Source of the DNA: Candidatus Rifleibacterium amylolyticum
Lineage (GTDB): Bacteria; Muiribacteriota; Ozemobacteria; Ozemobacterales; Ozemobacteraceae
DNA length: 64,000 nt
Direction: 5' to 3'
Assembly (NCBI GenBank): GCA_009917695.1
Contig: JAACJG010000008.1
Coordinates: forward strand, 186,001 to 250,000
Part shown: positions 1 through 64,000 of the stretch, piece after piece
How positions within the stretch are numbered: position 1 is the first letter of the stretch
Layout of the letters: every line of letters starts with the position of its first letter
Program-made: the position numbers and the translations under genes
Notes under the pieces: generated by a model
Databases searched by the model: none
Seen by the model: the letters and a program-made list of their open reading frames with translations, nothing else
What the model was told of the DNA's origin: nothing

Positions 1-1470
1 AAGATTGACTGCCCGGGTCAGGTAGAGAGCAGAATCTTCATAGAGCTTAAGGTCACTATAGATTGAACCAAGCAGAAAATTACCCCTGACGTTGTCAGGA
101 TCTGCCTTGAGCCCGCCGGCTATGGCCTGCGCTGCCTGTACCAACTCGTTTCTGTCATACAACAGCTTGCCCAGATTCAGCCATGCGGCCGAATCGTTGC
201 CATGCGTTTTCAGGTAACGGCGCAGGTTCATCTCATAAGCAACCTTGTTGTCAGTGCGATAAAAAGTATTGAGAACGATTTTCCAGCTGTCTTCTGATGG
301 CTCTGCAGTCTGCAGATCTGCTTCGAACAGTGCGGCGGCGGCGGCCAGATCACCATTACGCGCGAGTTCAAGCCCTTTCAGGAAAGGAGGTTCGGGAGCT
401 TTGACAATCGGCTCATCAACCGTCGTAACGACTTGAGTTGCTGTTGGAGTGGATTCGGGAAGGGGCTCAGCTGAAGCCGCCAGAGAAACAGCCGGCTTAA
501 TACTGCCTTCTGAGCTGGCAATACCTGCAACGACTGATGTCGCGGAATCAGGCTCGCTTAACAATGAACTTGAGGTCGAACCGGGCTGGGCGATCACGCC
601 TGATTTATTGCCAATCTCGGCTGAAACTGCAAAAAGAGTCGAATCGCTTCCTGTTGTCGTTATTTTTTCTGACTGGCGATTGTTGAACCAGACCCCTATC
701 AGAATAAAAATCGCTATCAGGCCGGCGTAAAGTCGCCATGAACTGCCATATGCACTTATCGCCTCAAAATCCCGGCCTGAAACAACGTGTGCTGTCTCAG
801 ATTTTTCTTCCTGACGCCGCTTATCAAGTTTTTTCGGCTGAGTCTTGCGGTCGATGCGAAATTCAAGAACATCAGCCTCTTCAGCGTCAGCCGCGACAGA
901 TGCCGACGCTGCCGTTGCGGCCTCGGGAACGACAGAAGAATCTGCCGCCGAGTCGGCTTTATCTACAGAATCTCGGGCATAAACAGGCGACGGTGAAGGT
1001 TTGGGAGATTCGTCGTAGTCGCCACTGCCTTCAGTTATCAGTTCGGCTGACGGGCCGGTGAGAAGACTGCCAGGCTGTTCCTTGAGAATTGGCAGAAGCA
1101 CTCTCTCGACTTCGAACCAGTCTCTAAAGCTGGCAAACAACGAAAGATAATATGCGTCCTTGATGTTGTAGATCCATAGAAGAATAAAAAACACAGACGC
1201 GACATAGCTGAACATTATGATAAGGTGCGCGCCAAGATATGGAAAAAGGGTTTCATAGAGAATGCCGTTGCTGTAAAGGCTGTATGCCGAAAAGATACCT
1301 GAGAAATGAAAACCCATCAGCATAATTCCGCGGTCAATATGGCCAGCATAGATCTGGCCCATACCCATTACAAAAAAAGACATCAAAGCCGCTGCGCCAG
1401 GATTGCGTGCGGTGCTCTGCAGCCGTTCTCTCCTCAGATCGTTCAACCAGTTATCGTTTGAGTTTTTCAA
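1..1470 (-). CDS. Membrane protein with C-terminal TPR repeats (3' end missing)
   Basis: The gene runs off the left edge, so the C-terminus is absent. The frame is open from a TTG at 1470, which follows an in-frame TAA and a GGAG 11 bases upstream; the next in-frame ATG is about 30 codons in. Residues about 27-100 form three hydrophobic segments, with a TM2-like stretch (MGMGQIYAGHIDRG). A long low-complexity Ser/Ala/Glu-rich linker follows, then one more membrane span near residue 250 (GLIAIFILIGVWF). After residue 360 there are TPR-like helices (AAWLNLGKLLYDRNELVQAA). The likely topology is an inner-membrane protein with a TPR domain for protein contacts. It lies 8 bases after the NucS-like gene and probably belongs to the operon that starts near 4320. 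The function is not recognised. Confidence 0.7.
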   Translation of the reverse strand, partial: MKNSNDNWLNDLRRERLQSTARNPGAAALMSFFVMGMGQIYAGHIDRGIMLMGFHFSGIFSAYSLYSNGILYETLFPYLGAHLIIMFSYVASVFFILLWIYNIKDAYYLSLFASFRDWFEVERVLLPILKEQPGSLLTGPSAELITEGSGDYDESPKPSPSPVYARDSVDKADSAADSSVVPEAATAASASVAADAEEADVLEFRIDRKTQPKKLDKRRQEEKSETAHVVSGRDFEAISAYGSSWRLYAGLIAIFILIGVWFNNRQSEKITTTGSDSTLFAVSAEIGNKSGVIAQPGSTSSSLLSEPDSATSVVAGIASSEGSIKPAVSLAASAEPLPESTPTATQVVTTVDEPIVKAPEPPFLKGLELARNGDLAAAAALFEADLQTAEPSEDSWKIVLNTFYRTDNKVAYEMNLRRYLKTHGNDSAAWLNLGKLLYDRNELVQAAQAIAGGLKADPDNVRGNFLLGSIYSDLKLYEDSALYLTRAVNL

Positions 1471-1478
1471 CGTTTATT

Positions 1479-2678
1479 CTACTCCAGTATGTCTATGAGA
1501 CAACCACTCTTGACCAGGCAAAGCTTAACCTGCCTCTGTAGACACTGCTCAACCAGATCGGTCTTTTCGTAATTTGCGATGATCATGCCACGAATGCCAA
1601 CAGCCTTGTATTGTCCCTCAGTGAGCTCACTGCCGAAAGCTCCGATGTTTGCCCGCAGGTAGTCGAGCAGTTCGAGAGCTTCGCTGACCTGCCCCGGATC
1701 TGGACTGAACAAAGACTGAACCGCGATCAGCACCCCTTTGCGATCCTGGCAGAGAAGGTCGATGCGACGTTTGCGTCCACCCTGCCAGGTAACGGTATAA
1801 TTGCGATGAATCACCCGCATGCCTTTTTCAAACAACGATGAATGTTCGGCGACCCATGACTCGAACTCCTTCTTTGAATTGAAAAAGCTGTTGGAAGTAA
1901 ACTGCTCAAACAGTGATTCAAGCATGTTTACCTGTTCTTTGAGTCGGCGGTTCTCCTCCTGAAAATTGGCGATTCTTTCCCAGAGTTTTTTATTCTCTTC
2001 AAGAAGAACTACCAGTCCCTTGATTTCACCTTCATTGAATTCGCCAAGAGGCCGCGAAAGCAGTCTGGCAACAAGAGCACGCAATGGAGTTGCACCATCG
2101 GGGCGGGCAGAATTGTCTTCGTGTTCAATTACCAGAACCGAATCTTTGCCGGCATGATGCCAGTGAATCAGAAGGTCATCACCAGGCGAAAATCCGCGCA
2201 GCAACTCTCCCACCATCAACTTGCGGCGTTCAAAATCGGGCATCCGACCCTTGGCGCGCTTGCCGGCTATTTCTATAGCAAAGCTTTCGCGGCTGGAAAA
2301 CAGGCGGCTATAAAGCTCGTCTTCACGAGCGAACCATTTGAGATAGCGGCCATTGTGTTCCTGATGCGAAAGCCGCTTGCGAATGACCATTTTATCCTGT
2401 GGTGCAAAAATCTGACAGGTAACCAGCCCGCCTTTTTCACGAGATCCGGTCAACACAATTTCAGAATCGGCAACTGCGGTTGAAAGAGGTTCACCAATAA
2501 ACAGATCGCGTTTATCCCATTCTACTGAGAGATTCGCATATTCCTGACCTTCATATACCAGGTCAAAAACAAGCGTAGCTGGGATCACTGAACGCAACTG
2601 TGCGTCTTCAGCTGCTGACCAGGTGAGAATACCGGTTTCGATTTCTCTGCTGACTATTTTTTTTCTGAATTCTGGCAC
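1479..2678 (-). CDS. Protein with NucS-like (PD-(D/E)XK-type) C-terminal domain
   Basis: 399 aa from a GTG at 2678. I chose GTG because GGAG lies 8 bases upstream and the codon starts one base after the stop of the LolA-like gene; an ATG 22 codons upstream would overlap that gene. The first 200 residues are unassigned. A coiled coil (LLEENKKLWERIANFQEENR) precedes a C-terminal region typical of NucS/RecB-like nuclease folds: FESWVAEHSSLFEKGM, then RRIDLLCQDRKGVLIAVQ. In active family members the last segment ends with an E-x-K type catalytic pair; here it reads AVQS, so catalysis is doubtful. Its place among envelope genes is unusual for a DNA-repair nuclease. Domain resemblance is moderate and function is unknown. 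Confidence 0.75.
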   Translation of the reverse strand: MPEFRKKIVSREIETGILTWSAAEDAQLRSVIPATLVFDLVYEGQEYANLSVEWDKRDLFIGEPLSTAVADSEIVLTGSREKGGLVTCQIFAPQDKMVIRKRLSHQEHNGRYLKWFAREDELYSRLFSSRESFAIEIAGKRAKGRMPDFERRKLMVGELLRGFSPGDDLLIHWHHAGKDSVLVIEHEDNSARPDGATPLRALVARLLSRPLGEFNEGEIKGLVVLLEENKKLWERIANFQEENRRLKEQVNMLESLFEQFTSNSFFNSKKEFESWVAEHSSLFEKGMRVIHRNYTVTWQGGRKRRIDLLCQDRKGVLIAVQSLFSPDPGQVSEALELLDYLRANIGAFGSELTEGQYKAVGIRGMIIANYEKTDLVEQCLQRQVKLCLVKSGCLIDILE

Positions 2679-2679
2679 C

Positions 2680-3489
2680 TTAAAAACTCCAATTCCAGAG
2701 GCTGTCAGTAAATTTGCCGGCGGCCTCTCTAAGCCGCTCGACAATTGCTTTTGCCGACTCTTCTATTTTCTGGGCGAGAACAACAGTGATCGGAACCATT
2801 GCTGCTGATTCCGGAGGTTTGTAATCGAAATAACTGTCGGGCAAAAGGTCGTTAAGCTTGTATTCTATCACCTTGAGACGACCCCTCTCCTTACCTTTGT
2901 CATCAAACTCTACGACCTCGACTGGCAGATAACTGCTGGTCGAAAAAATCATATGATAATGTCCCACCTCAAACACCGTCTTAAAAACGCTCTTCATTTT
3001 GGGTAAAAATTTAAGCCAATAATAAGTAAAAGAGTCGCCTCTGTCCTCACTTTTGATCAGTGACACTTCAAACAGCGAAAAAAGCGTTTTCCGGGTCAGA
3101 CTGGTGAATATTTTCTTAGGACTGAACCAGCTCGTATAAGAGGCCATAAATCCCTGTGATTCAGAAAAATGATAAAAGACCTCATTGATCACCTTTACAT
3201 AAATCCACAGATTCTGTCCGTTAAAAAACGCCATGACACTGCCATCATCGAATTCAATCGCAAACTTGTCAGGATTCTTTATCGAAAGTGTCACGATCTT
3301 GCTCGCATGCTCGTTGCTCAATTCAACACGAGCTGACATGGCATTGATTTTTTCGCTGCGCTTCTCCATTATGTCAAACAGCGACTCTGCTGTCATGCTC
3401 TTGTCGCTTGCCATGACGGGAAAAACATTGACAAGCATGAGCGTGACCAAAAGCAGCAGAACCGTCTTGCGCTCAGTTACCAGCATCAC
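2680..3489 (-). CDS. LolA-like outer-membrane lipoprotein carrier protein
   Basis: 269 aa. An N-terminal signal peptide (hydrophobic residues about 8-25, likely cleavage after VMA-S) sends it to the periplasm. The mature part looks like LolA/LolB folds: an opening helix (AESLFDIMEKRSEKINAMSARVEL) followed by alternating strands such as KIVTLSIKNPDKFAIEFDDG and NGQNLWIY. Family members ferry lipoproteins or bind lipids in the periplasm. That fits a genome with many lipoproteins, although no LolCDE genes are visible here. The start overlaps the end of the upstream Cys-rich gene by 17 bases, and its stop is one base from the next start, so the cluster is translationally coupled. Start is GTG at 3489 or ATG at 3486. 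Confidence 0.75.
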   Translation of the reverse strand: MMLVTERKTVLLLLVTLMLVNVFPVMASDKSMTAESLFDIMEKRSEKINAMSARVELSNEHASKIVTLSIKNPDKFAIEFDDGSVMAFFNGQNLWIYVKVINEVFYHFSESQGFMASYTSWFSPKKIFTSLTRKTLFSLFEVSLIKSEDRGDSFTYYWLKFLPKMKSVFKTVFEVGHYHMIFSTSSYLPVEVVEFDDKGKERGRLKVIEYKLNDLLPDSYFDYKPPESAAMVPITVVLAQKIEESAKAIVERLREAAGKFTDSLWNWSF

Positions 3490-4282
3490 GGCCTGCCACC
3501 TTGCTTTCAGAACGTTCTAACAACAGCTGCTTCACAGTATCGTTGATGCTTTTCGACAGCTGCTTGAGCTGCGCTTCATCCTGCTCGGCAACCAGAGTTT
3601 CTGCATTCAAAACGGAAACAAGTCGACAGAGCTCCAGACCGGGATCAACCTGTCGTTGGGACAGGTTTTCTCTGCTGGCGACCGGGCACTTGAGCTGCCA
3701 GGCACGCAACGCCAGCAATTCTCCGGCCGCAGACTTTTCTGCCCACAATACCGGCTGCCCTGGATCTTTCTGGTGCAGCAGCAGCGGCAGTTTTGCCAGA
3801 TCAAGCACCAGCATGACTGCCGAGCGTTCAAGCGGCTGAAAAACCAGTTCCGAGAAAAGGCTGATATTTCCGCAGCTTACGCCGTTATATTGCAGTTTCC
3901 AGCAGCAACCGCGATCATTGCGGCATCTATAACAGCCATTGTCGGCTACCAGTGAGAAACCAGAATCTTGACGGCTGTTGGTAAGCGCAAAATGAAGATC
4001 ACTGATAAAATCTACCACTATCGCGCTGAAATCTTTTTCGGAACAGTCCATCAGCCAGACGAGAGCTGGCATACAACTATAACCGGCAGCTGTGACACCG
4101 GTTCCTCTCTGCCAGAGAGTTTGAAAGCAGAAACAGTTTGCCTTGCCGCCGCTTCTGGCTGCCAGCAGGAGATCGGGATGGTACCAGACCTGAGCCAGGG
4201 GCTCAGGGTATTGCGGAACTTCGCAGGCACCGCGTTCTGTCAGCAAACGGCGCATCTGCTCCATGTGTCGAAGAATATTCAA
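3473..4282 (-). CDS. Cys-rich protein of unknown function
   Basis: 269 aa. The TTG at 4282 is preferred because GGAG lies 6 bases upstream; a TTG two codons earlier abuts the GGAG, and the first ATG is at 4264. I do not recognise the family. The centre carries a tight cysteine group (C117, C120, C126, C127, C137 in GCYRCRNDRGCCWK...VSCGN) that could hold a metal or an iron-sulfur cluster. Other cysteines occur near residues 20, 50 and 70-80. No signal peptide or membrane span is evident. It is the first gene of the minus-strand envelope cluster, downstream of a good sigma-70 promoter at 4327-4355. Confidence 0.65.
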   Translation of the reverse strand: MNILRHMEQMRRLLTERGACEVPQYPEPLAQVWYHPDLLLAARSGGKANCFCFQTLWQRGTGVTAAGYSCMPALVWLMDCSEKDFSAIVVDFISDLHFALTNSRQDSGFSLVADNGCYRCRNDRGCCWKLQYNGVSCGNISLFSELVFQPLERSAVMLVLDLAKLPLLLHQKDPGQPVLWAEKSAAGELLALRAWQLKCPVASRENLSQRQVDPGLELCRLVSVLNAETLVAEQDEAQLKQLSKSINDTVKQLLLERSESKVAGRDAGN

Positions 4283-4326
4283 ATACAACTCCGAATCAGC
4301 AGTCGAAATTTCACAGAACGTCTGGT

Positions 4327-4355
4327 ATTATACAGTAACTTTCATGTTCAGACAA
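4327..4355 (-). promoter_or_regulatory. Sigma-70 promoter for the envelope cluster
   Basis: On the minus strand TTGTCT (4355-4350), a 17-base spacer and a perfect TATAAT (4332-4327) lie about 45 bases ahead of the Cys-rich gene. Predicted transcription start is near 4320. Confidence 0.65.
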
Positions 4356-4386
4356 ATTCTTATTACAGCACGACCGGGATAAAACA

Positions 4387-4725
4387 ATGCTAGACAACAG
4401 TAATTTCGACCAGGAAATCCTGGAAAAGAAAAATACCGCCATGATTACTTTCACGGCAGAATGGTGCCGGCCATGCCTGTTGCAGAAACCGGTAATTCAC
4501 AGTCTTGCCGAAAAATACTCGGGCCGGGTAATTGTCGAAACAATAGACGTCGATGCTCATGTCGAACTGGCCGACCGCTATTGCGCCAGAACCCTGCCCA
4601 CGACCATTCTGTTCGCGCAGGGAGAAATCGTCGAGGCGCTGGCCGGCTATCAGAGCGAAGAATTTCTATCATCTTATCTCGACATGATTCTGGCTGAAGT
4701 AGCTAAAATGGCTGAAAAAGCCTGA
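4387..4725 (+). CDS. Thioredoxin-like protein
   Basis: 112 aa, the usual size of a cytoplasmic thioredoxin, with no signal peptide. The redox motif is WCRPC (C27, C30) after the strand TAMITFTAEW, and the cis-proline loop is seen in CARTLPTTILF. It differs from classical WCGPC by Arg in the second position, which usually shifts redox potential, so its substrate may not be that of TrxA. No thioredoxin reductase is nearby. It is transcribed divergently from the envelope cluster and ends 2 bases from the convergent ymdB gene. Confidence 0.85.
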   Translation: MLDNSNFDQEILEKKNTAMITFTAEWCRPCLLQKPVIHSLAEKYSGRVIVETIDVDAHVELADRYCARTLPTTILFAQGEIVEALAGYQSEEFLSSYLDMILAEVAKMAEKA

Positions 4726-4727
4726 AA

Positions 4728-5510
4728 TCAGGATTCTTCCACCACTCTGAATCTTTCTATGTCAGTCGCGAAGCCTTCTTCACTGACTTCGACAACGATT
4801 CCTTCAATTTTGCCAGGGCCAGCGGCACAAAGAAACTTTTCAGAGTAACCGGTCATAAACCGGCCAATAACGGTATCGCGGTCGACTCCGATAATTCCGT
4901 TCACGGCTCCGGTCATGCCGGCATCGGTTATGACCGCGGTCCTGCCACCAGGCAGAATCCTTTCATCTGACGTCTGCACATGCGTGTGGGTCGATGCGAC
5001 AACAGCGGCACGACCGTTAACGTACCATGAGAGAGCCAGCTTTTCAGAGGTGGCTTCGGCATGAAAGTCAACAAAAACAGGAACTCCGGCTGGAATATCA
5101 CGAAAAAGTCGGTCAAAAGCAGCAAATGGACAGCTGGCCGCTTCCATGAAAACGCGACCGGCAAGATTCATTACAGCAAGAGAACCGGACGAGCCGCGAA
5201 AGACGCGGCAGCCAGTCCCGACCGATGTTTCTGAAACCATGTTGTGCGGCCTCAGCACATACTCATGCTTCTGTAGAAGCTCAGGCCAGTCTATGCGCGA
5301 AAAAATGTGATTGCCGGTGGTTACTATGTCAACGCCACACTCTTTGAGAAAACGCGCATGGCGTTCAGAAAGCCCGTTTCCGGCAGTAACGTTTTCACCG
5401 TTAGCTATTATCCAGTCAGGCGTATAACGCTGTCGCAATGCTGGTAACTGCCGCTTGAGCGTGTCGCGACCAGTTTTGCCATAAATATCGCCAATAAATA
5501 GAATTTTCAT
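4728..5510 (-). CDS. ymdB: YmdB-family metallophosphodiesterase
   Basis: 260 aa, the normal length for the TIGR00282 family. Metal-binding motifs are in order: GDIYGKTGRD at the N-terminus, NGENVTAGNG near residue 37, TTGNHIFS near 65 and THTHVQT near 175. The Bacillus subtilis homologue is a 2',3'-cyclic nucleotide phosphodiesterase that binds RNase Y. Here too the RNase Y gene is immediately upstream, as in the Bacillus rny-ymdB pair. A strong terminator hairpin lies between the two genes, ending only 6 bases before this ATG, and no Shine-Dalgarno is visible, so expression may depend on read-through or another signal. Confidence 0.9.
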   Translation of the reverse strand: MKILFIGDIYGKTGRDTLKRQLPALRQRYTPDWIIANGENVTAGNGLSERHARFLKECGVDIVTTGNHIFSRIDWPELLQKHEYVLRPHNMVSETSVGTGCRVFRGSSGSLAVMNLAGRVFMEAASCPFAAFDRLFRDIPAGVPVFVDFHAEATSEKLALSWYVNGRAAVVASTHTHVQTSDERILPGGRTAVITDAGMTGAVNGIIGVDRDTVIGRFMTGYSEKFLCAAGPGKIEGIVVEVSEEGFATDIERFRVVEES

Positions 5511-5516
5511 ATCAGT

Positions 5517-5553
5517 AAAAAGCTGCCCCCGAAACTATCGCCCCGGGGGCAGC
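5517..5553 (-). terminator. Rho-independent terminator after rny
   Basis: A 10-bp GC-rich stem (GCTGCCCCCG paired with CGGGGGCAGC, 5522-5531 and 5544-5553) is followed on the minus strand by five T. It lies between the rny stop and the ymdB start. Confidence 0.75.
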
Positions 5554-5571
5554 ATGAATCAGCCGATTTCG

Positions 5572-7119
5572 TCAGTGTGCGACTTCGACGCTGCGGGTTT
5601 CGCGAATCAGAACAACCTTGACCTGACCAGGATATTCCATGTCGCTTTCGATCTTTTTGACTATATCACGGCACACTTTGGGGGCCGAAATGTCGTCAAC
5701 CTCTTCCGGGCTGACCATGACGCGAATCTCGCGACCAGCCTGAATAGCGTAGGCAGAAGACACACCCTTAAAGCTTTTGGCAATGGTTTCGAGGTCAACC
5801 AGGCGCTTGATGTAAGCTTCAAGCGATTCGCTGCGGGCGCCACGGCGAGAGGCCGAGATAGCATCGGCAGCAGCAATGAGAACGGCTTCAGGCGTTTCAA
5901 AAGGCACGTCTTCGTGGTGAGCGGCGATAGCATTAACAACTTTGGGAGATTCCTGGTATTTGCGGGCAAAATCTGCGCCGAGCTTGGCATGATTACCCTC
6001 GTCGCTCTCGATAACCTTGCCAATATCGTGCAGCAGGCCGGCGCGGCGTGCCAACTGAATGTCAGCGCCAATTTCGGCTGCCAGATTACTTGCCAGATTG
6101 GCGACTTCTATCGAGTGCTGCAAAACGTTCTGACCATAGGAAGTTCGGTAATTAAGGCGACCGACGATCTCGACGAGTTCCTGATGAATACTCTGAATGC
6201 CAAGTGCCAGCATGGTTTGTTCGCCAGCTTCCTTGATGCGCAGATGTACTTCTTTCTGGGCTTTTTCGTAGAGCTCTTCGATCTTGGCCGGATGAATGCG
6301 ACCATCAAGCGTGAGATTTTCGAGAGTTACTCTGGCAATTTCACGTTTGATCGGATCGAACGAAGAAAGCACGACAGCTTCTGGAGTATCATCGATGATG
6401 ACATCTACACCGGTCAGGTTTTCGAACGCCCTGATGTTTCGGCCTTCGCGACCGATAATGCGGCCCTTCATCTCTTCGCTTGGCAGTTCAACGACAGTAA
6501 CTATAGGATCGATAGTATGGTCGGTTGCGCAACGCTGAATGGAAGTTGCCAGGATTTCGCGCGACTTCTTGTCGGCTGTGCTCTTGATCTTCTGTTCGGC
6601 TTCGTTGACCTTGAGCGCAATATCGTATTGCAGCTCATCTTCGATTTTCTTCATCAGCTGTTCACGAGCCTGTTCAGGAGTCAGACCGGCAACCCGCTCG
6701 AGTTCCTTCTTCTGCTGCTCGATTATTTCGAGACTGTTCTGGCGAAGTTTGTCGAGTTCGCTCTCCTTGTCACGCAGCCCGTCAGCACGCTTTTCGATAG
6801 TTTCGGCACGGGCATCAACCTTTTCGATGCGACTGGTGAGGTGAGCTTCGAGTTTGTCGAGCTCAGCCCGGCGCTTGGCTGCTTCTCTTTCGGCGTTCTT
6901 TTTGTCCTGCAGTTCTTTGTCGCGAATTTCTTTGGCCTTTTTCTGGGCTTTCTGCAATTCTTTCTGAGCGTTGGCCCTGGCTTCATCAAGGATTTCCTTT
7001 TTCTGGATTTCGGCGGCGGCCAGAACATTCTGGCTGCTTTTCCGAATCATGTAACTGGAAATGAAATACCCGATGAGAAGACCAGCAGCCAGTGTTATAA
7101 CGTGGTATAAATATGGCAT
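5572..7119 (-). CDS. rny: Ribonuclease Y
   Basis: 515 aa from ATG 7119, chosen because CGGAGG lies just upstream and the sequence then begins with the usual single membrane anchor (YHVITLAAGLLIGYFISSYM). A long charged coiled coil occupies about residues 25-190. A KH domain carries GRIIGREGRN near residue 220, and the HD domain motif LLHDIGKV is near residue 361. RNase Y is a membrane-bound endoribonuclease that starts mRNA decay. Length and architecture match the family fully. It lies downstream of the peptidyl-prolyl isomerase gene with a 75-base gap and probably shares its promoter; a terminator follows. Confidence 0.95.
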   Translation of the reverse strand: MPYLYHVITLAAGLLIGYFISSYMIRKSSQNVLAAAEIQKKEILDEARANAQKELQKAQKKAKEIRDKELQDKKNAEREAAKRRAELDKLEAHLTSRIEKVDARAETIEKRADGLRDKESELDKLRQNSLEIIEQQKKELERVAGLTPEQAREQLMKKIEDELQYDIALKVNEAEQKIKSTADKKSREILATSIQRCATDHTIDPIVTVVELPSEEMKGRIIGREGRNIRAFENLTGVDVIIDDTPEAVVLSSFDPIKREIARVTLENLTLDGRIHPAKIEELYEKAQKEVHLRIKEAGEQTMLALGIQSIHQELVEIVGRLNYRTSYGQNVLQHSIEVANLASNLAAEIGADIQLARRAGLLHDIGKVIESDEGNHAKLGADFARKYQESPKVVNAIAAHHEDVPFETPEAVLIAAADAISASRRGARSESLEAYIKRLVDLETIAKSFKGVSSAYAIQAGREIRVMVSPEEVDDISAPKVCRDIVKKIESDMEYPGQVKVVLIRETRSVEVAH

Positions 7120-7194
7120 GGTTCCTCCGAGGGAGTCGATATTAGATTTAGTGGGCAGCAGATTACCGGCTGCCGAGGACTGTTTTTGCATGAA

Positions 7195-8841
7195 TTAAAG
7201 TTTTTCCTGGTATACTTTAACGTTAAACTCTTTTTTCAATTCTTCAACCAGTTTTGTGAATACTTCACGCTGTTTTTCAGGCATCAGCCTTGCACGAATC
7301 TGCTCACGCACTTCATCCAGCGTCATAACACCTTCTGGCTTGCGTTCATCGACCCGGATGATGTGGTAACCAAAATCGGTTTTAACCGGCCCGACAATTT
7401 TTCCGATTTCGGAGGTTTTACAGGCTTCGTCAAATTCGCCTACCATCTGACCCTCGCCGAAAGTGCCAAGGTCACCGCCGCCCTGCTTGCCAGACGGGCA
7501 AACTGACTTCTCACGGGCAAGATCGGAAAACTTGGCGGGATCTTTTTCGAGAACCGAAAGCAGATCTTTTGCTTCAGCTTCTTCTTTAACCAGAATATGA
7601 TGAGCGCGCATTTGAGCCGGTGTTTTGAACTGAGCCAGATTCTTCTGATAAAAGTCAGCTATTTCGCTCTCTTCGAGAGTTATTGCGCCAATTTTCTCAT
7701 CGAGCAGAAATCGAATAACCGTGCGGCGAGCAGCATCCCTGGTGACTTCGGGGTATTTGGCCGAAAGCTCGGCAAAATTCTTTTCAACATTGGCAAAAGC
7801 CAGATAACGAGAATAGAACTGCTTCAAAAAATCATCCAGCCCTTCACCCTTGAGAATCTGAGGGCGGATAAACGGCGGAATCTGCTGCAATTCTTCATCG
7901 ATTTCCGCGACCTTAACTTCTTTACCGGTCATCTTGAACAGAACTGCCTGCTTCTCCTGGTCGGAAAGCGACTCTTTGCGTAAGGAATCAGCCGCCGCCT
8001 GGTTCATTTCAAAAGCCAGATCCTTTTTGAGTTTGTCGATTTCGGCTTCATATATACCACGCTGCTTTTCGTTCAGCAGGTCGCGTTTGATCTGCGCAGA
8101 TACTGAATCGAATTCTTTAGTACTCGCTTCTTTTCGATCAATGTATTTAACCAGCATGAACAGGTCTTCATCGAGCTTTATCGGAGCAGAGACTTCGTCT
8201 TTTTTCAGAGATTCCAGGGCCTTTGCGACGGGTTCTTCGAGTGCTGTAACGCTGACAAAGCCCTTATCGCCACCGGCGCTTTTGTATTCGTCAACCGATT
8301 CGGCCTTAGCCAGTTCGATAAAAGAACCGCCATCCGTCAGTTTTTTCTTGATCTCAGCCGCTTTCTCGGCAGTATTCACGACGATCTGAAAAACATGATA
8401 CTGAACCGGCTCTGCATAAGTAGCTTTGTTCTTGTCATAGTGCGCTCTGACTTCACTGTCACTTATTTCGGCACCTGCGACGAGACCTTGCATTGATTCG
8501 TCGGCCAGTCTGGCCACAGCCATTTCATGATAGGCGCTTTCGTATTTTTCGCCCTTGTTTAAGCCCTGCTGTTCAGCTTTTTTCTGCAGGGCATGAATTT
8601 CGGCGACCTGAGTCAGAAATGCCTGACGTCCCTCAGGCGTAGAAAAGTGTTCGGCAGCCTGTGGGTTGGCCATTGCGATGAAGGTGGCCAGTTCCTTTTC
8701 GTAGTCGGCACGCGTGATTTTAACATCACCGACTTCAGCCAGAACATCTTCTGGAGACTGGGCAAAACAGTTGGGAACAAACAATCCGAAGAGGAGAAGA
8801 AAAATAAACAAAGCGCCAACGCGCTGTTTTTTCAGATGCAT
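7195..8841 (-). CDS. SurA/PrsA-like peptidyl-prolyl isomerase
   Basis: 548 aa. Start at ATG 8841 is favoured by GGAGG four bases upstream and by the signal peptide that follows (GALFIFLLLFGLFVPNCFA). An N-terminal SurA-type helical domain is followed by a divergent parvulin domain (from about residue 120, PVQYHVFQIVVNTAEKA) and a second, more canonical one (about 410-505: MRAHHILVKEEAEA, GGDLGTFGEGQMVGEFDEA, GYHIIRVDER). Two parvulin domains plus a chaperone domain match SurA, which folds outer-membrane proteins in the periplasm. Acidic and lysine-rich composition is normal for the group. A strong extended -10 promoter lies upstream. Confidence 0.9.
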   Translation of the reverse strand: MHLKKQRVGALFIFLLLFGLFVPNCFAQSPEDVLAEVGDVKITRADYEKELATFIAMANPQAAEHFSTPEGRQAFLTQVAEIHALQKKAEQQGLNKGEKYESAYHEMAVARLADESMQGLVAGAEISDSEVRAHYDKNKATYAEPVQYHVFQIVVNTAEKAAEIKKKLTDGGSFIELAKAESVDEYKSAGGDKGFVSVTALEEPVAKALESLKKDEVSAPIKLDEDLFMLVKYIDRKEASTKEFDSVSAQIKRDLLNEKQRGIYEAEIDKLKKDLAFEMNQAAADSLRKESLSDQEKQAVLFKMTGKEVKVAEIDEELQQIPPFIRPQILKGEGLDDFLKQFYSRYLAFANVEKNFAELSAKYPEVTRDAARRTVIRFLLDEKIGAITLEESEIADFYQKNLAQFKTPAQMRAHHILVKEEAEAKDLLSVLEKDPAKFSDLAREKSVCPSGKQGGGDLGTFGEGQMVGEFDEACKTSEIGKIVGPVKTDFGYHIIRVDERKPEGVMTLDEVREQIRARLMPEKQREVFTKLVEELKKEFNVKVYQEKL

Positions 8842-8874
8842 AATGCCTCCGCTGATTTTTTTGAATGCGCTAAG

Positions 8875-8903
8875 ATTATAGCACCGCAAAACTCCATTTT
8901 CAA
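8875..8903 (-). promoter_or_regulatory. Sigma-70 promoter for the isomerase-rny unit
   Basis: Minus-strand TTGAAA (8903-8898), a 17-base spacer and TATAAT (8880-8875); TG one base before the -10 makes it an extended -10. Predicted start near 8868, leaving a leader of about 27 bases that contains GGAGG. Confidence 0.75.
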
Positions 8904-8935
8904 ATTATTAGAGAGGCAAATATCCTGGCGAAAAA

Positions 8936-8971
8936 AAAAGCCGCCAACCCTTTTTCAGAGCGGCGGCTTTT
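8936..8971 (-). terminator. Rho-independent terminator after the FN3 lipoprotein
   Basis: AAAAGCCGCC (8936-8945) pairs with GGCGGCTTTT (8962-8971); on the minus strand the stem runs into nine T. Confidence 0.85.
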
Positions 8972-8980
8972 GTTTTCAGT

Positions 8981-10933
8981 CTACATAACGCGCACAAACA
9001 CCAGACAGTCGAAGAATACCATGGCGTTGCCGCCAGAACCGGCATTGATTGCCGTCATATCAATATCAATGCCTCTAACTCCGGCATTAATCTGAATCTG
9101 TCCCAACGCCATCGAAGCTCTGCCTTTGGCTATGGCATTATAGCCATTCAGGTCTTTCTCCAGCAGCGTCGAAGAGAGAATTCCATCTTCTCTTATCGAC
9201 ACCCTCCAGTTACCTGAAGACGGATGCGGATAGTAGTATGCATAGACATTATAGCGATATGCTCCGGTAGATGGAGCAGGGAGACGGAAGTAGTCAGATG
9301 ACAGCAGGTTACCAGAACCATAGCGGAACTGATCGCCAGAACCTGGCACGCCGACGGTTGATGGAACCAGCAGAGCGGCTCCGGCACCAGAATAGAAGTC
9401 TATATTGGTATAATCCTTGGAACTGTAAACTACATAGAAGTGGTTCAAACCGTCATTAGCCACGTCGTCGAATTCCCAGTTCGGGTTCTCACCCTCGAGA
9501 ATCGCCACGAACATGCCGCCCGGATACGCCTTAACATATGGACTGAGTTCACTTTCCTTGCCGGATGAGCTTACCGAAGAAACCTTGAAGAAGTAAGGAA
9601 CGCCAAACTCAAGTTTCTGGCCCTTCTTGTCAGGATTCTGATTGAATGAGCTCGGATAGGCATTGATTACATAAGGAGAAGCTTCGTTCCACTGCGGCTG
9701 ACTGGTGAGCATCTTGGTATAACCACCATCGGCGACGGTTGAGAAATAGACATTGTAGCTGACTGCATTCTTGGCCGAATCCCACGCGAGCTTGATGCCT
9801 GCTTCAGTGGCTGTAGATGCCCAGGCCTTAACATTGCGCGGCACAGCAGGAATATCGGCATCAGAAGCCTGAGTCGTAATCGAGCTCATCTTGCTGACAT
9901 TGCCATTGCGATCGAGAGCTCTTACTGCAAAGAGGTTATAGGGAGTTCCATTAACATCTTTGAAGGTCTGCGTAAGATTGGCGGTGCCATTATCTTCAAC
10001 AATGCCGATCAATGCGAAGAGCGCATCGTTCGAATTCGCTCTGAAGATCAGATAAGAGTCGATATCGAGCGTCGGATTCTGACCGGAAAAGATGTTTGAG
10101 CCATCTTCATTGACCTGCGGCTTGTTCCAGCTGATTATCGGATCGGTATCCATACTTACAGCAAGACCATAGGGCGAGGTCGGAATAGTATCATCACCCG
10201 AGCGCAGGGTTACCTGCACGGGGTCTGAGTTCTCGCTCTCGGTATAGTTCTCGTTGAAAGTGCGGATGATATAAGTATACTGCTCAGCTGAAGATTTGCT
10301 GATCGAGGTATCGACAAAACCCGGGGTATCCTGAGGAACCGAAGAAACCCACTGAACGCCGCCGGCACTGGTCGAAAGGCCGCGGTAAATATTATAACCC
10401 TTTATGTGGCTGGTGGTCACTTTGTCCCATGCGACGTAAACTGCTTCCATAGAAGCTCTTGCCTTGATATTTACGACTCTGGGCGGCCGCTCTTCGGCCG
10501 GGAGGCCGGCGCGCGCCTGAATAGAATTGGTACGTGACAGATCAGATTCCTTACCCTGCGTGTCGAACGCCGAGATTTTATAAAAGTAGTACTGATCGTT
10601 CACCAGGCCATTCTGCTGGTCATTGTCAAGATATGACGGAGCCGGCTGGGTGCCAATGGTAGCGATGAGCGTGAACGGGCCGCCCGAGCTGTTCGACCTG
10701 TACAGACGATAGCCGACAAGATCCGGCTCGGTGTTGGCCGACCAGTTGACCAGTATGGCTCTTTCCTTACCTATCGCAGTTACATTCTGCGGTATGCCGG
10801 GAGCCTCGAAATCAGTGAGACCGGCATCTTTTTTGACGCCGGTAGTGCAACCGAACAGTGTAAACAGCATGAGCAGCAAGGCAACTGCCATGATGTTACG
10901 CCCGGTCTTTCTGGGCACGACCTTCTTCCACAT
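8981..10933 (-). CDS. Lipoprotein with fibronectin type III repeats
   Basis: 650 aa. The lipobox LFGC after a hydrophobic stretch (MAVALLLMLFTLFG) predicts a lipid-anchored exported protein. At least four FN3-like modules follow, each with a Trp core and a YxLYR/YxIYR-type strand: VNWSANTEPDLVGYRLYRS, VAWDKVTTSHIKGYNIYRG, ISWNKP...DSYLIFRAN, LAWDSAKNAVSYNVYFS. The last 180 residues are a separate domain (FDDVANDGLNHFYVVYSSKDY) I do not recognise. Such proteins usually act in adhesion or polysaccharide binding at the surface. RBS is AAGGAGA 7 bases before ATG. It is probably monocistronic, with a terminator at 8936-8971. Confidence 0.85.
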   Translation of the reverse strand: MWKKVVPRKTGRNIMAVALLLMLFTLFGCTTGVKKDAGLTDFEAPGIPQNVTAIGKERAILVNWSANTEPDLVGYRLYRSNSSGGPFTLIATIGTQPAPSYLDNDQQNGLVNDQYYFYKISAFDTQGKESDLSRTNSIQARAGLPAEERPPRVVNIKARASMEAVYVAWDKVTTSHIKGYNIYRGLSTSAGGVQWVSSVPQDTPGFVDTSISKSSAEQYTYIIRTFNENYTESENSDPVQVTLRSGDDTIPTSPYGLAVSMDTDPIISWNKPQVNEDGSNIFSGQNPTLDIDSYLIFRANSNDALFALIGIVEDNGTANLTQTFKDVNGTPYNLFAVRALDRNGNVSKMSSITTQASDADIPAVPRNVKAWASTATEAGIKLAWDSAKNAVSYNVYFSTVADGGYTKMLTSQPQWNEASPYVINAYPSSFNQNPDKKGQKLEFGVPYFFKVSSVSSSGKESELSPYVKAYPGGMFVAILEGENPNWEFDDVANDGLNHFYVVYSSKDYTNIDFYSGAGAALLVPSTVGVPGSGDQFRYGSGNLLSSDYFRLPAPSTGAYRYNVYAYYYPHPSSGNWRVSIREDGILSSTLLEKDLNGYNAIAKGRASMALGQIQINAGVRGIDIDMTAINAGSGGNAMVFFDCLVFVRVM

Positions 10934-11022
10934 AAGTCATTCTCCTTTTACAGGTTGACCTGACAAAATTTCTCTTTAGTCATCGTCAAACGTTCGAAAA
11001 GTTATTAGGGTAAAAACAACAT

Positions 11023-11736
11023 TTAATTTCTGCTGCGATTAACAATAAAAGAAAACATGCTGCCATTTCGTTGCCGTTGCCGGCGAAATGAATAGTATTC
11101 ATCGGCATGACAAAAAGTGCAGCGATCGAAATCCGTTATATTTTCTGAGCGGACTCCGGCCCGCACCAGCTGGAACCGGTTGAGAGCCCGCAGATCGAGA
11201 TGCCATTTGCCGCGCCTCAAAAAAAACCTGGCATACTCCGAATCTTCACCGACAAATTCATCATAGACCTCATCGCCCATCTCAAGACAGCATTGGCCGA
11301 TACATGGTCCAATATAAGCTTTAAGCCGGTCGGCACTTTCGCCATAGACATTGGAAAACGCCTGCACAGCTGATGCTGCGATATTTTGCCGTGTGCTGCG
11401 CCAGCCGGCATGAACGGCGGCACATACTCTGGCGCTGTAAATCAAGATTGGCAGGCAATCGGCTGAAAAGACACCTGCCGGCTGGTCTACCAGATCGGTT
11501 ATAACTGCATCAGCCTGCTCTGAGATTACTTTTTCCGAGAATTCCCTGACCGGCAAAACTTTGTTGCCATGCACCTGTATTGCCCAGGCCGGCGATTTCA
11601 AACCGTGCTTATTAACGACATCGAGACTGTTCCAGGCGTTTTCAGCCTGTTCCACCGACATGTTATAGAGAGACAGGTCGCCATCGCCAGAATCAGAGAA
11701 GCCCATGAGTATTTTTCCGTCTTCAAACAGCTTCAT
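11023..11736 (-). CDS. pgeF: PgeF/YfiH/LACC1-family purine nucleoside phosphorylase or multicopper polyphenol oxidase
   Basis: 237 aa, normal length. Metal-site motifs are visible: IQVHGNKV (His), SADCLPILIY (Cys), AAVHAGWRSTRQNI (His), then IGPCIGQCCLEMGDEV. Members were annotated as laccases; several act as zinc-dependent purine nucleoside phosphorylases and adenosine deaminases, and E. coli YfiH was also linked to peptidoglycan editing. Which role applies here cannot be read from the sequence. It starts 4 bases after the upstream TPR gene, so the two are likely co-transcribed. Confidence 0.85.
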   Translation of the reverse strand: MKLFEDGKILMGFSDSGDGDLSLYNMSVEQAENAWNSLDVVNKHGLKSPAWAIQVHGNKVLPVREFSEKVISEQADAVITDLVDQPAGVFSADCLPILIYSARVCAAVHAGWRSTRQNIAASAVQAFSNVYGESADRLKAYIGPCIGQCCLEMGDEVYDEFVGEDSEYARFFLRRGKWHLDLRALNRFQLVRAGVRSENITDFDRCTFCHADEYYSFRRQRQRNGSMFSFIVNRSRN

Positions 11737-11740
11737 TGAG

Positions 11741-13414
11741 TTACTCGCTGCCCAGTGACGCCATCATCTTCTCAGCCAGCTCATCAACAGCATCGCGCCG
11801 GGTAGAAACTTCTTTAACCATGCGAAGGGTTCTCATCGCGTCATCGGGGCGACCCTTTCTTGCATAGAGCGAGGCAAGAACGACATAGGCTTCCTTGAGA
11901 GTGCGATTGAGAGCTATTGCCCTCTTGCTCTGCTCAAATGCCTCCTGATACCTGTTCTGATTGTAGTAAAGCAGGGCAAGGTCCTTGCAGACTTCAGCAT
12001 TCTCAGGATCAATGCTGAGGGCTTTTCTGAACTCAACTTCAGCCATCGAATACTGACCTGATCTGAAGAAATCCTTGCCCATATCTCGATGGGTAAGCGC
12101 TGTCTGACTGCTCTGCTCTTCTAACTCCTTCTTGACCCTGAGAAGAAGATTGCGCGATTGTCGAGACACCATCGAAGATTCTGGAGCATTTCTGATAATG
12201 GTGTTGAGTTCTTTTTCAGCCTCTTTGATCAGACCGCGATCGAGATAGGATTTGCTCAATGAATATTTCCGCTCCAGTTCACGTTCCTGATCAACCGTGA
12301 TTTCGCGCGGAGTTGACATCAGGTGCACGGAAGAAGCCGAATAGGAGAGCGACAGATTGTCGTTGTCGGCAGCATTTTGCGCAGCGATAAAGCCGGGCTG
12401 AATTGTCGAATAACTGTTGGCGACATTGGTTGGAGCAACAGCTGCAACAGGAGTTGGCATTGGTGAGGCAAACAGAGGAGAAGGCTGAGAAACAGCGCTG
12501 ACCGGCGTATAATTGCTGTTAACGGCAACCCGGCTGGTAGCGGTATTCATGCGCGCGCCCAGTTCACCGGTGCGATTCTTACGACTCATGAATTCCTGAA
12601 GAGCAGAACTGCCCTGACGCCCGGTGACACTGCTGAAATACTGCTTTTTAGATTCTTCGGTAAGAGTTCTGACCTTGCGCTCAAGATGGCGCTTGATCGG
12701 ATCACCCTCGGGAGCGCGGGTAAGCGCCTGTCGGTAAACATGCAGAGCTCGCGAGTCGTCATTGACCTTTTCATAACAGTCGGCCAGCGAAACATAGGCT
12801 TTCAGATAGCTTGAATTAAGCTGTAGACAGTTTCTGAAATGAATTATGGCGGCAGCGTGATTATTGTTGGCAAACTCTACCAGACCCAGGTTGAAATGAG
12901 ACTTGAAGAACGCTGGATCGATTTTTATAGCAGCGGAAAAATGGCGGGCAGCTTCGGGATGACGACCAGCCTTGTAGAGAGCCCAGCCAAGAGAATCCTG
13001 AAAACTGGCTGAGTTGGGCTGCAGTTCTACAGCGCGCTGACAAAGAGCTACAGCCTTTTCGATCTCGGTATCAGAAGTTGCCAGTAGATAACCGAGGTTA
13101 TTGAGTGCTGACGGGTAGTTTGGTTTGATCTGTAAAGCTCTTTCGTAAGCACGCGCAGCATTGCGCAGATCGCCGGTGCGTTCATAGGCAAAACCAAGAT
13201 TATGAAAGGCTTCTGCTATATCCGGGCGCAATCTGACCGCGCGTATGAGATCGCTGATTGCCTCGGTATAGTTCTGTTCCTGTAGTTTTCCGGTTCCTCT
13301 GACATACAGCTTCGTCCCTTCGTCCTGATAGTTCGGCAGTGCGTCAAATGAAAGGGAAAAAGCAGGATATGCCAGAAAGAGCATCAAAAAACAAGTATAG
13401 ATGCGCTTTTTCAT
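11741..13414 (-). CDS. Exported TPR protein
   Basis: 557 aa. A signal peptide (CFLMLFLAYPAFS) precedes an array of TPR units in two blocks: about residues 30-260 (AEAFHNLGFAYERTGDLRNA, PSALNNLGYLLA, ASFQDSLGWALYKAGRHPEA, FKSHFNLGLVEFANNNHAAA) and about 425-550 (GKDFFRSGQYSMAEVEFRKA, EAYVVLASLYARKGRPDDA). Between them is a low-complexity Ser/Pro/Thr linker (SAVSQPSPLFASPMPTPVA), then a helical piece. It probably acts as a periplasmic scaffold; partners are unknown. AGGAGG six bases before ATG supports the start. It is co-transcribed with pgeF. Confidence 0.85.
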   Translation of the reverse strand: MKKRIYTCFLMLFLAYPAFSLSFDALPNYQDEGTKLYVRGTGKLQEQNYTEAISDLIRAVRLRPDIAEAFHNLGFAYERTGDLRNAARAYERALQIKPNYPSALNNLGYLLATSDTEIEKAVALCQRAVELQPNSASFQDSLGWALYKAGRHPEAARHFSAAIKIDPAFFKSHFNLGLVEFANNNHAAAIIHFRNCLQLNSSYLKAYVSLADCYEKVNDDSRALHVYRQALTRAPEGDPIKRHLERKVRTLTEESKKQYFSSVTGRQGSSALQEFMSRKNRTGELGARMNTATSRVAVNSNYTPVSAVSQPSPLFASPMPTPVAAVAPTNVANSYSTIQPGFIAAQNAADNDNLSLSYSASSVHLMSTPREITVDQERELERKYSLSKSYLDRGLIKEAEKELNTIIRNAPESSMVSRQSRNLLLRVKKELEEQSSQTALTHRDMGKDFFRSGQYSMAEVEFRKALSIDPENAEVCKDLALLYYNQNRYQEAFEQSKRAIALNRTLKEAYVVLASLYARKGRPDDAMRTLRMVKEVSTRRDAVDELAEKMMASLGSE

Positions 13415-13522
13415 CTAGTGCCTCCTGGTCTGTTTCTGTTCTATTTCCCTATGCTTATCGACAAAATCGGTTGATCTTCACAGTATTTTTTTTGATTCAG
13501 CCTGAAGAATCAGATGAAAAAT

Positions 13523-13562
13523 AAAGTTGATTGCGACTACGAAACGAGCCCGAGCACGAGAA
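13523..13562. repeat. Degenerate dispersed repeat (GATTACGA...CGAGCACGAG type)
   Basis: The stretch around ATTGCGACTACGAAACGAGC then CCGAGCACGAG resembles the copies at 28306-28350 and 62650-62697. It lies in the divergent gap between the TPR gene and pyk. Confidence 0.4.
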
Positions 13563-13582
13563 GATAAATTTTGCGAACTTAT

Positions 13583-13611
13583 TTGCAAGAATGGGCGGCA
13601 GCATGTATGCT
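13583..13611 (+). promoter_or_regulatory. Sigma-70-like promoter for pyk
   Basis: TTGCAA (13583-13588), a 17-base spacer and TATGCT (13606-13611). Predicted start near 13618; AGGAG follows before the pyk ATG. The -10 overlaps a small palindrome CAGCATGTATGCTG. Confidence 0.5.
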
Positions 13612-13655
13612 GCTGTTGATTAAGACAGGGATCTTATTTACGACAGGAGTATTGT

Positions 13656-15077
13656 ATGATCGGCAAAAGAACCAAGATAGTCGCGACCCTTGGCCCGGCA
13701 TCTTCCAGCACTGAAGTCATAGAAAAGCTCATCAAGGCCGGAACTAACGTATTCAGGCTTAATTTCTCACATGGCGCCCACGAAGGACATCTACAGGTTA
13801 TACAGGCGATCAGAAAGGCTGCCGAAAACACCAGGGCATACATTGCCATTCTTGGTGATCTTTGCGGTCCCAAAATTCGCGTTGGCAGATTTGCCGAAGG
13901 CCCGGTTGAGCTCAAGCCTGGCGACAAGTTTTTTCTCAGTGAAAATCCTGATGAACCTGGCACTATCCGCGGCATAGGCACGTCTTATCCGCACCTGACC
14001 AAAGACATCAAACCCGGCAACGTCGTTCTCCTCGACGATGGCAATATCAGTCTCAAGGCTTTAGCGATAAATGGAGACTGCGTCGATTTCGAGGTTCTCG
14101 ACGGCGGCCTGCTCAAAGACAAAAAAGGTTTGAATATGCCTGGCATAAAACTTTCGGTCGAGACCATCACCGAAAAAGACCGGGCTGATCTCAAGTTCAT
14201 GATCGAGAACGATCTTGACTTCGTGGCCTTAAGCTTTGTCAGAAGTGGTAAGGATGTTAAAGACCTCAAAAAAATGATAGGCGATGCAGCAATCAAAGTC
14301 ATTGCCAAAATAGAAAAACCTGAAGCTCTCAACGATCTCGAAAAAATCCTTGATGAGTGCGAAGGCATAATGATAGCGCGCGGCGATCTCGGCGTCGAAG
14401 TGCCAATTCAGCAGGTGCCTTCGATTCAGCGCCATCTTCTCCAGCGCTGTAGTCGACGCGGCAAATCGGTCATCACCGCCACCCAGATGCTTGAGTCAAT
14501 GATTGAGAACCAGCGTCCAACGCGTGCCGAGACTACAGACGTTTTTAATGCCATCGTCGATGGTTCAGATGCAGTAATGCTTTCTGGAGAAACCGCAGTT
14601 GGCAGAAATCCGGTGGAGGCCGTCCAAATGATGGCCGCCATAGCTGTCGAGGCCGAAAAAGTCAACTGCCAGACGCACGATCGCCTCAACAACATTCTGC
14701 CTGAAGTCAGCAGAAACATCGAAGAGATCGTAGCACATTCCGCCTGCGAAGCCGCACTTGACGCCTCAGCCCGCGCGATCATTCCATTTACCCGCAGCGG
14801 TAATACAGCTTTGCATATCTCTAAATATCACCCACCCACTCCGGTGATAGCGCTTACTCCCAAAATAGAAACCTGTAGGCGCCTGGCTTTGAGCTGGGGG
14901 GTCACCCCGATTCTGGTCGACGATCTGCACAGCACCGATGAAATGATGGCCATGGCCGAAAAAACACTTAAGGAACGAAAAATTGTTGAGGCTGACGATA
15001 TAATAGTGATTGTCGCTGGCGTTCCCATCGGCGTCAAAGGCAGCACCAACCTCATGAAGCTGCATAAGATCAAATAG
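13656..15077 (+). CDS. pyk: Pyruvate kinase
   Basis: 473 aa, the standard length without the extra C-terminal PEP-utiliser domain found in some Firmicutes. Converts phosphoenolpyruvate and ADP to pyruvate and ATP, the last step of glycolysis. Signatures include TKIVATLGPASSS at the N-terminus, LNFSHG, the active-site block AKIEKPEALNDLEKI with IMIARGDLGVEVP, and TATQMLESMIENQRPTRAE followed by DAVMLSGETAVG. RBS AGGAG lies six bases before ATG. Flanked by its own promoter and a terminator, so probably monocistronic. Confidence 0.97.
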   Translation: MIGKRTKIVATLGPASSSTEVIEKLIKAGTNVFRLNFSHGAHEGHLQVIQAIRKAAENTRAYIAILGDLCGPKIRVGRFAEGPVELKPGDKFFLSENPDEPGTIRGIGTSYPHLTKDIKPGNVVLLDDGNISLKALAINGDCVDFEVLDGGLLKDKKGLNMPGIKLSVETITEKDRADLKFMIENDLDFVALSFVRSGKDVKDLKKMIGDAAIKVIAKIEKPEALNDLEKILDECEGIMIARGDLGVEVPIQQVPSIQRHLLQRCSRRGKSVITATQMLESMIENQRPTRAETTDVFNAIVDGSDAVMLSGETAVGRNPVEAVQMMAAIAVEAEKVNCQTHDRLNNILPEVSRNIEEIVAHSACEAALDASARAIIPFTRSGNTALHISKYHPPTPVIALTPKIETCRRLALSWGVTPILVDDLHSTDEMMAMAEKTLKERKIVEADDIIVIVAGVPIGVKGSTNLMKLHKIK

Positions 15078-15089
15078 AACACTGACAGC

Positions 15090-15124
15090 AAATCCCCGGG
15101 ACTGCGCCCGGGGATTTGTTTTAA
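15090..15124 (+). terminator. Rho-independent terminator after pyk
   Basis: AAATCCCCGGG (15090-15100) pairs with CCCGGGGATTT (15106-15116), followed by GTTTTAA. It also lies just past the end of the convergent YkgJ-type gene. Confidence 0.8.
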
Positions 15125-15140
15125 CTGTTAAATCTGGCTT

Positions 15141-15476
15141 TCAGGAGTTTGCGGTTTTTTCTTCCTGCCTGTTGTCTTCATCTACGAAATAGTAGCCGCA
15201 GGTCTCTCTGGTATGCGGAAAAATATCATCCTCGTTGAACGGATAAGTCTTACAGACGTCCGGCTTATTCTCATGAATTTTGCAAAGCAACCGACCTTCC
15301 TGTTCGAACAGAAAAGGGCATGGAAAAGACGATTTACAGCAGGCTCCACAACTCAAGCACTCGCCTCTTCTCCGTCTCAGACCGTTCTCGACAACTTCCT
15401 TTTTGAGAAGCATCAGATAGCGACGCTTAACCTGCATCTTAAAAGAAGTTACTACCTTCTTGCAAACCTTTACCAT
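15141..15476 (-). CDS. YkgJ-type cysteine cluster protein
   Basis: 111 aa. The conserved cluster CLSCGACCKSSFPCPFL...RLLCKIHENKPDVCKTYPF matches the YkgJ/UPF0153 family, small proteins with a likely zinc or iron-sulfur cluster and no firm function. The N-terminus is basic (VKRRYLMLLKKEVV). GGGAG five bases before ATG and a strong promoter at 15506-15535 support the start. Confidence 0.8.
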   Translation of the reverse strand: MVKVCKKVVTSFKMQVKRRYLMLLKKEVVENGLRRRRGECLSCGACCKSSFPCPFLFEQEGRLLCKIHENKPDVCKTYPFNEDDIFPHTRETCGYYFVDEDNRQEEKTANS

Positions 15477-15505
15477 TATTACTCCCGCTACGGAAAGAGT
15501 AATTG

Positions 15506-15535
15506 ATTATAACTACAGTTTAAACAAATCGTCAA
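15506..15535 (-). promoter_or_regulatory. Sigma-70 promoter for the YkgJ-type gene
   Basis: Minus-strand TTGACG (15535-15530), an 18-base spacer and TATAAT (15511-15506), about 30 bases before the ATG. Confidence 0.7.
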
Positions 15536-15571
15536 CTGCAACCGTAACCTCAGCAAATCTCAGTAATTCGC

Positions 15572-15600
15572 TTGACTTTTAGAGCTAAAAATCGTTTAAG
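15572..15600 (+). promoter_or_regulatory. Sigma-70 promoter for the GNAT/zinc-ribbon/sigma-54 activator operon
   Basis: TTGACT (15572-15577), a 17-base spacer and TTTAAG (15595-15600). It places the transcription start near 15607, downstream of the longest possible ORF start, so translation should begin at ATG 15623. Confidence 0.5.
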
Positions 15601-15622
15601 ATGTTGGCCGAGAAAGATAAAT

Positions 15623-16465
15623 ATGCAGGAAATATTCAACAGTCTCAAATTCAGAAGTTTCTCATACGAGGAAGACGCCGAAGGTGTCGCCGACATGCAC
15701 TGTTGTGCTGAGGTTCTCGAAGGTTCGTGGTTCGACCGCGCCGAAACCAGCCGCATGCACAGCAAAGTCGTGGTCAGATGCCCGGGCTCTTCATGGGTGC
15801 TTTCCTACGGCACGGTGATATTCGCTCACGTTGATCTTGTCAAGACAATCGACAATACTGCCATCGCTATTGCCTGGCGCATTCATGAAAATTACCGGTT
15901 CCCTCAGGTTGTCAGGCTCCTGCTCGAAGGCCTGAGTGAACAGGCGCGTAAACGCGAATGCTCCGGAATACTGATTTTTGCTGACAACATCAAGGTCGAA
16001 GAAGAGCTGGCAATGATCGGAATGCAGCCCGACCGTTCTTATCGCTACGCCGATATATCGGGGGTGGAGTCAGGCCGCATTCTTCGCGCGCAACGAGTGG
16101 TGCTTCACCCCGATGAAATTTCCGCGCTCAATCTACAGCCGTTTCTCGGCTCACCATTGCCGCCAGATTACATTGTTCAGAAAGCGTTCATGGGCGCCGA
16201 CTACGGCGTCTTCAGGCACTGCAAGCCCGATACTTTCGAGATTTTTCAGCAAGACAATACTTATCTGGCCTGCCACGACGGCAGAGAGTGGCACATCTTC
16301 CGTCAAGGCAACTTCAAAGGTGACAAAGAAATTATCCCGTCGGTCCTGAAAACCGCCGCTGCACAAAAACCTGGTCGCATCATGCTGAGTGACCGGGCCC
16401 TCGAAGCGGCAGAGCTTATACCATTGAATGATGGAGTCTATCATGATTACTACTGCGCACTTTAA
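15623..16465 (+). CDS. GNAT-like acetyltransferase-fold protein
   Basis: 280 aa from ATG 15623, which the promoter at 15572 supports. Residues 1-130 look like an acetyltransferase fold: YEEDAEGVADMHCCAEVLEG at the start, WVLSYGTVIFAHVD as central strands, and VVRLLLEGLSEQARKRECSGILIFAD where the acetyl-CoA loop and helix would be. The classic R/QxxGxG/A signature is not clear, so catalysis is unproven. The C-terminal half has no assignment. The next gene begins inside its last 23 bases, a sign of translational coupling. Confidence 0.6.
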   Translation: MQEIFNSLKFRSFSYEEDAEGVADMHCCAEVLEGSWFDRAETSRMHSKVVVRCPGSSWVLSYGTVIFAHVDLVKTIDNTAIAIAWRIHENYRFPQVVRLLLEGLSEQARKRECSGILIFADNIKVEEELAMIGMQPDRSYRYADISGVESGRILRAQRVVLHPDEISALNLQPFLGSPLPPDYIVQKAFMGADYGVFRHCKPDTFEIFQQDNTYLACHDGREWHIFRQGNFKGDKEIIPSVLKTAAAQKPGRIMLSDRALEAAELIPLNDGVYHDYYCAL

Positions 16466-17228
16466 GGTTTCCGGGCTCAAGTTGCTGGTTGTATTTCTGC
16501 TCATGTTCGCGACATTGCCACAGGCATTTGCACAGCGAAATGTCTGCAACGAATGTCAGGCGGTAAACGAAGCTGATGCCATCAGATGCAAAGACTGCCT
16601 TACTCCGCTCAACAAGTGCCTTGACTGCGACACCGAGAACCCGGCGAATCTCGATTACTGCAGCAAATGCAACGCTCCATTAGCTGAGATGAGGGTTTTG
16701 GGCTCTATTGACGAACAGACCCGCGAAGATCTCAAATTAGGTCAGTCAGACCGCGCAGTCACCGAAAAAGAGCTCATGAAAATAGCTTATCTGCTCGAAA
16801 AAAAGCCCGAGCAGTCAGAGAAACTCATATATCAGCGCTCCAAGCTGTTCAACCGCATGGAATTCCATTCCCGCGAAGCTGAATCATGGCGCGAATTTCT
16901 CCAGAAATTTCCAGACAGTCCCAAAAAGTCTTCAGCAAAAGTTTTTCTCGCTGAAGCGCTGCGCAAGTGGGCCTACCTGTTCTATCAGCAGAAAGACATG
17001 GAAAGTGCTCTTACCATGCTTCTCGAAGCCGTCGAAGCAAACCCGATGAATGCCGAGGCCTGGGGCTGGGCAGGCCGGATCTACAACGAGACCGGCAAAA
17101 AGAAAGAAGCCGGCGACGCATATCTGAAAGCCCTCGAAGCACGACCGGGCGACCAGAGCTTTATGCATTTCCTGAGACAGTTGCGGGTTGACATTCCCGA
17201 TCATCTGCGGAAACCAGCGGCGAAGTAA
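16443..17228 (+). CDS. Exported zinc-ribbon protein with TPR repeats
   Basis: 261 aa from ATG 16443, preceded at 6 bases by GGAG. A signal peptide (LKLLVVFLLMFATLPQAFA) is followed at once by two zinc ribbons: CNECQ...CKDC and CLDCDTENPANLDYCSKC. Then come about 100 linker residues and TPR helices near the C-terminus (AWGWAGRIYNETGKKKEAGD). Zinc ribbons of this type are nearly always cytoplasmic; an exported one is unusual, and the hydrophobic stretch could instead be an uncleaved anchor. The stop overlaps the next ATG by one base. Function unknown. Confidence 0.75.
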   Translation: MITTAHFKVSGLKLLVVFLLMFATLPQAFAQRNVCNECQAVNEADAIRCKDCLTPLNKCLDCDTENPANLDYCSKCNAPLAEMRVLGSIDEQTREDLKLGQSDRAVTEKELMKIAYLLEKKPEQSEKLIYQRSKLFNRMEFHSREAESWREFLQKFPDSPKKSSAKVFLAEALRKWAYLFYQQKDMESALTMLLEAVEANPMNAEAWGWAGRIYNETGKKKEAGDAYLKALEARPGDQSFMHFLRQLRVDIPDHLRKPAAK

Positions 17229-18667
17229 TGAATAAGAACGACCAACTGCGCGGGCTGGCTGGTGAATTCCTCGCCAGATTCTCACCCGACATGCTTAAAC
17301 AGGTCGATTATCTGTTCGAGCACCTCAAGTCAGACACAGCCAGCAAACTCGAAGTCAATTTCGGCCTCGCCATGCCGCCGGAAATGAGACAAAGGGTGCT
17401 TTACAGCATTGGCATAGAAGACGCCGCCGCCCCGCCGGTTGCCGATCGTTACGTCCCCTATCTGCTCATTCTCAAAAAACTGCTCGATCAGGTTGGCGAC
17501 AACCTCCAGGAAATACGCCAGGAAGAAATTGCCGGCCTGATCTGGCAGGAAGGCCGTCGCATGCGGCTTTTCGAATATGAGATACAACAGCTTATCGACA
17601 TATTTCCTGCCTGGCTGGCCGGAATTTCGCGCAAATACGTCGTCGAAATTTCTCCGGCTAGTATCTGCAAGGTAGATTCCGGTGCAAGTGAAAGCGACGA
17701 TGGCAGCGAAATCGCTTTCAACGGTATAGTTGGCCGGTCTGAAACCATGCGCTCGATGTTTGCCTGCCTAAAAAAAATCAGCGCCAGCAATCTGTCGATC
17801 CTTATTCAGGGCGAAAGCGGCACCGGCAAAGAGCTGGTCGCACATGCGATACATTCATTATCCGACCGCTCCTCACACAGCTTTATTCCGGTTAACTGCG
17901 GCGCCCTGCCAGACACCATTATCGAAAGCGAATTGTTCGGCTATGAAAAGGGCGCCTTCACCGGCGCCGAAAGTCAGAAAAAAGGCTATTTCGAAATCGC
18001 CGACCAGGGAACTATTTTTCTCGATGAAATCACTGAAACATCACTGCCAACGCAGGTTAAACTGCTGCGTGTGTTGCAGGAAAAGCAGTTTTACAGGGTC
18101 GGCGGCACGAAACCAGTGTCGGCCAACTGCCGCATCATAGCAGCCACCAACCGCGACATTCTCGAGATGGCCAAAGACGGAAGCTTTCGTCACGACCTCT
18201 ATTACCGCGTCAACGAAATGACTATCGCCCTGCCCCCGCTGCGCGAGCGCAAAGATGACCTGCCGCTTCTGGTGAAACATTTCCTGAAAAAATTTGCCGA
18301 ACAGAACAAGTGTGAGATACCAGAAGTAGCAAAGGAATCATGGCAGCTGATCAAAAATTACAGCTGGCCGGGCAACATCCGCGAACTTGAAAACGCCTTA
18401 AAACGCGCGGTAGTTCTCGCGGACGCGCAGATACTGCCAGAACATTTCCCACCGGTCATGCTTGACCAGGCCGGAAGGCATACCGCACTACAGGCAGCCG
18501 CCGGCAACGGAACCTACGAGACGCTTATGGAATCGGCCGAACGAGAGATCCTGATCGAGCAGCTTAAAAAGCACAACAACAATGTGTCGAAAACTGCCGA
18601 CGCGCTCGCGATTTCACGCCGAACCCTGCAACGCCGCCTAAAACACCTGGGTATCGAAAAAAACTAA
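17228..18667 (+). CDS. Sigma-54-dependent transcriptional activator
   Basis: 479 aa. The AAA+ domain has Walker A GESGTGKE (195-202), the sigma-54 contact loop GAFTGA (242-247) in ESELFGYEKGAFTGAES, and a C-terminal Fis-type helix-turn-helix (NNNVSKTADALAISRRTLQRRLKHLG). The N-terminal 170 residues are not a receiver, PAS or GAF domain I can name; they are helical (MLKQVDYLFEHLKSD, LLILKKLLDQVGDNLQEIRQ), so the input signal is unknown and may come by protein contact with products of the two upstream overlapping genes. A candidate target is the sigma-54-like element repeated upstream of the TadG-like and TadE genes in this window. Confidence 0.95.
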   Translation: MNKNDQLRGLAGEFLARFSPDMLKQVDYLFEHLKSDTASKLEVNFGLAMPPEMRQRVLYSIGIEDAAAPPVADRYVPYLLILKKLLDQVGDNLQEIRQEEIAGLIWQEGRRMRLFEYEIQQLIDIFPAWLAGISRKYVVEISPASICKVDSGASESDDGSEIAFNGIVGRSETMRSMFACLKKISASNLSILIQGESGTGKELVAHAIHSLSDRSSHSFIPVNCGALPDTIIESELFGYEKGAFTGAESQKKGYFEIADQGTIFLDEITETSLPTQVKLLRVLQEKQFYRVGGTKPVSANCRIIAATNRDILEMAKDGSFRHDLYYRVNEMTIALPPLRERKDDLPLLVKHFLKKFAEQNKCEIPEVAKESWQLIKNYSWPGNIRELENALKRAVVLADAQILPEHFPPVMLDQAGRHTALQAAAGNGTYETLMESAEREILIEQLKKHNNNVSKTADALAISRRTLQRRLKHLGIEKN

Positions 18668-19479
18668 AACTTTGCTTCGACCAAAGTTGAGCAGCCGTAT
18701 ACCAGGTTCAAAACTTCTTTCATGTTGCGACAGGTAAATTCGAAACTTGTGCTGTCGACTCGCTTACAGCCTGGGATCCATTCAAGACGCGAAGACAGAC
18801 ACACATCCAGAACCTTTACGCCAAGCTGAATAGCGCCAGAAATCTGCGCTGGTTCAATACTGTCGACAAGCTTCATGGCGCGCTTCATTTCGTCGCGCAA
18901 CAGCTCGCATACGCGGTCTGGGTGCATGCAAAGAGCGCCTTCCGTGCCGATTGAATACTTGGTAATGACTCCGGGAGTCGATGGCAGACTGGTGCCGGCC
19001 TGTTCAAGAGCTTTTGAATCTCCGCTGATGAGTATTACCGGAACCTTTTTCTCACCGGCGACCAGAGAAAGAATGTCGAATTCGCCGACCGGCTGTCCGA
19101 AAATTTCGAACATGAGCTTGCTCGAATAGGTATGCGGAATGACGCTGCCGTTACTGCCGGTTTTGGCATGAATACCCAATAGAACCAGGCCAGCGAAAGT
19201 TTCGTCCAGCAGATCATAGCCTGAAGTTGGCCTGAATCCACCCTTGATAACCATGACTTCACGTGGTAACGTGTCGGCCATCAGATTAAGGCCATTGCCG
19301 TGAAAATCGTTAACGTATATTTCTTCAGCACCAGCACTTATGGCTGCTTCACACACAGCCTTGATCTCGCGGGTGTATTGTACGCGGGCGGCCTCATACA
19401 GCCATGACTCGCCACCAGTCTGCGATGGGCTGACTACTCCACCGACGCCTTCCATATCTGCTATGACATAAATTTTCAT
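18664..19479 (-). CDS. M55-family (DppA-like) D-aminopeptidase
   Basis: 271 aa from ATG 19479; an AGG element lies upstream, and the mature family start (MKIYVIADMEGVGG) begins there. Motifs include ADMEGVGGVV for metal binding, VNDFHGNGLNL and GIHAKTGSNG. The Bacillus DppA enzyme is a zinc-dependent D-aminopeptidase releasing D-Ala. Role here is probably peptide or cell-wall-derived amino-acid recycling. The 3' end overlaps the convergent sigma-54 activator stop by 4 bases. Confidence 0.9.
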   Translation of the reverse strand: MKIYVIADMEGVGGVVSPSQTGGESWLYEAARVQYTREIKAVCEAAISAGAEEIYVNDFHGNGLNLMADTLPREVMVIKGGFRPTSGYDLLDETFAGLVLLGIHAKTGSNGSVIPHTYSSKLMFEIFGQPVGEFDILSLVAGEKKVPVILISGDSKALEQAGTSLPSTPGVITKYSIGTEGALCMHPDRVCELLRDEMKRAMKLVDSIEPAQISGAIQLGVKVLDVCLSSRLEWIPGCKRVDSTSFEFTCRNMKEVLNLVYGCSTLVEAKF

Positions 19480-19524
19480 ATTAACCTGCCTGAAAAAATT
19501 CACTGTTTACGTAAAATCAGCAAT

Positions 19525-19533
19525 ATTATACCA
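19525..19533 (-). promoter_or_regulatory. Extended -10 promoter for the DppA-like gene
   Basis: The minus strand reads TGGTATAAT, a perfect extended -10, about 46 bases before the DppA ATG and next to the uvrB start codon. No clear -35 is seen. Confidence 0.5.
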
Positions 19534-19542
19534 TGCTAAAGC

Positions 19543-21624
19543 ATGAAGATGAAAGATAACCAGTATTTTAAGCTGAACAGCCCATTTAAACTGCGCGGTG
19601 ACCAGCCTGAAGCAGTAAAAAAGCTTAGCCGCTGGGTCGAACAGGGCAACGAGCGCATGACGCTGCTTGGTGTTACCGGTTCTGGCAAAACCTTCACCAT
19701 GGCCAGCATCATCGAGCGTGTGCAGAAACCGGTTCTGCTGATTACCCACAACAAGACGCTGGCAGCGCAGCTATATAGCGAATTCAAGGAGTTTTTTCCG
19801 GAAAACGCCGTCGAATATTTTGTCAGCTATTACGATTACTATCAGCCTGAAGCCTATATTCCGTCAACAGACAGTTATATCGAAAAGGACTCGGCGATCA
19901 ACGAACAGATCGACCGGTTCAGACACTCGGCGACAACCTCGTTGTTTTCGCGGCGCGATGTACTTGTCGTCGCTTCGGTGAGCTGCATCTTCGGCCTCGG
20001 CTCACCGGCTGATTATGCCGACCTGCGGGTGTCACTCAAGGTGAACCAGGAAATGCCGCGACAGAAGCTGGTTAAAGACCTCATCGACATTCAATATTCA
20101 CGTAACGACATGGACTTTCACCGCTCGCGCTTTCGTGCGCGTGGCGAAACCATCGATATTTTTCCAGCTTCGAGCGAACTGGCGCTGCGGGTGAAGTTCT
20201 TCGGCGATGAAATCGACAAGATCGAGCAGTTCGACCCGCTCACCGGAGAAGTCACCCAGAAACTCGAAGCCGTCGAGATTTTCCCGGCCCAGCATTTTGT
20301 CACTACCAGTGAAAAAATGGAAAAAGCTCTGGCGGCTATCGAAGCCGAGATGAAAGAACGCGTCAAATACTTCGAAGAGAATCATAAAATGATCGAGGCT
20401 CAGCGCATTTATGAACGCTGTCGCTACGACATGGAAATGCTTCGCGAAACCGGCTTCTGCAAGGGCATTGAAAACTATTCTCGGCTTTTTACCGGTCGCC
20501 AGCCTGGCGAGCCACCTGATACTCTTGTCGATTATGTCCCGAAAGACTGCCTGATAATACTCGACGAATCGCACATGACGGTGCCACAATTGCGTGGCAT
20601 GGCGCATGGTGACCGCAGCCGCAAGCAAACGCTTGTTGACTACGGCTTTCGTCTGCCTTCAGCGCTGGACAACCGCTGCCTGACCTTCGAAGAGTTTCTC
20701 GCACGCAAACGCCCCCTGCTCTTCGTTTCAGCCACGCCGGGACCCTACGAGCTGGAAACCTCACAGGACCGCGTTGCCGAGCAGCTGATCAGGCCGACTG
20801 GTCTGCTTGACCCCAGAATTACGGTACGAAAAACTGCCGGTCAGATCGACTATCTGATCGACCAGATCAATCTGCGTATCGAACGCAACGAGCGCGTGCT
20901 GGTGACAACTCTCACCAAAAAAATGGCACAGGAGTTGTCAGGTTATCTCTCTGATCTCAACATACCATCGAGTTATCTCCATGATGAGATTGATACTCTT
21001 GAACGCATAGAAATTCTCAGAGACCTGCGCGCCGGCGACATCAAGGTTCTTGTCGGCATAAATCTGCTACGCGAGGGTCTGGATCTGCCTGAGGTTTCAC
21101 TGGTAGCCATTCTCGACGCCGACAAAGAAGGTTTTCTGCGTTCAGCCTGGTCACTCATGCAGATCTGCGGCCGCGCTGCCCGCAACGCCAATGGTGAGGT
21201 AATTCTGTTTGGCGACCGTGTCAGCCCCGCGATGAAATACTGTATCGACGAGACCGCCCGCCGCCGTGCAATTCAGGAAAAATACAACACCGACAATGGC
21301 ATAGTCCCACAGACGATTGTCAAGCAGTTGCCAGCGCTGTTTCTGCCGGGCGACGCCAGAGAAGTTCGCGAGCACAAGGATATCGACGAAGCAAAGCTTA
21401 CCGAGCTTCTCAATGCGCTGAAAAACGAAATGAATGCTGCCGCCGGTCGTATGGAATTCGAAAAAGCAGCGATGATACGAGACGAGATCATCGCCCTGCA
21501 GGAAGAGCACCTCGAACTTGGCGTTCTCAGCCAGCTCGGCCAGGCACTAAAAACCGGCAAAGAAAAAGGTGCCGCCCGCCGCCGTAGTGGCAGGTCGAAC
21601 CGCCGACCCACCCCTGCCTCCTGA
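19543..21624 (+). CDS. uvrB: UvrABC system protein B
   Basis: 693 aa. Damage-verifying helicase-like subunit of nucleotide excision repair. Walker A GVTGSGKT (43-50), the damage-binding hairpin [22 protein letters not shown] region, DESH box, helicase motif near [14 protein letters not shown] and a C-terminal UVR domain ([19 protein letters not shown]) that contacts UvrC. No Shine-Dalgarno precedes the ATG. The last 30 residues ([15 protein letters not shown]) are basic and atypical; they are encoded by a half copy of a palindromic repeat found intact 350 bases downstream, suggesting that repeat insertion remodelled the C-terminus. Confidence 0.97.
21584..21597. repeat. Half copy of palindromic repeat inside uvrB 3' end
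   Basis: GTAGTGGCAGGTCG is identical to the left arm of the perfect palindrome at 21944-21971, and the flanking GCCGCC also resembles that copy's left flank. It encodes part of the atypical UvrB tail. Confidence 0.7.
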
Positions 21625-21686
21625 TTCTGTAAAAATTTTTTGCGTTTGGGCTTGCTAAGTGCCCATGAATTTGTTATTTTGTGAGT

Positions 21687-21931
21687 ATAAGCTATTTGAC
21701 AAATTTTCCCTGCGTTGTGCGTGATGGTGCAGGTCAAATTGAGCCGACACCTGTATCTGAAAGGGAATCTGTCTCTGTTTATCTCTGAGAAACACTTACG
21801 AGCGGATTACACGCCGCTACGAAGTCCTCGATGATTAAACAGGCGGACAACCGTGCTGTTTCAGTGGGTTCAATTTCTCCTTTACACGGCAATTGCGGGG
21901 TTCAAAAAACCGCCCTCACGGGCGGTTTTTT
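21687..21931 (+). ncRNA. ssrS: Structured RNA with 6S-like architecture
   Basis: A long rod can be folded by hand. The closing helix joins CCCTGC (21708-21713) to GCGGGG (21895-21900), CGTG (21720-21723) to CACG (21885-21888), AGG to CCT and AAATTGAGCC (21736-21745) to GGGTTCAATTT (21866-21876). CTGAAA (21757-21762) pairs with TTTCAG (21859-21864). A central bubble follows (12 bases 5', 16 bases 3'), with a CGG-ACAA-CCG mini-hairpin on the 3' side. CTGTTTA (21775-21781) then pairs with TAAACAG (21836-21842), and an apical AGCGG/CCGCT stem closes it. This order of stem, bubble with 3' hairpin and terminal stem is that of 6S RNA, which mimics an open promoter and binds RNA polymerase. A TTGCTA-N17-TATTTT promoter (21652-21680) precedes and a terminator ends it. 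The gene symbol is tentative. Confidence 0.5.
21904..21931 (+). terminator. Rho-independent terminator of the 6S-like RNA
   Basis: AAAAAACCGCCC pairs with GGGCGGTTTTTT around a 4-base loop; the flanking runs would work on either strand. Confidence 0.85.
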
Positions 21932-21943
21932 ATTTGCGTCGTC

Positions 21944-21971
21944 GTAGTGGCAGGTCGCGACCTGCCACTAC
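21944..21971. repeat. Perfect 28-bp palindrome
   Basis: The left arm GTAGTGGCAGGTCG and its exact reverse complement abut with no spacer. A half copy lies in the uvrB 3' end. It resembles REP-like dispersed palindromes; it sits just upstream of the BMC operon promoter. Confidence 0.75.
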
Positions 21972-21996
21972 TTTTGTTTTAAAAACATTCTTTCTG

Positions 21997-22025
21997 TTGA
22001 TTTTGGCTGAAAGTGCGTTTATTAT
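21997..22025 (+). promoter_or_regulatory. Sigma-70 promoter of the BMC operon, placing the start at the ATG
   Basis: TTGATT (21997-22002), a 17-base spacer and TATTAT (22020-22025). The expected transcription start, 6-7 bases on, coincides with ATG 22032, so the first cistron would be translated from a leaderless mRNA. No Shine-Dalgarno is present. Confidence 0.6.
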
Positions 22026-22031
22026 GGGCGC

Positions 22032-23102
22032 ATGAGCAGAAACCAGATTCTTGTCATTACCGATGATCGCAAAGCCCTGCAAGAGAGGCTGACATCAGCA
22101 GCACTCGAAAAATGCCGGCTCACCGGTCTCGAATCTCTTCGCTACCTAGGCTTTGCCAATCTCAGCGCTGTCATCATCGATGCAAAGAGCATAGACAGGA
22201 CACTGCGCAAAGTAAGCCTCGGCATTCGCGATGACGATGCCTCTGATGCGCTCTGGCAACTCCTCGCACAACCAAAAGGCGCACGCGTCTTCTTTCTCGT
22301 CGATAAAATGACGAGACCGGGCAGCGACATGCTCGCCCTCGGCATCGACTACCTGCTCTACGAAAATCTTGAGCAGCTGGTCACAGATGTTAACAGCAGC
22401 TCTCCCAGCCATGGATTTGCTGAAGATAACAGCAACCCGGGCAGACTGCTTACCGCTGACGACATACGTCACCTTCATAAGCAGAATATAAGAAAAATTC
22501 CGGCCGGCAGCCGTCTTACGGCGTGGGCAGCTGAAGTCGCGGAATCACTGAACTTCAGCGAGGCAGCCACCTTTTTGCAGCTTATCTGGCCGGTTGCAAC
22601 AACTTCCGCAACTGCCCTGAAAAAGACACACGAAGAGCTTTTCGACCTCAACGCAAAATACCCCGATCTGTTGTTCATGGTAAATCCAGCCTATCTGCCG
22701 GTATTTAACGATCTATATCCTTCACTCAAGGGCAAAACCGTTTCTCCGGTCATTCACTGGGCCAGCCATGGCGCCTATACCGGCGAAACCTCGGCCGCCA
22801 TGCTTGCCGACCTTCGTTGTGCCGGCGCTGTCGTACCAGCCTGCATGCCATATACCGAGCCAAAACACATCGCAAACCTGCTTAGTCAGGCAAAAGAACA
22901 TGGGCTGACTCTTTTTTCGACTTTTACACTTGCGTCTTCGGGCGTCTGTGATATAATTGCCCCTGAAAGTTCACAACGGGCAACACTGACTCCACTGTAC
23001 AGCGCTGACATGATTGGTGCAGGCGAACTGCCAGAAGGCCCGGCAGCAATACTATTGAATAAAGAACTGTTAAAACGAATCCCTTCAAGGAAAGGATACT
23101 GA
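22032..23102 (+). CDS. BMC-associated protein with degenerate triosephosphate-isomerase-like domain
   Basis: 356 aa, first gene of the microcompartment operon. Three parts are visible. Residues 1-120 alternate strands and helices like a Rossmann or receiver fold (ILVITDD, AVIIDAKS, RVFFLVDK). Residues 139-175 (LLTADDIRHLHKQNIRKIPA, then SRLTAWAAEVAE) resemble the short segment opening EutQ and EutT. Residues about 183-335 follow triosephosphate isomerase: IWP where TIM has NWK, then GAYTGETSAAMLADL (247-261), a near-exact TIM signature, then PACMPY where TIM has the catalytic GHSERR, and YSADMIGAG where TIM has YEPVWAIGTG. All three TIM catalytic residues thus look lost, so isomerase activity is unlikely. 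It could be a ligand-binding, scaffold or re-purposed enzyme of the compartment. The family comparison is from memory. Confidence 0.7.
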   Translation: MSRNQILVITDDRKALQERLTSAALEKCRLTGLESLRYLGFANLSAVIIDAKSIDRTLRKVSLGIRDDDASDALWQLLAQPKGARVFFLVDKMTRPGSDMLALGIDYLLYENLEQLVTDVNSSSPSHGFAEDNSNPGRLLTADDIRHLHKQNIRKIPAGSRLTAWAAEVAESLNFSEAATFLQLIWPVATTSATALKKTHEELFDLNAKYPDLLFMVNPAYLPVFNDLYPSLKGKTVSPVIHWASHGAYTGETSAAMLADLRCAGAVVPACMPYTEPKHIANLLSQAKEHGLTLFSTFTLASSGVCDIIAPESSQRATLTPLYSADMIGAGELPEGPAAILLNKELLKRIPSRKGY

Positions 23103-23108
23103 ACCGGA

Positions 23109-23753
23109 ATGATGGACGAAAAACAGGTAAAAACAATTGTAGCAGAAGTCCTCAAGCACATTGACCTGCACGGCAGAATTAAATCGGGCTCGATTCCCTG
23201 TGGAGTCAGCAACCGCCACCTGCATGTATCGCAGGCCGATCTTGAAACACTTTTTGGCAAAGGTTATGAGCTTAAACAGATGAAACCTCTGTCACAACCA
23301 GGTCAGTATGCCGCAGAAGAAACCGTGCTGCTCGTCGGGCCCAAGGGGTCGATCGAAAAATGCCGCATTCTCGGCCCGGTTCGCCCCGCAACTCAGGTTG
23401 AAGTCTCTACCACCGACTGCTTTAAACTCGGAGTTAAACCGGTTGTAAGAGATTCCGGCAATACCGCCGGCACTCCCGGCCTCGTTCTGGTTGGCCCCGC
23501 CGGCGCAGTAACCATGAAGGAAGGCGTTATCGTCGCTGCCCGCCACATGCACATCAGCGCTGTAGAAGCTGATAAATTCGGTCTTAAAGACATGGACAGG
23601 ATTTCTATCAAGTCTTCCGGTGTCAAATCGGTCATTTTCAACAACGTTCTTGTCCGCGTCAGCGACAAGTTCGCTCTTGATTTCCATCTCGATACGGATG
23701 AAGCCAACGCCGCCGGCATCAAGAACGGCGACATGGTCGAAATAGTAGCATAA
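23109..23753 (+). CDS. pduL: PduL-type phosphotransacylase (BMC-associated)
   Basis: 214 aa. Converts acyl-CoA and phosphate to acyl phosphate and CoA, recycling CoA inside the compartment. Zinc-binding motifs typical of PduL are present in both barrel halves: SNRHLHVS (near residue 38) and ARHMHIS (near 145). Residues 2-18 (MDEKQVKTIVAEVLKHI) form an amphipathic helix ahead of a linker, the usual encapsulation peptide for shell targeting; the aldehyde dehydrogenase carries a very similar one. Starts 6 bases after the preceding stop; ATG 23109 or 23112 are both possible. Confidence 0.93.
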   Translation: MMDEKQVKTIVAEVLKHIDLHGRIKSGSIPCGVSNRHLHVSQADLETLFGKGYELKQMKPLSQPGQYAAEETVLLVGPKGSIEKCRILGPVRPATQVEVSTTDCFKLGVKPVVRDSGNTAGTPGLVLVGPAGAVTMKEGVIVAARHMHISAVEADKFGLKDMDRISIKSSGVKSVIFNNVLVRVSDKFALDFHLDTDEANAAGIKNGDMVEIVA

Positions 23754-23789
23754 TCACTTTATTCTCAAGAAAATTTTCAGGAGGTCGTC

Positions 23790-24083
23790 ATGCAGGAAGC
23801 CCTGGGTATGATTGAAACACGTGGATTAACATCTCTCATCGAAGCCAGCGATGCTATGGTAAAAGCCGCCAACGTTAAACTGGTCGGCTGGGAAAAAATC
23901 GGTTCTGGTTATTGCACCGCTTTTGTAAGAGGCGATGTAGCTGCTGTAAAAGCTGCCACCGACGCCGGCGCCGCTGCTGCCAAGAAGCTTGGTGAGCTGA
24001 TTGCCGTTCACGTAATTCCTCGCCCCCATTCTAACCTTGACGAAATTTACCCGATCCGCGAAGTAACTGGCTCCAAAAAGTAA
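23790..24083 (+). CDS. BMC-H shell protein (PduA/EutM type)
   Basis: 97 aa, a single BMC domain that forms hexamers tiling the shell facets. Typical sequence: [37 protein letters not shown] with lysine-rich edges and VIPRPHSNL near the end. AGGAGG five bases before ATG is the strongest ribosome site of the operon, fitting the high copy number of BMC-H. A stem-loop follows the stop codon. Confidence 0.95.
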
Positions 24084-24092
24084 GCATCTATA

Positions 24093-24126
24093 CTGCCGCT
24101 CGATTCACGGATGAAGGCAGCGGCAG
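24093..24126 (+). promoter_or_regulatory. Intercistronic stem-loop between BMC-H and BMC-P genes
   Basis: CTGCCGCT (24093-24100) pairs exactly with AGCGGCAG (24119-24126). No T-run follows, so it is not a complete terminator; it may protect the BMC-H message or reduce read-through. Confidence 0.5.
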
Positions 24127-24141
24127 GAACAGGATTTCACC

Positions 24142-24423
24142 ATGATACTTGGCCGCGTATGTGGTACAGTTGTCTGTACCCGCAAAGATGAAAGCCTTGT
24201 CGGTCTCAAACTGCTTGTAGTCGAGGAATTGACTCTCGCCGGTGCGAAGCCGACCGGAAATCACGTCGTTGCCGCTGACGCGGTTGGAGCCGGCGCCTCA
24301 GAGAAAGTTCTGGTCGTTGCCGGCAGCTCGGCACGTCTGACCGAGCGCACGCTCAAAAAACCGGTTGATGCCGCAGTATGTGCGATAGTCGATCAGGTGG
24401 TCTTCGATTCAGAACGTTCCTGA
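24142..24423 (+). CDS. BMC-P shell vertex protein (EutN/CcmL family)
   Basis: 93 aa. Pentamers of this family cap the vertices of the icosahedral shell. The sequence MILGRVCGTVVCTRKDESLVG, then LKLLVV and GAGASEKVLVVAGSSAR, matches the family closely, including the VGAGxGExVLxxxGSSAR-like core. Only one BMC-P is present, consistent with a minimal shell of one H, one P and one T protein. Confidence 0.93.
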   Translation: MILGRVCGTVVCTRKDESLVGLKLLVVEELTLAGAKPTGNHVVAADAVGAGASEKVLVVAGSSARLTERTLKKPVDAAVCAIVDQVVFDSERS

Positions 24424-24427
24424 GGCG

Positions 24428-24451
24428 TCCGGGCCTTTATTGAACCCGGAG
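24428..24451 (+). promoter_or_regulatory. Stem-loop overlapping the aldehyde dehydrogenase ribosome site
   Basis: TCCGGG (24428-24433) pairs with CCCGGA (24445-24450); the right arm shares its last bases with the GGAG Shine-Dalgarno (24448-24451) of the next gene, so folding could limit translation. Confidence 0.45.
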
Positions 24452-24458
24452 TATTAAG

Positions 24459-25865
24459 ATGAGCGTTTCAAGGGAAGATTTGCAACTCATAGTATCGGAA
24501 GTGCTCAAGAAAATCGGTACCGGCACTCTCCCGACACCATCTGTCGCCAGCGGCAGAGGCAGAGGTATTTTTGATTCGGTCGATGATGCGGTAGCTGCTG
24601 CTACCCGCGCCCAGAAACAGCTGGTAGACCTGCCGCTGAAAACCCGTGCAGCAATTATTGCCAATATGCGCAAACGCGCGCTCGAAAAGGTCGAAGAGCT
24701 GGCAAAACTGGCTAATCAGGAAACCGGCTACGGCAGAGTTGATGACAAGATTCAAAAAAACAAGCTCGTCATCGAAAAAACGCCCGGCGTCGAAGACCTC
24801 GTTCCTGAGGCCTGCAGCGGCGATCATGGGCTGACTCTGACCGAACGCGCACCTTATGGCGTCATCGGAGCCATCACTCCGTCTACGAACCCGACGGCAA
24901 CAGTTATAAACAATTCTATCAGCATGGTTTCAGCCGGTAACGCAGTTGTTTTTGCACCGCATCCGGCGGCGGCGAAATGCAGTCAGTTCGCCATGAGCGT
25001 GCTTAATGACGCCATTGTCGAAGCCGGCGGCCCGGAGAATGTTCTGGTAACAGTAGCCAGCGCCAGCATCGAAAACGCCCAGAAAATCATGACTCACCCC
25101 GGAATCAGGCTTCTGGCCGTTACCGGTGGCCCTGCCGTCGTTGAAGCCGCCTCGAAATCGCGCAAAAAGTATGTCGCAGCCGGCCCCGGCAATCCGCCCG
25201 CCGTCGTCGATGAAACTGCCGATCTCAAAAAGGCCGCGCGTGACATAGTTTCTGGCGCAAGTCTCGACAACAACGTGCTCTGCATTGCCGAAAAAGAAAT
25301 TATCGTCGTCGAGTCGGTCGCCGACGAGCTCAAAAAGCACCTGCGCAACAGCGGTGCCTACGAAGCTTCGCCGCGCGAAATAGCTCAGCTCGAAAAAGTC
25401 TGCCTCGATGCCAAGGGAATGCCCAATCGCAAACTGGTTGGACGCAACGCCTCGGTGATCATGCAGGAAATCGGCGTCAATATCCCGCCCGAAACCCGCA
25501 TCGTCCTCTGCGAAACAGCTCCCGATCATCCGTTTGTCGTCGAAGAACTCCTGATGCCGGTCATTCCACTGGTCAGAGTGCGCGACGTTCACGCCGCCAT
25601 CGACCTTGCGGTCAAGGTCGAACATGGCAACCGCCACACCGCGGTAATGCACAGCAAAAACATCGACAATCTGCACAAGATGGCACGCATGTGTGACTGC
25701 AGTATCTTCGTCAAGAACGGACCCAGCTACGCCGGACTCGGTCTCGGTGGTGAAGGCACCACAACCATGACCATCGCCTCGCCGACCGGTGAAGGCATCA
25801 CAACCGCTCGGTCATTCACCCGTCTGCGGCGCTGCGTGATCGTCGATTCTTTCAGAATCGTCTAA
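24459..25865 (+). CDS. CoA-acylating aldehyde dehydrogenase (PduP/EutE type)
   Basis: 468 aa. Oxidises an aldehyde to acyl-CoA with NAD. The catalytic cysteine is C275 in DNNVLCIAEKE, and TPSTNPTATVINN plus VTGGPAVVEAA form the cofactor site, as in PduP/EutE. The N-terminal helix SREDLQLIVSEVLKKIG followed by a Gly/Pro/Ser linker is an encapsulation peptide nearly matching that of PduL. Substrate cannot be read directly; acetaldehyde is the simplest guess from the sugar-phosphate genes around it. The GGAG ribosome site overlaps a stem-loop. Confidence 0.94.
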   Translation: MSVSREDLQLIVSEVLKKIGTGTLPTPSVASGRGRGIFDSVDDAVAAATRAQKQLVDLPLKTRAAIIANMRKRALEKVEELAKLANQETGYGRVDDKIQKNKLVIEKTPGVEDLVPEACSGDHGLTLTERAPYGVIGAITPSTNPTATVINNSISMVSAGNAVVFAPHPAAAKCSQFAMSVLNDAIVEAGGPENVLVTVASASIENAQKIMTHPGIRLLAVTGGPAVVEAASKSRKKYVAAGPGNPPAVVDETADLKKAARDIVSGASLDNNVLCIAEKEIIVVESVADELKKHLRNSGAYEASPREIAQLEKVCLDAKGMPNRKLVGRNASVIMQEIGVNIPPETRIVLCETAPDHPFVVEELLMPVIPLVRVRDVHAAIDLAVKVEHGNRHTAVMHSKNIDNLHKMARMCDCSIFVKNGPSYAGLGLGGEGTTTMTIASPTGEGITTARSFTRLRRCVIVDSFRIV

Positions 25866-25880
25866 TTAAACAGGTTATAA

Positions 25881-27194
25881 ATGGTAAACGTTGATTTCTC
25901 TCAACTGGGCCTGACCGGCTGCGGTGGCGCCGGATTTCCGACCCACGTCAAGCTGGCAGCCCGCAACGTCGATGCGGTTATCGTCAATGCCGCCGAATGT
26001 GAGCCTCTGCTTCATAAAGATAAAGAGATCATGCGCCATTGCAGCGAAGATTTCTTCAAAGGTCTGATCAGAGTTCTCGATATAACCGGTGCCAAAACCG
26101 GATATATCGGCATGAAAAAGAAATATGCCGACCTGCTTAACTGGCTCTCGAAAAATCTGCCGGATCCGCGCATAAAGATGCTGCCCCTTGGCGACTTTTA
26201 TCCGGCCGGTGATGAATACGAACTGGTCTACGAAGCCACCGGAAGACTGATTCCGCATGGCGGCATTCCGCTCAATATCGGCTGCGTCGTTATGAACGTA
26301 GAAACTCTGCTCAATATAGGACGCAACCAGCCTTTCATCAGCAAGTTTCTCACTCTTGCCGGGATGGTCCCTCACCCCTGCACCATCGAAGTGCCCATCG
26401 GCATTACTGTGCGCGAGGCTCTCGAACTGAGCGGACTCAAGAAACTTGACGGACTGAAAGTAATTGACGGCGGCCCGATGATGGGCAAACTCATCGATAA
26501 CCCGGATACTGCTATTGTCAGCAAAACCTGTGGCGGCCTGATCGCATTGCCGGCCGATCACGTTCTGATCAGAAAAATGTCGAACAGCGACAAAAAAAAT
26601 TCGCAGATAGCACGCTCCGCCTGTGATCAATGCACCGACTGCTCAGAACTCTGCCCGCGCGCATTGCTCGGTTACCCGATACGGCCGCACAAGGCCATGC
26701 GCACAGCTCAGTTTGCACCTTACGCTGAAAGCAACTATGCCGTAGACTCGGTGTTCTGTAGCGAATGCGGCCTGTGCTCACTGTTTTCATGCCCCGAAGA
26801 CCTGCCTCCCCGCGAGATGTGCATGCTTTCAAAAAAGTATCATCTCAGCAAAGGCGTTAAACTTGCAGAATTTCCGGGCGAACCGCAGATTCACCCGATG
26901 CGTTCAGTTCGCCGCGTCAGCATCGAACGCCTGATCAAAAAACTCGCCCTGCTCGACTACGATCACAAAGCACCGCTGCAGCAGATAAACAAAAATTTCG
27001 ACAAGGTAACCCTGCCGCTCAAAATGCACATCGGCGCCCCTTCTGTGCCGGTTGTCAAAGCTGGCGACAGGGTCGGTGCCGGGCAACTCATCGCAGTGAT
27101 ACCCGAGGGCAAACTCGGAGCCGCACTGCATGCGTCGATAAGCGGCAAAATAGCTTCGGTCAGCGACCAGGCAATTGTCATAGTCAGAGAATGA
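25881..27194 (+). CDS. PduS-like/RnfC-like iron-sulfur flavoprotein
   Basis: 437 aa. The N-terminal half is an RnfC/NuoF-like FMN and NADH-binding module (GLTGCGGAGFPTHVKLA, NAAECEPLLHKDKE, PLGDFYPAGDEYELVYEATG) with an SLBB segment. It is followed by two 4Fe-4S motifs, CDQCTDCSELCP and CSECGLCSLFSCP, and a C-terminal lipoyl-like strand domain (VKAGDRVGAGQLIAVIPEGKLGA). In the Pdu system PduS is an NADH-dependent cobalamin reductase; B12 enzymes are absent here, so its likely job is to oxidise NADH made by the aldehyde dehydrogenase and pass electrons to the PduT-like pore. Confidence 0.92.
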   Translation: MVNVDFSQLGLTGCGGAGFPTHVKLAARNVDAVIVNAAECEPLLHKDKEIMRHCSEDFFKGLIRVLDITGAKTGYIGMKKKYADLLNWLSKNLPDPRIKMLPLGDFYPAGDEYELVYEATGRLIPHGGIPLNIGCVVMNVETLLNIGRNQPFISKFLTLAGMVPHPCTIEVPIGITVREALELSGLKKLDGLKVIDGGPMMGKLIDNPDTAIVSKTCGGLIALPADHVLIRKMSNSDKKNSQIARSACDQCTDCSELCPRALLGYPIRPHKAMRTAQFAPYAESNYAVDSVFCSECGLCSLFSCPEDLPPREMCMLSKKYHLSKGVKLAEFPGEPQIHPMRSVRRVSIERLIKKLALLDYDHKAPLQQINKNFDKVTLPLKMHIGAPSVPVVKAGDRVGAGQLIAVIPEGKLGAALHASISGKIASVSDQAIVIVRE

Positions 27195-27204
27195 GGTAAG
27201 ATAA

Positions 27205-27762
27205 ATGAATATCCACGGAAATGCCATCGGCCTGATTGAACTTTCCAGCATTTCTACCGGCTATCTGGTGACAGATGCCATGCTCAAGACCGCTTCGGTC
27301 GAGCTGGTTCTCTCGCGCACCGTCTGCCCGGGCAAATTCATCTGCCTCGTCTGGGGCGATGTCGCAGCCGTCGAAGCCAGCGTTGCCGCCGGTATTCAAC
27401 TCGGTCAGGGCTATCTTGTCAACGACCTCGTCATTCCGAACCTGCACCCGCAGATTTACCCAGCTATAACCGCTACCAATCAGATTACCGAGACCGGTGC
27501 GCTCGGAGTCATCGAAACTTTCGACATAGTTTCAACAATTCTTGCCGCCGATGCTTCGGTCAAAGCCGCTGACGTAAACCTGTGCGAACTGCGCATTGCC
27601 ATGGCCATCGGTGGCAAAGCCTTTTACACCATGACCGGTGACGTTGCCGCAGTCGAAGCTGCAGTAAAAGCCGGCCTCGAATCACTCGAAGGCAAAGGTC
27701 TCGTCGTTCATCATGTCGTCATTCCAAGGCCGCGCCCCGAGCTGTTCAGGGAGTTCATCTGA
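27205..27762 (+). CDS. Tandem BMC-domain shell trimer (PduT-like)
   Basis: 185 aa, two BMC domains in tandem. C41 in LSRTVCPGKF corresponds to the cysteine of PduT (SKTICPGKF) that holds a 4Fe-4S cluster at the trimer pore, so this shell protein probably conducts electrons or carries the cluster. The second domain starts near GALGVIETFDIVSTILAAD and ends with VVIPRPRPELF. Placement directly after the PduS-like gene supports a functional pair. GAGG lies upstream of the ATG; its stop overlaps the rpiB start. Confidence 0.93.
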   Translation: MNIHGNAIGLIELSSISTGYLVTDAMLKTASVELVLSRTVCPGKFICLVWGDVAAVEASVAAGIQLGQGYLVNDLVIPNLHPQIYPAITATNQITETGALGVIETFDIVSTILAADASVKAADVNLCELRIAMAIGGKAFYTMTGDVAAVEAAVKAGLESLEGKGLVVHHVVIPRPRPELFREFI

Positions 27763-28211
27763 TGCCAAGAATTTATCTCGGCGCCGATCACGGCGGTTTT
27801 CCACACAAAGAAGAGCTAAAAAAATATCTGATCGAAAAGGGACACGTTGTCGAAGATATGGGTGCCTATTCGACGTCTCCAGTCGACTACCCTGATATCG
27901 CCTATCTGGTAGCTGCCTCGGTCGCCAGAAATCCGCTGAGCCTTGGCATAGTCATCGATGGCGCCGGAATCGGCTCATGCATGGCTGCCAACAAGGTTCC
28001 CGGCATTCGTGCCGCCTGCTGCAACGATCTTTATACTGCCCGCAACAGCCGCGAACACAATCACGCCAATATTTTGACCCTTGGCAGTATGGTAATCGGC
28101 ACCGGCTACATGAAGCAGATCGTCGATCTCTGGCTGGCAACCGCTCCGGCCCCCGGTCGCCACGCCGACCGCGTTGCCAAGATCATGCAACTGGAACGCC
28201 TGACCGGCTGA
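27762..28211 (+). CDS. rpiB: Ribose-5-phosphate isomerase B
   Basis: 149 aa, LacA/B-RpiB family. Interconverts ribose 5-phosphate and ribulose 5-phosphate. Motifs: YLGADHGGF at the N-terminus, DGAGIGSCMAANKVPGIRAA with the catalytic Cys loop, and the signature NSREHNHANILTLGSMVIG. Its start overlaps the shell-protein stop by one base, so it is firmly part of the BMC operon. RpiB plus an acylating aldehyde dehydrogenase is the hallmark gene set of sugar-phosphate-utilising compartments. No targeting peptide is visible, so it may act outside the shell. Confidence 0.93.
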   Translation: MPRIYLGADHGGFPHKEELKKYLIEKGHVVEDMGAYSTSPVDYPDIAYLVAASVARNPLSLGIVIDGAGIGSCMAANKVPGIRAACCNDLYTARNSREHNHANILTLGSMVIGTGYMKQIVDLWLATAPAPGRHADRVAKIMQLERLTG

Positions 28212-28238
28212 CATTCATTTTGTAATTAATCTTGCGTA

Positions 28239-28272
28239 GGGGTTCAACATGTTGAACCCCGCGTTTATTATT
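28239..28272 (+). terminator. Palindromic terminator-like hairpin after the BMC operon
   Basis: GGGGTTCAA and TTGAACCCC flank a CATG loop (28239-28260); the following GCGTTTATTATT is only moderately T-rich. Confidence 0.5.
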
Positions 28273-28305
28273 GGTAATCAGTCGGTATTGGGTTTCGGTA
28301 TCGCT

Positions 28306-28350
28306 ATCGATTTCGATACCCGATCCCGATAGCGATTACGATTACGAGCA
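28306..28350. repeat. Dispersed GATTACGATTACGAGCACG-type repeat
   Basis: Contains CGATTTCGATACCCGATCCC followed by GCGATTACGATTACGAGCAC. Related copies lie at 13523-13562 and 62650-62697, all in intergenic DNA. Confidence 0.55.
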
Positions 28351-28366
28351 CGGGTAAGATGAATAC

Positions 28367-28395
28367 TTGCATGTGCATCGATGAAATTGTATATT
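28367..28395 (+). promoter_or_regulatory. Sigma-70 promoter for deoB
   Basis: TTGCAT (28367-28372), a 17-base spacer and TATATT (28390-28395). Start near 28402; the leader holds AAAGGAAAG before ATG 28441. It makes deoB separately controllable from the BMC operon. Confidence 0.6.
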
Positions 28396-28440
28396 TTTTT
28401 AGAATCATTTAACTCACACGAAGCAAAAGGAAAGAAAAAT

Positions 28441-29586
28441 ATGAGAGCAATATGCATAGTACTCGACAGCGCCGGCATTGCGCCGATGCCTGATCAGCAC
28501 GAATACGGCGATATCGGCGCCGCAACTATCCCAAACATAGCTAAGGCCACTGGCGGTATCGATCTGCCAACCATGCAAAACATGGGACTCGGCAATATAA
28601 CCGCGATCGAAGGTGTGCCACCGGCAGATTCGCCTAGCGCATCTTACGGTATGATGTATGAACTGTCACCTGGCAAGGACACCACTACCGGTCACTGGGA
28701 GATGATGGGCATGAAACTGGATTTCGCTTTTCCAGTTTTTCCCGAGGGTTTTCCGAAGGACTTTATCGAGAAATATGAAGCCGCCATTGGCCGCCAGACT
28801 CTCGCCAACTATCCGGCTTCCGGCACCGAGATCATCAACCAGCTTGGCGACGAACACGTTAAAACCGGCAAACCCATAGTCTACACCTCGGCTGACTCGG
28901 TCTTTCAGGTTGCTGCGCACGAGGAAGTAATTCCGGTTCCTGAACTGTATCGCATCTGCCAGATTGCCCGCGACATGCTGCAACCGCCAGAACTCGGTGC
29001 AGCCCGCGTCATTGCGCGCCCGTTTCTTGGTTCTTCCGGTAATTACACTCGCACCCCTAACCGCCACGACTTCAGTTTGACACCTTCAGAAACAGTTCTG
29101 GATGTGCTTAAAGCCAAAGGCATCCCGACCTACGGCATTGGCAAAATCTACGACATTTTCGCCGGTCAGGGCGTAGAACCGCATGTAACCACCAAAAGCA
29201 ACGAAGATGGCATGCAGAAAACACTTGAAGCGCTCGACAAAATCAAGTCTGGCCTGATCTTCACCAATCTCGTCGATACCGACATGAAATACGGCCATCG
29301 CCGCGATGTACATGGTTACCGTGCTTCACTCATGGAATTCGACACCTGGCTTGCCGAATTCATCAACAAACTTGAAGATGACGATGTGCTGATCATCACT
29401 GCCGATCACGGCTGCGACCCGACCTACAAGGGCTCCGATCATACCCGCGAAGCCGTGCCGCTGCTGGTATACCAGAAGGGCAAGCCCGGCAAAGACCTCG
29501 GAATCCGCCAGGGCTTCTGGGACGTGGCCGCCACCATCGCCGCCCATCTTGGCGTCGAATACAAAAACGGCACCTCAACGCTCTAA
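28441..29586 (+). CDS. deoB: Phosphopentomutase
   Basis: 381 aa from ATG 28441, which AAAGGAAAG precedes; the longer frame begins inside the promoter. Interconverts (deoxy)ribose 1-phosphate and 5-phosphate, linking nucleoside phosphorolysis to pentose-phosphate use. Alkaline-phosphatase-superfamily signatures: VLDSAGIAPMPDQ (metal), PGKDTTTGHWEMMG (phosphorylated Thr), NLVDTDMKYGHRRD and ITADHGCDPTYKGSDHTREAVP. It follows the BMC operon by 230 bases on the same strand and would feed ribose or deoxyribose 5-phosphate to RpiB or to an aldolase that is not in the window. Confidence 0.95.
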   Translation: MRAICIVLDSAGIAPMPDQHEYGDIGAATIPNIAKATGGIDLPTMQNMGLGNITAIEGVPPADSPSASYGMMYELSPGKDTTTGHWEMMGMKLDFAFPVFPEGFPKDFIEKYEAAIGRQTLANYPASGTEIINQLGDEHVKTGKPIVYTSADSVFQVAAHEEVIPVPELYRICQIARDMLQPPELGAARVIARPFLGSSGNYTRTPNRHDFSLTPSETVLDVLKAKGIPTYGIGKIYDIFAGQGVEPHVTTKSNEDGMQKTLEALDKIKSGLIFTNLVDTDMKYGHRRDVHGYRASLMEFDTWLAEFINKLEDDDVLIITADHGCDPTYKGSDHTREAVPLLVYQKGKPGKDLGIRQGFWDVAATIAAHLGVEYKNGTSTL

Positions 29587-29593
29587 GTCCTGA

Positions 29594-29638
29594 AAATAAA
29601 ACCCGGCCGGTGATAGAATCACCGGCCGGGTTTTATTT
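29594..29638. terminator. Bidirectional terminator between deoB and the lipoprotein gene
   Basis: A perfect 21-bp inverted repeat (arms 29594-29614 and 29618-29638, core CCCGGCCGGTGAT) with a 3-base loop and T-rich ends on both strands serves the two convergent genes. Confidence 0.9.
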
Positions 29639-29652
29639 AGACGTTATCTGTT

Positions 29653-31185
29653 CTAGGGTCTATCAGCAACTACGCTGATAGTATAAAGAGCAGGAGCAGA
29701 AGTTTCGGGCACCGGAATTGCGTCTTCATCAGCAGTATTGATGACGTAGGAGGCAGAAGCACCCGGAACAGCAGGCGGCTCGACGATTATCTGATGTGCA
29801 AAGCCATAACCTGTTGCAGCATGGAATTTGATCAAAGCTTCTCCTGTTACCCCGGCCTGAATCGAAGGCGTTGTCTGAGTGTTATCCCAGAGCGTAACCG
29901 GATTGTTATTTTTGACTTCAAAGCTCTGATAAGGCAAAGAGATGTTGGCAGTCACTGTGTCGCCATTTGCCAGATCGGGCCCCGAAACATGAAATACGAC
30001 ATCGCGATAAATGATGTTGTCATACATGCCAGCCTTGCTGTCTGCGGGAATATTGGGGTTATAATCAAATTCAGTCTGACCATTATCGCTGGTAAAGTCG
30101 ACGTCAATGCGATAATTTCCTTCAGTGCCACCGAATGCGGTCAGAGAAGAACCTATTCTCAGCACTTCGTCTTCGTAGCCCAGCAGCTGAATTCTCAGAT
30201 TAACCGGCAGATCAATAGCAGCGACTTCAACAACGTTAGGAAGCGCATCATTGGCAACGGCAAGATTGCTGGTCGATAATACGTGGGCAGGCGCTGCCGT
30301 TGTTTCGACAATAATATTAGCCTGAGCAGCATTGAGATAACTGGGGGCATTAACCCATCTCAGCTGAAGCTTATATTTGACTGGCACGAGAACAACCTTG
30401 GCATAATATTCACTGCCGCTTAAAGTTGCATTTTCGGTTAAAATCGGCTCATATAGAGGCTGGTCGGCGGCATGTCTGATGGCTATGTCGAGTTCTTCGG
30501 CAGATTCTCGTTCGACACCAAGACGCAAAGCTGCAGCGGTAAGCTTAGCATTACCAAGAGCGTCAAGTAGCGGCTCACCATTGATAGTTACGTAAAATTC
30601 ATCAAGATCCTGAACTTTTACGACAGAACCGGCATCACTGCTGTAAGTGCTATAGAGATCGAGCTTGATAAGCGCAGTCGGCGGCAAGCTTTTCATTGTC
30701 TCAATAAGCGGCAGCGAGCCAAGATTCAGCACATCACCACTCTTGACGTATATGGCTTCAAGCTTGGCCGATTCAGCCGTATTGCCTTCTTCGGTTTCGC
30801 TGGTGGTAGTAGTGCTCGGGTAAGTCGCCTTGTTCTGACCCTTCTGATATTCGATCAGCACGTTGTCAGGAATGACGTTCTCGAACACGAAGTAGCCATT
30901 GGCATCGGTTGTAGTACTCAGAAAGTTCTTACCCTGTTTGAGTTCAGAAGTTCCCTGAGCTTCTTTAGACATGACTCTGACTGTTGCGCCAGAAATGCCT
31001 ACGGTGTCATTGTCGGCTCTGACGACACGCCCGGTAATCATTGCCGGTTTGACGCCAAGGGCGCCTTTTTCGCAACCCATGCTCAGCATAACGACCAGTC
31101 CGGCTATCGCCAGGAACCAGCCTCCCCAGAATCTCAGCTGCATATTACTAAACCTCCCGAACGCTTGAGAAGAATTGTTATTCAT
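29653..31185 (-). CDS. Lipoprotein of the CEKGxLGxK paralog family, 510 aa
   Basis: 510 aa. A hydrophobic segment (WFLAIAGLVVMLSMG) ends in the lipobox SMGC, and the mature protein begins CEKGALGVKPAMITG. A carboxypeptidase-regulatory-like beta domain follows (ITGRVVRADNDTVGISGATV...TTTDANGYFVFENVI). The rest is beta-rich with no known domain. The same opening occurs in the two neighbouring lipoproteins, so the three are paralogs. Starts 1 base after the stop of the upstream paralog, with AGGTGA as ribosome site. Likely a surface or periplasmic structural protein. Confidence 0.85.
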   Translation of the reverse strand: MNNNSSQAFGRFSNMQLRFWGGWFLAIAGLVVMLSMGCEKGALGVKPAMITGRVVRADNDTVGISGATVRVMSKEAQGTSELKQGKNFLSTTTDANGYFVFENVIPDNVLIEYQKGQNKATYPSTTTTSETEEGNTAESAKLEAIYVKSGDVLNLGSLPLIETMKSLPPTALIKLDLYSTYSSDAGSVVKVQDLDEFYVTINGEPLLDALGNAKLTAAALRLGVERESAEELDIAIRHAADQPLYEPILTENATLSGSEYYAKVVLVPVKYKLQLRWVNAPSYLNAAQANIIVETTAAPAHVLSTSNLAVANDALPNVVEVAAIDLPVNLRIQLLGYEDEVLRIGSSLTAFGGTEGNYRIDVDFTSDNGQTEFDYNPNIPADSKAGMYDNIIYRDVVFHVSGPDLANGDTVTANISLPYQSFEVKNNNPVTLWDNTQTTPSIQAGVTGEALIKFHAATGYGFAHQIIVEPPAVPGASASYVINTADEDAIPVPETSAPALYTISVVADRP

Positions 31186-31186
31186 A

Positions 31187-32434
31187 TCAGTTCACCTGTA
31201 TTGTTACGATCTGAGCTTCTGCCCCGTCGTCATCCACACGAATGGTATCGTCGTTAGACTTGCCGTCGCCAACGATATAGCCAACGAAGGTCAAATCATA
31301 TCCGGTCGGAACCTGATTGGTACCAAGATCGATTACGCGAGGTGTGCCGATTGTCCAGCCAGGCGGGTTGGTAACAATGGTCTGAGCCCATCTGGTTCCA
31401 GTTTCCTGACAGTAAGCACCGACAAAGTCATTAGTTCTGATGTTCTCGCCAGTAATGATGACACGAACATCACGCATGATCGGCGAAAAGTTGTTTTTGA
31501 GAGAAAAAGTCTGGTAGATGGTCCCCTGAAAGTCACCAGAGGGATAGACCACTATTGGCCCATTCATGCGATAGCCTTTGACTTCAGCCTCGATCGAGAC
31601 CGAGACCCCTCTCGGGATGCCCGAAATAGTGAAAGACTGTTCGTTGATGGTTGCCGTAGCGGTAGCAACTGCGCGATTACCGGCATAGGCAAAGATATTC
31701 GCGGTCGGATTCGCCTGGAAGACCCAGCCGGGCACATCCTGCCAGCGCCCTACGATAGAGTAGGTTTCCGGCTGCAGCATGATGGTGCCAAGATCGCGAT
31801 CAGAAAGAGCTCCACCTTCGAAGAGAACAGAAGCAGTCTCATAACCGCTGACAGACACAATCATTCTAAAATCATCAGTACGAGCGGGAATCCTGAAGCC
31901 GGTGGTCAGTTCTGTCGGCAGACGATTATTGAAAGTTTGATTTGCAAAGACAAACTGTGCATTACCATAGGTGATCAGAGTGCCATTGACCGCATCTTTA
32001 AGAGTACCGGTAATGGTTACATACTGGTTCTCATATGTCTGTTCCATTCTTACCGATGGAACATGACTTGTTTCATTGTTGACAACTACGACATTTACTG
32101 CTGCCGAAGCCGTATCACCCAACGGCACATAGCCAACTTTGTCAAAGCTGAGGCTCCATTCGTCTGCCCGCAAACTGCCTAAATAGTAGTTTCCGTTGCT
32201 GTCGCTGGTGGTGAACTTGGTAGCGCGGTCTTCATCACCCTCTTCGCCAGTCGTAGCAATTACACTTACGCCGGCAATTCCGACAAGGGTGCGACTGTCA
32301 AGCACACTGCCCGAAATACCACCACCTTTGAGCCCGAGAGTGCCTTTTTCGCACCCGACCAGGCTTACAATCAGCACGATGAATAGTGCTGCCAGGATCC
32401 CGAACGGCTTCGGGTTCCGCCTTTCTCTAATCAT
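31187..32434 (-). CDS. Lipoprotein of the CEKGxLGxK paralog family, 415 aa
   Basis: 415 aa. Lipobox LVGC after ILAALFIVLIVSLV; the mature start CEKGTLGLKGGGISGSV and the regulatory-like domain (VLDSRTLVGIAGVSVIATTG...SDSNGNYYLGSLRADEWSLSFDKVGYV) match its paralogs. The C-terminal two thirds are beta-rich (VTITGTLKDAVNG, FTISGIPRGVSVSIEAEVKGY). GGAGGC lies six bases before ATG. It is the first gene of a two-gene minus-strand unit. Function unknown. Confidence 0.85.
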   Translation of the reverse strand: MIRERRNPKPFGILAALFIVLIVSLVGCEKGTLGLKGGGISGSVLDSRTLVGIAGVSVIATTGEEGDEDRATKFTTSDSNGNYYLGSLRADEWSLSFDKVGYVPLGDTASAAVNVVVVNNETSHVPSVRMEQTYENQYVTITGTLKDAVNGTLITYGNAQFVFANQTFNNRLPTELTTGFRIPARTDDFRMIVSVSGYETASVLFEGGALSDRDLGTIMLQPETYSIVGRWQDVPGWVFQANPTANIFAYAGNRAVATATATINEQSFTISGIPRGVSVSIEAEVKGYRMNGPIVVYPSGDFQGTIYQTFSLKNNFSPIMRDVRVIITGENIRTNDFVGAYCQETGTRWAQTIVTNPPGWTIGTPRVIDLGTNQVPTGYDLTFVGYIVGDGKSNDDTIRVDDDGAEAQIVTIQVN

Positions 32435-33361
32435 GTTAACGCCTCCAGCAGGAATCTTAAAAGAGTCGGCTTCACTACTTAATCGGCTAAGGCTTACGAA
32501 AAGTTAACCAAAAAAAACTTTCATGCGTTTAACAGGAAGCAAGCAGAAAACAATCCGCCGATTGCTCAGATTTCACAGATTAAGCGAACAAGGCTGTTTA
32601 CAGAACCCGGGATCTAGCCATAATCCTCAGTCACATTTGAGTTACAGAGTCGGTTTTTTATACAAAAGCGCGTTGATTTTTGTTAAGCCAGAAGCTTCGG
32701 CCATCAGACGGGATGCTTTTTCTCCAGCGATTCGCTTCGCTCACAAGCTTACGAAAAAGCAAACCCGTCTTCAGGCCTCGCGACAAGGTTCAATGCTCGT
32801 TTATATAAGAATTCACGCCTTGGTAAAAAAATCATACAAGGGCGCAGGCGTGCTTTCTTCGCCAGGATGGCGATTATGACCGGCGCGACAGGAGGTCAAG
32901 CGCCGGGCCTCATTAGCGAAATTTCGAGCCAGGCAACTTTGACACAGAGCCATAGCTATTATAGAGACTCTTGACTGGCGAGAGTGGAGCGAATGAGATC
33001 ACGCCGAGAGCCCGATATAAGGGGAATAACTCAGATTGAATTCTTGAACTCTTATGTGACAGAGGAATAGTTCTTTGTCAACATTGAATCTGGGTGTTAT
33101 CGTCATTGCGAGGAGGGCGTCAGCCCGACGAAGCAATCTCATGGTCAAAGAGATTGCTCTCTCAATCTGCGCACATCTGTGCAATCTGCGGATGTTCTAA
33201 TTTCCCTTCTCTTCTTTGCGTCTCCGTGCCTCAGTGCAAACTTTCTTCTTTAATCTTCCGGCATTCGCAAAAAAATAAAATATGCAAAAACTCTTCAATT
33301 TGTTAACGAGACAGCCGATAAGGTTTCAGAGATATTTTCGAGATTTTTCATGGAGGCAACC
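32435..33361. other. Repeat-filled intergenic region between divergent lipoprotein genes
   Basis: No credible gene is seen. An open frame at 32523-32879 has no ribosome site or recognisable product. The stretch holds a hairpin CCGGCGC/GCGCCGG (32880-32886 and 32900-32906), a small GCC-AGGAT-GGC hairpin before it, the CATTGCGAG-type repeat at 33098-33157 and a TCTTTGCGTCTCCGTGCCTC tract near 33215 that resembles one near 62580. It must also hold the promoters of both flanking lipoprotein genes, which I could not place. Confidence 0.6.
33098..33157. repeat. Dispersed CATTGCGAG...GAAGCAATCTC repeat
   Basis: CGTCATTGCGAGGAGGGCG and CGACGAAGCAATCTC, ending in an inverted pair GCAATCTC/GAGATTGC (33133-33140, 33150-33157). 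Related copies occur at 62435-62480 and 63818-63890. Confidence 0.6.
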
Positions 33362-34705
33362 ATGGTAAGACAACAAACGACTGCAAAAGGACGTTGGCTG
33401 CTGCTGATAGTTCTTTCGCTGGCCAGTATCGTTTTTACTGGCTGCGAGAAGGGTTCACTCGGCATCAAGAGTGGCAATATCACAGGATTTGTCATTAATG
33501 CCAGCACTAATCAGCCCATACCAGAAGTTCTGGTGAGAGGCACCAGCGACACGCATGAAAATGCCAGCACCTATACGGGTGGCGACGGCAGTTTCATCAT
33601 GACCGACCTGACTAAGGGAGCCTGGAGCCTCAACGTCGAGAAATATGGCTACATACTGGTTCATCCTGATGCAACCGGCAGCGACACCGCCAATGTAGTT
33701 GCAGCAACTGTAAATGTTGCCAACGGCGAAACGGTCACCGCCCAGGTTATCAAGATGAATAAAACCCAGGAGCTGGTTAAAGGCGTTCTCAGGGGCTATC
33801 CGATCGACTCGATCACCGGCAGGCCGTTGACCAACTTCACTGTAACCCAGACCTACCCTTACAATCAGCGCAAGTCAAAGCTTTTCGAAACCGCTGCTGA
33901 TTTCAGAGATATTGGCTGGAGCGGTCTTGAAGGTGGCGATCACCATTACACCATCACTGCCAATAACTATGATGAATACAACACAGCCAACGCAGCCGGT
34001 GCCGGCGGCGCTGCTCCTTACATTTCAATTGGTGCTTCCGCAGCAAATCTTGGCACAATCAAGGTTGAACCCCTGCGCGTAAGCATTGCCGGAACACTGC
34101 GCAATCTGCCAGGCTACGTTCTTGATCTTCCCGCGGCAGACAGAGATATATTAATCTGGGCCGAAGCAGCCGGAAAAGTTGTCGCGACATTTACCGACAC
34201 CGCTCTGCAAGGCGCCTACAAGGGTTCAGTAGTCTATAAAATGGACGACATACCGGTAACGGCGGGCAGCGTTGCAGTTAAATGCAAAGTCAGAGGCTAC
34301 GACCTGCAGACCATCAATCAGGCTGTCAGCCTGGCCAGCAATATGCCTGGCGGCACCATTGCCGGCATCGACATCGACTTCGCCAACGTCGAACCGATTC
34401 GCCGCGACCTGCGCGTAGTTATCACCAGCACCGAGCCTAAAGATGGTCAGCCGGCTACATTCAAACCCGGGCAGACCGCACGAGTATTCCTGCGACAGGG
34501 CGGCAAAGACATTGTGCCTTACGTCGATGTGGTTGCAGTCAACTATCGCGCCGAAGCCTACTTCTCAAGCGTAATCACAGGGTATGATCTCAACGTTTAC
34601 GCAGTAAACATGAGCGAAGGTTACTATCAGGCGCTCTCGGAGAACTTCAAAGTACAGGAAGACGGCAACTCGGCCTTCACCTACAATGTGCAGCTGAAGA
34701 ACTAG
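33362..34705 (+). CDS. Lipoprotein of the CEKGxLGxK paralog family, 447 aa
   Basis: 447 aa from ATG 33362, chosen because GGAGG lies five bases upstream (the ATG at 33350 lacks one). Lipobox FTGC after LLLIVLSLASIV; the mature protein opens CEKGSLGIKSGNITGFV and continues with a regulatory-like domain (INASTNQPIPEVLVRGTSDT...GGDGSFIMTDLTKGAWSLNVEKYGYI). Later segments such as VSIAGTLRNLPGYVLDLPA parallel SIVGRWQDVPGWVFQANP of the 415-aa paralog, so homology extends beyond the N-terminus. Divergent from the two paralogs across a 0.9-kb gap. Function unknown. Confidence 0.87.
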   Translation: MVRQQTTAKGRWLLLIVLSLASIVFTGCEKGSLGIKSGNITGFVINASTNQPIPEVLVRGTSDTHENASTYTGGDGSFIMTDLTKGAWSLNVEKYGYILVHPDATGSDTANVVAATVNVANGETVTAQVIKMNKTQELVKGVLRGYPIDSITGRPLTNFTVTQTYPYNQRKSKLFETAADFRDIGWSGLEGGDHHYTITANNYDEYNTANAAGAGGAAPYISIGASAANLGTIKVEPLRVSIAGTLRNLPGYVLDLPAADRDILIWAEAAGKVVATFTDTALQGAYKGSVVYKMDDIPVTAGSVAVKCKVRGYDLQTINQAVSLASNMPGGTIAGIDIDFANVEPIRRDLRVVITSTEPKDGQPATFKPGQTARVFLRQGGKDIVPYVDVVAVNYRAEAYFSSVITGYDLNVYAVNMSEGYYQALSENFKVQEDGNSAFTYNVQLKN

Positions 34706-34717
34706 AAAAATCTCTTT

Positions 34718-34750
34718 AAAAAGGCCTGGTATGCCGCCAGGCCTTTTTTT
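34718..34750 (+). terminator. Rho-independent terminator after the 447-aa lipoprotein
   Basis: AAAAAGGCCTGG (34718-34729) pairs with CCAGGCCTTTTT (34737-34748), followed by more T. Confidence 0.9.
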
Positions 34751-34762
34751 ATTGCCACAAAT

Positions 34763-34797
34763 AAGCCGGCCGCCAGGAGCAAAGCCCTGCGGCCGGC
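34763..34797 (-). terminator. Probable terminator of the obg-tgt operon
   Basis: GCCGGCCGC (34763-34771) pairs with GCGGCCGGC (34789-34797); the minus strand continues TTATTTG. It lies 33 bases past the last gene of the operon. Confidence 0.6.
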
Positions 34798-34829
34798 ACT
34801 TTATTACCTTCTGTCAGAAAAACAAACTG

Positions 34830-35375
34830 TCAGATAAGCAGCTTTCTGGCATAGAGAGCAGCATCGGTTTCGGCATACTGCGTCATGATGATTTCGACAT
34901 GGCGCTTGCAGCCTTCTTTGTCGCCGCGTTTTTTGCAGATTGCAGCCAGCTGATAATGAGCGTTATCGACATATTCACAGCCCGGATACTGCTCGATCAG
35001 ACGGTTGAATTCGGCGACAGCCTCGTCGAGTTTGCCTTTTTCCATGAGCTTGCGCCCGTTAAAGTAGCATTCGTCTGCAATCTCGGCCGGCCCTTTCCCC
35101 ATTGTGCGGCAAAGTTCGACGTATTCGTCCTTGCCGAAGTAGGCCGCATCGGTATCGGGGTAATTGTCGAGCAGATACTCATACCAGCTCAGAGCCCGCT
35201 GCTGCTGCCCCTTGCTCAGAGCGATCTTGGCGAGATTGTAACAGGCGTTATCAGCCAGCCCGCTGCTGGGAAAGTCCTTGATGAAAGCGCGAAAGATGTC
35301 TTCGGCCTTATCGACTTCGCCAGCCCGGAAGGCGGCAATTCCAGAATCCATGATTTTCTTTTCTTCAGAGGCCAT
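34830..35375 (-). CDS. TPR protein (tol-pal YbgF-like repeats)
   Basis: 181 aa from ATG 35375, with AAGGAG upstream that overlaps the tgt stop. Helical repeats of the tetratricopeptide type: GEVDKAEDIFRAFIKDFPSS, LADNACYNLAKIALSKGQQQ, YVDNAHYQLAAICKKRGDKE. No signal peptide is seen from this start. It is the last gene of the obg-nadD-LCP-queA-tgt unit. Role unknown. Confidence 0.8.
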   Translation of the reverse strand: MASEEKKIMDSGIAAFRAGEVDKAEDIFRAFIKDFPSSGLADNACYNLAKIALSKGQQQRALSWYEYLLDNYPDTDAAYFGKDEYVELCRTMGKGPAEIADECYFNGRKLMEKGKLDEAVAEFNRLIEQYPGCEYVDNAHYQLAAICKKRGDKEGCKRHVEIIMTQYAETDAALYARKLLI

Positions 35376-35376
35376 A

Positions 35377-36510
35377 TCAGATCTCCTTGCTGAGATAATT
35401 TGCCAGAAAGGCGTCACGAAACGCCATAAAACGACCGTCGAGCAAAGCCTGACGTATTTCACCCATAAGGTTAACCATAAATGTCACATTATGCAAACTT
35501 GCCATGCGCAGCCCGAGAATTTCGCGGGCCTTGAAGAGATGGCGCAGGTATCCGCGCGAAAAGGTGCGACAGGCATAGCAGTTACAGCTCTCGTCGATCG
35601 GCTGGTCGGAAAGCTGCCAGCGGGCATTGAGCAGACTGATGCGGCCGTTGCGCGTAAAGACGGTTGCGTGCCGGGCGATGCGGGTTGGATGCACGCAGTC
35701 GAACATGTCGATGCCACGTTCAACGCCGATAAGCAAATCTTCTGGCGTTCCGACACCCATCAGATAACGCGGCAGATGCTCGGGCATACTGCCCATCATA
35801 CCATCGAGAATCTCTATCATCAGTGGCTTTGGCTCACCCACGGAGAGACCGCCGATAGCCAGCCCTTCAAACCCGATTTCGGCTGTGCGCTCGATTGATT
35901 CGAGCCGCTGCGGCAGAAACATAGAGCCCTGCACGATGCCAAACAATGCCTGACCGTTACGCATCGGCGTGTGATCGGCCCGACAGCGCTTCGCCCAGGC
36001 AACCGAGCGCTCCATGGCCTTGCGGGCAACGCTCTCTTCGGCCGGGTAAGGGCAGCACTCGTCAAAAACCATGATGATCTCAGAACCGATCGAGCGCTGA
36101 ATTCGCATCGATTCTTCAGGGGTCAGCCAGTGTTTTGAACCATCGATATGCGACGAAAACTCGACGCCGTCGTCAGTAATCTTATTGAGCTTTTTCAGAG
36201 AAAACACCTGAAAGCCACCTGAGTCGGTGAGCATCGGGCGATCCCAGCCCATCATGTTGTGCAATCCGCCAAAATGATCGAGCACCTTTGTGCCCGGGCG
36301 TAACATGAGGTGATAGGTGTTGCCGAGAATGATACTGGCACCGGCAGTTCTCAGCTCATCCGGGCAAAGGGTTTTGACCGTGCCGGCAGTGCCAACCGGC
36401 ATAAAAACTGGAGTTTTGATCTGCCCGCGCCGGGTATTGATCAGACCGGCGCGCCCGCGGCATTCATGCGATTTGTGTTCGAGGGTAAAGGTAAATGCTG
36501 TGTTATTCAT
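35377..36510 (-). CDS. tgt: Queuine/preQ1 tRNA-ribosyltransferase
   Basis: 377 aa, full length. Exchanges guanine 34 in GUN-anticodon tRNAs for preQ1. Active-site block MLTDSGGFQVFSL, guanine-pocket segment LAIGGLSVGEP, and the zinc site CNCYACRTFSRGYLRHLF with the later His of SLHN. Start overlaps the queA stop by 4 bases, the common queA-tgt pairing. No queuosine synthesis genes (queCDEF) are in the window. Confidence 0.97.
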   Translation of the reverse strand: MNNTAFTFTLEHKSHECRGRAGLINTRRGQIKTPVFMPVGTAGTVKTLCPDELRTAGASIILGNTYHLMLRPGTKVLDHFGGLHNMMGWDRPMLTDSGGFQVFSLKKLNKITDDGVEFSSHIDGSKHWLTPEESMRIQRSIGSEIIMVFDECCPYPAEESVARKAMERSVAWAKRCRADHTPMRNGQALFGIVQGSMFLPQRLESIERTAEIGFEGLAIGGLSVGEPKPLMIEILDGMMGSMPEHLPRYLMGVGTPEDLLIGVERGIDMFDCVHPTRIARHATVFTRNGRISLLNARWQLSDQPIDESCNCYACRTFSRGYLRHLFKAREILGLRMASLHNVTFMVNLMGEIRQALLDGRFMAFRDAFLANYLSKEI

Positions 36511-37532
36511 AGTAGTAACATCGAGTCACCGAAACTGTAGAATCGGTATTCCTTTGCTATGGCTTCCTGGTATAGTTCAAGAACTTTTTCGCGGCCGCAG
36601 AAAGCTGCAACCAGAACGATCAGAGTTGAGCGTGGCAGATGAAAATTGGTAATAAAGCAGTCTACGGCCCGAAACTGATAACCCGGTGTAATGAAACAGT
36701 CGGTCGATTGCCAGCCAGTCGTCAGCTCTCCATCAGCTTTTATCGCCGATTCAAGTGTGCGCACGCTGGTGGTGCCGCAGGCCCAGATGCGACCTCCAAG
36801 CTGCCGCGTCTGTCTGAACAGCGCAGCAGTTTCTTCAGAAATGAAGAACACCTCTTCATGCATGCGATGTTCGGCAATACTGTCGGCTTCGATCGGCTTG
36901 AAGGTTCCCAGGCCGACATGCAGTATAACTTCGGCCACTTTTACCTGCTTATTTGCCAGCGCCGCAAAAACCTGGTCGTCAAAATGCAACCCGGCGGTTG
37001 GCGCGGCAATAGAGCCCTCGATCGACGAATACACTGTCTGATAACGATCAGGAGTGCTTTCGCGCGAGGTTATATAGGGTGGCAGCGGCATTTCGCCAAA
37101 CTCACGAAAAATCGGGAGAATGTCTTCGCCATCTTGCGCCCTTAACACCCGCAGACCCGATTCGAGAACGTCAACAACCTCGACGATACGGCCGCCGGGC
37201 AGTCGGTGCTGACGACCGGGTCGGAACTTGCGTCCCGGCCGAACCATAGCTTCAAAGCTGTGATTTTCGAGCTGTCTGACAAACAGAATCTCGTAACCGC
37301 CGCCGCCATGTTCGCCGGGCAATGTGAAAATGCGGGCCGGAATAACTCGCGAACTGTTTATTATCAGCAGGTCGCCCGGAGAAAAATATTCGACGATATC
37401 GGCGAACTGACGGTGCTCCAGCCGATCTTTGCTACGATCGTAAACCAGCAGACGCGAACCAGAACGCCGGGCCGCCGGTGTCTGAGCAATCAGGCGCTCG
37501 GGCAGAACAAAGTCGAACAGGTCAGTTTTCAT
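36507..37532 (-). CDS. queA: S-adenosylmethionine:tRNA ribosyltransferase-isomerase
   Basis: 341 aa from ATG 37532; this start gives MKTDLFDFVLPERLIAQTPA, the usual N-terminus, whereas the longer frame adds 22 unrelated residues. Transfers the ribosyl group of SAM to preQ1 in tRNA to form epoxyqueuosine. Conserved blocks: LLIINSSRVIPARIF, SIAAPTAGLHFD, HVGLGTFKPI and NFHLPRSTLIVLVAAF. The start overlaps the end of the LCP gene by 11 bases. Confidence 0.96.
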   Translation of the reverse strand: MKTDLFDFVLPERLIAQTPAARRSGSRLLVYDRSKDRLEHRQFADIVEYFSPGDLLIINSSRVIPARIFTLPGEHGGGGYEILFVRQLENHSFEAMVRPGRKFRPGRQHRLPGGRIVEVVDVLESGLRVLRAQDGEDILPIFREFGEMPLPPYITSRESTPDRYQTVYSSIEGSIAAPTAGLHFDDQVFAALANKQVKVAEVILHVGLGTFKPIEADSIAEHRMHEEVFFISEETAALFRQTRQLGGRIWACGTTSVRTLESAIKADGELTTGWQSTDCFITPGYQFRAVDCFITNFHLPRSTLIVLVAAFCGREKVLELYQEAIAKEYRFYSFGDSMLLL

Positions 37533-38538
37533 TGATTGATTCCGTGGCTGAGGCAATATCCGGTTCAACCGGGGTAGTAAAACTGGCGACCAGTTCAACC
37601 GCTGCCAGGTCAGAAAAATGGCTGGCGCCTATTTCCATGGCTTTATCTCGATACGGCAGAAAATAGCTGATCTTATCGATATAACGCGCCTCACCGGGTA
37701 ACGAAGCATTCTGAAACTTAACCCGGTAACTTTCAAATCCTTTGACCAGCGTAAACAATTCGGGCAGTGAAAAGTCGGTCTTAACATGGTCATATGCTTC
37801 GCCGATAATCTGCGGCAGCTTGACAACCGTTGCAGGTTGCATAACCATATCAAGCAGTGCTTTGATAAACTGCTGTTGCCGTTTTATGCGCCCAAGGTCG
37901 GCTGCCGCATCGGCACGAAAGCGCACGTAGTTGAGCGCCTGCCGACCGTCGAGCCGCTGTTTTCCAGGGTCAAAATGAATGTGCACCTTGCCCCAGTTGT
38001 CATCGTAATGCATAGGTTTTTCAATATCCAGCTCGACGCCGCCAATCGAGTCTATTACATTGATAAATCCCTGAAAATCAACCTCGACATAGCGGCTGAT
38101 CTGGATATTAAGAAGATCTTCGAGCAGCGAACGCAATACATTCTGACCATATCTTGGCAGAATTTCGTTGATCTTGCGGGCGCGACCGCTGATAAGAACT
38201 CTGGTATCGCGCGGAATCGACAGCATGCTGACGCGAGACTTCGCCGGGTTGATACCCAGAACGAAAATGGTATCAGCACGGTGTGTGCCATCAACCGAAT
38301 CTACGCCGAGAACCAGCACGTTGATGTTGCCGATTCGCCGATAACTGCCGGTTGAAAGCTGCACCTCAGACCAGTTGGCACCGGCCGGCGCCGAAATACT
38401 GCTGAAAAGCCATTTGTTGATAACACCGACAAAAAAGACAAGCGACAATATGACAAATGAGAGCTCAAACAACAGGCCGCCAGCACGCAACAGGTGGCGG
38501 CGACTCAGATTGCCTTGATTTTTGCAGAGATGATTCAT
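37522..38538 (-). CDS. LytR-CpsA-Psr (LCP) family protein
   Basis: 338 aa. A basic N-terminus with twin arginines precedes one membrane span (LLFELSFVILSLVFFVGVIN), then the LCP catalytic domain: NVLVLGVDSVDGTHRADTIFVLGINP, SIPRDTRV, INEILPRYG, VELDIEKPMHYDD and GRQALNYVRFRADAAADLGRIKRQQQFI. In Gram-positives LCP enzymes attach polymers to peptidoglycan; in diderms their role is less clear, possibly in linking glycans made by loci like the Wzz region here. Co-transcribed with nadD-yqeK and queA. Confidence 0.92.
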   Translation of the reverse strand: MNHLCKNQGNLSRRHLLRAGGLLFELSFVILSLVFFVGVINKWLFSSISAPAGANWSEVQLSTGSYRRIGNINVLVLGVDSVDGTHRADTIFVLGINPAKSRVSMLSIPRDTRVLISGRARKINEILPRYGQNVLRSLLEDLLNIQISRYVEVDFQGFINVIDSIGGVELDIEKPMHYDDNWGKVHIHFDPGKQRLDGRQALNYVRFRADAAADLGRIKRQQQFIKALLDMVMQPATVVKLPQIIGEAYDHVKTDFSLPELFTLVKGFESYRVKFQNASLPGEARYIDKISYFLPYRDKAMEIGASHFSDLAAVELVASFTTPVEPDIASATESINEN

Positions 38539-38583
38539 GACTGTGTTATCTTATCAAAGGCCACCAGCAAACTCCAGTATTAA

Positions 38584-39675
38584 TTAGTGACCGCCGGCTG
38601 ATTTGCGCTTTAGCGCCAAAACCCTTTGATAACGCTGCTCGATCGACATTTCCGCCTGCCGAACGTTGTCGCGCTCAGCTATGCCACGCGAAGGCTCAAG
38701 TGTGTCGGCAAGAACAAGAACCTTTGTAAGCAATGGCGCATCATCGGCCGGAAAAGTGTGCCAGCGGACAGCATTGACTATATCGGGATTTATTGCCGGA
38801 ATCCGCTTGCGCAAGAAACCGGCAGCAGCAGCACCATGCGCCAGCATCGGCTTTTTGCGTTCAAGGGCACTGAGCTGAGTTCCGCAACCTTCGGCATAAG
38901 CAAACAATTCTGCCGAATCGGCAATTCTGAATAAATCATGTGAAAGTCCGGTGAGCATACAGGTTCTCGGATCAAGACCGGCTTCCATACCGTAGTTAAC
39001 AGCCAGCGCCGCCACCGCCATGATGTGGGCGATCATACCTTCCGGCAAGTGCCGCAGCTGCCCGGCAATAGTTTCGAGCCAGCTGCCATAAGGCTCACCA
39101 AGGCTGCCATAATAATCGCCCAGCAATACTTTAAAAAGCACTTCAGGCGGGAGATGAAGATCAGCAAAATCATGACGACCGAGCTTATCGCGAATCTGAG
39201 AAGCAGAAACCGGTGAGACTTCGCATTCTGCCCAGTGCAATATTGCTTCTGGCACCTGGCAGGCACGCCGGCAGCCGGGGCGTTCGATAACAATAAACTC
39301 AACCATCCCGGCGAGACGGGTTACTTCACGCCACGAATGCAGTTCGACCAGTGAATCACCACCGATTACCAGGATAAACTCACGTCCTCGATAGCGCTGC
39401 TGCAGCTCTGAAACCGTTCTGACAGTATAAGATGCGCCGCCAAGGTCGCGCTCGATATCGCATACGCGCAAGCCAGCGTGTTCTTTTAAAGCAGCCAGCA
39501 GCAGATCGCGCCTGGCATCATATTCGAGAAGTGCATCTCCAGGTTTATGAACCGGCTGAAAGACAGGTATAAACCAGACCTCTTCGAGATCAAACTGCTT
39601 CTGAGCAGCCAGAGCCATCTGAATGTGCTGGTTATGAACCGGGTTGAAACTGCCCCCGAGAATACCGGTTCTCAA
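38584..39675 (-). CDS. nadD: NadD-YqeK fusion: nicotinate mononucleotide adenylyltransferase plus HD domain
   Basis: 363 aa. Residues 1-190 are NadD: GGSFNPVHNQHIQMA (nucleotide-binding), FIPVFQPVHKPG, SASQIRDKLG, completing deamido-NAD synthesis. Residues about 195-355 are a YqeK-like HD domain: IMAVAALA, GLSHDLFRIA near residue 245, and HTFPADDAPLLTKVLVLADTLEPSR. YqeK hydrolyses diadenosine tetraphosphate symmetrically. In Bacillus the two are adjacent separate genes; here they are one reading frame. The start overlaps obg by 4 bases. Confidence 0.93.
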   Translation of the reverse strand: MRTGILGGSFNPVHNQHIQMALAAQKQFDLEEVWFIPVFQPVHKPGDALLEYDARRDLLLAALKEHAGLRVCDIERDLGGASYTVRTVSELQQRYRGREFILVIGGDSLVELHSWREVTRLAGMVEFIVIERPGCRRACQVPEAILHWAECEVSPVSASQIRDKLGRHDFADLHLPPEVLFKVLLGDYYGSLGEPYGSWLETIAGQLRHLPEGMIAHIMAVAALAVNYGMEAGLDPRTCMLTGLSHDLFRIADSAELFAYAEGCGTQLSALERKKPMLAHGAAAAGFLRKRIPAINPDIVNAVRWHTFPADDAPLLTKVLVLADTLEPSRGIAERDNVRQAEMSIEQRYQRVLALKRKSAGGH

Positions 39676-40955
39676 ATAAAGAACTCCCGGTAGGCAAATT
39701 CCATTTCGCCAATCGAAAAGACGTCATCATCACCGGCTTCCAGCTGCGCCAGATCATCGATAAAGCCAAGCTTTTTCAGTTTGCGGCGAAAAATCGCAAT
39801 GGCCTCATCACTGGTAAAATCAGTCATGGCAACCATACGCTCGATCTCAGGCCCGGTCACCAGCCACTGCCCCTCGGAAACCATCTCAATCTGGTAGGCT
39901 TCGAGATATTCATAGAGTTTTTCATCTTCATTGGCAGCGATTTGCACGGGTTCCCGCAATTCCTGCAACTGCTGACACAAGTATTTCAGCAGCTCATCTA
40001 CGCCTTCGCGGGTCGCGCCGGAAACGGCAAAAACCTTGACGCCGCGCTTTTCAAGCTCATCTTTGAATTCTGGAAAAAGCTCGCGGGAATCTGGCAGATC
40101 CATTTTGTTGGCGGCGACAACGACCGGCTTCTCTGCGAGTTCCTCTGAAAATTCGTGCAACTCTGACATGATCACATCATAATTGCCTGTGATATTTTCC
40201 ATGTCGAGCTGGCTGACATCGACAAGATGCAGCAAAATTCTGGTGCGTTCGATATGCTTGAGAAACTGCGTACCAAGGCCAGCTCCATCATGTGCACCTT
40301 CGATAAGTCCTGGAATATCGGCCATACAAAAAGAAGGCAAACCTTCCGGCTTGACTATGCCAAGACTGGGGTGCAGCGTGGTAAATGGATAATCTGCAAC
40401 TTTTGGTCGGGCATTGCTTACTGCCCGCAAAAATGTTGATTTACCGGCATTCGGCAGACCGACCAGACCGACATCTGCCAGCAGTTTAAGTTCAAGACGC
40501 AGATTGAAGGTCTTGCCAGGCTCGCCCTTCTCAGCAATGCGAGGCGTGCGCCTTACCGAAGAGGCAAAACGGGCATTGCCAAGTCCACCACGGCCGCCAT
40601 GGGCAATTATCACCTGCTGCCCCTTGTGGTCAAGATCGCACAGCAGCTGACCGTTCTCCTGGTCATATACCAGAGTGCCGACCGGCACTTTGACAATCAG
40701 GTTCTTGCCGTTGGCCCCGATCATATCGCGGGGCCGGCCATGCTCACCGTTTTCAGCTTTGTAAACGCGCACAAAACTGAGTTCGTAGAGAGTGGTAAGA
40801 TCGTCGGTGGCTTCAAAAATCAGGTCGCCGCCGCGACCACCATCACCGCCGGAAGGGCCGCCCATCGGCACAAACTTTTCGCGCCGAAAAGCCACGACCC
40901 CATTGCCACCGTTACCCGAAGACACCTGAATTGTTATTTCATCGACGAATTTCAT
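39672..40955 (-). CDS. obgE: Obg-family GTPase
   Basis: 427 aa. Ribosome-associated GTPase. Glycine-rich Obg fold at the N-terminus (SSGNGGNGVVAFRREKFVPM), G domain with GLPNAGKSTFL near residue 165, DIPGLIEGAHDGAGLG and NKMD, and a C-terminal OCT-like domain (EYLEAYQIEMVSEGQWLVTGPEIERM). No Shine-Dalgarno precedes the ATG; the -10 hexamer lies only 8 bases upstream, so the message is probably leaderless. It heads the obg-nadD-LCP-queA-tgt-TPR operon. Confidence 0.97.
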   Translation of the reverse strand: MKFVDEITIQVSSGNGGNGVVAFRREKFVPMGGPSGGDGGRGGDLIFEATDDLTTLYELSFVRVYKAENGEHGRPRDMIGANGKNLIVKVPVGTLVYDQENGQLLCDLDHKGQQVIIAHGGRGGLGNARFASSVRRTPRIAEKGEPGKTFNLRLELKLLADVGLVGLPNAGKSTFLRAVSNARPKVADYPFTTLHPSLGIVKPEGLPSFCMADIPGLIEGAHDGAGLGTQFLKHIERTRILLHLVDVSQLDMENITGNYDVIMSELHEFSEELAEKPVVVAANKMDLPDSRELFPEFKDELEKRGVKVFAVSGATREGVDELLKYLCQQLQELREPVQIAANEDEKLYEYLEAYQIEMVSEGQWLVTGPEIERMVAMTDFTSDEAIAIFRRKLKKLGFIDDLAQLEAGDDDVFSIGEMEFAYREFFI

Positions 40956-40963
40956 AGAGCGCG

Positions 40964-40992
40964 ATTATACCATTATCCATGCCAACAATCCA
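40964..40992 (-). promoter_or_regulatory. Extended -10 promoter producing a leaderless obg message
   Basis: Minus-strand TGGATT (40992-40987), a 17-base spacer and TGG-TATAAT (-10 at 40969-40964, perfect extended -10). Only 8 bases separate it from the obg ATG. Confidence 0.7.
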
Positions 40993-41021
40993 CTGCAACA
41001 AATATAAAATCATACAGTCTG

Positions 41022-41050
41022 TTGCAATATGACCGGGCCTAATCTACAAT
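41022..41050 (+). promoter_or_regulatory. Sigma-70 promoter for the FIST-kinase operon
   Basis: TTGCAA (41022-41027), a 17-base spacer and TACAAT (41045-41050); start near 41057, leader of about 50 bases. Confidence 0.65.
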
Positions 41051-41106
41051 TATTGAAACAAAGCATAGAAATACCCCCCAAGACGGATTTGCAGTGAGGA
41101 TTGCTT

Positions 41107-42261
41107 ATGAAAGCTGTTTTTGAAAAAACCGGATCCCCGGAAGGACTGATTCAGGCCGTTGAGATTCTTTTAAAAGAAGAAAAGCCAGCCGGCCTGATGA
41201 TCCTGGCGGCAGATGCGAATGGCTTTACTCCTGAAAACCTTGATCCGTTGTTGAAGAAACTCAAAACTCCGATCTTTGGCGGAATTTTCCCGCAGATAAT
41301 CCATTCCGGTCAAAATCATGAGCTGGGTAGCGTAATTGTTTCCATGCCCGTAACCCCGGAAATCGTCTGCATCAGGAACTTGAGCGACCCAGAAGCCCTT
41401 TATGAAGACCAGCTGGCACCTTTCAGCGACAAATGGGGGCAACCACAACACAGCAATGACGAAACCTTCATCGTTTTCGTAGATGGCCTGAGTCGAAGAA
41501 TATCTTCACTCATTCAGGATATGTTTTATTGCTTCGGACTGCAGCGCAATTACATCGGCGGTGGAGCAGGCTCACTCTCCTTCAGCCAAAAACCATGCCT
41601 GATCACACCAGACGGCCTGCTTCAGGACGTCGCGGTAGTTGCCAAACTCGCGCTTTCATGCGGAACTGGCGTGGCTCACGGCTGGGAAGCAATCAGTGAG
41701 GGCATGAAAGTTACTCAGGCTGAGGGAAACGTGCTTCAAACACTTGACTGGCGACCAGCCTTCGACGTCTATCGTGAGCTGGTAGAAGCTCACAGTGGAC
41801 TGCGCTTCACCGATGACAATTTTTTCGACCTCGCCAAAAGCTATCCATTCGGCATCAGCAGGCTTGACACAGAAGTCATTGTCAGAGACCCGCTGATGAA
41901 AAATCAGAACAACGGCCTTGTCTGCGTTGGTGAGATACCGCCCGGCTCTTTTGTAAGACTGCTGCATGGCCGGCCCGAATCGCTTATCAACGCGGCAACA
42001 AAGGCCAGACAACTGGCAGAACAGGCAACCCGATGCAGCACTGTTTCTGGCAACGCTCTGATCATCGATTGCATTTCCAGAGTACTTTTCCTCAAAGACC
42101 GTATCAGCGAGGAACTCAAAGCTGCCGGCGGGAAGCATCAGCTGTTCGGAGCGCTCACCCTCGGAGAAATAGCCAACAGCGGCCAGGATTATCTCGAATT
42201 TTTCAATAAGACTACTGTGATTGGCATTTTCGACGACGAAAGGAACTCTCAGCAAAACTGA
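41107..42261 (+). CDS. FIST-domain sensory protein
   Basis: 384 aa from ATG 41107 with GAGG seven bases upstream. N-terminal FIST_N features (PIFGGIFPQIIHSG, FIVFVDGLSRRISSLIQDMF, NYIGGGAGSLSF) and a C-terminal FIST_C part (VYRELVEAHSG, FGISRLDTEVIVRDPL, HQLFGALTLGEIANSGQDYLEFFNKTTVIG). FIST proteins are thought to bind small ligands such as amino acids. The next gene, 13 bases on, is a hybrid histidine kinase with no membrane span, so the pair probably forms one cytosolic sensing system. Confidence 0.88.
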   Translation: MKAVFEKTGSPEGLIQAVEILLKEEKPAGLMILAADANGFTPENLDPLLKKLKTPIFGGIFPQIIHSGQNHELGSVIVSMPVTPEIVCIRNLSDPEALYEDQLAPFSDKWGQPQHSNDETFIVFVDGLSRRISSLIQDMFYCFGLQRNYIGGGAGSLSFSQKPCLITPDGLLQDVAVVAKLALSCGTGVAHGWEAISEGMKVTQAEGNVLQTLDWRPAFDVYRELVEAHSGLRFTDDNFFDLAKSYPFGISRLDTEVIVRDPLMKNQNNGLVCVGEIPPGSFVRLLHGRPESLINAATKARQLAEQATRCSTVSGNALIIDCISRVLFLKDRISEELKAAGGKHQLFGALTLGEIANSGQDYLEFFNKTTVIGIFDDERNSQQN

Positions 42262-42274
42262 GCAGCCCCAAAGC

Positions 42275-44749
42275 ATGCCCTATCTTCAAGAAACTGAAAT
42301 TCTCTATCAGATTTCGCTGGCAATAGGCAACTCCCTTAAACTTGGCCCAATGCTGAGAGAATCGCTGATTACTATAATGCGGGCACTTAACTGTTCTGCG
42401 GCTGAAATCTGGCGACCAATGTCGATCATATCTTCTCAACAATGCGACAGAGCCCAGGGCGGCCCCAGGCTTGTCTGGTCTAGATTCAGCTGCATACCTC
42501 GCGCCGGAACACCTGAAAGCGACCTGCGCGACTTTCAGTTTCCCGAAAGCCAGGAAAAATGGAAAACATCAGAAGCTGATTTTCCTGTTACACACTCATT
42601 TGAAGGCAAGAGTCTGCTGTTCTTCAACCTTCCTGACTTTGGCATGTTAATTCTTCACAAGAGTGGTGCAGAAATTACCAGAAGCCTCTGCCTGTCACTA
42701 CAGTTGCTGATGAACAAACTGGCAATTTCGGCTCTGGCATGCCTTGAAAACGAAAAAACCGAGTATCAGCTTTCCTATTCCCAGAAAATGCTCGAGCTTG
42801 TTATGAACAGCATTCCTCAGCATATTTTCTGGAAAAACGGCGACCTTGTTTATATAGGCTGCAACCAGAATGGTGCAGGATTTTTAGGGCTGGAAAGTCC
42901 GGCTGAAATTGCCGGCAAAACAGACTTCGATCTACTTGATGTTCAGGAGGCCGAATACCAGAAAAGCTGCGACGAAAGAGTCATCGAAAGCCGGCAGGCA
43001 GAAATACATCTGGAAAGAAAACGCGTGAATGCAGATGGCCTCACGATCTGGCTGGATACATCAAGAATACCGCTGTTTAACAGTAACGGCGAGGTCTCAG
43101 GAATTTTGCTTGCGCTCGAAGATATTACCGGGCGTAAACAGGCAGAAGAAGAATTGCAGAGAGCCAAGTCTGACGCCGAAGCCGCCAGTAAGGCTAAAAG
43201 CCAGTTTCTGGCAAACATGAGCCATGAAATACGCACACCGCTTAACGGTGTTATTGGCTTTACCGAGCTTCTCATGGTTACGCCAACGAACCAGCTCCAG
43301 GCACAATATCTTCAAAACATAAGTATTGCCGCCCATACGCTTTTAGGCATCATCAATGACATTCTCGATTTTTCAAAAATTGAATCCGGCATGATGCATC
43401 TTGAGCAAATCCGCACAGATATGCATGAACTGATGGAAAACTGCGTAGGCTTGATCAAACCCTCTGTATCAGCGAAAGACATAGAACTGTTGCTTAATAT
43501 TTCCCCGGATATGCCGAGATTTGCAGTTGTCGATCCGCTGCGGCTCAAGCAGATCATCACCAATCTGTTGAGCAATGCCGTCAAATTTACCCATCACGGC
43601 GAAATTGAACTCAAGATCGACTATCAGTCAGTTGACGCCACCCATGGTCATTTCTTTATCTCGGTGCGCGACACTGGCATTGGTATTCCGGAGGAACAGA
43701 AAATCAAGCTATTCAAGGCTTTTTCTCAAGGCGACAGCTCCACGACAAGAAAATTCGGAGGCACTGGACTCGGTCTCATCATTTCTCAGCTGATCGCCCA
43801 GAAAATGAAGAGTTCAATTAAAATCGACAGCAACGTTGGCGTTGGCTCTGTTTTCTCATTTAATTTTGTAACAGGCGTTGAATATGGCGGCAAGCTTGAT
43901 TTTAACGGATTTGCAAGGCTGAGAAGATGTCTGATTGTAGATGACAACGAAAGCAACCGCATGATTCTTCAACATATGCTGTCGGAGTGGGGCTTAACCT
44001 GTGTTCTCGCACAAGATGCGACATCATCGCTTTCTGCGATCAGAACCGAACAACCTTTTGATCTGTTGATCTGCGATTACCATATGCCCGACCTTGACGG
44101 CATCACAACCATCAAGCAGATCCGCGATGCAGCAGTATCTACTGGTCATGAGATGCCTATAATCCTTTTGCATTCGTCCTCTGACGACAGCAGTCTATAT
44201 TCTCGCTGCAACGAGATCGGAATAAATTTTCACCTTACCAAGCCGGTTCAGAAATACCACCTGTTAAGTGTTCTACAGCATGCAGACAGCAACAGGCATG
44301 ACACCAGTAACCAGCTAAAACAGCGGGTTAAGACGGACCTCCGAGATTCGATGCAAACTCATGGCAGACAGCTGGCAATCACGGTATTGATTGCCGAAGA
44401 CATAGAAATGAATATGATTCTGATCGAATCGATGATCAGAAAAATTGCTCCCGAAGCCGTTATTATTTCGGCCAGAAATGGTATCGATGCGGTGCAGTTT
44501 TGGCAGAAACACAGTCCCGATATAATTTTCATGGACGTTCAGATGCCCGAACTTGACGGCCTTGAAGCCACCAAAGCAATCAGGCTACAGGAAGCTACAT
44601 CCGGCCGGCACACCCCGATTATTGCTCTGACTGCGGGAGCGACGACGGAAGAACAGGAAAAGTGTCTTGCTGCGGGCATGACCGATTTTGTAACCAAACC
44701 AATACTCATCGAGCGTCTGGAGAATATTTTCGCATTTTTTTTTGAATGA
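42275..44749 (+). CDS. Hybrid histidine kinase with two receiver domains
   Basis: 824 aa from ATG 42275; a TTG at 42221 would overlap the FIST gene. Order: GAF-like region (to about 170), PAS domain (MLELVMNSIPQHIFWKNGDL ...), HisKA with the phospho-accepting His in FLANMSHEIRTPLNGVIGF, HATPase (NLLSNAVKFT, DTGIGIPEEQ, FGGTGLGLIIS), receiver 1 (LIVDDNESNRMI, LLICDYHMPDLDG) and receiver 2 (VLIAEDIEMNMILI, IIFMDVQMPELDG). No HPt domain or output domain, so phosphotransfer to a separate partner is expected. No transmembrane segment. Forms a unit with FIST. Confidence 0.94.
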   Translation: MPYLQETEILYQISLAIGNSLKLGPMLRESLITIMRALNCSAAEIWRPMSIISSQQCDRAQGGPRLVWSRFSCIPRAGTPESDLRDFQFPESQEKWKTSEADFPVTHSFEGKSLLFFNLPDFGMLILHKSGAEITRSLCLSLQLLMNKLAISALACLENEKTEYQLSYSQKMLELVMNSIPQHIFWKNGDLVYIGCNQNGAGFLGLESPAEIAGKTDFDLLDVQEAEYQKSCDERVIESRQAEIHLERKRVNADGLTIWLDTSRIPLFNSNGEVSGILLALEDITGRKQAEEELQRAKSDAEAASKAKSQFLANMSHEIRTPLNGVIGFTELLMVTPTNQLQAQYLQNISIAAHTLLGIINDILDFSKIESGMMHLEQIRTDMHELMENCVGLIKPSVSAKDIELLLNISPDMPRFAVVDPLRLKQIITNLLSNAVKFTHHGEIELKIDYQSVDATHGHFFISVRDTGIGIPEEQKIKLFKAFSQGDSSTTRKFGGTGLGLIISQLIAQKMKSSIKIDSNVGVGSVFSFNFVTGVEYGGKLDFNGFARLRRCLIVDDNESNRMILQHMLSEWGLTCVLAQDATSSLSAIRTEQPFDLLICDYHMPDLDGITTIKQIRDAAVSTGHEMPIILLHSSSDDSSLYSRCNEIGINFHLTKPVQKYHLLSVLQHADSNRHDTSNQLKQRVKTDLRDSMQTHGRQLAITVLIAEDIEMNMILIESMIRKIAPEAVIISARNGIDAVQFWQKHSPDIIFMDVQMPELDGLEATKAIRLQEATSGRHTPIIALTAGATTEEQEKCLAAGMTDFVTKPILIERLENIFAFFFE

Positions 44750-44793
44750 AGGTCTTTACCAGAAGCCGTTATCAACTGAAAGTGGAGAAGAAC

Positions 44794-45111
44794 ATGATCA
44801 ACCTTACATGCGTAAAAATCGTTGTAAAACCAGAATTTATCGAGCCTTTCATACAGGCCACGCTGGAAAATCACAGAGAATCGCTTAAAGAGCCAGGAAA
44901 CCTGCGATTCGACTTTCTGCAAAGCAAAGAAAAGCCAGAAGAATTCATGCTCTACGAGGTTTATTTATCTGACGAAGCCGCCAGCGCCCATAAAAGTAGC
45001 GCGCATTATATTAAGTGGCGCGATACCGTAGCCGATTGGATGGCTGTGTCGCGACAGGGCTACAGATACAATGTCGTTGCCCCCGCTCAAATCGGCCAGT
45101 GGCGATCATAA
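44794..45111 (+). CDS. ABM-domain protein (quinol monooxygenase/LsrG-like)
   Basis: 105 aa from ATG 44794, preceded by GGAGAAGAAC. Antibiotic-biosynthesis-monooxygenase fold: TCVKIVVKPEFIEPFIQATLENHRES, then GNLRFDFLQSKEKPEEFMLYEVYLSDEAASAHKSS. Family members are small dimeric oxygenases or isomerases (YgiN, LsrG). Its stop overlaps the alcohol dehydrogenase start by one base, so the two products probably act in one pathway. Confidence 0.85.
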   Translation: MINLTCVKIVVKPEFIEPFIQATLENHRESLKEPGNLRFDFLQSKEKPEEFMLYEVYLSDEAASAHKSSAHYIKWRDTVADWMAVSRQGYRYNVVAPAQIGQWRS

Positions 45112-46346
45112 TGAGCGACTTTTCCTTCAGCCGTATCCCGGCCATCATTTTTGGCAGGGGCAAGACCATGCATTTGCCTGCAAAGGCTCTAACTTATGGG
45201 AAAAGAATACTGCTCATCACCGGGACTTCGTATCTGCAAAACTCAGGAATACTGAATCTGGTGTTGTCTTCGCTGAACCAGCATGGCATCGAGACAAGCC
45301 ATCGAGCGATAAACGGCGAACCTTCTCCCGAGACAATCGATCAAATTGCAGGTGAGTTCTCGCCCGAATCTGCAAAAGCAGTTATTGCCATCGGCGGTGG
45401 CAGCGTCATCGATGCTGGCAAGGCAATCTCGGCAATGATAGGCAAAAAACACAGAGTTAAGGATTATCTGGAAGGGGTCGGACATCTTCAGCATGACGGC
45501 ACCAGAGTTCCTTTCATCGCACTTCCAACTACAGCCGGAACCGGGAGCGAAGCCACAAAGAATGCGGTACTGAGCTCATGCAACTCCGAAACCGGCTTCA
45601 AAAAATCGCTGCGGCATGAAGGTCTTGTTCCAGATCTTGCAATAATCGACCCGGTACTTAATCTGGCCTGTCCGCCCAGAGTTGCATCAGCATGCGGCCT
45701 GGATGCTTTTACCCAGCTTTTCGAAGGCTATCTTTCACCACTTGCTTCCCCTCTGTCAGATTCTTTGGCTGTCGATGGCATGCTGCGCGCAGCAGAAAAC
45801 ATAATTACAGCATGCTCGGCTGCCGTTTCCGAATCGCGCATCTGCGAATTCCTGCTGCAGCCGAAACTCGCTGAACAGGAGTTTGCAAGTCTTCTAAAGG
45901 CCAAAGAAGCCATGTGCTACGCTTCGCTTCTTTCTGGTATGGTGCTTGCCAATGCCGGTCTCGGAATCGTGCATGGATTCGCGTCTGTCATCGGCGGTTT
46001 GTTTCGAATTCCGCACGGAGTTATATGTGGCATTCTGCTTGCGCCGGCAACCCGAAAGAATATTGCGACAGCATTGAAATCACAACAGGGCCGCAAAACT
46101 CTGGAAAAAGTCAATCGCATGGCCGGCCTCATGAATGGAGAAGAATACTCAGATGCAAATACAGGAGCAGAAAAGTTGTGTGAGATTTTAGAAAATTGGA
46201 CAAGACAGCTGAAGCCCGGCAGACTGGGCGATTACGGCATTTCTGCCACTCACCTGGAGCTCATTGCTTCAAAAAGCAACGCAAAAACCAACCCATTTCA
46301 GCTCACGCTCGAAGAAAAGATAGATATTCTACAAAACTCTCTCTAG
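45111..46346 (+). CDS. Iron-type (group III) alcohol dehydrogenase
   Basis: 411 aa. NAD-binding motif AVIAIGGGSVIDAGKAIS, then LPTTAGTGSEATKNAV, and metal-site regions LDAFTQLFEGYLS, GIVHGFASVIG and RIPHGVICGILL. In most family members the first of these reads D-A-x-T-H with both Asp and His as metal ligands; here His is replaced by Gln202 while D198 and the later two His remain, so metal preference or activity may differ. Coupled to the ABM gene. The substrate is not evident. Confidence 0.9.
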   Translation: MSDFSFSRIPAIIFGRGKTMHLPAKALTYGKRILLITGTSYLQNSGILNLVLSSLNQHGIETSHRAINGEPSPETIDQIAGEFSPESAKAVIAIGGGSVIDAGKAISAMIGKKHRVKDYLEGVGHLQHDGTRVPFIALPTTAGTGSEATKNAVLSSCNSETGFKKSLRHEGLVPDLAIIDPVLNLACPPRVASACGLDAFTQLFEGYLSPLASPLSDSLAVDGMLRAAENIITACSAAVSESRICEFLLQPKLAEQEFASLLKAKEAMCYASLLSGMVLANAGLGIVHGFASVIGGLFRIPHGVICGILLAPATRKNIATALKSQQGRKTLEKVNRMAGLMNGEEYSDANTGAEKLCEILENWTRQLKPGRLGDYGISATHLELIASKSNAKTNPFQLTLEEKIDILQNSL

Positions 46347-46418
46347 CAAAAATGCATATAGCTCTAACATTTGATTCCAGCGCTGAATAAAAACAGATCC
46401 TGAGGTTTTGCAAATTGT

Positions 46419-46448
46419 TTGACGCGGGCGGGTGTATGGTGCTAATCT
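46419..46448 (+). promoter_or_regulatory. Possible promoter for the DegT-type aminotransferase
   Basis: TTGACG (46419-46424), an 18-base spacer and TAATCT (46443-46448); the -10 is weak. GGAGG follows before ATG 46501. Confidence 0.4.
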
Positions 46449-46500
46449 CTGCAGTGTTATTTATTTCACAAATTCTATCAATGCAACGCGGAGGCATTTA

Positions 46501-47607
46501 ATGAAGGTTCCTCTTCTCGATCTCAAACCCCAGTATGCTCAAATAAAAGACAAAGTAATACCCGAAATTCTTGATATCATAGAGAAGCAGGCATTCATAC
46601 TCGGGCCGCGCGTAGATAAACTCGAACAGGAAATGTCTCAATATATAGGCACAAAGCATGCGCTCGGTTGCTCATCCGGCACTGATGCTCTGTTGCTGGC
46701 TCTTATGGCTCTCGATATCGGCAGCGGTGATGAAGTTATCACCACTCCATACACTTTCTTCGCGACAGCCGGTTCAATCGCCCGGGTCGGTGCGGTCGCC
46801 CGTTTTGTCGATATCGAGCCCGACACCTACCTTATGCGGGTAGATCAGATCGAAAAAGCCATCACACCGAAGACCAAAGCCATCATGCCAGTTCATCTGT
46901 TCGGCCAGTGTGTTGATATGAAACCTCTGATGGAAGTTGCCAAAAAGCACAATATCAAGGTCATTGAAGATGCATGTCAGGCCATCGGCTCGAAGTATGA
47001 TGGCATTCAGGCAGGAGCTTTCGGCGATGTCGGTTGTTTCAGCTTTTTCCCGAGCAAAAATCTTGGCTGCTTCGGCGATGGCGGGCTGTGCTCGACCAGC
47101 AACAGCGCCCTGCAGGAACGCCTCAAAGGCCTGCGCGTGCATGGCGGCCAGGTGCAATATCATCATCAGGAAGTCGGCCTCAACGCCAGAATCGACGCGC
47201 TTCAGGCGGCGGTAATTTCAGTCAAGCTGCCGTTACTGGCAGGCTGGACCGAAGGTCGCCGGCGCAATGCAAGCCTTTACAACAAACTTTTTGCCGAAAA
47301 CAAAAACGTGGTAACTCCTGTCGAGAAACCCGGCCGTTTTCATATTTACAACCAGTATGTCATTCGAGTTGAAAATCGTGATGCGCTCAAGGCACATCTC
47401 GGAGAAAAAGAAATCGGCTGCTCAGTCTATTACCCGCTCTCGCTGCATCAGCAGAAATGCTTCGCCAGTCTCGGATATCATCAGGGCGACTTCCCTGAAT
47501 CGGAACGAGCGGCAGAGACAACTATAGCGCTGCCAATTTATCCGGAACTCAGCGAAGAACAGATTCGTTACGTTGCCGAAACCGTTAACGCTTTTACTAA
47601 AGCCTGA
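46501..47607 (+). CDS. DegT/DnrJ/EryC1/StrS sugar aminotransferase
   Basis: 368 aa from ATG 46501 with GGAGG seven bases upstream. PLP-dependent transfer of an amino group to a nucleotide-linked keto-sugar. Typical blocks: PLLDLKPQYAQIKDKV, ALGCSSGTDALLLALMAL, VITTPYTFFATAGSI, IMPVHLFGQ, VIEDACQAIGSKYDG and the PLP lysine K186 in FSFFPSKNLGCFGDGG. It precedes a Wzz/tyrosine-kinase-like gene, which suggests surface polysaccharide synthesis, though no glycosyltransferases are nearby. Confidence 0.94.
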   Translation: MKVPLLDLKPQYAQIKDKVIPEILDIIEKQAFILGPRVDKLEQEMSQYIGTKHALGCSSGTDALLLALMALDIGSGDEVITTPYTFFATAGSIARVGAVARFVDIEPDTYLMRVDQIEKAITPKTKAIMPVHLFGQCVDMKPLMEVAKKHNIKVIEDACQAIGSKYDGIQAGAFGDVGCFSFFPSKNLGCFGDGGLCSTSNSALQERLKGLRVHGGQVQYHHQEVGLNARIDALQAAVISVKLPLLAGWTEGRRRNASLYNKLFAENKNVVTPVEKPGRFHIYNQYVIRVENRDALKAHLGEKEIGCSVYYPLSLHQQKCFASLGYHQGDFPESERAAETTIALPIYPELSEEQIRYVAETVNAFTKA

Positions 47608-47704
47608 CCTGCAAGCCAGATTCTGCTAAGACATTTCCTGTAGGCTGCCGATTACTTGAGAAGCTAAAGATATAATCGGACAGTTTTTTCAGGAGGCGGC
47701 AGCA

Positions 47705-49669
47705 ATGGTTCAGGAGAGCCTGATTGAAGGCATTATCAGAAGTTTTCGAAAAAATGCAGGTTGGGCAACCGTAATTATTGGGCTGTCAGTTGTTTTTGCG
47801 GTATTTTTAAACCGTTACATTCCGACTGTTTATCAGAGCGAATCGCTTTTGCGCGTCATGACGACAGAAGCCGGCCACGATGTCAGCATCGCCGCATCGA
47901 TGCAGGGGCTGCTCGCTCAGAAAGCGGTTATTGCCCAGATAGCTCAAAAAAGCGGGCTCAATGAAACAGAGATCAGACGTGATGACGTAATCTCGCTGGT
48001 CGATCATGGTCCGGGACTGGTCATGCTTACAGTACGTCACGAAAACCCGGTTCTTCTCAAAGAACTTGGCAATGCTATCATCGATGTTCTGTCAGAACAC
48101 TTTCTTGGTTATAATTCCGAAGCGCAGGAATTTGAGATAAAGGCGCTCAAAAAGAAACTGACACATCTTGAAACCAGTATAAACGAAATCAAACAGGAGA
48201 TTGTCGCCCAGAAAAGCATCTCAGTCGCAAAGGTAGATGACAGCACTCTGGTTCTCGAAAATCTCGCGCACCAGCTCGAAGAAAAAATAGACGTCAATGG
48301 TCGCCGATTACAGACTGTACCGAAAGAAGTCTTTTATTATCAGGAAGAGGAAACACCAGCATATCGCAAACTTAACAGTCAGCTGAGCGCTGAGCGCAAC
48401 GAGCTGGCCGAACTGTTCAAGAGCTACAAGGAAAAGCACCCACGTGTAATTGCCTGTCAAAACAGAATAAAAGAGCTTGAGGGAAGTCTGAAGAAATCTC
48501 GCACTCGCATTCAAAAGAGCAAGTCAAACTCTGAGTATGTAGCCCTCTCGGCAGAAATTGCCAGCGATCGCGAAAAGCTCGAGCAGGTAAAGTCAGAACT
48601 GGCTAAACAGGCCAGAAACAAACCAGTCAATGGGGACGGCAATGAAGACACTGGCGAAACTCTCGCTCTACGTATAAAAACTCTCGAAGAACTTCATCGA
48701 AAGACCATGATGGCGCTTGAAGAAAGCAAAATAGCCCATAATACCTCGGCCGGGCGCATCAATGTTCTCAAAAAAGATGCCAGACCACCGCAGGCCGTTG
48801 GTTTCACTTCGTTCCAACGCGACGCCATGGCTCTGGCCTCAGGGGTTCTTCTCGCCATTTTCCTGCTTTATTCTCCAGCCCCGGTAAGAGCTGAACTGGT
48901 CAGCGTTTCAGGAAACATCCTCGCTGGTGCGGTCAACACAGAAAATCGCCCGTCACTCCTGGCTGAGCCTGCCGAGATAATTCTCGAAGTGCCTTCGCTG
49001 ATATCAGAACCGCTTGCCCTTCCCTGCCCGAGCTCGACAGATATTTGCGAAACTATTTTCGATGAACGCCTTATCGCTCTTAACGACCCCGATTCAACCA
49101 GGCTCAAACCATTCAAAAGCCTGGTTTCAAACCTTCAAATAAGCATTTCCGAATCACAGACACGTATCGTTCTGGTAGGTTCATCGCGAACCGGGGCTGG
49201 CCGCACCACTCTGCTCGCCAACACCGCCATACTTCTCGCCCGGGCCGGCTACTCTGTATTGATGGTCGATGCCAACTTTCGTAAGCCGGAACTGCACAGA
49301 CTCTTTGACCTCACCAATGAGCGAGGTCTTTCTGAAGCGCTGCGCGGAACCGACCCGCGCCTGTTGATCAAGGAAACTGCAGTTGAGCGCCTGTCACTGC
49401 TCAGCGCCGGAATTGTACCGGCCAATCCGGCCGAAGCGCTGGGCTCACAGGAAATGATCGAACTGCTCGCCAACCTGAGAAGACGAGTAGAAATCATTCT
49501 GATCGACACCCCCGCTCTGCTGGAATACCCGGAAGCAGGCATAATGGCCGGTCACACTGGCGCCATGGTTTTCCTGCATCGTGAAGGCGAACCCGAAGAA
49601 GATCTGCATGCTTCACGCAAACTCCTTAAAAACGTTCGAGCCCGGGTATTTGGCTACGTCAAAATCTGA
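47705..49669 (+). CDS. Wzz/GNVR chain-length protein fused to tyrosine-kinase-like P-loop domain
   Basis: 654 aa; AGGAGG upstream. One membrane span near the N-terminus (WATVIIGLSVVFAVFLN), a Wzz-type periplasmic part with coiled coils (EFEIKALKKKLTHLETSINE, SAEIASDREKLEQVKSELAK), a second span near residue 380 (AMALASGVLLAIFLLYSP), then a cytoplasmic P-loop domain. The Walker A is GSSRTGAGRTT (492-502), with Arg500 where BY-kinases have Lys. Walker A' reads VLMVDANFRKPELH and Walker B IILIDTPALLEYPEAG. The C-terminus lacks a tyrosine cluster (ends RARVFGYVKI). Autophosphorylation is therefore doubtful. Role: control of polysaccharide chain length or export. Confidence 0.9.
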   Translation: MVQESLIEGIIRSFRKNAGWATVIIGLSVVFAVFLNRYIPTVYQSESLLRVMTTEAGHDVSIAASMQGLLAQKAVIAQIAQKSGLNETEIRRDDVISLVDHGPGLVMLTVRHENPVLLKELGNAIIDVLSEHFLGYNSEAQEFEIKALKKKLTHLETSINEIKQEIVAQKSISVAKVDDSTLVLENLAHQLEEKIDVNGRRLQTVPKEVFYYQEEETPAYRKLNSQLSAERNELAELFKSYKEKHPRVIACQNRIKELEGSLKKSRTRIQKSKSNSEYVALSAEIASDREKLEQVKSELAKQARNKPVNGDGNEDTGETLALRIKTLEELHRKTMMALEESKIAHNTSAGRINVLKKDARPPQAVGFTSFQRDAMALASGVLLAIFLLYSPAPVRAELVSVSGNILAGAVNTENRPSLLAEPAEIILEVPSLISEPLALPCPSSTDICETIFDERLIALNDPDSTRLKPFKSLVSNLQISISESQTRIVLVGSSRTGAGRTTLLANTAILLARAGYSVLMVDANFRKPELHRLFDLTNERGLSEALRGTDPRLLIKETAVERLSLLSAGIVPANPAEALGSQEMIELLANLRRRVEIILIDTPALLEYPEAGIMAGHTGAMVFLHREGEPEEDLHASRKLLKNVRARVFGYVKI

Positions 49670-49732
49670 GGTTGCAATGCCAGTCGCTGCCAGCTAGAAT
49701 GACTTCGGCAAATTACCGGACGAAGGAAATCT

Positions 49733-50278
49733 ATGCAGCTTGATCTGACGACGCATGGCCCGATGATACTGGCAACGGCTGTTGCCTTTATCGCAGTGAT
49801 AACCGACCTGCGCCATGGGCGCGTTTACAACTGGCTCACCTTTCCCGCCATTCTGCTGGGCTGGTTGCTCAACCTTTACCTGCATGGTTTGAGTGGACTC
49901 GGCTACAGCCTGGCGGCGACATTTCTGGGCATTCTGCTTTATATGCCTGGCGGAGCATTTGGCCTGATCGGGATGGGCGACGTTAAACTGCTCGGCGCCC
50001 TTGGGGCAATAGGCGGTTCCAATTACGTTTTCACTATTTTTCTGTATTCTTCTGCACTCGGAATTCCTCATGCAATATTGGTACAGATGCTCAATTATGG
50101 CAGGAATGCTTTCTCGATGCTCCTTACCAGTTTCAGCACCGGCGCTGTTTTACAGAAGACAATTCAAAAGGAAAACTCTGATCAGCTTAAATCAGGCAAA
50201 TACCGATTTCTCATGGGTATAGATATTTTTATTGCCTGTATTATCGCCTGGTTCTACGTATTCAACATTACCTGGTAA
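49733..50278 (+). CDS. cpaA: Prepilin peptidase CpaA/TadV
   Basis: 181 aa, A24 aspartyl protease family without the methylase domain. Catalytic aspartates in VITDLRHGRVYNWLTFPA and GMGDVKLLGALGAIGG; several hydrophobic segments throughout. Cleaves the leader of Flp pilin and TadE-type pseudopilins. It is the first gene of the Tad locus; the 200-base gap to cpaB contains an inverted repeat and a separate promoter. Confidence 0.92.
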   Translation: MQLDLTTHGPMILATAVAFIAVITDLRHGRVYNWLTFPAILLGWLLNLYLHGLSGLGYSLAATFLGILLYMPGGAFGLIGMGDVKLLGALGAIGGSNYVFTIFLYSSALGIPHAILVQMLNYGRNAFSMLLTSFSTGAVLQKTIQKENSDQLKSGKYRFLMGIDIFIACIIAWFYVFNITW

Positions 50279-50346
50279 GCAATAGCCGCAATTTTCTAAC
50301 AGAGCTCCAAACAAGCCAATCAGCCACCCTAAAATTTCGCTTGCAA

Positions 50347-50368
50347 AATGTACATAAAATTGTACATT
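50347..50368. promoter_or_regulatory. Inverted repeat upstream of the cpaB promoter (possible operator)
   Basis: AATGTACA and TGTACATT separated by six A/T bases form a 22-base dyad 46 bases before the -35 of the cpaB promoter, a spacing that suits an activator site. Confidence 0.45.
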
Positions 50369-50414
50369 AAATCCTCTGTAACAAAAATCTGCTGACATGC
50401 CGATTTTTTTGCCG

Positions 50415-50443
50415 TTGTCTGGAGCGTTAACCTGTGTTATATT
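50415..50443 (+). promoter_or_regulatory. Sigma-70 promoter for cpaB and the downstream Tad genes
   Basis: TTGTCT (50415-50420), a 17-base spacer and TATATT (50438-50443). Start near 50450; GAGGAGG follows ahead of the GTG start. Confidence 0.65.
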
Positions 50444-50479
50444 TCGGATTAAAATCAGTGTCGAGGAGGATCCTCACAA

Positions 50480-51499
50480 GTGAACAGAAGAGCGATTGTT
50501 GTAGCATTGCTGGCTAGTCTGGCCATATCAATGCTTCTCTGGAGTAAGCTACAGAAGGCCCCGCCTGCTGGCCCGGTAGCCCCTGTTGTTGAGAGGCCGG
50601 CAGAAGTAAAGAAGCCGGTCGTTGTCAGCAAAAAAGCCGTTGCTGCTCGCACCCGGCTTGAAGAAGCGGTCATCAAGGACTCGTTTGAGGTCAAAGAAAT
50701 TATAGCCTCAGCTGTCCCAGACCTTGCAGTAACAAATATAGCCTCAATGACCGGTCGTTACACCGCCATTACCATTCTGAAAGGCGATATAATGACAGAA
50801 AACCGCCTGATGGATGCGAACCAGATACCAAACCTTGCGCGAGCTGTTCCTCCCGGCAAACGTGCTGTGTCAATAGCTGTTTCCAAGGTAACCTCTGTCG
50901 GTGGATTCGTTCAGCAGGGCGACTACGTTGACGTAATCGCGACCTTCAAACCGCGCGGCAGCGAACCTGTCGCCAAGATCGTATTACAGGACATACAAGT
51001 TCTGGCAGTCGGTGGTTCATACCAGTTTGCCGGCGGCATTCCCACTATGACTCCTGCGATTTCTGCAGCGAAGGTCGATCTGATAACTCTTGCCGTTACC
51101 CCTGAAGAACTCGAAAAGATCATTCAGCTTGACGACAGTACGACCTTCAAATTCGTTCTCAAAAATCCCAACGATAAAGACAAGCGCGTTATCACCAAGG
51201 GCGCAACTCAGAGATCCGTGCTTGAAGAAATCGGCCACCCTGATTATGTCCGGGTAACCGCTCCATCTACAACTTCAGACACTGAAACACCAAAAGTCGT
51301 TATAGCCCCAATAGATGACGGCAAGGTCGAAATAATGTACGGCGCCATCAAGAAACGGGAAGTATATAAATACGGGGGCCCGGCGGCAGCCAAATACCAG
51401 CAGCTCCCTGACAGCATACCTGCTTATATGCCCCCGGCAATGGAATCTGCGGAACAAACATACTCGGGAGAACAATCTCCGGTAGGATCAGGAGAATAA
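50480..51499 (+). CDS. cpaB: Flp pilus assembly protein CpaB/RcpC
   Basis: 339 aa from GTG 50480, ten bases after GAGGAGG. Single N-terminal anchor (AIVVALLASLAISMLLW), Pro-rich linker, SAF-like region (IKDSFEVKEIIASAVPDLAV...ITILKGDIMTENRLM) and the RcpC domain (AVPPGKRAVSIAVSKVTSVGGFVQQGDYVDVIAT...VLQDIQVLAVGG). In Tad systems this periplasmic protein works with the secretin and may bind peptidoglycan. Two bases separate it from cpaC. Confidence 0.93.
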   Translation: MNRRAIVVALLASLAISMLLWSKLQKAPPAGPVAPVVERPAEVKKPVVVSKKAVAARTRLEEAVIKDSFEVKEIIASAVPDLAVTNIASMTGRYTAITILKGDIMTENRLMDANQIPNLARAVPPGKRAVSIAVSKVTSVGGFVQQGDYVDVIATFKPRGSEPVAKIVLQDIQVLAVGGSYQFAGGIPTMTPAISAAKVDLITLAVTPEELEKIIQLDDSTTFKFVLKNPNDKDKRVITKGATQRSVLEEIGHPDYVRVTAPSTTSDTETPKVVIAPIDDGKVEIMYGAIKKREVYKYGGPAAAKYQQLPDSIPAYMPPAMESAEQTYSGEQSPVGSGE

Positions 51500-51501
51500 T
51501 C

Positions 51502-53172
51502 ATGATTAAACGAGCTTTATTCAACCGAACCAGTCTTTTCATGGTATTTCTCTTCGGCGTTGTCATCGCAGGATTCCTTCAGTCTGAACTCAACGCATCA
51601 GAAAAGCTTATGATTCCGCTCGGCAAATCGGTAGCCATACCGGCCCACGGTGTCAAAAAGATTCTGGCAGTTAAAGAAGGTATCGTTGATGTCCTCAACG
51701 TTTCTGACGAAGAAATCATTCTCGCCGGACTTGGCGAGGGACCTGCCGTAACTCAGCTCATCCTCTGGGATATGACCGGCCGCCGAGTTTATGACGTCGA
51801 AACCTATTCCGAGACCGACATCATTACAGCCAAGTTTGCTTCGATAGTCGGCAACAAAAACATCCAGCTCGTGATGTTCCCTGATTCAGTATATCTCAAG
51901 GGTCAGGTCAGCAGCGAAGAAGAAAAGAAACGCGCCGAAACGGTCGCTTCCAGCCTCATTCAAGATCGCAAAATAGTCAACCTCATCGAATTCGAAGTTA
52001 CCGCACCATCGCTTCAGCAGCGAATCGAAGCCGCCATCAAGCTGCCAACAGTCAAGGTCACGGTTCTTTCGCCTGATTATGACGCTACCAATCAGAGTGC
52101 ATCAGCAAACGCTTCTGGCACAGCCAACATCCGTGTATTGCTGCAAGGTACCGTAAAAGATCAGAACGACTACATTCACCTCACCGAGACTGTATTGGGC
52201 TTTGTTCCAGGCGAAGACAGCGTAAGTAATCTGGTCGTAATTGAAGACCCGATTCAGGTCGTTTTCCAGGCTTACATCCTTCAGGTCAGCAAGAACAACA
52301 CCAGAGATCTCGGTATCGAATGGGGCGGCGACAACAGTGGCCTCGGTTCGCTGAAATATCTCGAAAACGCCAGCAATGACTTGCTTGGAACAGCTGCAGG
52401 TGGCGGAGCGCCGGTTCCCAAATACATGAACCCGTTCTACATGAATAACATCAACCGCTTCGAACGCATTGCCGCAATGGTTAAAGCCTGGGAAGAATCA
52501 GGTAAAGCCAAGGTCATCGCCAATCCGAAACTTCTCGTCTACGCAAACGCCACCATGAAGAAAATTGCAGCAGCTGGCTGGACCGAAGAAAAAGACACGA
52601 ATGACTCCAGCACCGGTATCGAGCAGGATGCGGGTCTCGCTTTTGTCGATGTTGGCCAGGAAATCAGATACCCTGCCGGCATCGATGCGGCTGGCGGTCC
52701 TACTTATGATTCGATTGAAGCGACTCTCAAACTCGTCATCAGAGACATGTATGTTCATAATGACGAGCTCAAATTCTCGGTATTCGCCAAACAGGAAGAG
52801 CCAAGTTTCCTGAGAGGGGCTGAAGTTCCTGATGTGCTGAAAAGAAGCATCATGACGACAGTTAAGATCAAAGATCAGGAAACCATAGTTCTCGGCGGTC
52901 TCATCAACCGTTCAGAAGGTGTATCCTACAAGGGTATCCCGCTGCTGAGCCGGCTGCCTGTGCTCGGTCGTCTGTTTAAAACCAGATCAACGACCAAAAG
53001 CGAAAACGAACTTGTCATTCTGCTTACCCCCAAAATCACCAATCGTGACAAAGATCTTGCCGGCAAAAGTAAGTTCGAAGAAGTGCCAGTGCCGAGACGC
53101 TCTGACCGCCTCGAAAAGCTGCACAACATGTTTCAGGAAATCAAGTCAAGCCACGTTCCTGTTAAAGAATAG
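51502..53172 (+). CDS. cpaC: Tad secretin CpaC/RcpA
   Basis: 556 aa. Signal peptide (FMVFLFGVVIAGFLQSELNA), N-terminal pilus-secretin domain (KLMIPLGKSVAIPAHGVKKI ... VDVLNVSDEEIILAGLGEG), a BON-like segment (IQLVMFPDSVYLKGQVSSEEE) and the C-terminal secretin beta-barrel region (IQVVFQAYILQVSKNNTRDLGIEWGG, AKVIANPKLLVYANATMKK, TVKIKDQETIVLGGLINRSEG, PVLGRLFKTRSTTKSENELVILLTP). Forms the outer-membrane pore for the pilus. RBS AGGAG is inside the 3' end of cpaB. Confidence 0.95.
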   Translation: MIKRALFNRTSLFMVFLFGVVIAGFLQSELNASEKLMIPLGKSVAIPAHGVKKILAVKEGIVDVLNVSDEEIILAGLGEGPAVTQLILWDMTGRRVYDVETYSETDIITAKFASIVGNKNIQLVMFPDSVYLKGQVSSEEEKKRAETVASSLIQDRKIVNLIEFEVTAPSLQQRIEAAIKLPTVKVTVLSPDYDATNQSASANASGTANIRVLLQGTVKDQNDYIHLTETVLGFVPGEDSVSNLVVIEDPIQVVFQAYILQVSKNNTRDLGIEWGGDNSGLGSLKYLENASNDLLGTAAGGGAPVPKYMNPFYMNNINRFERIAAMVKAWEESGKAKVIANPKLLVYANATMKKIAAAGWTEEKDTNDSSTGIEQDAGLAFVDVGQEIRYPAGIDAAGGPTYDSIEATLKLVIRDMYVHNDELKFSVFAKQEEPSFLRGAEVPDVLKRSIMTTVKIKDQETIVLGGLINRSEGVSYKGIPLLSRLPVLGRLFKTRSTTKSENELVILLTPKITNRDKDLAGKSKFEEVPVPRRSDRLEKLHNMFQEIKSSHVPVKE

Positions 53173-53181
53173 TAATCCCGG

Positions 53182-53205
53182 GAGCCCCGGCCTTGGTCGG
53201 GGCTC
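53182..53205 (+). other. Stem-loop between cpaC and cpaE
   Basis: GAGCCCCG (53182-53189) pairs with CGGGGCTC (53198-53205). The next bases are TTAAAAAAC rather than a T-run, so on the plus strand it is unlikely to terminate; it may act as an mRNA-stability element. Confidence 0.45.
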
Positions 53206-53226
53206 TTAAAAAACTGGAAGTCCAAA

Positions 53227-54432
53227 TTGTCGATTACACCTAGAATTAAACTGCTCATAGCAGACGACATGGACGAGTTGCGCTCGAACGTAAGAAGAAT
53301 GTTAAATAACCAGGACAACATCAGGATCGTAGGAGAGGCACGCAATGGGCGTGAAGCTTTGGAACTGGTTAAGGAGCTGCAACCGCATGTCGTGCTCATG
53401 GACATCAACATGCCTGAAATAGACGGGCTAAAAGCGGCTGAAATGTTGGCGAAAGACTTTCCCAACGTTCAGACTGTGATTATGTCGATTCAAGGCGAGC
53501 AGGAATACTTCAGGCGAGCGATGAAAGCTGGCGCCAAGGACTTTCTGATCAAGCCCTTCTCGACCAATGACCTGATCGACACCATACAAAATGTCTTCAA
53601 TAAATGGGTTAAAGATCGTCCCGAGCTTTTTTCCGAAGAGCCCAGAGCCGATATTCTCACTTTCTTTGCTACTAAAGGCGGAGTTGGCCGAACGACACTT
53701 GCAGTCAATCTGGCAGCAGGACTCGTCAGCAAAGGCAAAAAAGTTCTGCTGATCGATGCCTCGCTACAGTTTGGCGACGTCGCCATCACTCTTAATCAAC
53801 CAGCCAAGCGTACTATTTACCATCTGGTTGAAAGTGGCGAAGAAATTACTCTTGGCGAAATCGAAAAAAACATCATTAAACATGAGTCAGGCATTGACCT
53901 GCTGCTGGCTCCTAAAGAACCGGCTTTTGCCGAAGCGGTTAAAAGTGAACACTTTCTTAAAATCATCGAGAATGTCGAAACTCTGTACAACTTCATAATT
54001 TTCGATATGCCGCCGAGCATCACCGAAAAAGAACTCGCGATTCTAGATCGCAGCACCATGGTGCTGCTCGTAGCCACGCTCGAAATCAGTTCGCTGAAAA
54101 ACACCAAAATCTGTCTCAAGACCTTCAGCGATATCAACTTCGACCTGTCGAAGATCAAATTGATTCTGAACAAAGAAATCCCCAATGTTGGCTTTGGCAA
54201 AGAAGACCTCGAGTCTGGCCTGGCAATACCCGTATACGCAACTGTTCCCATGGAGGCTGAGATCGCTCAGCGCTCTCTCAATCATGGCGAAGCTTTTGTT
54301 CTCAAGTCACCGGCCAGTGCGATAGCCCGTTCCATACTTGGAATGGCTGATCGTCTGGTAGGCACTACAACCGGGCCTGAAACCGGCAAAAGTGCAATAT
54401 TCAAAATAAAAGACCTGCTTTTTGGCTCTTAA
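53227..54432 (+). CDS. cpaE: CpaE/TadZ-type ATPase with N-terminal receiver domain
   Basis: 401 aa from TTG 53227, six bases after GGAAG. Residues 1-125 are a receiver with the full phosphorylation set (D13-D14, D59 in VVLMDINMPEIDG, K109 in FLIKPF), unlike the degenerate receivers of many TadZ proteins. Residues 140-380 are a MinD/ParA-like ATPase; the deviant Walker A reads TKGGVGRTT, with Arg155 in place of the usual Lys. It localises the Tad machine at the cell pole in other bacteria. The canonical receiver suggests control by a histidine kinase. Confidence 0.93.
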   Translation: MSITPRIKLLIADDMDELRSNVRRMLNNQDNIRIVGEARNGREALELVKELQPHVVLMDINMPEIDGLKAAEMLAKDFPNVQTVIMSIQGEQEYFRRAMKAGAKDFLIKPFSTNDLIDTIQNVFNKWVKDRPELFSEEPRADILTFFATKGGVGRTTLAVNLAAGLVSKGKKVLLIDASLQFGDVAITLNQPAKRTIYHLVESGEEITLGEIEKNIIKHESGIDLLLAPKEPAFAEAVKSEHFLKIIENVETLYNFIIFDMPPSITEKELAILDRSTMVLLVATLEISSLKNTKICLKTFSDINFDLSKIKLILNKEIPNVGFGKEDLESGLAIPVYATVPMEAEIAQRSLNHGEAFVLKSPASAIARSILGMADRLVGTTTGPETGKSAIFKIKDLLFGS

Positions 54433-54448
54433 ATCTGGAGGTAGATAA

Positions 54449-55819
54449 ATGGGTGGTCTGCTGTCACGTCTCAACGAAGAAAAGAAAACAACGGAAAAAT
54501 CGGGAATCATCGATGCGGCATCGACGCGCGAAATAACCGGTTTTGAACGGCTCAAGGATCGTGTACACACCAAGCTCATCGACGATATGCCTGCGGCCAT
54601 CATGGCCGAACAAAATATGGACAAGAAGCGCAACATGTTGCGCGAACGCATACTGGCCGTAGTAGCCGAAGAAAGCCCCAAAGCCAACGTTACCCTGGCT
54701 CAGCGCGAAATCGAAGCGCTTTCGGCGACACTGCTCGACGACATGATCGGCTTCGGCCCGATACAACCACTTCTGGATGAAGAAGACATCTCTGAAGTCA
54801 TGGTAAATGGCCCTTTCCAGATTTATTACGAAAAGAAGGGCAAGCTCATCCTTTCAGACATCAAATTCAAGGATAACGACCATGTAATGCGCATTATTGA
54901 ACGTATCGTAGCCCCTATCGGCCGCCGTATTGACGAATCAGTGCCTTATGTCGATGCCCGTCTGCCAGATGGATCGCGCGTTAATGCAATTATTCCGCCT
55001 CTGGCACTCAATGGCCCGACCATCACTATCAGAAAATTCAAAAAAGAAGCACTTGGTATCGCCGACCTGGTTAAATTCGGCACTCTCACCCAGGAAATGG
55101 CAGACTTTATCGAAGCCTGCATCAAGGTGCGCCTTAACATAGTCGTATCTGGTGGTACCGGCTCTGGTAAAACAACTACTCTGAATATTCTCAGTTCATT
55201 CATTCCCGAAGACGAACGCATCATCACCTGCGAAGACGCGGCCGAACTTCAGCTGCGTCAGCCGCACGTAGTCAGACTTGAAACCCGCCCGGCCAACATC
55301 GAAGGCAAAGGTGAGGTCTCCATGCGCGAACTTATAAAAAACACCCTGCGCATGCGTCCTGAACGCGTAATCGTCGGCGAATGTCGCGGTGGCGAAGCGC
55401 TTGACATGCTTCAGGCAATGAATACCGGTCATGATGGATCTCTAACCACAGGCCACGCCAACACCCCTCGCGACATGCTGGCGCGTCTCGAAACAATGGT
55501 GCTGATGGCCGGTATGGATCTTCCGGTTCGCGCAATTCGCGAACAGATCAGCTCAGCGGTTCACATGATCATTCAGCAGTCGCGCCTCAAGGACGGTTCA
55601 CGCAAAATAACCTTCATTACCGAAATACAAGGCATGGAGGGTGACAAAGTCGTCACTCAGGACATATTCAAATTTGAGCAGACCGGTGTCGATGAAAAGG
55701 GAAAAATCCAGGGCCGCCTCAAACCAACAGGTATCAGGCCAAAATTCGCAACCAAGTTCCAGGAATTTGGTATAAAGCTGCCACAGAATATATTCACTGA
55801 CACCTCGAGAGGATGGTAA
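54449..55819 (+). CDS. cpaF: Tad pilus ATPase CpaF/TadA
   Basis: 456 aa. Secretion ATPase that powers pilus assembly (and retraction in some species). N-terminal helical domain, then [20 protein letters not shown], Walker [11 protein letters not shown] (235-244), Asp box [20 protein letters not shown], Walker [37 protein letters not shown] and the His box. RBS GGAGG before ATG. Full length for the family. Confidence 0.97.
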
Positions 55820-55823
55820 CAAC

Positions 55824-56873
55824 TTGCTACAGATAATCTTCATCGTATTTGCGGCGATTGCAACACTGTTTTTCGTGCTGCTGCTCTTCTCTCTCCTTGG
55901 CAAACCGCCTGGCGAAGAAGTGCGTGCCCGCATGGAGCAGTATCTGGTCGAAACCGAGATGGCAGCTTCTGAATATCATGATCCTGACGAAGATGCCAGC
56001 CCCCGAGAAGACATTGATGCTAGCGATGATGAGTGGGTCAGAGAGAACCGTGGTGGTGGCCAGGGAGGAGTAAAAAAGGTTCTTGCCAACGTCGGCTCGA
56101 TCATAACTCCGCGCGGCATGGCAATGCGCATTGCAGCTGAACTGGCCAAAGCCGATGTCCCCCTGAAAGCCAATGAATATGTTGCCATACAGTTTCTGGC
56201 AGTAACGCTTTCGCTCGCATTCGGTATGATTATTTTCAAAAACATTGCACTTGCAGTGGGAATAGCCGTTCTTGGTTATTTTTCGCCGATGATCTGGGTT
56301 AAAGTCAAAAAGAGCCAACGCATACGCGAATTCAACGAACAGATTCTCGACACCCTGATAATGCTCGCAAATGGCCTCAAAGCCGGCTACTCATTCCTTC
56401 AGGCCATGGAAATGGTCTCGCGTGAAGCGCCCCCCCCCATGGGGAAGGAACTCAAGCGAGTTCTCAAAGAGAACAGTCTTGGAGTGAACCTCGAAGACAC
56501 ACTCCTGGCGCTCAATGACCGCGTTGAGAGCGAAGACTGGGATCTTGTCACTACCGTCGTGCTTATTCAGCGACAGGTCGGTGGGAACCTTGCCGAAATC
56601 CTTGATAAAATCGGCTTTGTTATCCGCCAGCGCATGAAGATCAAGGGTGATATTCAGACCAAGACCGCTCAAGCAAAGGTCTCTGGTATGCTTGTTGGAG
56701 CTTTGCCGATTGGCATAGGTTTTTTGATTTATCTTATCAACCCGAAATTCATGATGAAGCTGTTTACTTTCAAAAGCGGCGGCTTTCGCGGCTGGTATGT
56801 CGTGATCTTCGGAATTTTCTGGGAAATCATCGGCATGTACATCATCATGAAAATAGTCGATATCGAAGTGTGA
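55824..56873 (+). CDS. tadB: Tad inner-membrane platform protein TadB
   Basis: 349 aa from TTG 55824, with GAGAGGA upstream. GspF-type membrane protein: hydrophobic N-terminus (IIFIVFAAIATLFFVLLLFSLL), acidic linker, paired spans near residues 125-155, the T2SSF helix bundle (LIMLANGLKAGYSFLQAMEMVSREAPPPMGKELKRV, VVLIQRQVGGNLAEILDKIG) and C-terminal spans. Works with TadC as the assembly platform for CpaF. Confidence 0.93.
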   Translation: MLQIIFIVFAAIATLFFVLLLFSLLGKPPGEEVRARMEQYLVETEMAASEYHDPDEDASPREDIDASDDEWVRENRGGGQGGVKKVLANVGSIITPRGMAMRIAAELAKADVPLKANEYVAIQFLAVTLSLAFGMIIFKNIALAVGIAVLGYFSPMIWVKVKKSQRIREFNEQILDTLIMLANGLKAGYSFLQAMEMVSREAPPPMGKELKRVLKENSLGVNLEDTLLALNDRVESEDWDLVTTVVLIQRQVGGNLAEILDKIGFVIRQRMKIKGDIQTKTAQAKVSGMLVGALPIGIGFLIYLINPKFMMKLFTFKSGGFRGWYVVIFGIFWEIIGMYIIMKIVDIEV

Positions 56874-56883
56874 GGAAACAACA

Positions 56884-57834
56884 ATGAACCTGCTATTTAT
56901 AATTGTTGGCGGCATAATAGTTTTTCTGGTCATACTCCTGCTGTTCCCGTCTGGCAGTAAAAGTGACATACAGAATCGCCTGGCCGCATTTGACGAAGGC
57001 ATGCCGGCCGATTCGGTCGCCACCGTCCAGGAAGCTGAACTCAATAAACCTTTTGTCGATCGCGTTATCAGACCTTTTCTGGCAAGAATGGCCGGAAAGC
57101 GTGACGCCAAAGATCTCAAAAAAGTCCAGAAAAGTTCGCTCAAAAAGGAACTGGCTCAGGCAGGTTACCCGGGCGGTCTTACCGTTACCGAATTCGCTGT
57201 TATCCAGAACCTTTTTCGCGTAATCATGCCAGCAGCTGTCGCTGCTTTCTGTCTGGTATTCGTTCCTAAACTCCTGGTTCTGGGAACCACAGTCGGCGCC
57301 ATTCTCGGCTTTCTTGGCCCGCGCCTCTTTCTGCAGAGCAGAATCGCCAATCGACTGCACAGAATCCAGCGTCAGCTACCTGACGTTCTCGACCTTCTTA
57401 CCGTTGCGGTAGAAGCCGGTCTTGGTTTCGATGCCGCCTGCGACAAGGTTGTAGAAAAAATGCGCGGTCCAATTCCCGATGAATTCAGTCTTACCTTGCG
57501 TCACATGCGCATGGGTCAGGCGCGCCGCGATGCTTTCAAAGGCATGGCAGAGCGCGTCGACCACCCTGACCTCAACGGTTTTGTATCGGCAATCATTCAG
57601 GCAGACCAGCTCGGTGTTTCAATCGGTCAGGTTCTGCGTATCCAGTCCGAACAGTTGCGCGACAAACGTCGCCAGCGCGCCGAAGAAGAGGCAGCCAAGG
57701 CTCCGGTTAAAATGATGATCCCGCTGGTTCTCTTTATCTTCCCGAACGTCGGTATAGTTATCGGTGCGCCAGCTGCGTTTCAGATCATCGATGAGATGAG
57801 TAAATCCAAAATGGGTGGTGGCGAAGGCCAGTGA
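56884..57834 (+). CDS. tadC: Tad inner-membrane platform protein TadC
   Basis: 316 aa. GspF-type: N-terminal span (LLFIIVGGIIVFLVILLLFP), middle spans near 118-155 (VIMPAAVAAFCLVFVPKLLV), then LPDVLDLLTVAVEAGLGFDAACDKVVEKM and SAIIQADQLGVSIGQVLRIQSEQLRDKRRQRAEEEAAKAPVKM, the diagnostic TadC block, and a final span. Partner of TadB. Its end overlaps the DUF192 gene by 4 bases. Confidence 0.95.
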   Translation: MNLLFIIVGGIIVFLVILLLFPSGSKSDIQNRLAAFDEGMPADSVATVQEAELNKPFVDRVIRPFLARMAGKRDAKDLKKVQKSSLKKELAQAGYPGGLTVTEFAVIQNLFRVIMPAAVAAFCLVFVPKLLVLGTTVGAILGFLGPRLFLQSRIANRLHRIQRQLPDVLDLLTVAVEAGLGFDAACDKVVEKMRGPIPDEFSLTLRHMRMGQARRDAFKGMAERVDHPDLNGFVSAIIQADQLGVSIGQVLRIQSEQLRDKRRQRAEEEAAKAPVKMMIPLVLFIFPNVGIVIGAPAAFQIIDEMSKSKMGGGEGQ

Positions 57835-58199
57835 TCAGTAGTATCAAAGTAACCAACACAAGAGACGAAAGCCTGATTGCCGACCGGGTCAAAGTTGCTG
57901 ACAGCTTCTGGCAGCGCTTTCGCGGCATGATGCTGACGGCTGAACCGGCTGAAGGTGAAGGGCTGCTGTTGTCTCCTTGTAATTCGATACACATGATGTT
58001 CATGCTCTACCCGATCGATGCGATTTTTCTTGATGCCAGCCTCAAAATCAAGGCTCTCTACGAAAAGTTGCCACCCTGGTTCGGGATGTCGCGGATACAT
58101 AAAGACGTGAATTCTGTTCTTGAACTAAAATCAGGAACTATTAACAAAACTGGCGTCAGGATCGATGATGTCCTGAGAATGGAGAGGACAGAGTGTTGA
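57831..58199 (+). CDS. DUF192 protein
   Basis: 122 aa from GTG 57831. Short beta-rich family typified by SFWQRFRGMMLTAEPAEGEGLLLSPCNSIHMMFMLYPIDAIFLDA. Most members carry a signal peptide; this one does not, so it is probably cytoplasmic. Biochemical role is unknown, but its 4-base overlap with tadC places it inside the Tad operon. Confidence 0.88.
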   Translation: MISSIKVTNTRDESLIADRVKVADSFWQRFRGMMLTAEPAEGEGLLLSPCNSIHMMFMLYPIDAIFLDASLKIKALYEKLPPWFGMSRIHKDVNSVLELKSGTINKTGVRIDDVLRMERTEC

Positions 58200-58240
58200 A
58201 TAATATTGGTAAATCTAGTGCCCTCAAAGGAGACCGAGGC

Positions 58241-59410
58241 ATGAAGGAAAAATATTCTATGTTCAGATTCGTTTTCGCCTCACTGGCATGCTGCCTGCTG
58301 GCAGCTGCATTGATAACCGGCTGCGGCGGCGGCAACAACCCGTCCGGCCCAACCAGTTCGACAACAGCAGCCGCTGCCTACGACAACTTCCCTTCAAATG
58401 CGACAGGAAGTGTTACTTTGAACGGCCTGCTCATCGATCTGACTACCCAGAACCTTATCAATTCTACAGCTGCAGACATCTATATAACGGTAGAATACAT
58501 AGGGACATCATACAAAAAGACGATAGCTGCTGTTGATAATCGTGCATTCACCTTCTTTGAACTCCCTGAAGGTCAATATATGATTACGGTAGAAGACAAA
58601 GGCGGCGTCTACGATCCTTCTAATCCTCTGATTCAAGAATTATCAGCCGGAAAGGTCAATATATCCATACCTTTGTCGCCAAAAACAGGTACTGCAACGA
58701 CGTCTTCATTGAATTTCTTTGCCACTGTCCTAGACGGATCTCTGAAGAACCCGATAATGTTTGCCACTGTTGATGTGACTATTGAAAATGTCGCGAACCT
58801 GACATTCCAGGCCACAACTCTGCAAACAGGTGAATTTTCTCTTCTTGGACTGGCATCCGGGACTTATACAGTCAAAATATCTAAAGACGGATATGTCGAG
58901 GTATCAAAAACACTTATCATCAGCGATAAAATCATGTTTGGCAACCAGGAAATCGTTGCTGCAGATATCGCGACCTTCAAAGATGGTGGTGGTACTAATA
59001 GAACAGGCTATTACCTTGGAGAGCTGCTCATGTCTCCCAAGTTTACCAATACTGGCGGACTTGCCGGAATTCTGCTTGACTCAGATAAAAACCCGATTCC
59101 CTCAACAACAAAACTCGACCTGATTTATCTAAAGACTCCTAAAGACCCGGTAGGCCCTGGAACCATCATTCCAAATGTCAAACCCAACGTTCTTGGCTAC
59201 GTTTCGTTCAAGAATCTGCCGGCAGGCGAATACGTTCTGGCTGAGGCAAACGACTACGTAACCCCAACCATAAACTGGACAGCCTCTGCAACCTATGATG
59301 CAGATGGCAACATCTCGGGTTGGTCCTTTACCCCCGCCAGCAAGCTGGTAACTCGCATCTGGCTCGGCGTTACTCCTGGCCTTGTAACTCCGATACCTGA
59401 ACAGGAATAG
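58241..59410 (+). CDS. Lipoprotein in the Tad locus
   Basis: 389 aa from ATG 58241 (GGAG 8 bases upstream). Lipobox ITGC after FASLACCLLAAALITG; mature start CGGGNNPSGPTSSTT is a flexible tether. Three or so carboxypeptidase-regulatory/SpaA-like beta modules follow (FFELPEGQYMITVEDKGG, FSLLGLASGTYTVKISKDGYV, VSFKNLPAGEYVLAEANDYV). It lacks the CEKG opening of the lipoproteins at 29-34 kb but shares the same module type. May be a surface component connected with the pilus. Confidence 0.82.
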   Translation: MKEKYSMFRFVFASLACCLLAAALITGCGGGNNPSGPTSSTTAAAAYDNFPSNATGSVTLNGLLIDLTTQNLINSTAADIYITVEYIGTSYKKTIAAVDNRAFTFFELPEGQYMITVEDKGGVYDPSNPLIQELSAGKVNISIPLSPKTGTATTSSLNFFATVLDGSLKNPIMFATVDVTIENVANLTFQATTLQTGEFSLLGLASGTYTVKISKDGYVEVSKTLIISDKIMFGNQEIVAADIATFKDGGGTNRTGYYLGELLMSPKFTNTGGLAGILLDSDKNPIPSTTKLDLIYLKTPKDPVGPGTIIPNVKPNVLGYVSFKNLPAGEYVLAEANDYVTPTINWTASATYDADGNISGWSFTPASKLVTRIWLGVTPGLVTPIPEQE

Positions 59411-59422
59411 TAGAAATCTCTG

Positions 59423-59460
59423 GAATGAACCTGTCCAACAGACAGGTTCATTCTTTTTTT
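59423..59460 (+). terminator. Rho-independent terminator closing the first Tad operon
   Basis: GAATGAACCTGTC (59423-59435) pairs with GACAGGTTCATTC (59441-59453), followed by a run of T. Confidence 0.9.
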
Positions 59461-59509
59461 TTGTAACCCGAAATAGAGGATTTTCTGAAACAAAAATTTC
59501 AGGTTTGTT

Positions 59510-59529
59510 TGAGCATGATTTTTGCTTAT
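59510..59529 (+). promoter_or_regulatory. Sigma-54-like promoter element, copy 1 (TadG-like gene)
   Basis: TGAGCATGATTTTTGCTTAT is identical to 62767-62786 upstream of tadE. Read against the sigma-54 consensus TGGCACG-N4-TTGC it keeps GCA near -24 and TTGC near -12 in correct spacing, but the invariant GG is AG. A sigma-70 reading (TTGTTT-N16-TATATT) is possible for this copy only. Confidence 0.45.
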
Positions 59530-59569
59530 ATTATATTAGAGAATGTTTTTGCCATAAGGGGGCAACTCC

Positions 59570-62191
59570 ATGTTTAAGAAAAATTTGTTGAATGTGCGAC
59601 GGGGTGGCGCACTTGTGATGACCGGTCTGGCCGCTATTTTCATGTTGGGCATGACCGCTCTGGTAACCGACATTGGCTATCTTTATTACAGCCAGTCGCA
59701 TCTACAGACAGCAGTGAACGCTGGCTGGAAGGCTGGCTATGACAGAATGCTCGAAATAGTTCAAGGAGCTTACGCTCCTGCTCCCGGCAGTACCCAGGAT
59801 CAGGCGATAAGAGCGCATATTCTCGATGTGATGGCACAGAATGGTATAACCGAGATGAATACCGAAATAGTGATATCATACACCCCCCTGACACCCAGGA
59901 CATTTCCTGGATACTATCTCAGAGTAGAGGGGACACAAAGAGTCGGCCTGTTCTTCGCAAAAGTGATGAATATTGCCAACTCTGATGTTTATGCCGTCAG
60001 AGAGAACCACCCCAACGACATGGGACAAGGGGTTGTACCTCTTGCGGTTCCGCATGGTGACGTCATCGACGAGAGCAGAAACACCTTTGATTTTCATGAA
60101 TTTACCGGAGACGAAGGATTTGTAGAAAACAAAGAATATATACTCAAGCTTGGATCTGGTGGTGCAGGTTCGAGCAAGGCAAAACCTGTTAAAACTGATC
60201 CTGAAGCGATCATTGAAGAAGACCTGCCTACTTTTATCTATATTCCGATGAGGAACGAGAACCTCCTGGCAGCGGCAACTGCGACTCCAGTGCTGTTGGT
60301 CGGAACCGGTTTTCCCGTTGTATCTCAAACTGATGCTGGCTATCTGGCCGCTTATGGTGGAGTATATAACTGCCTCAGACAACCAGGTAACCCGGCCGGC
60401 AACGTCCCTGTATACTGGCTTGTCGGCTACAATGGTGGCGCCTTCATCCTTCACGACGCCCTCGCGCTAAGAACCTGGCTGAGCAGTCGTGGCGTGAATT
60501 ATGCTGTTCTCAATGATATTGATGCTTTCAACATTATTGATGCGGCACCAGAGCACAAAATGCTGTTCAATCAACCACGTCTTGGCGTATATACCAGCAG
60601 CTCAACACCTGGCACCACTGAATTAGCATCGCTGCTTGTAGAGTCCAGTGTCAGAGAAAGCGGCGACGTCGATGGAACAGGCGACCTCGCGATAGTAACC
60701 GACGCTGAAATCATTGGCGGAGCACTTTCCAGTGTTGATGTTCTATTGATGAACGACCAGGATATGACCGGTTACGGCGGGGGGTGCAGCCACCATGCCC
60801 TGCCCTGCACTCATTTTCTGGGTATTGGCGGTTTCGATTTTGTCTCTAACAAAATCGAAGAAAAAGCACTCTATATGTGCCCCAAATGTCGCGAAGACTT
60901 CGACCAGGGAACAAAAAAATGGAAAGTAGGCGTTATCCCCGGAGCCGACTGCGAACTACTAGGCGTAAGATGCTCTGAACGTCAGACAATCGCGTTAACC
61001 AAACAGGGTAATCCGGTATTGTTCTACTGGGGAGCTGCCAACAATCAGGATTACCCAGCCTACCAGACGCTGATCTGCGGAACACCGTCACAGAACCAAT
61101 GTTATGAGTTCATAAGACAGAGTTCATTACTTGGTCAGGAAGTTCCCTTCTCACAACCATACGTATATTCGACCCAGAAATGGCAGGTCGCATCCAAGAT
61201 ATTAAGTCACGTCGACGGCGGCGGTCATCTTTTGGCAAAAGGCTTTGCAGCTGAAACCATGGATCTTTCTCTGTGGAAGATGAACGCAGCCGGCTCTTTT
61301 GAAGATTGTCTGGCATTTGCCGGCATGGAAATGGTCGATTTCCCCAGACGACTCCCCTACGTTCGCTTCTCTAACATCAACTCAACCATGTTTAACGCCG
61401 GATTCACCATTTCCGACTTCAACGACCCTCGTTGTCAAAACCACCTTGCAGCTCTGACAACCGGCCTTGCTGATAACAATGCATTTAACATGAGTTTGGA
61501 TATAGGTGCGACAGCGCTTGGATCAGTCGATGCCGACTATGCAAAATACATAAAAGGCACCAGTGGAACTGGCGAATATTGCTATCTCGCCGGTAGCGTC
61601 AATACTGTTCCGGCCAAACGGCTTATTCTCAACAACATACTCTATGCATCACTCAGCGACAAAGCTCAGAAATACTTCGTAACCGCAAGACAAAAAGGCG
61701 GCAATTATGGCCCATTAGATCCGGACAACTACGATGGAGGTGGCGCCAGCGATTATCAGGATCGCTTCATGTTCGGGTTCAACCAGCCTCTGCAACTGTG
61801 GGATCGCGTAATCGGCGAAAGCGGCAACATGCGCATGCCGACGGACAAATCAGTAGAATTTAGACTCGACCCGAACAATCCGGCAAGCAGGTTTATAATA
61901 GTTCCAATCACAGATGTTCCGCCAGAAGCAAAAGCCGTGCAACCAGACGTGGATACAATTTATGCCCTTAAGGGAAATGACCACCCGAACGGTGAGTATA
62001 CTCCTGACCAGGCCAGTTTTACAGCTTCGATACGCATTATAGGGTTTGCCATGTTCGAACTCGTCGATGCTTCAAGCTCTGATGCCGATGACATTGGGGA
62101 TTACCAGGTGGGGCAGGTGAGAGGAAAGTTCGTTCGCTACATTGTCGATCCGCGTGAAGTTGCCGGAATGGATCCTTACGTTACACCATGA
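59570..62191 (+). CDS. Large TadG-like protein with Cys-rich centre
   Basis: 873 aa, far longer than common TadG proteins. Residues 10-45 are the Tad_N type membrane anchor (RRGGALVMTGLAAIFMLGMT, ALVTDIGYLYYSQSHLQTAVNAG). The rest should lie in the periplasm. The middle looks like alternating strands and helices, with VYWLVGYNGGAFILHDALALRTWLSSRG and ILSHVDGGGHLLAKGFAAETMD reminiscent of amidotransferase/ThuA-like folds. A cysteine island (C406, C413, C437, C440, C461, C468, with HH at 408-409) could bind metal or form disulfides. No von Willebrand A motif found. Own transcription unit: terminators lie before and after it, and a sigma-54-like element precedes it. RBS AAGGGGGC. Confidence 0.8.
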   Translation: MFKKNLLNVRRGGALVMTGLAAIFMLGMTALVTDIGYLYYSQSHLQTAVNAGWKAGYDRMLEIVQGAYAPAPGSTQDQAIRAHILDVMAQNGITEMNTEIVISYTPLTPRTFPGYYLRVEGTQRVGLFFAKVMNIANSDVYAVRENHPNDMGQGVVPLAVPHGDVIDESRNTFDFHEFTGDEGFVENKEYILKLGSGGAGSSKAKPVKTDPEAIIEEDLPTFIYIPMRNENLLAAATATPVLLVGTGFPVVSQTDAGYLAAYGGVYNCLRQPGNPAGNVPVYWLVGYNGGAFILHDALALRTWLSSRGVNYAVLNDIDAFNIIDAAPEHKMLFNQPRLGVYTSSSTPGTTELASLLVESSVRESGDVDGTGDLAIVTDAEIIGGALSSVDVLLMNDQDMTGYGGGCSHHALPCTHFLGIGGFDFVSNKIEEKALYMCPKCREDFDQGTKKWKVGVIPGADCELLGVRCSERQTIALTKQGNPVLFYWGAANNQDYPAYQTLICGTPSQNQCYEFIRQSSLLGQEVPFSQPYVYSTQKWQVASKILSHVDGGGHLLAKGFAAETMDLSLWKMNAAGSFEDCLAFAGMEMVDFPRRLPYVRFSNINSTMFNAGFTISDFNDPRCQNHLAALTTGLADNNAFNMSLDIGATALGSVDADYAKYIKGTSGTGEYCYLAGSVNTVPAKRLILNNILYASLSDKAQKYFVTARQKGGNYGPLDPDNYDGGGASDYQDRFMFGFNQPLQLWDRVIGESGNMRMPTDKSVEFRLDPNNPASRFIIVPITDVPPEAKAVQPDVDTIYALKGNDHPNGEYTPDQASFTASIRIIGFAMFELVDASSSDADDIGDYQVGQVRGKFVRYIVDPREVAGMDPYVTP

Positions 62192-62248
62192 TCATAATTT
62201 AGAGAGAAAATAGAGAGTCCTGACCAACCAAAGGGGAAACCCTTTCTT

Positions 62249-62277
62249 AAGCGCCCTCAAGGGCGCTTTTTATTTTA
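62249..62277 (+). terminator. Rho-independent terminator after the TadG-like gene
   Basis: AAGCGCCC and GGGCGCTT around a short TCAA loop, followed by TTTATTTTATT. Confidence 0.85.
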
Positions 62278-62434
62278 TTGCCGCGCCCTTGATCGGGTGT
62301 TTTTCCACACCAAAAAAGAATGAGTAATTTCACTCCCGGGGTATTTATACCCCATATCAGGGAATTTTTTCTTGCTGGTTAATTATTCGACCGATATTGC
62401 CTTAGCCCGGCTGAACTTCTGCAAGTCCCCTGAG

Positions 62435-62480
62435 ATTGCTTCGTCAGACTGAATCCTCCTCGCAATGACCAGACCAATCG
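62435..62480. repeat. Dispersed CATTGCGAG-type repeat, inverted orientation
   Basis: GAGATTGCTTCGTCAGACTG then CCTCCTCGCAATGACC is the reverse orientation of the copy at 33098-33157. Confidence 0.6.
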
Positions 62481-62649
62481 CAATCTGGATCTCAATCGAT
62501 CTTTCTTTTCTCTCTAACATCTTTCTTGGCCGGCCCTCCAAGTCTCTGGTTGAGTTTATTCTTATTTTCTTCCTTGTGACTCTGCGTCTTTGTGCGCACC
62601 TCCTCTATTCATAGCTATCGGGATAGATCTTCTCTTGTTCTCTGTAACT

Positions 62650-62697
62650 AAGTGTGAAAATCGATTACAATTACGATTACGACAACGACGAGAGAGA
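62650..62697. repeat. Dispersed GATTACGATTACGA-type repeat
   Basis: ATCGATTACAATTACGATTA followed by CGACAACGACGAGAGAG; compare 28306-28350. Confidence 0.55.
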
Positions 62698-62766
62698 ACT
62701 TGCATTTGCTATTAAAATCTCAGCTGATTTGTTGTATATTTCTTATAAAATGATAGACTTATAGTG

Positions 62767-62786
62767 TGAGCATGATTTTTGCTTAT
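62767..62786 (+). promoter_or_regulatory. Sigma-54-like promoter element, copy 2 (tadE)
   Basis: Exact copy of the 20 bases at 59510-59529, 23 bases before the tadE ATG. The predicted start near 62794 leaves a short leader carrying GGGGGG. Flanks of the two copies differ, so only the putative -24/-12 core is conserved. Confidence 0.45.
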
Positions 62787-62809
62787 GAATAAGCAGGGGG
62801 GAACAAAAT

Positions 62810-63247
62810 ATGTACAAACGCAGAAAAAGAAAGGGTCAGGCAATCGTCGAGTTTGCCATGGTATTTCCATTCTTTCTGCTGATCGTAGTTGGCGGCATTA
62901 TCGATTTCGGCTTCGCCTTCTACAACTATCAGACATTGCAGCAGATAGCCAATGACACTGCGCAATGGGCTGCCGAGTCACTGCCAGATCCCAACAACAT
63001 CACGGCAATCACAGAATATGCCAACAAGCAGCGCCCAGCCTGGTGGACAGGGGCTTTTACCGTCAACACTCCCACCTGGACAGAACTGCCTACAAACGGT
63101 CAGCTCATAAACATCTCGGTATCTTACACATCACCGGCTTATACCCCGTTCTACCAGACCATGTTCAGCGCTGCCACCGGCAACAACGGAATCCAACTGG
63201 CGACAACCGCCTCATACAAGAGACTTACTCAGCTGAAACGCTATTAA
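62810..63247 (+). CDS. tadE: TadE-like pseudopilin
   Basis: 145 aa. Basic N-terminus then the TadE signature GQAIVEFAMVFPFFLLIVVGGIIDFGFAFYNYQTLQQIA, with the Glu five residues into the hydrophobic segment as in type IV pilin-like proteins; probable substrate of CpaA. The periplasmic tail has no cysteines. GGGGGG lies upstream. 12 bases separate it from the next pseudopilin gene. Confidence 0.93.
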   Translation: MYKRRKRKGQAIVEFAMVFPFFLLIVVGGIIDFGFAFYNYQTLQQIANDTAQWAAESLPDPNNITAITEYANKQRPAWWTGAFTVNTPTWTELPTNGQLINISVSYTSPAYTPFYQTMFSAATGNNGIQLATTASYKRLTQLKRY

Positions 63248-63259
63248 CAGGAGACTTAT

Positions 63260-63760
63260 ATGAGAAAGCAGGAAAATCGAGGCCAGGCTCTTGTCGAAAT
63301 GGCGTTGGTGCTGCCGCTTTTCATCTTTGTAATAATGGGAATCTTCGATTTTGGCAGAGTCCTGCACTGCTGGGGCACCCTCAATTATCAATGCGTAAGA
63401 GCGGCTAGAGTCTCCACAAGACGCATAAATCCGCTGCTTACCGGCAATGCCATGATCCCGTCTGCCTTCCCCACTCTGTCGGAGACAGCTGCAACCTTCA
63501 ATCAATTCCGGTCGCCGATGATGACAAGCGACAACTATCTCGATCAAAACGTGACTACGTTCACCGATGGCGAAGGCAACACCGTAACAGTACCTGTGCT
63601 GTTTTCTCACTCAGGCATAGGAAGCGCCTCACCAACAGTTGAAATCAGCGCAGCATACACGCTGGACATGATAACGCCATTCCTCGGAAAACTCGTCGGC
63701 GGCGAAAACAGAGCTGGCGCCATAACCATACACGCCTATGCCAGCGAATCAAAAGAATAA
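63260..63760 (+). CDS. Second TadE/TadF-like pseudopilin
   Basis: 166 aa. Same architecture: RGQALVEMALVLPLFIFVIMGIFDFGRVLHCWGTLNYQCVRAAR, then a periplasmic domain (TTFTDGEGNTVTVPVLFSHSG ... VEISAAYTLDMITPFLGKLVGG). AGGAG before ATG. With tadE it probably forms minor pilin components. A terminator follows directly, so it closes the locus. Confidence 0.92.
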   Translation: MRKQENRGQALVEMALVLPLFIFVIMGIFDFGRVLHCWGTLNYQCVRAARVSTRRINPLLTGNAMIPSAFPTLSETAATFNQFRSPMMTSDNYLDQNVTTFTDGEGNTVTVPVLFSHSGIGSASPTVEISAAYTLDMITPFLGKLVGGENRAGAITIHAYASESKE

Positions 63761-63768
63761 AAGTTTCC

Positions 63769-63811
63769 AACAAAAGCGGCTGTTCATTATAGAACAGCCG
63801 CTTTTGTTTTA
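63769..63811. terminator. Rho-independent terminator after the pseudopilin pair
   Basis: A 17-bp stem (AACAAAAGCGGCTGTTC, 63769-63785, with its complement 63792-63808) and T-rich flanks on both sides. Confidence 0.92.
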
Positions 63812-63817
63812 CCGCGT

Positions 63818-63890
63818 TCGCGAGAGGGCATCAGCCAAACGAAGCAATATCACCGACAGAAAGATTGCTTCGCTGCGCTCGCAATGACCT
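63818..63890. repeat. Dispersed CATTGCGAG-type repeat forming a hairpin
   Basis: Two opposed halves: CGAAGCAAT (63840-63848) and ATTGCTTCG (63864-63872), the second followed by CTGCGCTCGCAATGACC. Related to the copies at 33098 and 62435. Confidence 0.6.
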
Positions 63891-63894
63891 GTTA

Positions 63895-64000
63895 TTAGTC
63901 GGTCAGGGCAATGGCTTCGATTTCTACCAGGCAGTCGAGTGGCAGTTTGGCGACCTGCACGCAGGAGCGCGCCGGCGGTTCTGATTTGAAACGGGCGCCG
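63895..64000 (-). CDS. ridA: RidA/YjgF family protein (5' part outside the window)
   Basis: Only the last 34 codons are present, reading GARFKSEPPARSCVQVAKLP then LDCLVEIEAIALTD and stop. The segment PARSxVQVAxLPxxxLVEIEAIAL is the diagnostic C-terminus of RidA, which hydrolyses reactive enamines and imines from PLP enzymes; the conserved Arg of PARS and the Glu of EIEA are in place. Confidence 0.88.
   Translation of the reverse strand, partial: GARFKSEPPARSCVQVAKLPLDCLVEIEAIALTD

Follow-up and report, generated by a model that had tools for sequence, protein, structure and literature searches.

A triosephosphate isomerase-derived protein with an EutQ-like segment, encoded at the head of a microcompartment operon in Candidatus Riflebacteria, is a candidate shell–cargo adaptor

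In a Candidatus Riflebacteria genome, a nine-gene bacterial microcompartment (BMC) operon begins with the gene of a protein of 356 amino acids, here called P0001. Residues 181–297 of P0001 derive from triosephosphate isomerase (TIM), and the protein is probably not an enzyme but a structural adaptor tying enzymes to the organelle shell. More specifically, we lean towards regarding P0001 as a pseudoenzyme that serves as the shell–cargo adaptor of a sugar-phosphate (SPU-like) microcompartment. The window (the whole stretch of DNA analysed, 64,000 nucleotides) belongs to contig C8 of a 5.4-Mb genome; the genes of the operon lie on the same strand with tight spacing (Table 1). The ortholog set comprises 17 sequences from draft metagenome genomes, that is, P0001 and 16 others of the same Riflebacteria family, referred to below as the P0001 family.

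Table 1. Positions in the window of the P0001 gene, the regions of its product, the promoter-like element, and the other genes of the operon
Feature	Position	Strand	Remarks
Promoter-like -35/-10, TTGATT-17-TATTAT	21997..22025	+	-10 ends 6 bases before ATG
TIM-derived, EutQ-segment-bearing protein (P0001)	22032..23102	+	356 aa
N-terminal alpha/beta domain, residues 1–121	22032..22394	+	predicted (beta-alpha)5; without known family
EutQ-like two-helix segment, residues 139–177	22446..22562	+	LTADDIR...LTxWAxEVAxSL; profile matches
TIM-derived beta1–beta5 half, residues 181–297	22572..22922	+	catalytic Lys/His columns unconserved
TIM loop 3, GAYTGETSAAM, residues 247–257	22770..22802	+	invariant positions in family
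Shrunken remnant of TIM second half, residues 320–356	22989..23099	+	without helices 5–7 and phosphate loops 7/8
PduL phosphotransacylase	23109..23753	+	family match; encapsulation-peptide-like N-terminus by reading
BMC-H shell protein	23790..24083	+	shell-domain match and synteny
EutN/BMC-P vertex protein	24142..24423	+	sequence and conserved synteny
CoA-acylating aldehyde dehydrogenase (ALDH, EutE/PduP type)	24459..25865	+	encapsulation-peptide-like N-terminus
PduS/RnfC-like flavin/FeS electron carrier	25881..27194	+	family match
BMC-T shell protein	27205..27762	+	family match
RpiB sugar-phosphate isomerase	27762..28211	+	family match (pfam02502)
Phosphopentomutase (DeoB)	28381..29586	+	family match

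The original prediction, made from the sequence, had pointed to a TIM signature at residues 247–261 (GAYTGETSAAMLADL), and the match is real. P0001 scores 23.9 bits against Pfam TIM (gathering score 20.1; E 3.5e-5; residues 211–268), and 17/17 orthologues in the phylum pass the same cut-off independently at the same place. The profile of the C-terminal domain aligns with 12 intact TIM-family proteins over 105 columns (HHalign 98.5%, E 2e-15), and retrieves TIMs from PDB with a best E of 1e-7. The predicted model of residues 180–356 (pLDDT 82.6, pTM 0.79) has among its top 50 Foldseek matches exclusively TIMs and the related L-erythrulose-1-phosphate isomerases, with TM-scores of about 0.5 on the query; as modelled, the fold is TIM-related, as the original prediction required, yet it is not a normal barrel. 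A chance match to the signature is ruled out by the orthologues together with the profile–profile and fold comparisons. What P0001 shares with TIM is homology over beta1–beta5 and a loop 3 identical at the invariant positions; it differs in the loss of the catalytic Lys, His, and Glu, in the deletion of loops 7/8 and helices 5–7, and in size (about 177 residues in the TIM-derived domain vs. about 250 in TIM).

The loss of the active site is seen in the joint alignment of the 17 orthologues with intact TIM-family proteins, in which all three catalytic residues are invariant in the intact proteins. Here, the catalytic Lys column of the P0001 family reads AAEIISDRRFAKESRSA, with Lys in 1/17; the His column reads AAAAPANPADANDHASE, with His in 1/17; and Glu is retained by none of the 17. 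An intact but misaligned active site is ruled out by this alignment. Hence, the replacement of NWK by IWP and of GHSERR by PACMPY, as read originally, holds in essence; the reading of YSADMIGAG as the counterpart of YEPVWAIGTG is partly a coincidence, with IGAG unconserved in the orthologues. Helices 5–7 are missing in the family, and phosphate loops 7/8 have been deleted or can no longer be recognised; phosphate-binding loops 6–8 with a complete eight-strand barrel were not found in the P0001 family.

The resemblance to the start of EutQ, also noted originally, is supported by the family: in 14 of the 17 orthologues, the region of residues 139–177 matches the NCBIfam EutQ model (best E 2.3e-5), while P0001 alone gives a weak match (E 0.05–0.11). 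These residues align to EutQ positions 3–44, spanning helices H1/H2. In Salmonella EutQ, H1/H2 (residues 9–41) bind the shell, and H3/H4 bind the encapsulation peptides of the cargo (PMC12487888). P0001 has in common with EutQ the 39-residue segment and a gene located with shell genes; it differs in having the TIM remnant and the alpha/beta domain, and neither the EutQ cupin domain (no match to PF06249) nor the cargo-binding helices H3/H4 were detected in it. No other protein of this genome shows the segment (next match E 0.9), and a search of this genome for EutQ yielded none of full length, but one short partial cupin match. The segment also weakly matches PduM and EutT (single members each) and TIGR02536 (two members). 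By sequence, this suggests that the shell-binding segment of EutQ is a portable module. Another sign of portability comes from SPU loci of Bacillus and Neobacillus, where a TIGR02536-type protein encoded after PduL has an EutQ-like segment at its C-terminus (L048:6923–7666, L068:2189–2938).

The N-terminal part, described originally as Rossmann-like, is indeed predicted to be alpha/beta, with five strands (pLDDT about 80), although family searches returned no match for it, and no known sensor domain was recognised in it by sequence. Its alignment among orthologues shows conserved positions K60, L63–G64, D67, W75, and L103. Kinship with the flavoprotein-like domain fused to DERA (see below) or with TIGR02536 was rejected (hhalign probability about 1% or less). 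The AlphaFold model of full-length P0001 has pTM 0.49, and does not fix the relative placement of the domains.

That the P0001 gene heads the operon agrees with the promoter-like element directly before its ATG. A single match to this consensus, taken alone, is at chance level; here, a TAT[TC]AT-like box at a similar distance from the ATG is seen at most of the 12 orthologous loci compared. Since the -10-like box ends so close to the start codon and recurs in most of these relatives, the operon transcript is probably leaderless, with the P0001 gene first. No sigma-54 promoter pattern was found upstream of the P0001 gene. A gene for a sigma-54-dependent activator (window positions 17228–18667) precedes uvrB and the BMC operon, an arrangement kept in synteny in several related genomes.

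The enzymes of the operon fit a known type of metabolism. Phosphopentomutase yields deoxyribose 5-phosphate, DERA converts it to acetaldehyde and glyceraldehyde 3-phosphate, and ALDH with PduL lead on to acetyl phosphate. The route from phosphopentomutase through DERA and ALDH to PduL is that of the SPU scheme (PMC4207490, PMC8217296), and PMC4207490 reports a TIM at an SPU locus of Atribacteria. RpiB, one of the SPU criteria, is present in the locus; the DeoC aldolase (pfam01791) is absent from it and present elsewhere in the genome, where a DERA of 510 aa with an encapsulation-peptide-like N-terminus is encoded on contig C13, unlinked to the operon. Most genomes of this Riflebacteria family have its full-length counterpart. 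The DERA gene (L037:8828–10360, on G000:C13) is also fused to a flavoprotein-like domain, with weak matches to Pfam Flavoprotein and DUF6587. Compared with SPU microcompartments (Axen 2014; Sutter 2021), the system shares RpiB, EutE-type ALDH, PduL, shell genes, and a genomic DERA with an encapsulation-peptide-like N-terminus; it differs in that DERA is unlinked, TIM is replaced at the locus by a pseudoenzyme, and phosphopentomutase stands at the operon end. The best reading of the compartment is a split-aldolase, SPU-like one of the sugar-phosphate type. As the triose phosphate released by DERA is the substrate of TIM, a TIM-derived adaptor in this setting is suggestive.

Intact counterparts of the TIM-derived domain occur in other compartments. 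In another Riflebacteria family (f8; genomes G036–G038), a full TIM with intact active-site residues is preceded by an EutQ-like segment (EutQ E 9e-5), which aligns with the segment of the P0001 family in profile comparison (85%, E 6e-6) and stands in the same order before beta1. P0001 probably arose from an active compartment-targeted TIM with the segment-then-barrel order that f8 still retains intact. In two Bacillus-type SPU loci, of Bacillus and Neobacillus, the TIM encoded between BMC-H and RpiB starts with an encapsulation-peptide-like stretch. In the genome of P0001, one full-length TIM was found (G000:C2:454567–455301), and it is untagged. In family f8, the neighbours of DERA and phosphopentomutase also include a protein of 764 aa whose N-terminal stretch is DERA-like (L152:5594–7888).

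The homolog search confirmed the association with BMC genes, as all 17 genes of the P0001 family directly precede PduL, and the P0001 gene turned up in no place without the shell operon. In genus g11 (four genomes), there is neither a shell gene nor a P0001 ortholog; ALDH, PduS, and RpiB are gone from the locus, while PduL is kept, adjoining phosphopentomutase. The g11 loci L146, L147, L149, and L150 have the appearance of whole-compartment loss, and at L149 phosphopentomutase is split into two ORFs. Three genomes of the same family as P0001 but without its ortholog (G007, G015, G023) are incomplete and also lack PduL. In family f3, the SPU operon includes DERA but no P0001-like protein, hence P0001 is not universally needed; an f3 SPU operon has, inserted between its PduS and BMC-T genes, the gene of a 484-aa protein without family assignment (L145:5976–7430). 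In a scan of contigs from named genomes, two of the matches listed are true orthologues, both from Candidatus Riflebacteria, and the remaining matches listed encode TIM-family proteins. One additional BMC-domain gene (117 aa; G000:C3:404059–404241, minus strand; L153:4030–4383) stands alone outside the operon, adjoining a NifU/IscU-like gene, with similar lone copies in several other genomes of the same Riflebacteria family.

P0001 is under purifying selection and evolves fast. Its dN/dS is 0.11–0.36, with dS saturated in several pairs, and its amino-acid identity is 0.64–0.76, where PduL, ALDH, and PduS from the same pairs of genomes reach 0.80–0.95. A decaying pseudogene is ruled out by the open frame in 17 genomes and by dN/dS well below 1.

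Three roles had been suggested originally, namely, a compartment scaffold, a phosphosugar sensor, and an aldolase-type enzyme. The first is favoured because of the EutQ-like shell-binding segment, the shell-dependent presence, the absence of a conserved active site, and the fast evolution. By analogy with H1/H2 of Salmonella EutQ, the segment of P0001 would dock on the shell; cargo would be held by the N-terminal alpha/beta domain, the TIM remnant, or both, and P0001 would in this way link the enzymes to the shell as the compartment assembles. No counterpart of H3/H4 was detected, so that contact with cargo is a guess. Against the adaptor stand the weak EutQ match of P0001 itself and the N-terminal domain, in which K60, G64, and D67 are conserved and which could bind a ligand.

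Two further readings turn on loop 3, which is the best-conserved element of the TIM-derived domain (mean pairwise identity 0.75 vs. 0.26 for loop 1/helix 1). Its family pattern is GA[FY]TGExSxxM, in which all 17 sequences share the G, A, T, G, E, S, and M, and together with the neighbouring helix 3 it makes up the conserved surface. In TIM, the socket of loop 3 is presumably lined by N10, K12, Q65, N66, H96, E98, and R99; the matching positions have diverged in the P0001 family, whereas in intact TIMs both loop 3 and the socket are conserved. It is possible, though on balance not likely, that loop 3 serves self-association only, P0001 being a homo-oligomeric core that nucleates cargo without recruiting TIM. 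The conserved surface is consistent with this, as is the dimerisation of EutQ itself through its C-terminal domain (PMC12487888); the unconserved socket positions argue against it, but the family could have evolved a new socket.

Rather doubtful is a stronger form of the adaptor reading, in which the same loop would enter the dimer socket of the untagged genomic TIM, and the heteromer would carry active TIM into the compartment, the place where DERA releases glyceraldehyde 3-phosphate. Loop 3 of TIM does interdigitate between subunits (PMC4664265), and its invariance in the P0001 family, where the socket positions have diverged, is in line with such a role. A compartment TIM also makes sense given the tagged TIMs in the Bacillus and Neobacillus SPU loci and in f8, while the sole full TIM found here is untagged. 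However, the contact made by loop 3 could also be homomeric or of some other kind, and we know of no precedent in which TIM forms a heterodimer with a partner that is truncated. As a speculative and unlikely extension, a dead, shrunken TIM retained for loop 3, fixed to the shell through its EutQ-like segment and capturing an ordinary untagged TIM via that loop, would exemplify recruitment of a housekeeping enzyme by a pseudo-subunit.

An improbable alternative is a sensor or regulator, in which the compartment would be tuned through phosphosugar binding by the N-terminal domain and the TIM remnant; the conserved K60/G64/D67 and the first position in the operon would suit this role, but the phosphate loops 7/8 of TIM are absent and no known sensor domain is apparent by sequence. 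Least credible by far is an enzyme that has diverged and gained another active site: despite purifying selection and a location among metabolic genes, none of His, Lys, Arg, and Cys is invariant in the TIM-derived domain across the 17 orthologues, the protein changes faster than PduL, ALDH, and PduS, and the pathway aldolase and a TIM are encoded elsewhere in the genome. The originally proposed aldolase-type enzyme in particular is not supported, as P0001 shows no match to the DeoC profile and no invariant Lys in its C-terminal domain, and the presence of a proper unlinked DERA rules it out as the missing aldolase of the operon.

The proposed role of the adaptor is that of the known shell–cargo linkers CcmN, CsoS2, and the N-terminus of PduB; P0001 differs from them in its ancestor enzyme, and we know of no sequence relation between them. 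CcmN likewise comes from an enzyme fold, a carbonic-anhydrase-like one. To our knowledge, the choice of cargo and its attachment to the shell are understood for only a few compartments. Here, tagged intact TIMs and a similarly tagged dead TIM in one lineage offer a direct view of the passage from enzyme to scaffold, and the EutQ shell-binding segment, if a portable module, would be testable as such and useful for engineering.

Follow-up and report, generated by a model that had tools for sequence, protein, structure and literature searches.

The window, a 64,000-nt stretch of a contig from Candidatus Rifleibacterium amylolyticum (Candidatus Riflebacteria, family Ozemobacteraceae), carries three open reading frames (ORFs) whose products are referred to below as A, B, and C (Table 1). 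As the preliminary description had stated, the predicted mature proteins all open with CEKGxLGxK, the sequences including the preceding Gly being GCEKGALGVK (A), GCEKGTLGLK (B), and GCEKGSLGIK (C). A single base separates the B stop from the A start. The ORF of C opens at position 33350; the ATG at 33362 is the more likely start since it has GGAGG upstream. The B/C intergenic region is about 1 kb long in one relative (G002) and shorter in the other relatives read. The genes flanking the trio, which we take to be the housekeeping genes deoB and tgt/queA, were not seen beside it in G010, where the trio is kept together and the 20 kb read showed no other gene of the window. For these two reasons, no function was deduced from the neighbors.

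Table 1. Predicted features of the lipoprotein trio and their positions in the window.
Feature	Position	Strand	Evidence
Lipoprotein A, 510 aa, second gene of the B-A pair	29653..31185	-	ORF, hhalign to B and C, AlphaFold
Lipoprotein B, 415 aa, first gene of the B-A pair	31187..32434	-	ORF, PF13620, match to C
Lipoprotein C, 447 aa from the likely start	33362..34705	+	ORF, GGAGG before ATG, AlphaFold
Leader of A, CEKGALGVK, +1 to +9	31048..31074	-	Pattern match, alignment, AlphaFold
Leader of B, CEKGTLGLK	32327..32353	-	Pattern match, alignment
Leader of C, CEKGSLGIK	33443..33469	+	Pattern match, alignment, AlphaFold
First beta-sandwich domain of A, residues 50-127	30805..31038	-	PF13620 match below cutoff
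First beta-sandwich domain of B, residues 40-106	32117..32317	-	PF13620 above cutoff
First beta-sandwich domain of C, residues 44-106	33479..33667	+	PF13620, 0.2 bits below cutoff
Divergent B/C intergenic region, 927 bases	32435..33361	.	Repeat-like element from about 33102

Lipoprotein precursors are recognized by a hydrophobic signal peptide ending in the lipobox, [LVI][ASTVI][GAS]C. The LVGC of B fits this rule, and FTGC of C and SMGC of A are looser fits. By signal peptide and lipobox, all three proteins are predicted lipoproteins and putative substrates of Lgt and LspA, both of which are encoded in the genome together with Omp85. No match to LolA (PF03548) was found in this 95.6% complete genome; control matches were obtained in 6 of 14 genomes, and a divergent LolA is possible.

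The three proteins had been called paralogs, and they are indeed related over their full length: BLASTP aligns B with C (E = 2e-21 across residues 1-328 of B), and hhalign joins all pairs with probabilities of 99.9% (B-C), 99.8% (A-B), and 99.6% (A-C). By BLASTP alone, A is joined to B and C mainly via its N-terminal region. A tree built from 44 proteins resolves one clade each for A, B, and C (100/100) and separates all three from the 18 homologs belonging to other families (100/99; midpoint rooting). From this tree, the duplications are judged to be older than the split of the sampled Ozemobacteraceae genera.

The divergent B-A/C trio, with one copy each of A, B, and C, lies side by side in 17 of the 24 Ozemobacteraceae genomes and is partly visible at contig ends in a further four. 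One trio gene runs off a contig end in G003, G004, G005, G008, and G023; in the GC-rich assemblies G008, G015, and G020, longest-ORF calls misplace genes, and A and B were taken from a separate search. The trio was not found in G006 (83% complete), G001 (75%), and G016 (70%), so its presence may fall short of universal in the family.

The "regulatory-like beta domain" said to follow the leader corresponds to CarboxypepD_reg (PF13620; cutoff of 32.3 bits), an assignment that stands in B (39.1 bits) and falls below the cutoff in C (32.1 bits) and A (24.5 bits). The matches start at the I-x-G after the leader. For domains 2 to 4, Pfam gives no match in A, B, or C with E up to 1. AlphaFold predicts four successive beta-sandwich blocks in C (pLDDT of 83.7) and a similar layout, at lower confidence, in A (pLDDT of 71.0). 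Leader residues 29 to 37 of C have pLDDT below 50, and beta strand A is confident from residue 42; residues 37 to 43 of A are also below 50. In these models, the leader is disordered in both proteins. The best Foldseek and VIA matches are tandem-domain surface rods (the Bacillus anthracis TIE protein and Gram-positive pilins) and single transthyretin-like domains; the Foldseek matches are common folds with low TM-scores (query-normalized, at most 0.32), and VIA-align covered mainly residues 37 to 250 of C, barely testing domains 3 and 4. A sequence search of the Protein Data Bank (PDB) returned five distinct sequences (NOMO2, SdrD, cellulosomal scaffoldin twice, and a SusC homolog), each of which aligns with domain 1.

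The back-translated leader pattern has three matches in the whole 5.39-Mb genome, all in the trio, compared to one for a backward control pattern; the recurrence of the leader therefore exceeds chance. Between paralogs, identity is 64 to 70% at leader positions +2 to +9 and 16 to 26% in the four folded domains, which reveals a real constraint on the leader; the values are 19 to 22% for the signal peptide and 28 to 49% for +10 to +15. The lipobox Cys is present in 53 of 53 trio members with an intact start. Gly at +4, +7, and +15 is likewise fixed in all 53, a set chosen by a pattern demanding Gly at +4 and +7, while +2 (E42 D7 N3 Q1) and +3 (K38 N9 H3 S1 T1 Q1) vary. Hits from G006 and G024 and those on second contigs of G013 and G015 were removed from this set by hand; compared with a separate list of hits, the only further entries outside it are fragments of C in G013 and G007, both of which lack the start. 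A profile search free of the Gly demand likewise gave 53 matches from leader position 1 among the matches listed. The search proposed earlier, with the first 60 mature residues, was run over 39 genomes of the phylum and finds the leader confined to the trio: among the matches listed, down to E of about 0.002, the 53 covering position 1 are all trio members. Across 17 trios, E-K at +2/+3 is found in all three paralogs in nine, is lost in one paralog in three and in two paralogs in two (G021 and G023), and is absent from all three in three (G014, G018, and G022).

The pattern G-[VIL]-x-x-G-x-[IV]-x-G is retained by many homologs from other families, a few of which lack a standard lipobox. A homologous lipoprotein gene sits immediately upstream of a UPF0164/PorV-like barrel gene in 11 of the 15 genomes from other families; the G024 lipoprotein is the weakest of the 11 (32% to f4, PF13620 below the cutoff, long branch), and the adjacency in G035 is taken from coordinates only. 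Four f3 homologs sat in the search alignment, so their E-values near 1e-107 arise by construction; only hits at about 1e-30 or weaker count as independent. In Ozemobacteraceae, four genomes were read at the barrel gene: three of them have an unrelated, Gly-rich lipoprotein next to it, and the fourth, G014, has another protein there. As a side observation touching on type IX secretion, the barrel scores above the cutoff only for UPF0164, with PorV below it; the SprA_N profile was silent in every genome, controls included, and says nothing on presence. Our literature searches found no work joining UPF0164 with PorV.

With moderate confidence, we interpret A, B, and C as rod-shaped lipoproteins of the outer envelope, with the leader they share serving for docking or stand-off and not as a lipid-sorting address. 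Having arisen by duplications before the sampled Ozemobacteraceae genera parted, each protein would be exported, lipidated by Lgt at the conserved Cys, and then cut by LspA. The short disordered leader, C-x-x-G-x-L-G-x-K, would keep four transthyretin/Ig-like beta-sandwich domains, arranged as a rod, at a distance from the membrane, which is probably the outer one. The one-each pattern and the divergent B-A/C arrangement suggest that the three proteins work jointly as components of a single envelope or surface structure. The leader would most likely contact a partner shared by A, B, and C. An outer-membrane barrel is one example, suggested by the UPF0164/PorV-like gene that adjoins the homologs of other families. 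Counting against this interpretation, the trio is not barrel-adjacent in Ozemobacteraceae; in this genome, the trio is on contig C8 and the barrel gene on C6 (133923-134870). A bolder version is in our estimation improbable: the leader would be a new post-Cys linear docking motif through which a dedicated envelope partner seats three different rods on one machine, and it would descend from an older motif, present across the phylum, that works with or without lipid.

The preliminary description had instead suggested that conservation just after the Cys may be a lineage-specific localization tag; in this reading, these residues would direct lipoproteins to one membrane face. Residues beside the lipidated Cys do govern lipoprotein sorting in Escherichia coli. 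They also do so in Capnocytophaga, where passages of PMC5080379 describe a position-specific Bacteroidota export signal, C-x-K-(D/E)2-x. The strong conservation right beside the Cys would suit such a role, as would the tendency of E-K departures to hit several paralogs per genome, as if one recognizer had drifted, but four of the five genomes with at least two losses belong to one genus (g11), so the losses are few independent events. In both the genome pattern search and the profile matches listed, the leader is carried by the trio only, and a genome-wide sorting signal was therefore rejected as the main reading. When 136 kb of the genome was scanned with a simple, home-made lipobox rule, 9 of the 12 lipoprotein-like starts, all outside the trio, differed after the Cys. 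Furthermore, the variable positions are +2 and +3, next to the Cys, while the glycines are fixed, and some relatives keep the Gly pattern without a standard lipobox. The localization tag thus finds no support here and appears unlikely to us, although a tag serving A, B, and C only may exist.

A less unlikely alternative, though still a doubtful one, is that the leader merely caps domain 1, forming the first turn and edge of the CarboxypepD_reg fold and being kept for folding. The start of the PF13620 matches at I-x-G is consistent with this, and several other families have homologs with equivalents of Gly +7, +11, and +15 and of hydrophobic +8 and +13, including some homologs that lack a standard lipobox. 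However, the C model leaves the leader unordered while strand A is confident, and conservation between paralogs is about threefold higher in the leader than in domain 1. In addition, for CarboxypepD-type proteins outside the family and phylum homologs among the matches listed, alignment to the 60-residue profile begins no earlier than position 7. Finally, the starts may have no special function and be kept alike by recent duplication or gene conversion, since the paralogs are adjacent and conversion tracts can be short; we regard this as highly improbable because the duplications are older than the genera sampled and, in this genome, B and C encode the leader block with different codons.

A, B, and C thus form a paralogous family specific to this lineage. 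It had been called apparently undescribed, and no NCBIfam model covers the trio (A has one hit at E = 0.17, far below the cutoff; B and C have none). Searches of the literature on Riflebacteria, Ozemobacter, export signals, and CarboxypepD_reg lipoproteins found nothing evidently about it, and the supplementary tables of PMC10849945 may hold it under catalog numbers. The family is thus undescribed in the libraries and literature searched; the protein type itself is already known. Passages of PMC10849945 place Riflebacteria among the phyla with the most uncharacterized gene families per genome, and our Riflebacteria and Ozemobacter searches found no literature on lipoprotein sorting in this group. 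A family-wide trio with a constrained nine-residue leader offers a concrete handle, and a few point changes in the leader could tell sorting from docking from fold capping.

Domain 1 of the trio resembles PF13620 and transthyretin-like or prealbumin-like domains in sequence and fold; the Cys leader precedes the model-matched part, and domains 2 to 4 differ in having no Pfam match. Bacteroides DUF3823 proteins (4eiu, 4yok, and 4fxt), presumably lipoproteins themselves, align with domain 1 by VIA (Z of 8.8 to 9.7) over 85 to 92 residues only and are absent among the sequence matches to PDB chains. With the Capnocytophaga signal, as given in those passages of PMC5080379, the trio has in common that a few conserved residues directly follow the Cys predicted to be lipidated, but the conserved letters in the trio are Gly and Leu and its leader is found on three proteins per genome; neither K-(D/E)2 nor Q-A-(D/E)2 occurs near the Cys in any of the 53 starts. 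The C termini of A (...VVADRP), B (...TIQVN), and C (...NVQLKN) contain no LPXTG-type sorting motif. The tandem beta-sandwich architecture is shared with the CnaB-type rod pilins and TIE protein of Gram-positive bacteria, and in contrast to the sortase-anchored pilins, the trio has a predicted N-terminal lipid anchor.

The three paralogous lipoprotein genes, A, B, and C, each encode a signal peptide, a cysteine, and a conserved start of the mature protein (the leader, numbered here from the predicted lipidated Cys as +1) that reads CEKGALGVK in A, CEKGTLGLK in B, and CEKGSLGIK in C. When the 5,391,313-base genome was searched with the pattern TGYGARAARGGNNNNYTNGG, three matches were obtained, every one in the trio; the backward control of the pattern matched once in the same genome. 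A repeat-like element (CGTCATTGCGAGGAG...CGAAGCAATCT) lies in the B-C intergenic region, and shorter stretches of the element appear again in inverted orientation close to the window end. Its 15-base core was present in 5 of 152 loci examined, at the same B-C place in all five.

Coordinates of the trio and of associated features (loci L0xx/L1xx are numbered from their own starts)
Feature	Location	Remark
A	29653-31185 (-)	head to tail with B; 1 base between
B	31187-32434 (-)	head to tail with A
C	33362-34705 (+)	divergent from A/B; 927 bases away, measured from likely start 33362
Repeat-like element	about 33102-33139	
Inverted shorter pieces	62433-62465	
Compact gene run	23109-28211	
Subtilase-type proteins	L058:8328-9635, L105:7773-10505	PF00082
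Subtilase-type proteins	L059:11112-12398, L060:8619-9827, L061:6812-8122	BLAST relatives
Barrel/giant-protein region, contig C6	L142:8890-9873 and L142:2-8014	
Other-build proteins with a C-like domain pair	L057:9586-10620, L063:548-1576, L064:5455-7281	

In an alignment of 26 Ozemobacteraceae proteins, positions +2 to +9 are 64% (A-B), 70% (A-C), and 65% (B-C) identical between paralogs. For the same pairs, identity is 28, 29, and 49% at positions +10 to +15 and 18, 19, and 26% over the remainder of domain 1; it is 16 to 25% in other domains and 19 to 22% in the signal peptide. Among 53 trio proteins, G+4, G+7, and G+15 are invariant, +6 is Leu in 51, and +9 is Lys or Arg in 50, while +2 and +3 are variable, and the exact CEKGxLGxK is kept in 32. 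The preliminary description is borne out: this is a real family with a real conserved leader, whose identity between paralogs exceeds that of the domains (16 to 26%). The family is also undescribed, as was suspected, as far as the libraries and literature that we searched show.

All three genes stand side by side in 17 of 24 Ozemobacteraceae genomes, with one gene running off a contig end in five (G003, G004, G005, G008, and G023). At contig ends, the trio was seen in part in G011 and G019 (only C with its leader), and only part of C was seen in G013 and G007; no trio was found in G001, G006, and G016 (75, 83, and 70% complete, respectively). C alone as a query matched in 27 of 56 genomes; the 17 genomes from outside the phylum gave no match. 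The search proposed earlier, with the first 60 mature residues, was run as a profile built from 20 trio members. Among the matches listed (to about E 0.002), the 53 that include leader position 1 are all trio members, from 19 genomes, and all others begin at position 4 or later.

B and C are 27% identical (E 2e-21) over most of their length; A matches both across most of its own length by profile comparison only. In a tree of 44 proteins (midpoint-rooted, the root serving for drawing only), A, B, and C form separate clades (support 100/100 each), which argues that the duplications are older than the genera sampled, and jointly they split from 18 other-family homologs (100/99). In G006, G013, and G015, proteins of another build contain a segment that shares 43 to 47% identity with the final two domains of C (residues about 242 to 450), and the pair is thus not restricted to the trio.

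CEK was seen in the Ozemobacteraceae trio only. In the phylum's other families, homologs begin with sequences such as CEGDAGVGDGRIQG, CSGNAGLKNGAIKG, or CGDAGVENGVITG, and those of families f4 and f5 retain little of the leader pattern. Four proteins of family f3 have GSAG[IV][KR]NGTIxG without a standard lipobox, and the G036 homolog has ALAGSGVSNGAIQG after an apparently ordinary signal peptide; these sequences indicate that the glycine pattern is not tied to lipidation in every case. In two of the four f3 proteins a Cys immediately precedes the block (HIFC-GSAG), which leaves three clean Cys-less cases out of the five. A subtilase-type protein is encoded no more than 1.5 kb from these four f3 homologs and likewise from one homolog of family f6.

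In most Ozemobacteraceae genomes read, the trio is flanked by a gene that we take to be phosphopentomutase and by a TPR gene (by domain match), the latter followed by what are presumably tgt and queA. A compact gene run near the trio reads like a bacterial microcompartment locus (its putative products are PduL-like, shell proteins, aldehyde dehydrogenase, RnfC-like, and RpiB-like), and its relatives adjoin the trio in several family genomes. In 11 of 15 other-family genomes (G024 to G027, G029, G030, G031, G033, G034, G035, and G038), a UPF0164/PorV-like barrel gene is immediately preceded by the gene of a homologous lipoprotein; the adjacency was not seen in G028, G036, and G037, and in G032 a contig end truncates the locus. 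Among the f3 and f7 genomes read, a PilB-like ATPase gene comes within the next few genes, and f3 has a PilT-like gene as well (Pfam T2SSE matches both proteins in G025). The barrel likewise has pilB- and pilT-like genes nearby in the four Ozemobacteraceae genomes read, where the preceding gene encodes an unrelated Gly-rich lipoprotein (G000, G007, and G012) or another protein (G014).

On contig C6 of the present genome, the barrel gene with its pilB/pilT-like genes comes just after the genes for two proteins, a Gly-rich lipoprotein and a large one of at least 2,670 residues. The C terminus of the large protein scores slightly above the Por_Secre_tail cutoff (27.7 versus 27). Of 39 phylum genomes, 36 have a match to this domain (35 of them above the cutoff), as does 1 of 14 controls (below it), so a possible type-IX-like export route is worth checking; SprA_N had no match in any genome searched, controls included. 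Lgt, LspA, and Omp85 are encoded in the genome, and LolA (PF03548) had no match in the whole genome; this organism may rely on a divergent carrier to transport its lipoproteins.

The conserved residues were earlier taken for a localization tag, a reading that fares less well. Known sorting signals rely on residues right after the Cys, and in the trio the residues beside it, +2 and +3, are those that vary; a putative docking or stand-off role fits the leader better. One result leans toward the tag instead: a recognizer shared by the paralogs would predict that E-K at +2/+3 tends to vanish in several paralogs of one genome, as it does: none is left in G014, G018, and G022, and two paralogs have lost it in G021 and G023. 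However, a single genus accounts for four of these five genomes, so the losses may represent one or two events. A fair rival to the docking or stand-off role is that the leader serves the fold of domain 1 as a cap.

AlphaFold predicts for C a signal helix, a low-confidence leader (residues 29 to 37, pLDDT < 50), and four successive beta-sandwich blocks (about 42 to 138, 144 to 239, 243 to 341, and 351 to 448; pLDDT 83.7, pTM 0.54). The layout of A is similar but weaker (pLDDT 71.0, pTM 0.49; leader residues 37 to 43, pLDDT < 50). In single-domain structure matches, domain 1 is covered at 2 to 3 Å. The best-ranked solved structures are tandem-domain surface proteins, the Bacillus anthracis TIE protein (E 1.5e-12; Z 12.1 over 255 residues, rmsd 8.7 Å) and Gram-positive pilins. 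Whole-model TM-scores are low (query-normalized ≤ 0.32), so the likeness to these proteins reflects a common build rather than kinship.
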